From IMG/VR virus record IMGVR_UViG_3300000265_000025, positions 1 through 22,584 of that record: 22,584 nucleotides of DNA. One strand, 5' to 3'. Positions 1-22,584 of this stretch are shown piece after piece. The notes beneath the pieces are model-generated. The model ran no database searches and was not told where the DNA came from. It saw only the letters and a list, made by a program, of their open reading frames with translations. The DNA comes from a virus. The position numbers and the translations under genes are program-made. Every line of letters starts with the position of its first letter. The first letter of the stretch is position 1.

Positions 1-160
1 ACTTGAGACTACTAGTATCGAAGGTGATACGCTTCTGGAAACGCTTGACGATCACACCGTCTTCCTCAGCAATGAATGCCTCAGGAAAGAAGTCAACGAC
101 GGTGCCAATTGATGTGGTGAGTTGCATGTGGTGCCTTGCTTTGACTCTCTTAATATACAT
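1..160 (-). CDS. Hypothetical phage protein, C-terminus beyond window edge
   Basis: About 53 residues are visible, starting MYIKRVKARHHMQL and open to the left edge, so the 3' end is missing. The reading continues through a mixed hydrophobic and acidic stretch (VVDFFPEAF) into a basic stretch (VKRFQKRITF), which looks like ordinary coding sequence. I do not recognise the family. A GTG at 193 is in frame upstream and overlaps the stop of the preceding 25-residue ORF (TAGTG), so the start could be there instead of the ATG at 160. No clear Shine-Dalgarno precedes either start. It is the last gene of the leftward small-gene run. Confidence 0.55.
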   Translation of the reverse strand, partial: MYIKRVKARHHMQLTTSIGTVVDFFPEAFIAEEDGVIVKRFQKRITFDTSSLK

Positions 161-192
161 GGTTTTGGGGTGCTGTGCCACAATAGTGGACA

Positions 193-270
193 CTACTCAT
201 ACTGGCACTCAGCATCGCGCCATTGCTTTCGTGCTGACTTATAGTCCAACGAATAATCGAACTCAATCAT
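193..270 (-). CDS. Possible 25-residue micro-protein
   Basis: A 25-residue ORF begins MIEFDYSLDYKSARK and ends TAG at 193. Its ATG overlaps the stop of the 53-residue gene in the 8-base arrangement ATGATTGA, the same junction seen at 1340-1347 and (as ATGTTTGA) at 2687-2694, which is the main reason to accept it. The opening FDYSLDYK resembles the start of a longer cyanophage hypothetical protein I recall, so this could be a truncated remnant of one. No function can be assigned. Confidence 0.35.
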   Translation of the reverse strand: MIEFDYSLDYKSARKQWRDAECQYE

Positions 271-424
271 CAGTTTGTTTACGGTTCTTGATAGTGTGTG
301 GTTTCTCAAACTTGAACTTCTTGTTCATCAGTTTGTTCTCATGTCTGATAGCATTGAGAAGATCATCACGATTTTTCCAACACCCGTAATCAAACTCACC
401 CTTTTCTTTTGAAGATTTCGTCAT
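263..424 (-). CDS. Small basic hypothetical protein (53 aa)
   Basis: Starts MTKSSKEKGEFDYG and ends in TGA at 263. The product is small, charged and lysine-rich (NKKFKFEKPH near residues 34-43), with no membrane segment or recognised motif. The start overlaps the 3' end of the 49-residue gene by 29 bases in another frame. The TGA is embedded in the next start as ATGATTGA, suggesting translational coupling. An open frame with plausible composition and fitting junctions supports it, but it is short and unrecognised. Confidence 0.5.
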   Translation of the reverse strand: MTKSSKEKGEFDYGCWKNRDDLLNAIRHENKLMNKKFKFEKPHTIKNRKQTDD

Positions 425-545
425 CGATCTTTCGTATTAGTTTTTGATGCTTTACGGCAGGAAGATCAATCTGTTCTATAAAAATCCCAGTTGTTCTTTC
501 CAGAACGGTTCTTAAATATATCAGTTCGTTAAGATTGAGTTGCAT
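396..545 (-). CDS. Small hypothetical protein (49 aa)
   Basis: Starts MQLNLNELIYLRTVLERT and ends KRKG then TGA. It looks like two helices: an N-terminal leucine-rich one (residues 2-18) and a C-terminal charged one (33-47), separated by a short IEQIDLPA segment. The pattern fits small helical phage proteins, but I do not recognise a family. It sits between the 47-residue gene (ending at 589) and the 53-residue gene, with which it overlaps by 29 bases. No strong ribosome-binding site is visible. Confidence 0.55.
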   Translation of the reverse strand: MQLNLNELIYLRTVLERTTGIFIEQIDLPAVKHQKLIRKIDDEIFKRKG

Positions 546-588
546 TGTTCAGTATGTAATAAGTTGTGATTCTAACGTTTGTGATTGC

Positions 589-732
589 TCACTTTCCGAC
601 ACCATAATCACCACCATCCTCTGCATGTTTGCGTTCGGTATCATGTAATGCTTTGAGTGCTTCTTCAACCTCAGGAGAATGTTCCCACTCCCACATGTCA
701 CCCTTCTCAGTGATTCTGCTCTTCGTGCTCAT
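589..732 (-). CDS. Small acidic hypothetical protein (47 aa)
   Basis: Reads MSTKSRITEKGDMWEWEHSP and then an acidic helical stretch ending GGDYGVGK. The tryptophan-rich MWEWEHSPEVEEALKAL segment followed by a charged helix resembles short conserved cyanophage proteins I have seen, without known function. From the ATG at 732 it overlaps the end of the AbrB-like gene by 26 bases. An internal ATG at 696 would avoid the overlap and has AGAAGGG just upstream, so a 35-residue product is an alternative. Confidence 0.6.
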   Translation of the reverse strand: MSTKSRITEKGDMWEWEHSPEVEEALKALHDTERKHAEDGGDYGVGK

Positions 733-934
733 TTACTTTCCTCAGTGTGAAATAGTCGTCATGTGATTCAAAGTCAATAACAGTATCAGTTGTCCATCCT
801 AACTCCTCTAAGAGTTCATCTGGTAATGGTAACATGAGATCACCATTTTCGTCAACCTCAACCTGACTGTAGTATTTTGAATTAGTAGTCACAGTAATTG
901 CATCCCATCTAAGTTTCTTTTGTACCCACCACAT
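707..934 (-). CDS. AbrB/MazE-like small protein (75 aa)
   Basis: After a short lead (MWWVQKKLRWDAITV) the product reads as a swapped-hairpin AbrB-type fold: SQVEVDENGDLMLPLPDE (about 23-40), then LLEELGW, then a hydrophobic strand (TVIDFESHDDYFTLRKV). The order 'strand, D/E-x-G-D, LP-x-E-L-x-x-x-LGW, strand, x-LRK' is typical of AbrB/SpoVT-type DNA-binding antitoxins and of small cyanophage homologues. No toxin gene is beside it, so a regulatory role is only inferred. The ATG overlaps the previous gene's end by 26 bases; a GTG at residue 15 is an alternative start that would remove the unusual lead. Confidence 0.7.
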   Translation of the reverse strand: MWWVQKKLRWDAITVTTNSKYYSQVEVDENGDLMLPLPDELLEELGWTTDTVIDFESHDDYFTLRKVNEHEEQNH

Positions 935-1292
935 GAAAATTATATGATAGTCTATACTCTTTAGGGAGCATATTATATCTAGTTATGTATTTTTCTGCGT
1001 GTTCCATACACACAAACCAACATAATTTATCATCTCTTTTATCTTGCAAACGATAAGGAAATGTATCACCATAAGGAAACAGTTTCTTATCAAATGATCT
1101 TACTGATACAATGTCAGTCTTCTTCTTCTTTCCAGAAGTCTTTCCAGTCTTCTTGCGCGGCAGTGTTGATGTTAATGTTTTGAGATTCTCCTCTAGTTTC
1201 TGTTGAGGCGATGATTTCTTCGGCATAGTCGCGGAAGACTTTGTTGAAGTCTTCTTCTGTGAAGTTGTTGAAGATACTTTCTTTGGGGTCAT
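909..1292 (-). CDS. Conserved cyanophage-type protein with Lys/Ser/Thr-rich N-tail
   Basis: The C-terminal half is compact: VSVRSFDKKLFPYGD, then a segment with Cys-Trp and a second Cys (LCWFVCMEHAEKYI). I recall this SFDKKLFP/CWF-x-C-x-EH pattern from T4-like cyanophages; its function is unknown. The N-terminal part is low complexity, rich in Lys, Ser and Thr, and probably disordered. I chose ATG 1292 (MTPKKVSSTTSQKK), giving 127 residues, because homologues as I remember them open with such a PKK tail; ATGs at 1340, 1322 and 1226 are alternatives. Nearly the whole basic tail is read out of frame from the same DNA as the gene at 1114-1347, whereas the conserved domain starts just past that gene's stop. 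Confidence 0.7.
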   Translation of the reverse strand: MTPKKVSSTTSQKKTSTKSSATMPKKSSPQQKLEENLKTLTSTLPRKKTGKTSGKKKKTDIVSVRSFDKKLFPYGDTFPYRLQDKRDDKLCWFVCMEHAEKYITRYNMLPKEYRLSYNFHVVGTKET

Positions 1293-1347
1293 TTTCGTCC
1301 CACGAGATTGTGAATGTTCCATCGTCTTCTTCTTTAACATCAATCAT
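1114..1347 (-). CDS. Small acidic conserved hypothetical protein (77 aa)
   Basis: Starts MIDVKEEDDGTFTISWDEND, continues ESIFNNFTEEDFNKVFRDYA and ends in an acidic tail (WKEEED). The 'DGTFTISWDPxxP...FNxxTEEDF' pattern is one I recall from cyanophage small proteins; the role is unknown. The ATG at 1347 overlaps the TGA of the metallopeptidase gene (ATGATTGA at 1347-1340), which supports this start over the longer frame that extends into the upstream gene. Its 3' part overlaps the next gene out of frame by about 180 bases. The product is acidic while the overlapping product is strongly basic. Confidence 0.7.
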   Translation of the reverse strand: MIDVKEEDDGTFTISWDENDPKESIFNNFTEEDFNKVFRDYAEEIIASTETRGESQNININTAAQEDWKDFWKEEED

Positions 1348-2011
1348 TAATATAACCCTGATCAACAAGATATTTTCTTGTGAGTGGGGTTGGTGGATAT
1401 ACTTCCCACATACGACCACGCTCACATGCTTCTAATGCCTCCATAGTCATATTCTCTGTCTTACCTGCCCAAGTTGCTTCCTTCTCCCATGGCCATGCTG
1501 ACTTAGGATAGGTACGTTCTACCATCTCACGCCACAACATTGGAACATTATCTTCAGGCATGATAAGAGCAATAATGCTATTATCAATTGTTCCTGCCAT
1601 GCAGTCTTGAGCAACGTGCCATCCTTCATGACGCATCACTGACATAAGTGTGCCAGGATCATACATGTAAGCATCATTCAAATAGAATTTGTTTGTGACT
1701 GTATGATAGACACCACGATGCATCTGAGGGAAATACTTTTCATCTGCAAGATATACTTGCACATCAATCATTGTGAGAGCATTCAACATACGTGTAAACT
1801 CTTCTGCAACTGGGTTCCAATCTGATAGTGGATACTCTTCTGCAAGATAATCAATACCCCAAACAGGATCTACATTATCAGTACATTCTCCAAGGATAAG
1901 ACATCCAAGAGAGTCCATACTCTTGTATCCCTGAGTGATCTTACTATCATCAGCAATTGCTGCAATAGGAGAAATAGAGAGAGCAAGAAGAGCAGCAAAA
2001 AGACGTTTCAT
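1340..2011 (-). CDS. Exported HExxH metallopeptidase-like protein (223 aa)
   Basis: The N-terminus is a textbook signal peptide: MKR, a hydrophobic core LFAALLALSISPIAAIA, with probable cleavage after AIA at residue 20. At residues 128-132 RHEGWH gives the HExxH zinc-binding motif, within a helix (VMRHEGWHVAQDC). Downstream glutamates (EMVERTYP, WEKEATWAG) could supply the third ligand of a gluzincin, but this cannot be fixed by eye. Four cysteines (37, 43, 137 and one near 195) could form disulfides in an oxidising compartment. The likely role is proteolysis in the periplasm or cell surface of the infected cyanobacterium, or after lysis; the substrate is unknown. The TGA overlaps the next ATG. 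Confidence 0.72.
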   Translation of the reverse strand: MKRLFAALLALSISPIAAIADDSKITQGYKSMDSLGCLILGECTDNVDPVWGIDYLAEEYPLSDWNPVAEEFTRMLNALTMIDVQVYLADEKYFPQMHRGVYHTVTNKFYLNDAYMYDPGTLMSVMRHEGWHVAQDCMAGTIDNSIIALIMPEDNVPMLWREMVERTYPKSAWPWEKEATWAGKTENMTMEALEACERGRMWEVYPPTPLTRKYLVDQGYIND

Positions 2012-2209
2012 TTAATTAAGTTTGTTGAGTGCAGACTGCAAGCGTTGTTCAAGACATACATCACTTATTTTGTGGCGAAATGCCAGTGCTTGAGTATCAT
2101 GTCGAGAGTGACCCCACATGCAGTCAATTAAGAATTGTATTTCGTCAGAAGTAAGATCAAGTGTGATTCGATCAGAATTCTGCGAGGAGATCTTCGGGGA
2201 GGAGTTCAT
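2012..2209 (-). CDS. Small hypothetical protein (65 aa)
   Basis: Opens with a polar lead (MNSSPKISSQNSDR), then a strand and helix (ITLDLTSDEIQFLIDCMWGH) and a second amphipathic helix near the C-terminus (LEQRLQSALNKLN). The 'LDLTxDEIxFLxD' segment followed by a helix resembles small helical regulators found in phages, but I cannot name a family. The start overlaps the preceding 47-residue gene by 38 bases, and no later ATG, GTG or TTG start lies in the lead. The stop is immediately followed by the ATG of the metallopeptidase. Confidence 0.6.
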   Translation of the reverse strand: MNSSPKISSQNSDRITLDLTSDEIQFLIDCMWGHSRHDTQALAFRHKISDVCLEQRLQSALNKLN

Positions 2210-2315
2210 AGATTTGATTGCTAGGCATGTTGTAATCTGCTTCGTAAAGAATACGAGTGCGCTCTTCTTCAGTCATCTCGGCAGGATCGATGATGTCGTT
2301 GATCATGTAATTCAT
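2172..2315 (-). CDS. Small acidic hypothetical protein (47 aa)
   Basis: Reads MNYMINDIIDPAEMTEEERT followed by a helical stretch and an acidic C-terminus (YELLPEDLLAEF). It has predominantly acidic, amphipathic helices and no cysteine or membrane segment. The internal ATG at 2306 is an alternative start. This segment lies opposite an open frame on the plus strand that I reject. The composition and flush junction with the next gene favour a real gene, and I recall similar small cyanophage proteins without known function. A weak -10-like box (2330-2335) lies just upstream. Confidence 0.6.
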   Translation of the reverse strand: MNYMINDIIDPAEMTEEERTRILYEADYNMPSNQIYELLPEDLLAEF

Positions 2316-2329
2316 TGTGTAACTCAGTT

Positions 2330-2335
2330 AGTATA
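2330..2335 (-). promoter_or_regulatory. Possible sigma70-like -10 box (TATACT)
   Basis: TATACT reads leftward 15 bases upstream of the 47-residue gene in one of the few gaps of this region. The sequence 17 bases further upstream (CAACTT) is a poor -35, so activity would need an activator. Weak candidate only. Confidence 0.25.
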
Positions 2336-2366
2336 GCGTGATTGATGAGGAAAAGTTGAGGACTGG

Positions 2367-2384
2367 GACAGTTCTTTAACTGTC
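2367..2384 (-). other. Perfect 7-bp hairpin at gene end
   Basis: GACAGTT and AACTGTC flank a 4-base loop, and the stop codon of the 52-residue gene lies in the stem-loop. No T-run follows directly on the minus strand (only CTTTT some 11 bases later), so it is a weak terminator or an mRNA 3'-end or processing hairpin. Confidence 0.4.
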
Positions 2385-2534
2385 ACCAAAGATAGGAATG
2401 ATATCAGTTTTTACATGTAATGTCTTGTTAATATGCTGCTCCCACAAACTCGCGTCGTCCAAGTTCAAGAATACTGCTTCTTGGCGCGATCTCGAACTTT
2501 TCTTGTTCTTTAGGTAAACAACTTTGAATTTCAT
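2376..2534 (-). CDS. Small basic hypothetical protein (52 aa)
   Basis: Starts MKFKVVYLKNKKSSRSR, continues AVFLNLDDASLWEQHI and ends IIPIFGDS. The pattern is a basic strand, a loop, an acidic 'L-x-DA-x-x-WEQHI' helix, then a terminal 'IIPIF' strand: a small alpha/beta protein like several conserved cyanophage hypotheticals. The open frame extends much further upstream, but that part is a shadow of the gene at 2428-2694, so I start at the ATG at 2534. The first 107 bases are shared out of frame with that gene. The stop lies in a perfect hairpin. Confidence 0.6.
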   Translation of the reverse strand: MKFKVVYLKNKKSSRSRQEAVFLNLDDASLWEQHINKTLHVKTDIIPIFGDS

Positions 2535-2694
2535 GCCAATAATTAGAATAAACAACAAGATTTGTTTTGTATCGACCCCAACGACATGTTGGGTCGGGAC
2601 GATCAATAAAACAGATAGAAACGTAAGACTCACACATGAATGAAATGTAACCTTTAGTTGTGTGATACTTGACAGGTTGTAGTAATTCAAACAT
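2428..2694 (-). CDS. Hypothetical protein (88 aa), FELL...KGYISF type
   Basis: Starts MFELLQPVKYHTTKGYISFM and continues with strands ending in RWGRYKTNLVVYSNYWHEI. This beta-rich pattern, with a GR-x-x-x-N-LVVY motif and a terminal Tyr-Trp, recalls a small conserved cyanophage family of about 65-75 residues. The remaining tail (SCLPKEQEKF to the C-terminus) looks less protein-like and overlaps the next gene, so it may be read-through to the first available stop. The ATG at 2694 overlaps the upstream TGA as ATGTTTGA; an in-frame ATG at 2709 is possible but less likely. Confidence 0.62.
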   Translation of the reverse strand: MFELLQPVKYHTTKGYISFMCESYVSICFIDRPDPTCRWGRYKTNLVVYSNYWHEIQSCLPKEQEKFEIAPRSSILELGRREFVGAAY

Positions 2695-2860
2695 CGTAAA
2701 ATCTGTCATGCATGTCACCAATTTGTTGCTTTAGTTCGATGATGTAGGTAGACATTGATGTCACTTTCTCTTGTAAACCTTTGTTTACATCTTGAAGATC
2801 TTTGACAAGATCTTTAACCTCATCAGTAAGTGCATCTGCTGCTTCTCGACTGTGTGCCAT
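2687..2860 (-). CDS. Small coiled-coil protein (57 aa)
   Basis: Opens MAHSREAADALTDEVKDL and continues through a heptad-like series (LVKDLQDVNKGLQEKV) to a C-terminal helix. Nearly the whole protein reads as one or two helices with hydrophobic residues spaced 3 and 4 apart, suggesting a short coiled coil that could oligomerise. No function is recognised. It lies 14 bases after the 83-residue gene. Its stop (TGA at 2687) overlaps the next start. Confidence 0.65.
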   Translation of the reverse strand: MAHSREAADALTDEVKDLVKDLQDVNKGLQEKVTSMSTYIIELKQQIGDMHDRFYDV

Positions 2861-2874
2861 TTAAACCCCAGGAA

Positions 2875-3126
2875 CTAAAGTGCAACTTTATCTATGTTAT
2901 CAAACGATTCTTTGATTTCGTCAACCTGTTGAGTCATACTAGATTCAGTCATGTCGATCAATGGTGGTCCACCATTACCAAAACCACAACCTCTAGTCAT
3001 ATCGCGACGTAATCGTAGAAGATCACGCACACGACGCTTCATTCTAATAATCTCTTCTGTGCTGTAGAGATAGTCTTTTTGTAACGCTTTGCGTAACATT
3101 TTAATCTCTTTTGTCGGTGTCCACAT
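2875..3126 (-). CDS. Small basic helical protein (83 aa)
   Basis: The N-terminal two thirds are helical and basic, with a run of arginines (MKRRVRDLLRLRRDMTRG, about residues 29-46). A glycine-rich linker (GCGFGNGGPP) and an acidic C-terminal helix (QQVDEIKESFDNID) follow. The basic helix could bind nucleic acid or an acidic partner, but this is inference. The ATG at 3126 follows the stop of the 91-residue gene by one base, consistent with coupled translation. No family is recognised. Confidence 0.7.
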   Translation of the reverse strand: MWTPTKEIKMLRKALQKDYLYSTEEIIRMKRRVRDLLRLRRDMTRGCGFGNGGPPLIDMTESSMTQQVDEIKESFDNIDKVAL

Positions 3127-3127
3127 A

Positions 3128-3403
3128 CTAATAACGCTGGGGGATTGTAGTTTCTTGAATGAATTGAGGTTGACCTAAGTCAGCAGTGCTGTCAGGATTT
3201 CCTAGTAGAAATGCTTTAAGAGTATTTGCTTTCTCCATATTACTACGGTAGTAAACAATAGTCTCTTCAATCTCTGCTAGAATCTCTTCATAACACTGAC
3301 GAGCAGATGTCTTGTCACATGTGAGATAGTCAGCAACAGCATTAGCAAGACGTTCACGACGCTGCTTGCTATACTCTGCTGCCCAGTATTCTTTAGTTTC
3401 CAT
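3128..3403 (-). CDS. Helical hypothetical protein (91 aa)
   Basis: Starts METKEYWAAEYSKQRRERLA and continues through helices with a Thr-Cys-Asp segment (YLTCDKTSARQCYEEIL) to a long acidic helix (AEIEETIVYYRSNMEKANTL). The C-terminal 25 residues look extended (PDSTADLGQPQF). It resembles conserved cyanophage hypothetical proteins without known role. Its ATG overlaps the preceding stop as TAATG at 3405-3401, a classical coupling junction, which fixes the start. Confidence 0.75.
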   Translation of the reverse strand: METKEYWAAEYSKQRRERLANAVADYLTCDKTSARQCYEEILAEIEETIVYYRSNMEKANTLKAFLLGNPDSTADLGQPQFIQETTIPQRY

Positions 3404-3585
3404 TAGTTAAACTCTTCATTACGACGGGTGTCTAGGTATGAAATGATCTCTGAACGCCATTCCATTAGTTCATTAAAGCACTCTTGATTGTGAGCACAGT
3501 TTCTGAGTTTAGAGTCAGGTTTCAATACGCTTTCATAAAAAAGTCCAAGTGCATCTTTACGCTTTTGATACTTGTTGGTGTCCAT
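3403..3585 (-). CDS. Small hypothetical protein (60 aa)
   Basis: Reads MDTNKYQKRKDALGLFYESV, then a central NCAHNQECF segment with two cysteines six residues apart and a helix (NELMEWRSEIISYLDTRR). The Cys-x-His-x-x-x-Cys spacing might bind a metal, but no second pair is present. It is the first gene after the helicase, with a 73-base gap that contains a possible promoter (3608-3637). The stop overlaps the next start (TAATG). Confidence 0.7.
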   Translation of the reverse strand: MDTNKYQKRKDALGLFYESVLKPDSKLRNCAHNQECFNELMEWRSEIISYLDTRRNEEFN

Positions 3586-3607
3586 GTAATCCTAGCAGTG
3601 ACAGGTC

Positions 3608-3637
3608 AGTTTACCACGTATGGTTAGGGAATGTAAA
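3608..3637 (-). promoter_or_regulatory. Possible sigma70 promoter for the small-gene run
   Basis: Reading leftward, TTTACA (3637-3632; five of six consensus bases) is followed after 18 bases by TAAACT (3613-3608; four of six). It lies in the 73-base gap between the helicase stop and the 60-residue gene, the largest gap in the left part apart from that upstream of the helicase. Confidence 0.4.
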
Positions 3638-3658
3638 CACGTTGCACTCCCGTTATAA

Positions 3659-4900
3659 TTATGCGACCACACTGGTGGCAGGCATACCGTCAACGAATAC
3701 TGTGTTGACAATTGCTTGGAGTCTCTTGATAGTAGGAGCACCATAGTTTTTGAAAACGGGCACTGTCACATAACCAGTAGACTTGCGATACATTGCAACA
3801 TCACCAGCAGTAATCTTGCCGTTAGCAATATCAGCAGTATCCTCACGATTCATACGAATCACACGACCAATAGTTTGTGCCATCTCGATGACATCAAGTT
3901 GACGCAACATCACAGTGTGAGTGAGACCGTGAACGTTGATACCTTCAGACAGGATGCTATAGTGGAAGATGATAAACTTCTTGCTAGGGTCTTTGCCCCA
4001 TGCATCGAAGGTGTTGAAGAACTCCTGACGATTGACTTTGGTCTTGTTCACATAAGCACCATACTTGCTGGTGATATGCAGCACATCGTAACCACGCTCA
4101 CGTAATTGATGCATGATATCAGTCTTGAATAACATAGCACCCATGATCTTGCTCGCAGGAGACGCTACAAGGACCTTGGAGGCGCTTGCAGCATCAAGCG
4201 AGTCTACCACACCCAGAAGCATGTCACGATCGTTTACAGCAGCATCTGCACCCTTCTGACGAGCATAGTCTACTTCAAAGGGAAGAATTGTAGGAGGAAG
4301 GATGCTACCACCTGCAATTAGTTCAGGAGCAGGAACATTCTCAAGAACAGAACCAAAGATCTCACCATTGTTCATGCCACGGTTGCTGAAACGAGTGTGC
4401 TTAGGTGTTGCAGTAAAGAAATATGATGCATCAGCACTTAGACTGGCAGCAGCAACACCAACAAAGTGATTACGCTGCACAGCATTATGTGCCTCATCAA
4501 AATAACAGCAATCGAGCTTGATACCAGCATCAATGATACGTCCGAGTGAATGATATGTGGTGAAGATGATTACATGCTCACCAACATGGTGACACATGCG
4601 AGTAAACAACTCAATGCGATCAGACTTAGTAGTGCTGAAGTGCTTTGTTTCGCCACTATGAACGTGGAGAACGTTAGCATTGGTGATAAACTCAAGGTAT
4701 TCAGAAGATAGTTGAGTTGCCAGCATGATGCGAGGAGCAACAACAACAATAGTCTGCGGAGTCTCTGCGGAACAGAGACGCCTCACTACATCCATGATGG
4801 CAATAAGAGTCTTGCCGCCGCCAGTAGGCACGATGATCTGACCCTTGCTCGCATTCTCCATGGCATCGAGAGCACGTTGCTGATGGGGACGGAGTTGCAT
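3659..4900 (-). CDS. SF2 DNA/RNA helicase (413 aa)
   Basis: A superfamily 2 ATP-dependent helicase with the conserved motifs in order. A Q-like opening (LRPHQQRALDAM) is followed by Walker A PTGGGKT (residues 25-31), motif Ia VVAPRIML, Walker B DEAH (135-138), motif III TAT (163-165), motif IV/V segments VLVASP and ILSEGINVHG, and motif VI QTIGRVIRM (342-350). Two RecA-like domains are complete. At 413 residues it is shorter than T4 UvsW and lacks an obvious accessory domain, fitting the stand-alone helicases of cyanophages. The role in replication, recombination or repair is not resolved from sequence. It has its own promoter 27 bases upstream and leads the leftward run of small genes. Confidence 0.9.
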   Translation of the reverse strand: MQLRPHQQRALDAMENASKGQIIVPTGGGKTLIAIMDVVRRLCSAETPQTIVVVAPRIMLATQLSSEYLEFITNANVLHVHSGETKHFSTTKSDRIELFTRMCHHVGEHVIIFTTYHSLGRIIDAGIKLDCCYFDEAHNAVQRNHFVGVAAASLSADASYFFTATPKHTRFSNRGMNNGEIFGSVLENVPAPELIAGGSILPPTILPFEVDYARQKGADAAVNDRDMLLGVVDSLDAASASKVLVASPASKIMGAMLFKTDIMHQLRERGYDVLHITSKYGAYVNKTKVNRQEFFNTFDAWGKDPSKKFIIFHYSILSEGINVHGLTHTVMLRQLDVIEMAQTIGRVIRMNREDTADIANGKITAGDVAMYRKSTGYVTVPVFKNYGAPTIKRLQAIVNTVFVDGMPATSVVA

Positions 4901-4916
4901 CGGGTCTGTCTTGCGT

Positions 4917-4940
4917 TGATGCTATTATTATAGAGCATCA
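4917..4940. promoter_or_regulatory. Operator-like dyad centred on the helicase -10 box
   Basis: TGATGCT (4917-4923) and AGCATCA (4934-4940) form a perfect 7-bp inverted repeat whose 10-base spacer contains the TATAAT box. This geometry is typical of a repressor operator. A cruciform or a 5'-end effect is less likely. Confidence 0.55.
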
Positions 4941-4955
4941 GACCGCGCTGGTCAA
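4927..4955 (-). promoter_or_regulatory. Strong sigma70-type promoter for the helicase gene
   Basis: Leftward TTGACC (4955-4950) and TATAAT (4932-4927) are separated by exactly 17 bases. The -10 is a perfect consensus and the -35 matches five of six. The predicted start of transcription is near 4920, about 20 bases before the ATG. Host RNA polymerase could use this early in infection without phage factors. Confidence 0.8.
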
Positions 4956-4956
4956 G

Positions 4957-4978
4957 AGTCTGTGACAGTTTACAGACT
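4957..4978. other. 7-bp inverted repeat beside the -35 box
   Basis: AGTCTGT (4957-4963) and ACAGACT (4972-4978) flank an 8-base loop. The repeat sits between the stop of the 290-residue gene and the -35 box. It could be a weak terminator for the late genes (no T-run follows) or a second regulator-binding site. Confidence 0.45.
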
Positions 4979-4980
4979 GG

Positions 4981-5853
4981 TTAGGAACGGAAGGATTTGA
5001 AGTTCTTTGCTTCTCTCTTGTATACTAGCACGTCTTCGAGCGCACCAGTATCACTGAATACAAATGAGAAGTCAATTTCTTGGTCAGTATGATCAATTAG
5101 TGTGCGAATCCATGCCGCATCATCTGCACTAATCATCTCATATACTTGTTCAATAAGATTAATCCACTTCTCTCTAATCTCAGACTTGGAGTTTTTCTTC
5201 TTTTGCCAAGAGAGTGAAACAATACCCTTATTTGTTGGATTTACAGGTAATGAAAATACTCTACTAGTGTAATCGCGACGGGTATGGACAATAATATTAT
5301 GATCTGATTTGTTTTGCTCGAACCATATATTATAATTATTTTGTAATATTTTCTCGGTAAACTTGTAAAGTTTAGAATCTTGCAGAGTCTTTGTAATACC
5401 AGCAGCATTATGTGACATACTAATAGTATTACCGTCAGCATCAAACTTAAACTTCACGATTTTAATTACATTAGGTCCAATTCTCTCGAAGAGATTTAGC
5501 ACCTTCGCTCTAAGATCTTCAATAGGATCTAACTCAAGAGACAATTGATACCATTCTTTATCGTCCATCAAATATTCTAATGACAAATCAGTAGTTACAT
5601 CAATTTGCTCAATCTCTTCGTTATAGTAAATCCCAACATATCTGGATATAGACTGTGGGATAATTATTTCTTGATCAATAAAAGTAAATCCCAATACTTT
5701 TTGTAGTTTATCAATTTGTTCATTTGTAAAGATTTCTGGATATTTACTATCAACTAGAGATGTGCATTGTGGCCACATTACTGCATTAGTATACAGCAGT
5801 GACTTATCACTCAAACGATATATTTTTGATACGTCAAGTTCTGCTGCAAACAT
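4981..5853 (-). CDS. Hypothetical protein (290 aa)
   Basis: A soluble-looking protein with mixed alpha/beta character, starting MFAAELDVSKIYRLSDKSLL. Segments of note are a strand-rich middle (NVIKIVKFKFDADGNTISM), a basic patch (SWQKKKNSKSEIREKW) and an acidic C-terminal part (FVFSDTGALEDVLVYKRE). No signal peptide, membrane segment or enzyme motif is evident, and I do not recognise the family. The TAATG junction with the 117-residue gene indicates coupled translation. The gene is the last before the strong helicase promoter, so it probably belongs with the oxygenase and fibre genes upstream. Confidence 0.75.
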   Translation of the reverse strand: MFAAELDVSKIYRLSDKSLLYTNAVMWPQCTSLVDSKYPEIFTNEQIDKLQKVLGFTFIDQEIIIPQSISRYVGIYYNEEIEQIDVTTDLSLEYLMDDKEWYQLSLELDPIEDLRAKVLNLFERIGPNVIKIVKFKFDADGNTISMSHNAAGITKTLQDSKLYKFTEKILQNNYNIWFEQNKSDHNIIVHTRRDYTSRVFSLPVNPTNKGIVSLSWQKKKNSKSEIREKWINLIEQVYEMISADDAAWIRTLIDHTDQEIDFSFVFSDTGALEDVLVYKREAKNFKSFRS

Positions 5854-6206
5854 TATTCATTATCCGCTAATAGTTGACCTTTAGGACTGTATACACCAAA
5901 AAAGATATAATCCTCTGGTCTATTACATGATACCTGATTAATTGGAAATAGATCACCACACCATTCTATTGCCTCTTCTACATTATCACAAATGATGAAT
6001 ACATATTCGGATTGTTGAAGAGCAGTGAATATATCTAGCGACAATCTACTTCTATACAAGTCATATGATGCATTGATTGCATCAACATCAGTGCTACTAT
6101 TCCATCCAGTAGAACGCAAGAAGATAATAGTTTTCTCTTGACGCTTAGCAGACTCTTCAATAAAATCCTGCAAGTAATCAATAGTGTAGTTTGCGTGTAG
6201 CTCCAT
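5853..6206 (-). CDS. Hypothetical protein (117 aa)
   Basis: An alpha/beta protein starting MELHANYTIDYLQDFIEESA. Two hydrophobic strands (KTIIFLRS and YVFIICDNVEEAIEWCGDLF) alternate with helices. The C-terminal 'EYVFIxxDxxEEAxxW...FP.NQ...CxxPEDYIFFxVYxxKGQLLxxNE' pattern recalls a conserved cyanophage hypothetical family found near fibre genes, with no function I know. It overlaps the upstream oxygenase gene by 29 bases and its stop overlaps the following ATG (TAATG). Confidence 0.75.
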   Translation of the reverse strand: MELHANYTIDYLQDFIEESAKRQEKTIIFLRSTGWNSSTDVDAINASYDLYRSRLSLDIFTALQQSEYVFIICDNVEEAIEWCGDLFPINQVSCNRPEDYIFFGVYSPKGQLLADNE

Positions 6207-6693
6207 TTAATTTCCAGGCGATAGTAGTTCGTAGTGAGTTGAATGTTCTAGAGAGATCTTCTGCATAGTGTGTCATACGACCATCGAAGAATACTGCTTT
6301 ATTAGGTGCAGGTTCGACGTATGTCCATTTTTTATCACTACCAAGAAATGCAGTCTTTCCACCCCAAGTATGTTTCCATATATGGTTTGAATATAACAAG
6401 AAAGTTCTGCAATCATCATAATTGCCATCAGTATGAGGTAATGCTTTATCACCAAATACATGTCCATTTGCATAGACACGTTCTAATTCTAGTTCAGGTT
6501 CATCTGTTAGGTCTCGTATAATATTTAGGAGATAGTCGTTATAAAACTGTTCATCTGTCAGTAACATCTCCCAAAAAGGAATGGAATGAGTTTTTGATAG
6601 TGATCCATGTCCATATCTCCATTGAGAGCGACTCATGTCCGATACAATCTGAGCAAAATCAAATTGCCCAAAAACCCCATTATAAATTTCCAT
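6178..6693 (-). CDS. 2OG-Fe(II) oxygenase superfamily protein (171 aa)
   Basis: A non-haem iron dioxygenase fold. His87-Thr-Asp89 (LPHTDGNYDD) supplies the HxD pair, His142 (MTHYAED) the distal iron ligand, and Arg155 (LRTTIAWKL) the probable 2-oxoglutarate carboxylate partner. Between them WGGKTAF and APNKAVFFDG match the usual jelly-roll core strands. The order and spacing fit small phage oxygenases. The substrate is unknown; protein side-chain or nucleobase oxidation are both possible. I start at ATG 6693, because the only longer start is a TTG at 6705; the ATG overlaps the upstream stop by 14 bases. Confidence 0.8.
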   Translation of the reverse strand: MEIYNGVFGQFDFAQIVSDMSRSQWRYGHGSLSKTHSIPFWEMLLTDEQFYNDYLLNIIRDLTDEPELELERVYANGHVFGDKALPHTDGNYDDCRTFLLYSNHIWKHTWGGKTAFLGSDKKWTYVEPAPNKAVFFDGRMTHYAEDLSRTFNSLRTTIAWKLNGATRKLHY

Positions 6694-7354
6694 ATTCTCT
6701 AACAAAATTAGTTCTTACTTGTTCAAATGGGACAAGAACTTCTTGTGAAACATCAGGATAGTTTTCTATTAGTTTTTCAATACTTTTACCAAAATTGATA
6801 ATTTGATGACGCATGAAGAAGTCTTCAATAAGACTAGTTGCCCACATTATTGCAACACGACGCTTACCAGATGTTACAGGTGCAACATAATGTCTGTATC
6901 CTGTAGGATACACTAATGCTGTACCTGCTTTTTGTTTAAATTTGAATGGAATCTCGCCATCAATAATCACAAGTTCCCCACCCTCATATTCATCAGGTTC
7001 ATTAAGAAACAATGTGATACTATGATGTACTTTTAGTCCTTGAATGGTGATATTATCGACGTGTGGATTGTACTTTCCACCTTCACGATACTCTGTCAAT
7101 TGTGGAACTGTCATCTCTTTCACAATAAAAGTAGATCTAAATCCACTAGAATCATTAATACCCTTCTGGATAAGTTCCAAACTTTTTCTAAAACTTGATG
7201 TATGCTGAGACATAACGAAGTTATCCTTCATTGATGTATCAACATTAAATTCATCACGTTGCGAAATGGTTCCTTGTGTAAACTCTGCGTTTTTAAATAA
7301 AGAATTAATAACTGTCAGTTGTTCCTTATTAAGAATCTCACATTCATAAAACAT
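6680..7354 (-). CDS. PKHD/PiuC-type Fe(II)-dependent dioxygenase (224 aa)
   Basis: Closely follows the PiuC-like layout. An N-terminal helical lead is followed by YREGGKYNPHVDN with His98 and Asp100, SITLFLNEPDEYEGGELVI (112-130), AGTALVYPTGYRHYVAPVTSGKRRVAIMW with His155 as third iron ligand and a basic residue near 165 for 2-oxoglutarate, and then a C-terminal helix. Cellular homologues are uncharacterised Fe/2OG hydroxylases; in cyanophages they are common and their substrate is unknown. The length matches the family. The gene begins 2 bases after the preceding 307-residue gene and overlaps the next oxygenase start. Confidence 0.85.
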   Translation of the reverse strand: MFYECEILNKEQLTVINSLFKNAEFTQGTISQRDEFNVDTSMKDNFVMSQHTSSFRKSLELIQKGINDSSGFRSTFIVKEMTVPQLTEYREGGKYNPHVDNITIQGLKVHHSITLFLNEPDEYEGGELVIIDGEIPFKFKQKAGTALVYPTGYRHYVAPVTSGKRRVAIMWATSLIEDFFMRHQIINFGKSIEKLIENYPDVSQEVLVPFEQVRTNFVREYGNL

Positions 7355-7356
7355 AA

Positions 7357-8280
7357 TTAGTCGTCCAGGATAAATTTACTACTATCAAAGTCGGGATAAA
7401 TTGATTCTACTTGCATCAGATTAATGATGTCAAGAATTTCTTTCTTTACCTTCTTACTTTGAGATGCTCTTCTCTTAGCATACATGAGTCTGTTGACCAT
7501 TCTGCTGTCAAGAAAATCAGATGATGATTCATCATCATAGTTTGTCCACTGTTCATCATCATCTGGATCCATAAATGCAGGTGGATTCTCTACATCATTA
7601 TACAGTTTTCTATAGTTCTTAGGATCAATAGGATAAACCTTATTAAACAAAGTTTGGGCAAACGCTAGTTTATCATCATATTGTTCTGGTGTAGGAACAG
7701 CAATAGATCTAATCTTTGCTCTCCATGCAATCCACATTGCTTTCTCTCCATCATAAGAATCCTCAACGTCAGGAAGCACACGCCAATCACTAGAGGTGAG
7801 CATCAGTTGCTTCTCTTTAAGTCTCTTGATCCACTTAGATTCAAAGAAGTTGATCTCTTTGTTTAGTGCTTCAACCTTTTGAAATGCTATGTCAGACTTA
7901 CGCTTAGCAGCAACAGTAAGCAATGCTAATGCTGTATTATATACTTTATCTGATTGTTCTTGATTACTACTCTTAAATTGATATTCTGACCAGTAAATAG
8001 ATTCCGTTTTGAAATCATACTTCTGTCTACTACGTTGTGCCATGTATGTGCCATCACTGTAGTAACTAAAGAAATCAAGAGTGTCTTCACTGGTATGCCA
8101 GAAATCTCCGATCATCTCAAAGAACTTAGTCTTTAGTTCATCTTCAAACTCTATTTTAGTTAGAGCTAATGCGTTCATACCTTCCAATAAAGTAACACTG
8201 CTAGGTGCTTGCAGGGCCGTATTATTGGTAAAATCAATCTGCAGTATTGGTTTTCTTATGATTGGTGTGCTTGAGGTCAT
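7357..8280 (-). CDS. Protein with tail-assembly-chaperone-like segment (307 aa)
   Basis: The N-terminal half is an unrecognised alpha/beta region (IIRKPILQIDFTNNT) followed by long charged helices. Residues about 158-195 (KQLMLTSSDWRVLPDVEDSY, then a WIAWRAKIRSI helix) match the 'LL-x-x-SDW-x-x-LPD...W-x-x-YR-x-x-LR' pattern of small tail-fibre assembly chaperones. This suggests help in folding or trimerising one of the neighbouring fibres. The C-terminus is acidic, then basic. The ATG at 8280 overlaps the upstream TGA as ATGA, so I prefer it to the ATG at 8304. A late-type promoter box lies 37 bases upstream. Confidence 0.7.
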   Translation of the reverse strand: MTSSTPIIRKPILQIDFTNNTALQAPSSVTLLEGMNALALTKIEFEDELKTKFFEMIGDFWHTSEDTLDFFSYYSDGTYMAQRSRQKYDFKTESIYWSEYQFKSSNQEQSDKVYNTALALLTVAAKRKSDIAFQKVEALNKEINFFESKWIKRLKEKQLMLTSSDWRVLPDVEDSYDGEKAMWIAWRAKIRSIAVPTPEQYDDKLAFAQTLFNKVYPIDPKNYRKLYNDVENPPAFMDPDDDEQWTNYDDESSSDFLDSRMVNRLMYAKRRASQSKKVKKEILDIINLMQVESIYPDFDSSKFILDD

Positions 8281-9005
8281 GCTAGTGCCGTCTTGATATA
8301 CCATCCCGTCAAGATATATTTATCTCCATTGAATAGTGTGTTTCCTTTGTGAACATGTGTCATACCTGCAGGGAAAAATACCACTGTGCCTTTTGTAGGA
8401 CGGATTCTTCTCTTTTGATATAAAAACTCTGTCTCGCCACCCTCACCTTCTTCAACATCATTAAGATAAATCATCCAGGTAACTTCTCTCTGTGCATGTG
8501 ATGCAGAAGAGTTTTCATAATGCCATTGATGATAACCACCAGATGGTTCTGTCTTCTGCATTTTAATATCAGCAGAAATCATAGGAACATTTTTTAGTTG
8601 TCCAAACTCTGCCGCGTAATGAACCATACATGACTTCAAAAATTGATTAGTCTGATATGTCATTCCTTGGTTAACATAGTTAGCAAGAACAGATTGATCC
8701 TTTCTTGCCAAATTGCTGCCATACTGAATGGCACCTTGCATAATATTGTCATCAAAATTTTCTTGTTGATCATCTGTATCACCAAAAGAGAAATCTTCTG
8801 GTCCAACAAATGAACCACGCTTGTTCAATAGATTTTCAAACCAACCAATACATTGATCACAAAATGGAGCAGGAACAAAGTTTTCCCATACTCCAATAAA
8901 GTCAGTAAAATCTGACTTAGTAATTTTTGGATCTTGCATCAACTCAAGTGGTCTCCACTGTTGGATCTTACCAATAGTAGGATCTGCGCTATGCGAAACT
9001 CTCAT
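8277..9005 (-). CDS. Prolyl-4-hydroxylase-like 2OG-Fe(II) oxygenase (242 aa)
   Basis: The catalytic core resembles the P4H alpha-subunit family. Iron ligands would be His162 and Glu164 (HQWHYEN), then His217 or His219 (AGMTHVHKG), with Lys229 (GDKYILTGW) holding 2-oxoglutarate as in prolyl hydroxylases. The core strands are REVTWMIYLNDVEEGEGGET and KGTVVFFPAG. The usual HxD is HxE here, a permitted but less common variant. About 150 residues of unrecognised N-terminal sequence precede the core. The gene lies 8 bases after the 1063-residue fibre, and penta-proline linkers occur in the fibre-like genes upstream, so virion proteins are possible substrates (inference). Confidence 0.82.
   Translation of the reverse strand: MRVSHSADPTIGKIQQWRPLELMQDPKITKSDFTDFIGVWENFVPAPFCDQCIGWFENLLNKRGSFVGPEDFSFGDTDDQQENFDDNIMQGAIQYGSNLARKDQSVLANYVNQGMTYQTNQFLKSCMVHYAAEFGQLKNVPMISADIKMQKTEPSGGYHQWHYENSSASHAQREVTWMIYLNDVEEGEGGETEFLYQKRRIRPTKGTVVFFPAGMTHVHKGNTLFNGDKYILTGWYIKTALA
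8317..8324 (-). promoter_or_regulatory. Candidate T4-type late promoter box GATAAATA
   Basis: Matches NATAAATA, the cyanophage version of the T4 late -10 element. It lies 37 bases upstream of the ATG of the tail-chaperone-like gene, inside the end of the oxygenase gene. Because it is within coding sequence (reading GDKYI), chance cannot be excluded. Confidence 0.4.
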
Positions 9006-9013
9006 GTTTTAAA

Positions 9014-12000
9014 TTAATATGACTTTATTATATATTTAACTTTGTGAAATGGTGCGACGATAGGAACTTTACGCTGTGGATTTAAAGTAGCAGTAGGAAC
9101 TGGTTTACTACTATTGTTCCACGAGAAAGTTGCTGGATTTAATTCAATATCAACACCTGATCCACCATCTGAAGTAGCATTCTGAGTAAACTTAAGATCC
9201 GGAGAAGCATTAAAATTTGCTAGTCCTTGTCTAAATGAAACAGCATCCGAGTTGACGTTACCATAAGTAAAGTCGGTCTGTGGATTAGTGACAGGATCTG
9301 TTCCCAATAAGTGAGAATGAGTTAGTGTACCAGAATAGATAGACAGATAGTTATTTATTCTAGCACTAGTTGATTGTGTGTCAATAACACCAGCATCCGT
9401 CGGTGCACCATTACTGTTAGATTTCTGGAAGTAGTCATCACTCAAACCACCAATTTGATTGAATGGCGAACCCCAATAGTTACCGAAGGTAGCAGTACCA
9501 TTGCCCGACCCTGGAAGATAATCTGAGATTGAAGATCCTGGTCCATAAGTATTTTGAACTTCTTTATCAACTTCACTAAAGGTCCAGAAACCTGCATTTT
9601 CCCAGTAACGGCCGGAAGTAACATCACCTGCACTATTGACATTATCAGATAGAGGACCAAAATCATCGTCACCTTCTTGTCCTGTGCTGTAATATGCTCT
9701 TCTACCCCATGGAATAAGTGGATCACCCTCATCTCCATCAACAGTTCCAGTAACAATTTGATGTTCGTGCGATGGAGGGCGAACAGTAACTTGACTGACG
9801 GGACCAATTTCAGCAATAACTTCACCAGTCACAGTGAAATCAACCTGCGACTCAAGTAATTCTGTTCCAAATGTTCTTGGAGTTCCTAATGTGAAATAAT
9901 CTGAGTCTACACCATCACTGCTACCAGCTGGTGCAATAACTTGTTCTAGTGGATCTGGACCAGCAACATCTACATCATCAACATACCAGTAACCACCAGT
10001 TGATCCAGTCAGTTCAAATGAACCACCAGCACTAGTTACAGGAACAAATGCCGATGATCCTCTATTGGCATCAACAATACCCGCACCAACCATTCTAACA
10101 TTACGATAGTCTGGAACATTAAAGTTTCCACTATACGATTTAGTTGAAGGAATATATGTACCATTACCACCATATGTGTTACCAATTGATTCCCACAACC
10201 AAGGATAATCCACTACAGCATATGATGCTCCATCACATGGCAAGAATCCTGGGAATCTTTCTACAATGCTACCATATCCAAAGTTACCATCATCTAGTGG
10301 TGTTTCTTTGGTGATAGGAACAACAGTTCCAATAGAAAAACCATCAAACTTAGGTGATCTGTAATAATCTCTAGCGTTGTTAGGATCTTCACCTGCTGCT
10401 TCCCATGCATCATCATCAAAGAATGCATTTTTCTCAGAATACCATACACCAAGATATGCTGGAGGAATAGGTTTAACAGCATAGTTGAAAGATCTCAATT
10501 GAAATGATGGTGCCTCACCAAATGTGATAACTGTCTGACCATAGTGGGATAATCCCTGTACAGGTTCAATATCTGCATTTCCAGGTTGTTGCATAATAAT
10601 GTTGATGAATACAGGATCACCACTAGGATCAGGATTAACTGTGCGTGGTCCTGCTACTGCTCCATCACCATTGATAGAGAATAAAACATCACCAATGTCT
10701 TCACTAGTAGCAAAGTTGAACTGGTTAAATGACTCGGGATTTTCTGCACTAATAGTAATTGGTAAGTTAAAGTCAGTCAATCCAATAGGACCAATGACAC
10801 TAACACCACCAGGAACTCTATTGATAACTTGCGTGATAGGTGTAAATGCCGGAGTAATATCTGGACCAGTCCAATTTGTTACATTCCAAGCCTGAACAAA
10901 TCTATCTCCCACATTAATACCAACACTAACAGAACCTTGTCCAGGTACGTTAGGATCAGTAATATCTGTAGAGTTATCAACAACTAGTTCGATAGTGTCA
11001 TTATTCTGAACTGTGACATTATTAATAAAACCTGCAGAACTACCATTGATACTAATTTTAGGAACAACATTAGTATCAAAAGGTCTGACTGTTACAGGAA
11101 CAGATAGTCCATCATCAAGACCAGCAACCAACGCAACCCTTCTACCATTAACAAGTGTAGTAGAACCTGATGCAGCTTCTGATTTTATACCAGTTTGTCC
11201 GGGAATTTGATTGACTAGAGATTGGAATACAAAATTATTTGGAGTATCATCAATACCTGCCCCAGTTCTAATAGTCCATTGAGAAATACCCGCACCATCA
11301 CCAATAGTGACATCAAACCTTTTAATTGCTGTTGGTGTTGTAGATGATGTACCTCTTAACTGAACATATTGACCATTACTTACAGTAAGGTTGTTACCCC
11401 ACCCAGATGAAATATTATCAAGAATTTCATATCCAGTAGAACTAGTAAATGTAGTGTTGAAATTAGATACTGCAACTTCTGCGCCATTGTCAACATTAAT
11501 AATAGCACTAGTGGTTAATCCCAAAATTTGTGGGATTTCACTATATACAAGTTCCCCTAATTTTAGATTATTCAGTGAACCAAAATCTGGTGGTGGGTTT
11601 GGTGTGTTTACTGGAATTGAAGCAGTTGTAACTTCCCAAACAGCAGATCCTGTTCCAACATCAACAGTAATTTTTCTTGTGTTTGATGGAACAGTTGAAG
11701 ATATCATTCTAATCTGAATCTGGTCAAGATTAGACATGGTATTGTTGAGTGCTCTACCCCATGCCCCCCAGTTATTGTAACTACTAGATGTTTCGTCATA
11801 TACTCTCAGGCGATAAGACCAGTCATTTTGATCAGTAACATTAGAAGTGACAAGCAAATTTGCCTGTGTTCCGGGATCTAATCCAGTAATTGTAACAATT
11901 TGTTCGCCGTCTCTTAAAGGATCAGGATCAGATGCTAGTCCAGTATATGCAACACCGTCATCAGGATCTGCTGTTGCTGCAAATGTTAATAGAGTATCAA

Positions 12001-12205
12001 TTTCTGCGTTAATAACTCCACGAAAAAAATATGGATCGGGAGAACGATCTTCAAATTTAGTCTCAATAATCCAGAAAATATCAAGCTCGCCAATCTTAAT
12101 CCTGACTTGAGTGAGGTCATTATAGTCGGGGGGAGCTTCATAACGAAACTGGATAGTTTGACCCTCTTGAACATACAGAGGAGTAGCACTATACTGATAT
12201 GGCAT
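9014..12205 (-). CDS. Tail fibre with Ig-like repeats and tail-collar domain (1063 aa)
   Basis: The N-terminal 560 residues are beta-rich and contain at least three divergent repeats of about 100-120 residues. Each ends in a V-x-VG...W-x-V/I-x-T strand pair followed by a proline-rich turn (near residues 180-205, 298-322, 427-451). A tail-collar domain follows at about 650-710 (PGFLPCDGASY, NTYGGNG, FNVPDYRNVRMVGAG). His-x-His pairs at 813-815 and 963-965 are placed as in gp12-like metal-bound fibres. The C-terminus ends HKVKYIIKSY. The role is probably a structural, receptor-contacting short-fibre-like protein of the baseplate. A late promoter box lies just upstream, and oxygenase genes follow directly. 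Confidence 0.82.
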   Translation of the reverse strand: MPYQYSATPLYVQEGQTIQFRYEAPPDYNDLTQVRIKIGELDIFWIIETKFEDRSPDPYFFRGVINAEIDTLLTFAATADPDDGVAYTGLASDPDPLRDGEQIVTITGLDPGTQANLLVTSNVTDQNDWSYRLRVYDETSSSYNNWGAWGRALNNTMSNLDQIQIRMISSTVPSNTRKITVDVGTGSAVWEVTTASIPVNTPNPPPDFGSLNNLKLGELVYSEIPQILGLTTSAIINVDNGAEVAVSNFNTTFTSSTGYEILDNISSGWGNNLTVSNGQYVQLRGTSSTTPTAIKRFDVTIGDGAGISQWTIRTGAGIDDTPNNFVFQSLVNQIPGQTGIKSEAASGSTTLVNGRRVALVAGLDDGLSVPVTVRPFDTNVVPKISINGSSAGFINNVTVQNNDTIELVVDNSTDITDPNVPGQGSVSVGINVGDRFVQAWNVTNWTGPDITPAFTPITQVINRVPGGVSVIGPIGLTDFNLPITISAENPESFNQFNFATSEDIGDVLFSINGDGAVAGPRTVNPDPSGDPVFINIIMQQPGNADIEPVQGLSHYGQTVITFGEAPSFQLRSFNYAVKPIPPAYLGVWYSEKNAFFDDDAWEAAGEDPNNARDYYRSPKFDGFSIGTVVPITKETPLDDGNFGYGSIVERFPGFLPCDGASYAVVDYPWLWESIGNTYGGNGTYIPSTKSYSGNFNVPDYRNVRMVGAGIVDANRGSSAFVPVTSAGGSFELTGSTGGYWYVDDVDVAGPDPLEQVIAPAGSSDGVDSDYFTLGTPRTFGTELLESQVDFTVTGEVIAEIGPVSQVTVRPPSHEHQIVTGTVDGDEGDPLIPWGRRAYYSTGQEGDDDFGPLSDNVNSAGDVTSGRYWENAGFWTFSEVDKEVQNTYGPGSSISDYLPGSGNGTATFGNYWGSPFNQIGGLSDDYFQKSNSNGAPTDAGVIDTQSTSARINNYLSIYSGTLTHSHLLGTDPVTNPQTDFTYGNVNSDAVSFRQGLANFNASPDLKFTQNATSDGGSGVDIELNPATFSWNNSSKPVPTATLNPQRKVPIVAPFHKVKYIIKSY

Positions 12206-12232
12206 CTGATGTTAAGACTTTATCCCGTTAAT

Positions 12233-12240
12233 TATTTATG
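12233..12240 (-). promoter_or_regulatory. Late promoter box CATAAATA upstream of the 1063-aa fibre
   Basis: CATAAATA reads leftward directly after the TAA of the preceding gene, with its end 28 bases before the ATG at 12205. It matches the T4-type late consensus (cyanophage NATAAATA) and lies in a true 35-base intergenic gap, which favours function. Confidence 0.65.
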
Positions 12241-14118
12241 TTAAATTCTGCGAACATCTTTCCAATTGGTCTCAATCTCTGGATCAGTATCATCAAATCT
12301 AACTTGAATGGGAAAGTTGGATGTAATCTCTGTTGCCACCTCAATATCTGTGATCAAAATAGGATCACTAACAACCAGTATCTCATCAGGTGATGCAACT
12401 TGTTCAAGAGGTGCCCCTAAAGAATCTGGAACGTTAATTGAATCAGGCAATTTATCTACATTTACTGTAATATTACTACTTTGACTGTTAGCTCCACCAC
12501 TACCTGAAGAAGTAGCGGTAAAAGAAATATCAAATGTTCCATGTATTGTCCAAGGAATAGCAAAGTTTGCTGTTCTAGTTATTGCTGGACCAGATTCATC
12601 CGAATTTGTTCCTTGTAAATTAATATTTTGAGTAACAGTTGTGGGGTTACCTGTATTTGGATTTCTTTGTACGTAGGTAGCAATAATATTAAGACCACTA
12701 GTTGCATATCTATAAGTAAAAGGAATCGATAAAGAATCCCCATAATCAATATCTGATGGTGAACTATATTGTAATGTAGGTCTCTGGAAAACAGTAAGAG
12801 TAGTAGAATCACTATCAGTACCACCAAGACCACTAGCAGTTAAAGTATATGTTCTTGTGGTAGTAGGATTAACAGTTCTATTAGAAGATAATAGAACCGC
12901 ACCAATACCTTGATTGATTGATGCTGTGTTAGCATCTCCAGAAGTAGTCCAAGATAGTTGAGCAGTTTGTCCAGTAATAATTGATGAGGGGATAGTAGTA
13001 ATATCAGCAACAACTGGTTGATATACGGTCAAGTTAACAGTATCTGTAGTCACTCCTCCTGGACCAGATACAGTAAGACGGTAAGTTTTACTAGAAGTAG
13101 GAGAAACATTTTGAGATCCGGAGTTTGCAACACTTCCTATGTTTGTAATCGAAACAGAATCAATAAGTCCAGTAGCAGACCAAGTTATACGTGCATTTTG
13201 TCCGGAAATAATACTCGTCTTATTGATACTAATATTTGCTGTAGGTGGTTGGAAAACAGTAATAGAAACAGAATCACTATCAGTACCACCAGGACCACTA
13301 GCAGTTATAGTATATGTTCTTGTTGTGAGGGGACTAATCACTCTACTAGAAGATAGTAAAACTGGACCAAGATCTTGATTGATTGATGCTGTGTTAGCAT
13401 CTCCAGAAGTAGTCCAAGATAGTAAAGTATTTTCTCCAAGAGCAATAGATGTTGGGTCGCTATCAATAGTAACAACAACTGGTTGATATACTATTATGGT
13501 AACACTTTTTGTAGTCACTCCTCCTATACCAGTTGCAGTAAAAGTATAGGTTGTAGTAGAAGTGGGCGAAATGGTTGAAGATCCAGAAACTCCAATATTT
13601 CCAAATCCTGTGAGCGAAACAGAACTAAGCGCAATACCACTAGCAGACCAACTTATAATTGCATTTTGTCCGGAAATAATACTCGTCTTATTGATATTAA
13701 GATTTGCTATTGGTGGCGGGGGAGGAACAGCGTCAACCCAATCTAAAGCAACACCCCAAGGTCCACCACCAGAATTAATAATAGTAGCACTGAGAGTATA
13801 TGTTCCTGGTGCATAATAACTTGAAGTAGTGACTAAAGTTTGACCGGTGAGACCTCCCATTGTTGCTTGTGCGGATCCATTAATAAAGATACTTCCCTGA
13901 TCGTCTACATTAGCATAGAATCGTTGCCTACCATACGTATTAAATGTAATGGTCCAAGAATATGTTCTATTATTTCCATCACCAGAACTACCAGGATCAC
14001 GACCCCCGAGATTCAAATTGTTCATGAATCCAGACCATCCATCTGGACCGTCAGTATTTTTTCCAGTAAAACCTTGGTTATTAGGAGATCTACTTGTAAA
14101 ATTAAAATCTTGTGTCAT
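12241..14118 (-). CDS. Adhesin-like virion protein, PA14-like head and four Ig-like repeats (625 aa)
   Basis: Residues about 50-130 resemble a PA14/GLEYA-type carbohydrate-binding sandwich (strand, ANVDDQGSIFINGSA, strand, WGVALDW). A PPPPP linker (132-136) leads into four Ig-like domains (137-212, 213-290, 291-367, 368-445) of the common bacterial 'S-I-x-x-GQ-x-x-L-x-W...P-T-T-T-Y-T-L-T-A-x-G-x-GG' type. Units 1 and 3 resemble each other, as do 2 and 4, so a two-domain block was duplicated. Residues about 446-625 match the C-terminus of the upstream 617-residue protein. The likely role is surface or receptor binding on the virion. Translation starts 3 bases after the previous stop. No signal peptide is present, consistent with a virion component. 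Confidence 0.75.
   Translation of the reverse strand: MTQDFNFTSRSPNNQGFTGKNTDGPDGWSGFMNNLNLGGRDPGSSGDGNNRTYSWTITFNTYGRQRFYANVDDQGSIFINGSAQATMGGLTGQTLVTTSSYYAPGTYTLSATIINSGGGPWGVALDWVDAVPPPPPIANLNINKTSIISGQNAIISWSASGIALSSVSLTGFGNIGVSGSSTISPTSTTTYTFTATGIGGVTTKSVTIIVYQPVVVTIDSDPTSIALGENTLLSWTTSGDANTASINQDLGPVLLSSSRVISPLTTRTYTITASGPGGTDSDSVSITVFQPPTANISINKTSIISGQNARITWSATGLIDSVSITNIGSVANSGSQNVSPTSSKTYRLTVSGPGGVTTDTVNLTVYQPVVADITTIPSSIITGQTAQLSWTTSGDANTASINQGIGAVLLSSNRTVNPTTTRTYTLTASGLGGTDSDSTTLTVFQRPTLQYSSPSDIDYGDSLSIPFTYRYATSGLNIIATYVQRNPNTGNPTTVTQNINLQGTNSDESGPAITRTANFAIPWTIHGTFDISFTATSSGSGGANSQSSNITVNVDKLPDSINVPDSLGAPLEQVASPDEILVVSDPILITDIEVATEITSNFPIQVRFDDTDPEIETNWKDVRRI
12267..12331. repeat. 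65-bp direct repeat, copy 1 (C-terminal adhesin module)
   Basis: Identical by eye to 14148-14212. It encodes the conserved EITSNFPIQVRFDDTDPEIE segment of the adhesin C-terminus, and flanking sequence diverges at once. It marks recent duplication, gene conversion or strong selection on this module. Confidence 0.85.
12909..12958. repeat. 50-bp direct repeat, copy 1 (Ig unit 4)
   Basis: Identical by eye to 13374-13423, 465 bases away. It encodes the TISWTTSGDANTASINQ-type core of Ig-like units 4 and 2. Together with 13193-13228 and 13661-13696 it shows duplication of a two-domain block of about 155 residues. Confidence 0.85.
13193..13228. repeat. 36-bp direct repeat, copy 1 (Ig unit 3)
   Basis: Identical by eye to 13661-13696, 468 bases away. 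It encodes the INKTSIISGQNA core of Ig-like units 3 and 1. Confidence 0.8.
13374..13423. repeat. 50-bp direct repeat, copy 2 (Ig unit 2)
   Basis: Second copy of the sequence at 12909-12958, in Ig-like unit 2. Confidence 0.85.
13661..13696. repeat. 36-bp direct repeat, copy 2 (Ig unit 1)
   Basis: Second copy of the sequence at 13193-13228, in Ig-like unit 1. Confidence 0.8.
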
Positions 14119-14121
14119 TTT

Positions 14122-15975
14122 TTATATTGGTCTAAGGTCGTTCCAACTGGTCTCAATCTCTGGATCAGTATCATCAAATCTAACTTGAATGGGAAAGTTG
14201 GATGTAATCTCTACTGGAATATCAATATCTGCAATAACGATAGGATCACTTAAAACAACATCAGGTTCAGGAGCAACAACTTGACCTAAAGGTATTTGTA
14301 GTAAAGAATCTGGGATGTTGATTAGATCAGGTAACTGATCAATTTCTACAGTGACTAGAACTGGTTCAGTAAATGTTGACCCACCACAACCAGTAGAAAA
14401 CAATTGATATTGAATGAATTTTGGTCCAAAATTATTCCATGGAACATTTGACTCGAACGTTACAGTATCTTGAACATTATTTTCATCTGATGCAGATGTT
14501 CCTATCTGCCGAGTATTAGATGTTACATTACCTTGGATATCAGTATATGTGATAACCACACCTGCACCACTAGTAGCATTACTATATGTAACATCTACAC
14601 TAAAATCAATTCCATAATCAATATCAACTGGGAAGTTACCACTAACTGTTGGTATTTGACAAACTTTTAAATCAACAAAATCTTCATCAAATCCACCGAG
14701 TCCATCTGCAGATAAAGTATAACGTGTACTTATATTTGGGAAAACATTTGCATTACTCGACAACAAAACCTCTCCAGTAGCAGTTACAGGAGGACTAATA
14801 AATGCTTCGTCAGCATCACCAGTAACTGTCCATTGTAAATTTGCCGATTGTCCTACAATGATTGGATTAGGGACAGAAATTATATTTGCAACTGTTGGTT
14901 CGTAAACTGTAATAGTAACTGGAACACTTGTTACTGACCCTAATACACCACCGAAATTCTTTGCTGTTATAGTATAAGTCCTAGTTTGAGTTGGATTGAC
15001 AACAACACTACCTCTTCCTATACCATTCGCATCAAATGCCGTACCGGGAAAAACATTACCAACTCCTTGATTGATAGTAATATCAGTAACACCAACACCT
15101 TGAACTGTCCAAGATAATGTTGATTGTCCAGGTCTAATATATGAAGATGGAGTTGCAGTAAATTGAACTGTTGGTGGAGGTGGAGGTAATACAGTAACAG
15201 TTACTACTTCAATTGAACTACCAACAGGTCCTATTGCAGTTAAAGTATAATTTGTAGTTGATGATGGACTTACAGTAATAGTTCCAGAGGGATCAGCAAC
15301 TGTTCCAACAGTTGGAGAAATATTAGCACTAGTTGTATCTCCAAATACAATCCACGACAAGGTAGCAGAACCAAGATAAGGAATTGTTACACTATTTTGT
15401 TGATTAAAATTATTTAGAAAGTTTGGATCAGTAGAAAATGATGCAGATGGTAGAAAGTTAATTGCCTGATCTACAGACCATCTTTCACCTTGATCACTCT
15501 CTTCATAAACAACATTAATACCTTCTTCTGTACATCGGAAAATAAAATAATCATATGATGCCTGCACTGTAGCTTTTGTCATCGAACCCGAGGCATCCAA
15601 CCACAATGACACATAAGATCCTGGTGGTTGACTTTGTAGATTACAAATAGCAAACCAATCTGATCTTGAATTAGTGTCGCCGAGATCTCTAGCAACTGTA
15701 ACAGTATGAGTTAATGAGTCATTAATATAATTGTTTGGTCTTAATAAATCAGGAAAAGATCTACCTGGTTGTAGTAACCAAAACTCTCTACCATTACCAC
15801 CATTATTGGGGTATAAAGCTCTAAATCTATTCCAATCGTTAGCAATCGCCTGTGCGCTGCTACTTACAGTTTGTGGGGAAGGTGGTGGTGGCGGAAAACG
15901 ATTATAATTATTCAGTGCCTGATTACCGATAGATTCGTCAATAATGGAAATACATTGCGTCCTTGGAATTACCAT
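14122..15975 (-). CDS. Adhesin-like virion protein, vWA/MIDAS-like head and Ig-like repeats (617 aa)
   Basis: The N-terminus begins MVIPRTQC and has a PPPPP linker (28-32). The head includes SYVSLWLDASGSMTKATV (120-137), where Asp127-x-Ser129-x-Ser131 is the DxSxS metal-ion-dependent adhesion motif of von Willebrand A domains. A second penta-proline linker (264-268) precedes Ig-like domains at about 269-360 and 361-440, and a less certain one lies at about 195-263. The C-terminal about 180 residues match the downstream 625-residue protein (DIDYG, ATSG, PW, EITSNFPIQVRFDDTDPEIE). It is probably a virion surface protein that binds a receptor or another fibre through Mg/Ca. The gene has an exceptionally strong Shine-Dalgarno. 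Confidence 0.75.
   Translation of the reverse strand: MVIPRTQCISIIDESIGNQALNNYNRFPPPPPSPQTVSSSAQAIANDWNRFRALYPNNGGNGREFWLLQPGRSFPDLLRPNNYINDSLTHTVTVARDLGDTNSRSDWFAICNLQSQPPGSYVSLWLDASGSMTKATVQASYDYFIFRCTEEGINVVYEESDQGERWSVDQAINFLPSASFSTDPNFLNNFNQQNSVTIPYLGSATLSWIVFGDTTSANISPTVGTVADPSGTITVSPSSTTNYTLTAIGPVGSSIEVVTVTVLPPPPPTVQFTATPSSYIRPGQSTLSWTVQGVGVTDITINQGVGNVFPGTAFDANGIGRGSVVVNPTQTRTYTITAKNFGGVLGSVTSVPVTITVYEPTVANIISVPNPIIVGQSANLQWTVTGDADEAFISPPVTATGEVLLSSNANVFPNISTRYTLSADGLGGFDEDFVDLKVCQIPTVSGNFPVDIDYGIDFSVDVTYSNATSGAGVVITYTDIQGNVTSNTRQIGTSASDENNVQDTVTFESNVPWNNFGPKFIQYQLFSTGCGGSTFTEPVLVTVEIDQLPDLINIPDSLLQIPLGQVVAPEPDVVLSDPIVIADIDIPVEITSNFPIQVRFDDTDPEIETSWNDLRPI
14148..14212. repeat. 65-bp direct repeat, copy 2 (C-terminal adhesin module)
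   Basis: Second copy of the sequence at 12267-12331, at the 3' end of the vWA-headed gene, about 1.9 kb from the first. Confidence 0.85.
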
Positions 15976-15981
15976 AGTCGA

Positions 15982-15989
15982 ACCTCCTT
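15982..15989 (-). promoter_or_regulatory. Full-consensus Shine-Dalgarno AAGGAGGT
   Basis: An uninterrupted AAGGAGGT lies 6 bases upstream of ATG 15975 and overlaps the TAA of the tail-collar gene upstream (TAAGGAGGT). Other starts in this window have weak or no such sequence, so this fixes the start and predicts high translation. Confidence 0.85.
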
Positions 15990-16872
15990 AAATTTTGATA
16001 ATGTATGTAACAATAATAAATGGCGTAACTACTGCATCAAGTTTGTTAATATTTTCTACAGACACATTTAATGTAGTATTGACGTTATCTGCAGGGATCT
16101 CAAATGGTTGATGTTGATATTGAAAATTATGATCATATTCTGTTGGTTTTGTAAGTCTATGAGTATGTGATGATAATGCACTAGTATTAAATTCAGTACC
16201 CTCAAGAACGTTTCCTGCACCAGAGCTGGCACCAAATGCTCCACGATCTTTACCATCACCACCAACTGCATGGTTTGCAGTGTAATTCAGATAGTTCACA
16301 GCAGAATTGTGAGCATGACCTTGAAAATTTTCAATATCTAGAAATGTTTCCGCTGATGTAGTCTCAAATCTATATTTTGGACCAGATCTAAATGCATATG
16401 TTGTCTCAACAGGAGTTCCTACAAAATTACCAAGAAAATCACACGTTAACTGTGTTCCTTCGTTACATAAAACCTCAACAGCAGGTCCAACTCTAGTCTC
16501 TTCAGTATCACCAACAAAAGTATTTAAGTAGTCACCAACTGATCTAGATGGAATAATGACTTTAGATCCAAGATCAGGTAGTTGAAACTGTCCTAAATCT
16601 CCTGTTTCTTCATCTTCTTCTCTAAGAGTTACATTTTCTTTTTTAAACTTAGAGGATTGACCTACACCTAAGATTTGTGATAGTGCAAGAAACTCCTGTG
16701 CATTTCTAATAGTTCCATCACATTTCAAATAACCAGCAGGAACATATTCCTGAAAATTTGCTCCGTTGGGATCATTTATATTTGCAAGATATGGCGTTGA
16801 GTGAACCTGAATAGATCCAATGTAACCACCATAGTGTGATCTGACTTTAGAATAGTTGTTGTTGGGTGCCAT
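15988..16872 (-). CDS. Tail-collar/short-fibre-like virion protein (294 aa)
   Basis: A tail-collar-type start lies at residues 44-70 (VPAGYLKCDGTIRNAQEF, LALSQILG), followed by FQLPDLGSKVIIPSR (96-110), the collar's closing strand. His-x-His pairs at 186-188 (GHAHNS) and 236-238 (SHTHRL) resemble the metal-binding histidines of gp12-like fibres. The protein ends VVTPFIIVTYIIKI, like the two other collar proteins here. Two cysteines (136, 144) flank a short loop. The likely role is a baseplate-associated short tail fibre or related receptor-contacting part. It begins 1 base after the previous stop, and its own stop overlaps the next gene's Shine-Dalgarno. Confidence 0.8.
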   Translation of the reverse strand: MAPNNNYSKVRSHYGGYIGSIQVHSTPYLANINDPNGANFQEYVPAGYLKCDGTIRNAQEFLALSQILGVGQSSKFKKENVTLREEDEETGDLGQFQLPDLGSKVIIPSRSVGDYLNTFVGDTEETRVGPAVEVLCNEGTQLTCDFLGNFVGTPVETTYAFRSGPKYRFETTSAETFLDIENFQGHAHNSAVNYLNYTANHAVGGDGKDRGAFGASSGAGNVLEGTEFNTSALSSHTHRLTKPTEYDHNFQYQHQPFEIPADNVNTTLNVSVENINKLDAVVTPFIIVTYIIKI

Positions 16873-16873
16873 T

Positions 16874-18577
16874 TTAATATGCTCTTATTACATATACTGA
16901 AGTCATTCCAGGTTGAGTCGTATTAAAGTTAATCTGGAATACACCAAGGTTTCTTTCATTATCTAGATTTAAGTTTGCATTTGGAGCAGTAACGTATACA
17001 TTTAAACTATTTAATGGTCTTAGACCAGAAAGATCAAAGTCTACATCAAACTCTTCATGAGTATGCGAGGAAATAATATCTATTGATCCAGCAACTCCAA
17101 TAGTTGTTCTCTTGAAGTCCCAACCTGCATTACTATTAAATGTACTATAAGTAACAAATGCTGAAGGTAATGCTAGTGCTCCTGCTTCTGGATCACCTGC
17201 ATATTCTAAAAGGTCTGGATACCAGTTAGTCAAACCATTACTAAATGTCTCTAGCTGTTCGCCATTCTTGCCGTAATCAACTGCTGCTCTTCCTCCAGGT
17301 CCTTTGTTGAATCCAGCAATACCACCTGATAATGCACCTTTAACTAGACCAACACCCTCATTAAATGTTCTATGTGTTATTGGTTGTGTCAATTCTGATT
17401 TAAGAGGACTCCATGCAACGTTATTGGGCGTCCAGTTAACTGGCGGACTTTCTGCAACAACTCCAGCAATGACACGTCCTGGTATTCCGTTACCGAAACC
17501 AGATCTACCACGTTCCGAATTATTCAAAGTGAATGAAAGTTCAAGTTCATTATCGTTGGTAATAAAAATGTCGCCGTCGCCTGGGGAAATATCACTCTGA
17601 AAGTTATACGTAATGCTTGACCATGGAATTACACCGTCACCAGGTTGAGCAAAAGAATCTTTTTGAATAGTTTCAATTCTACCACTATGTCCGTGACCTC
17701 TAAGATGTCCTCTTCCTAGTTTTCTAGGACCAAAGAACATAATACGATTACCCTGACCAGATCCCGCTATAATAGTATTTCCTTGAAGTCTGCCGTTATA
17801 ATAGTATGAAACCTCTCCACTATCTCCAGCTGGTGCTGTTTCTCTCTCATTTAATTCAAACACAACGTCAGTAGCAACATCGTTAAATGATGTTGGAATA
17901 CCTAGATCTGAGTTTACACCAATGTATGGACTAACTTCCGATATGGCAGTTGAATCAAGATCAAAAGATCTACCAGTGGGAGATCCTGGTCCAAGATAAT
18001 CTGTTTCTACATCAACTAGAGGTCGGTTGATTAAAGCAGGAAGAACAATCTCCCCCTGATATGTAGGAAACTCTCCGCCAAATGTAGAAACAGATCCCTC
18101 TTCAACAGTAGCTACAGTAATTAAAATATCAGATCCATTACCAGAGTTACCAGAAGGAACAGTTAAGATATCACCAACTTCATAGTTAGCACCCTGTTGC
18201 AGTCTTTGAACAGTAACTGATCCACCAACACCATTGGGAGCACTACCTGATTCTGTTCCTGCATCAGCAACAATAATGGCAAAAGTAGAACCTCCGCCAC
18301 TACCATCAATAGGTGAGAAAATATATGTGTCAGGAATTCTTCCTACTTCTGTTGATGAATTATTAGTGAAAGAAACAATTAGACCTTGAGTAACGGAAGT
18401 AGATAAATTGTATGTGTCTCCGATTGCTCTGGCAAGCAATGGAAAATCTGAGGCAGATACTTGAGATCCATCACAAACTACCCAACCATCAGGAATATCT
18501 GAGATATTCCCGACCCATGGCATAATTGTTCCGATGGCAGCTGCCTTTGCTGTTTTGATCTGTTGATAGAATGCCAT
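16874..18577 (-). CDS. Tail-collar fibre-like virion protein (567 aa)
   Basis: Begins MAFYQQIKTAKAAAIGTIMP, then IPDGWVVCDGSQVSASDFPL (28-47) and LARAIGDTYN, a clear tail-collar domain. An inserted glycine-rich module at about 92-160 carries the 'NYEVGDILTV' turn. His-x-His pairs occur at 295-297 (GHGHSG) and 505-507 (SHTHEE). The C-terminus ends GMTSVYVIRAY. These features fit a short-fibre or baseplate-attached structural protein. I prefer ATG 18577 over ATG 18604, because the longer form overlaps the previous gene and its nine extra residues precede what looks like the natural start. Confidence 0.8.
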   Translation of the reverse strand: MAFYQQIKTAKAAAIGTIMPWVGNISDIPDGWVVCDGSQVSASDFPLLARAIGDTYNLSTSVTQGLIVSFTNNSSTEVGRIPDTYIFSPIDGSGGGSTFAIIVADAGTESGSAPNGVGGSVTVQRLQQGANYEVGDILTVPSGNSGNGSDILITVATVEEGSVSTFGGEFPTYQGEIVLPALINRPLVDVETDYLGPGSPTGRSFDLDSTAISEVSPYIGVNSDLGIPTSFNDVATDVVFELNERETAPAGDSGEVSYYYNGRLQGNTIIAGSGQGNRIMFFGPRKLGRGHLRGHGHSGRIETIQKDSFAQPGDGVIPWSSITYNFQSDISPGDGDIFITNDNELELSFTLNNSERGRSGFGNGIPGRVIAGVVAESPPVNWTPNNVAWSPLKSELTQPITHRTFNEGVGLVKGALSGGIAGFNKGPGGRAAVDYGKNGEQLETFSNGLTNWYPDLLEYAGDPEAGALALPSAFVTYSTFNSNAGWDFKRTTIGVAGSIDIISSHTHEEFDVDFDLSGLRPLNSLNVYVTAPNANLNLDNERNLGVFQINFNTTQPGMTSVYVIRAY

Positions 18578-18582
18578 GTGTT

Positions 18583-21500
18583 TTATACGTCCATTAGATA
18601 CCATCCTGCCTTATTGGGATTCGCTCCAGGTCCACCATCAGCGTCGGAAGTGCCAGCATAAACAAGACCGAATGCTGCGTTTGGTGTTTGAACAACCAAT
18701 TCACCGCCGTTATGTGTGATTGAGAAGTTCTCTCCCAAAGTATTGCCCGTAACAGAAGTTCCTGTGTTGCTAATAGAACCCTGAATCCTTACCAGATTAG
18801 GAGCACGAACAACTAGAGACTTGTCGTATGAAAGGATACCACCTATATCTATAATACGAACCATGTCACCCATTTGAGCGTCTTCAGGTAGCTTGAGAAG
18901 TGATGTTCCAGAGATTTCAATAAAGTAGTTGACATTACGTAACGCATTGATGATACCAGTGTTAGCAACCAGCCACTTACGTCCACCAGTAGACGAGATG
19001 TAGTTACTAATGCCAGCAATATTAACCGAACCATCATCATCAACTGCAAAGACTTCAACACCGTTTTGGTTAACAACTAAGTCTCCACCATTGACTGTGA
19101 GGTCACCTGCGATCCTGACAGGACCTCCAAATTCAGATAGTCCATCACCTTCAGCAGAGAATGAACCGTAAGTAGTAAAGTCTCCAGAAGAATTATTAAA
19201 TGTTAATCTTGGGACAGTAAAGTCGCCATTATTATCAAGTCCAAAGATGTCGATGTTACCACCGTTCATCAACAGGTTACCAGTTGCACTATCAACTTGG
19301 AAGGTAGTTCTCAGTGGAACGTCAACCGTTACCCCATTATTCGCGAAAGAAGGACCACCGTTAGTGATAGTAAGGAACTGAGTTGAAGGAACAGTAGAAC
19401 CATTCAGTGTGATTGTATTCTCTACCGTGAGAGTTCCAGCAATGTCAGTGTTGCCAGAACTACCAGCAACCGTAAACTTATTGAATCCAAGTCCTGTGCC
19501 GAGGTTACCAGCAATAGTTGTATTACCAGTTGTAGACTCGACTTTGAAGTTAGTAACAGCAGGATCGCCACCATCAGTAACAATTAAGGACTGAACGTCA
19601 GTGCTAATAACATCAGCAATTGCAACAATCTCAGACTGATCGATTCTCAGAAGGTCTAGTGTGGTTAGAACCCCACCGAACTCAGCAACACCGATTCTTA
19701 CATTAGCACTAGTTCCATCAATACCAGCTCTTGGTTCATCCAGGATACCATCGGGAACATTAGGATTGCCAGGTGATCCAACATCCTTACCAGTGATAAA
19801 GGATGCTGCAGGTTGCTTGTCAAGTTTAGCGATGACACAACCGTCAGGGTGATTAGTCCAACCGTCACCAGTAGCAGGATCACCAGTTCCTTCTTCTGCT
19901 CTTGTGACAGAGATTCTAAAACCAGAAGGATCATTTGAGTTAGTGAGGTTGTCTAGACCGACAACACGCATGATCTCAGAATACTGCTGATCTCTCAAGT
20001 TAGTAACAGATGTTCCACCCTGTGGAGTAACTGCATCAGGAGATGCAGTATTGCCACGATCTAGAAGGATCAGATCACCAATATCAAAGTCAGATGCAGA
20101 AGGTGTTGAGATCGGCAGGATGAAGATGTCGCTTGAATCAGTAACACCATTAATATTGAGAGTGATATTAGGAGCACCACCACCACCGAGTTGAGTATCA
20201 AGAATAGTCAGTGTTTGGTTATCAGCATATCCACTACCTGTCGCGACTAGTTCAACAGTAACTGTTCCATCAAATGCAACACTAACATCGAATGCAGAAC
20301 CAGAACCTGTACCACCCTCAGCAAATCTAAAGGTATACTGACCGGGAACACGAAGTGGATCAGGTGTTGCTTGAACGTTATCGAATGCTCCAATTCTACC
20401 ACCACCTGCTTGGTCTTGTGATCCACCCCAGAATCTATTACCTTCAGTATCAATAACTCTACCAGTTGTAGAATACTTGTAGAAGTCTAGGTTAGGAACG
20501 TCAAGTGAACCAAGGTTATGGAGATTGAGAGGAGTAGAGAATCTAGATCTTACAATCTCAATAATACCAGCAGTTGTTCCGCCATCCAGAATGATGCTTG
20601 AATCAACAGTTGCTGATGCCTGAACTTTCAAAGCATTTCTGATAGTGGTAGTTCCACCAAGAGATGCAATCGTGATATTATTTGCTTTGGTGAATGCCTC
20701 AATAACTTGCGTTCTGTCATCATCAAAGAGTCTTGCTTTTCCTGTTTGAGTAAAGATTCTAGAAACTCCTGTTCCAGAAGCAACCTTACTACCAATCTCT
20801 AGGTTACCAGAAGCAATTGTCTGAGAAGATCCTAGAACAACCTTGGAGTCTGTGTTTGCCCACGCACCACCAATAAAGACTTGTGAGAAGCTAGTAGCAT
20901 CATCACCAACAGTTGCGATGTCAACAAAAGCATTTGTAGATTGAGCATGAACACTGAAAATAGTCCTTGCAGAGTTATTACCAATTCTAACAGTCTGGAA
21001 GTTAGCATTACTACCAAGAGTGATCGTTTGATCGTTGGTAGTGTTGCTGAACATATCGATCAACTGAGCATCACCAGCAAAGTTAATGATGTTCGCGTTG
21101 TTGTTGACCAGGTTAAAAGTCTCAGATGTAGTATTGATGTCTCCACCATCTACACTGATGTCTTGCTCCATCAAGAAGTTACCAGTGATTCTACCATCAC
21201 CGACAACAACTAGGTTACGATCCAGTTCATCTCGTGGTTGTAGTCCTAGGGTTGTGTTGATACCCACTCTACCACCAGTTTGATAACCGATGCCTTGATC
21301 AACTGCCGCAGCATCTGTAGTTGCAACACGGAGAGTTCCACGTTGCTCTAGATCATTGCTATCGCCACCAACCAGCAATGCATTGTCCTGAGGAATGAAT
21401 CCTTGTGCCGCAAGAGCAGCACCAGTTAGACCTTCACGCTGATCGCTATTGAGATTGTTATTATCATAGCGATTATCTGATGCAGCACCAGCAGCATTAT

Positions 21501-22584
21501 ACTCAACCAGAGTCTTACCACTGATGAATGTTGTTCCAACAACATCCAGGGTTGCTCTTGGTGTTGTAAAGTCATCAACATTAGCAGTTAGGACAACAGA
21601 ATGTGCTGCTCTTGCTACAGTGTTGATGCCCAATCTGAAGTCACCACGCTGCTCAGTATATGTTCTGAGAGTTTCAGAACCTAGGACTCCAGTCTCTTTC
21701 CAGCTAGAAACAGAATACTGTAAATCAGCACCAGTATTTTGATCACCCCAGTTGTAGATAGTCCCATTCTCAATTGGAGTGCTGATGCTGAATGTAAGTG
21801 TTTGCTCTCCAGGGGAAGAACTATCATCCCAATTAACGAGTGGCCATGTTCCATTAACAACAGGATTACTGAAGTTTGAAATTCTAATGGTAGAGTTGCC
21901 TCTAATACCAATAGAATTATTGGTTTCAGTTGCAATCCAGGTGATCGTCAGATTTTGTGTGCCGTCAGCACTGATAGTCTGAACAGATGTCTCAGCAGAC
22001 TTGAACTGGTTAGTTAGAATCCATCCAAGTGAACCACTTTGACCAATGGAGCTACCTTTATAGATGATGTCTCCAGGGTTTGGATCATTACCACCAAAAG
22101 AAACTTCTTGTGATGGATAGAAGAAGTTAGTTTCTTGCCAAGGAACAATATTGGAAGGTTCTCCTGCAAGATAATTAGTTCTCCAAGTATAAGACTGACC
22201 GGATTGTGCTCCTGGTTTTGGACGTGCATTCAGATAGAATACTGCCGCTCTAATTTGGTTCTTACCGATAACAATGTCACCTTCAGATTGTATTCTCCAG
22301 GAACCATTGAACAATGTAGGATCATCACCAGCACCAATGTTAGAGAATACTCTTAGAGCATCACCTTCGTTTGCTTCAACATTGATCTCAACAGGACCAT
22401 TGAGAGTAGACTTGCCAGCAACTACAATTGTGGAATTAAACGTTACTGGAGAATCGAACGTTGTAACAAGAGTTCCGATATCCTCATCTTCATCCTCAGA
22501 ATCAACTAATGCAGCAGATTCAAGGAATGTTTCTTCACCAGTAATAGCATTAACTTTCTTGTTACCGATATACAGGTCACCATT
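18583..22584 (-). CDS. Large fibre-like virion protein, N-terminus beyond window edge
   Basis: The open frame runs to the right edge with no stop, so at least 1333 residues are present and the start lies outside; a TTG at 22314 inside the frame is not a real start. The sequence is beta-rich with many repeated short motifs of the kind 'G-x-L-T-V-x-G-x-x-x' (GDLTVNGGDLVVNQNG, NTTIAGNLGT, NTDIAGTLTVENT), typical of cyanophage fibre shafts. A glycine-rich module with GSGYADNQTLTI maps near 20140-20330. The C-terminus reads LVYAGTSDADGGPGANPNKA and ends GWYLMDV. The role is probably a long tail-fibre or baseplate fibre component; its exact counterpart cannot be named. Confidence 0.8.
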   Translation of the reverse strand, partial: NGDLYIGNKKVNAITGEETFLESAALVDSEDEDEDIGTLVTTFDSPVTFNSTIVVAGKSTLNGPVEINVEANEGDALRVFSNIGAGDDPTLFNGSWRIQSEGDIVIGKNQIRAAVFYLNARPKPGAQSGQSYTWRTNYLAGEPSNIVPWQETNFFYPSQEVSFGGNDPNPGDIIYKGSSIGQSGSLGWILTNQFKSAETSVQTISADGTQNLTITWIATETNNSIGIRGNSTIRISNFSNPVVNGTWPLVNWDDSSSPGEQTLTFSISTPIENGTIYNWGDQNTGADLQYSVSSWKETGVLGSETLRTYTEQRGDFRLGINTVARAAHSVVLTANVDDFTTPRATLDVVGTTFISGKTLVEYNAAGAASDNRYDNNNLNSDQREGLTGAALAAQGFIPQDNALLVGGDSNDLEQRGTLRVATTDAAAVDQGIGYQTGGRVGINTTLGLQPRDELDRNLVVVGDGRITGNFLMEQDISVDGGDINTTSETFNLVNNNANIINFAGDAQLIDMFSNTTNDQTITLGSNANFQTVRIGNNSARTIFSVHAQSTNAFVDIATVGDDATSFSQVFIGGAWANTDSKVVLGSSQTIASGNLEIGSKVASGTGVSRIFTQTGKARLFDDDRTQVIEAFTKANNITIASLGGTTTIRNALKVQASATVDSSIILDGGTTAGIIEIVRSRFSTPLNLHNLGSLDVPNLDFYKYSTTGRVIDTEGNRFWGGSQDQAGGGRIGAFDNVQATPDPLRVPGQYTFRFAEGGTGSGSAFDVSVAFDGTVTVELVATGSGYADNQTLTILDTQLGGGGAPNITLNINGVTDSSDIFILPISTPSASDFDIGDLILLDRGNTASPDAVTPQGGTSVTNLRDQQYSEIMRVVGLDNLTNSNDPSGFRISVTRAEEGTGDPATGDGWTNHPDGCVIAKLDKQPAASFITGKDVGSPGNPNVPDGILDEPRAGIDGTSANVRIGVAEFGGVLTTLDLLRIDQSEIVAIADVISTDVQSLIVTDGGDPAVTNFKVESTTGNTTIAGNLGTGLGFNKFTVAGSSGNTDIAGTLTVENTITLNGSTVPSTQFLTITNGGPSFANNGVTVDVPLRTTFQVDSATGNLLMNGGNIDIFGLDNNGDFTVPRLTFNNSSGDFTTYGSFSAEGDGLSEFGGPVRIAGDLTVNGGDLVVNQNGVEVFAVDDDGSVNIAGISNYISSTGGRKWLVANTGIINALRNVNYFIEISGTSLLKLPEDAQMGDMVRIIDIGGILSYDKSLVVRAPNLVRIQGSISNTGTSVTGNTLGENFSITHNGGELVVQTPNAAFGLVYAGTSDADGGPGANPNKAGWYLMDV

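Follow-up and report, generated by a model that had tools for sequence, protein, structure and literature searches.

Middle promoters of phage T4 are read by the sigma-70 polymerase with AsiA and MotA, and combine a -10 hexamer with an upstream MotA box, which is short, non-palindromic, located near -30 and takes the place of a poor -35 element. For the T4-like cyanophage Syn9, Doron et al. (2016) are said to have found that a novel element controls the early genes and that host-like promoters control the middle genes. Cyanomyoviruses possess neither motA nor asiA, and the late promoters of S-PM2 read NATAAATA (PMC2984593). Hairpins that hide ribosome-binding sites have been described in T4 (PMC2988022), and Puxty et al. 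(2018; PMC5931967) describe -35 and -10 elements together with a late site upstream of the cyanomyovirus psbA gene. The promoter analysed here bears on early and middle transcription in T4-like cyanophages, which operate without MotA, AsiA, Alt and Mod (PMC2984593).

The window, i.e. the whole 22,584-base stretch of DNA that was analysed, represents part of the genome of a T4-like cyanophage; over 3 kb, its identity to Prochlorococcus phage Syn1 and to cyanophage S-RIM44 is about 90%. The promoter lies within the 80 bp (4901-4980) that separate two genes of the minus strand. The gene 5' of it (4981-5853, 290 aa) belongs to PHROG 4851 (9.7e-97) and has no assigned function, and the gene that it drives (3659-4900, 413 aa) encodes a UvsW-like DNA helicase (Pfam ResIII, 2.1e-18, with DEAD and Helicase_C; PHROG 16 DNA helicase, 1.8e-62). 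The gene order is the same in Syn1, where tail-fibre genes are followed by the gene of unassigned function and the helicase, and then by a run of small genes. For comparison, the region upstream of the helicase was taken from named phages and from viral contigs, 23 of them close and 80 from a wider set.

The -35 hexamer TTGACC (4950-4955, minus strand) and the -10 hexamer TATAAT (4927-4932, minus strand) are separated by 17 bp and together match 11 of 12 consensus positions, which bears out the preliminary description of a near-ideal promoter and agrees with the sigma-70 pattern of TTGACA/TATAAT-like hexamers 16-18 bp apart. It is the joint best among 50 promoter-like matches in 12 kb, but since shuffled sequences yield 40.9 +/- 6.2 of them, a consensus match by itself means little. 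Among 57 helicase promoters of relatives the -10 is nearly invariant; the -35, kept as TTGACC in Sf-CH11, S-H9-2 and three contigs (L006-L008), is poor or missing in many others and matches TTGACA at 0-2 positions in 30 of the 57. The host-type promoter ahead of the helicase is real. Its likely transcription start, as predicted from the sequence, is A4920 (minus strand), 12 nt past the first -10 base, a place occupied by A in 82% and by G in 14% of the 57 promoters (A or G, 96%). This base falls within CATCAA (4916-4921, minus strand); of 57 helicase promoters, 16 have CATCA[AG] no more than 20 nt downstream, as do 14 of 70 promoters of the box class described below, against a background of 1.3-1.9%. 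No Shine-Dalgarno sequence is visible ahead of the helicase, and neither an NtcA box (GTA-N8-TAC) nor a Pho box (CTTA-N7-CTTA) was seen by eye in 4901-4990.

The conserved neighbour of this core promoter is a 24-bp palindromic box, CTAACCAGTC-TGTA-AACTGTCACA (4961-4984, minus strand), which ends 28 nt before the -10 hexamer, encloses the stop codon of the upstream gene (4983-4981) and scores 24.2 bits on the profile of helicase-upstream regions. Of 84 non-redundant regions upstream of the helicase, 65 contain a box matching the consensus G[AC]CAnT[TC]-N4-AACTG[TG]CACA, typically with scores of 15-27 bits, compared with a 99th percentile of 8.1 bits for shuffled sequences; about a quarter of relatives have no such box, and some of these carry a different palindrome. 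The constant feature of the alignments, AACTGNCACA at 4970-4961, 5 nt 5' of the -35, is the right half of the palindrome; the left half is imperfect in the window (ACCAGTC against G[AC]CAGTT), and the box of contig L001 is identical to that of the window. Relative to the predicted start, the box is centred near -52.5 and spans about -41 to -64. Its arms vary independently: box positions 4 (A/C) and 19 (T/G) are combined as A:T in 15 cases, C:T in 14, C:G in 12 and A:G in 10. An RNA stem was rejected for want of covariation, and a DNA-binding dimer is therefore more likely. Judged by these independent arms and by the fixed distance to the promoter, the box looks like a protein-binding DNA site.

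The box is not confined to the helicase. A profile trained on the helicase regions only retrieved 137 sites in six complete cyanomyovirus genomes, compared with about 48 in Markov sequences; it was fitted on related sequences, and counts among close relatives are not independent. Within these six genomes, 73 TATAAT-like hexamers are located 28-31 nt past a box, as against about one per offset elsewhere, so that a -10 hexamer is about 17 times commoner there than at other distances. TTGAC 17 bp from the -10 accompanies only 7 of 70 genome-wide box sites. In 12 phage genomes there are 102 copies of exact AACTGNCACA (reversed pattern, 23) and 21 of the exact module of box and -10, the latter in one orientation only (reversed control, 0). 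The full palindrome is found 14 times in the S-PM2 genome versus none in the control. In the hosts, the palindrome does not exceed control level in four Synechococcus genomes, and the module is absent from those of WH7803 and RCC307 (4.6 Mb together). The most secure evidence comes from the distance histogram and from the reversed controls. With a palindrome of 24.2 bits in the interval of 27-32 nt before the -10, the promoter of the window would belong to the same box class. Genes annotated beside box sites include cobS, the T4-GC 146 peptidase, psbA and many small genes. A box of fixed geometry at such named promoters (helicase, cobS, psbA, peptidase, small genes) could serve as bait for its regulator, and provides a means of predicting the regulon in any related genome.

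Compared with the described systems, the locus resembles the T4 middle promoter in being of the sigma-70 class and in belonging to a group of promoters where an upstream box accompanies a poor -35, but a 24-bp palindrome near -52 is unlike the MotA box; none of the latter was noticed by eye in the window, itself a genome fragment. The AT-rich -10 recalls the gp55-dependent late promoters of T4 and S-PM2. A T4-type late promoter was nevertheless rejected, the site reading TATAATAATA rather than NATAAATA and having a -35. Some relatives have TGGCAC..TTGC, but a sigma-54-like interpretation was discarded for its wrong spacing; marine Synechococcus are moreover not known to possess sigma-54. A close counterpart is the element of Doron et al. 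(2016; Syn9, P-TIM40), which is reportedly likewise of non-T4 type, shared among T4-like cyanophages and used beside host-like promoters. The box may be this very element; should it already be published there, the value of the present analysis would lie in its palindromic nature, its coupling to a terminator and its switch between clades. A text search of the literature for AACTGGCACA gave, among the matches listed, only unrelated organisms. As with the psbA upstream motifs of Puxty et al. (2018; PMC5931967), a box lies upstream of the phage psbA in Syn1 (181432), with TATAAT 28 nt on; a similar box with TATAAT was seen in S-H9-2 (120853).

The preliminary description had sought the regulatory site elsewhere, in two 7-bp inverted repeats of the minus strand, TGATGCT/AGCATCA around the -10 (4940-4917, 10-nt gap) and AGTCTGT/ACAGACT beside the -35 (4978-4957, 8-nt gap). 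Both are indeed perfect in the window. Counting perfect 7-bp repeats whose gap is 3-12 gives 38 for the window versus 16.7 expected from shuffles. Two of them within 80 bp turn up in 0.5% of shuffles and in 1.8% of real 80-bp stretches of the window, which makes the present pair no more than mildly unusual, before allowing for the search itself. Among the relatives, the promoter boxes stay and the dyads go, contrary to what the switch proposed for them would imply. In 57 anchored relatives the -35-side dyad retains 1.84 of 7 pairs, i.e. chance level, and the -10 dyad a mean of 2.37 (shifted-register control, 1.80), compared with 4.39 of 7 for the true box arms. Already in the closest named relatives, Syn1 and S-RIM44, the right arm of the -35-side dyad reads ACAACGT and ACACCGT, respectively; this dyad overlaps the box in another register and is probably incidental. 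For the -10 dyad, only the L001, L006-L008 and L010 types keep 5-7 pairs out of 7. Both dyads were consequently rejected as operators. The suggestion of a regulated switch thus holds insofar as a palindromic regulatory site is present, but not for the two dyads as that site.

Several explanations were weighed for the -10 dyad of this narrow group. Its 3' arm, the start-site sequence, recurs without the 5' arm, so that the dyad would have arisen here by chance or be peculiar to the lineage; within the overall explanation favoured below we regard it as a probable by-product, pairing a lineage-specific TGATGC with the conserved CATCAAC. If the dyad were a protein operator found only in the Syn1-like group, this would account for the six pairs kept in L006 and L008 and for L010, where the same centre carries other arms (GCGTTGAT..ATCAACGC). 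Such an operator is quite improbable: the 3' arm is conserved in the absence of the 5' arm and recurs at other promoters as a start-site sequence, that of L010, ATCAAC, being again the part conserved elsewhere, and nothing comparable was seen at other promoters of the same genomes. A repressor operator over the -10, as first proposed, was rejected, the dyad not being conserved along with the promoter (2.37 of 7 pairs, control 1.80); the conserved palindrome lies instead 5' of the -35, in the region that activators usually occupy. Improbable too, if slightly less so, is an RNA switch of T4 style, in which pairing of TGATGCT/AGCATCA or GGTCTG/CAGACC in read-through RNA would make the start region inaccessible, and transcripts from 4920, devoid of the 5' arm, would be translated. 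T4 applies the same logic to late genes, among them soc and e, and to homing endonucleases such as I-TevI (PMC2988022), and here as well the repeat spans the -10 and the predicted transcript begins within the 3' arm; moreover, a fragment from 4945 pairs GGUCUG with CAGACC next to the AUG, and a transcript from 4920 is nearly unfolded. Unlike the T4 hairpins, however, the folds are little better than those of shuffled sequences (z -0.9 to -1.8), the dyad is missing in most relatives, no Shine-Dalgarno sequence is visible and Rfam gave no match, and a T4-type RBS-hiding hairpin was rejected on fold significance and conservation.

A different hairpin proved widespread at this place. Terminator-like structures (a stem of at least 5 pairs followed by a T-rich tail) precede the helicase start in 52 of 83 relatives versus 6 of 81 control stretches, often between the box and the -10. 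Their loop often contains TTGAC, as in S-CAM3 (GGGGTC-TTGAC-GGACCCCTTTTTT), which means that terminator and promoter are superposed; such superposition on the helicase promoter was noted in S-CAM3 (L030), ACG-2014h (L031), L009, L019 and others. In the window, a small hairpin over the promoter spacer, GACC-AGCGC-GGTC (4941-4953, minus strand; -3.7 kcal/mol), is a four-pair remnant at the place of the relatives' terminator, without the T-run. Among the relatives, presence of the -10 dyad shows no visible link with absence of the terminator. The preliminary description's idea of a dedicated promoter for the helicase and small genes, apart from the tail-fibre unit, is favoured by the terminators of the 52 relatives, where the hairpin between box and -10 would shield the helicase unit from tail-fibre read-through.

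Taken together, we favour, with a probability of about 0.6, a promoter of host sigma-70 type that belongs to a class shared across cyanophages and is aided by a putative dimeric DNA-binding activator at the box. A phage-encoded or phage-brought dimer would bind around -41 to -64 and touch the RNA polymerase, offsetting a weak or missing -35, and transcription would start at A4920 to give a 20-nt leader. An activator is suggested because many box promoters have no good -35, and because a box at fixed distance upstream of a weak -35 is the usual activator layout; at the window itself the -35 is good, so that little help may be needed there. The same palindrome could instead be the operator of a phage or host repressor that shuts the promoters off at some stage, and its occurrence at many promoters, in clade-specific versions resembling the divergence among repressor operators, would fit. 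We regard this as unlikely, since the box lies upstream of the -35 without overlapping the core promoter, its near-constant spacing from the -10 points to a contact with the polymerase, and the many box promoters without a good -35 would be weak unless helped. Least probable of all is a plain host-type promoter with the box as an artefact of composition: TTGACC-N17-TATAAT would suffice by consensus, but the positional locking of box and -10, the single orientation and the absence from hosts speak against it. The protein that binds the box might also come from the host, if it has few sites there. A host transcription factor whose sites are numerous in the host found no support, the palindrome being at control level and the module absent in hosts.

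The candidate regulator put forward earlier, an AbrB-like protein at 707-934 (minus strand), could not be upheld: no Pfam model, AbrB included, matches it above the threshold, and the protein belongs to PHROG 661, with function unassigned. Among the small proteins conserved in nine phages, no recognised transcription factor was found save the late-promoter regulator PHROG 254. A DUF1825 protein, with a cyanobacterial domain, is encoded at the start of the Syn1 genome (L048:1-321) and is conserved in cyanophages, its identity falling to 28-29% in S-RIM50 and S-H38; nothing links this conserved protein to the box.

Relatives without the first box offer a further view of the position. An imperfect palindrome, ATAAG-N5-CTnAT, stands at the place of the box in 12 of 21 such helicase regions, and is enriched over a shuffled control in the genomes of S-H38 (13 vs 2) and S-CREM1 (14 vs 0). 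Between phage clades the sequence thus differs but the position is the same, and the clade-specific second box would allow the regulator to be hunted by comparison of phage proteomes. A broader scenario, which we put forward tentatively, is that cyanophages swapped MotA/AsiA for a dimeric activator of their own, reading a palindrome near -52 at about 10-20 promoters per genome; the box would have diverged by clade (GACAGTT-N4-AACTGTC versus ATAAG-N5-CTnAT), with its place kept and activator and sites coevolving. In S-H38 (L282-L290), TTGAC and a -10-like hexamer come after the second box at most of its gene-strand sites, and in S-CREM1 (L263-L271) the second palindrome takes the place of the first box. 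In S-RIM50 and S-RIM8 (L034, L035), yet another palindrome, GCACAGggttCTGTGC, fills the 17-bp spacer between TTGACA and AATACT upstream of the helicase.
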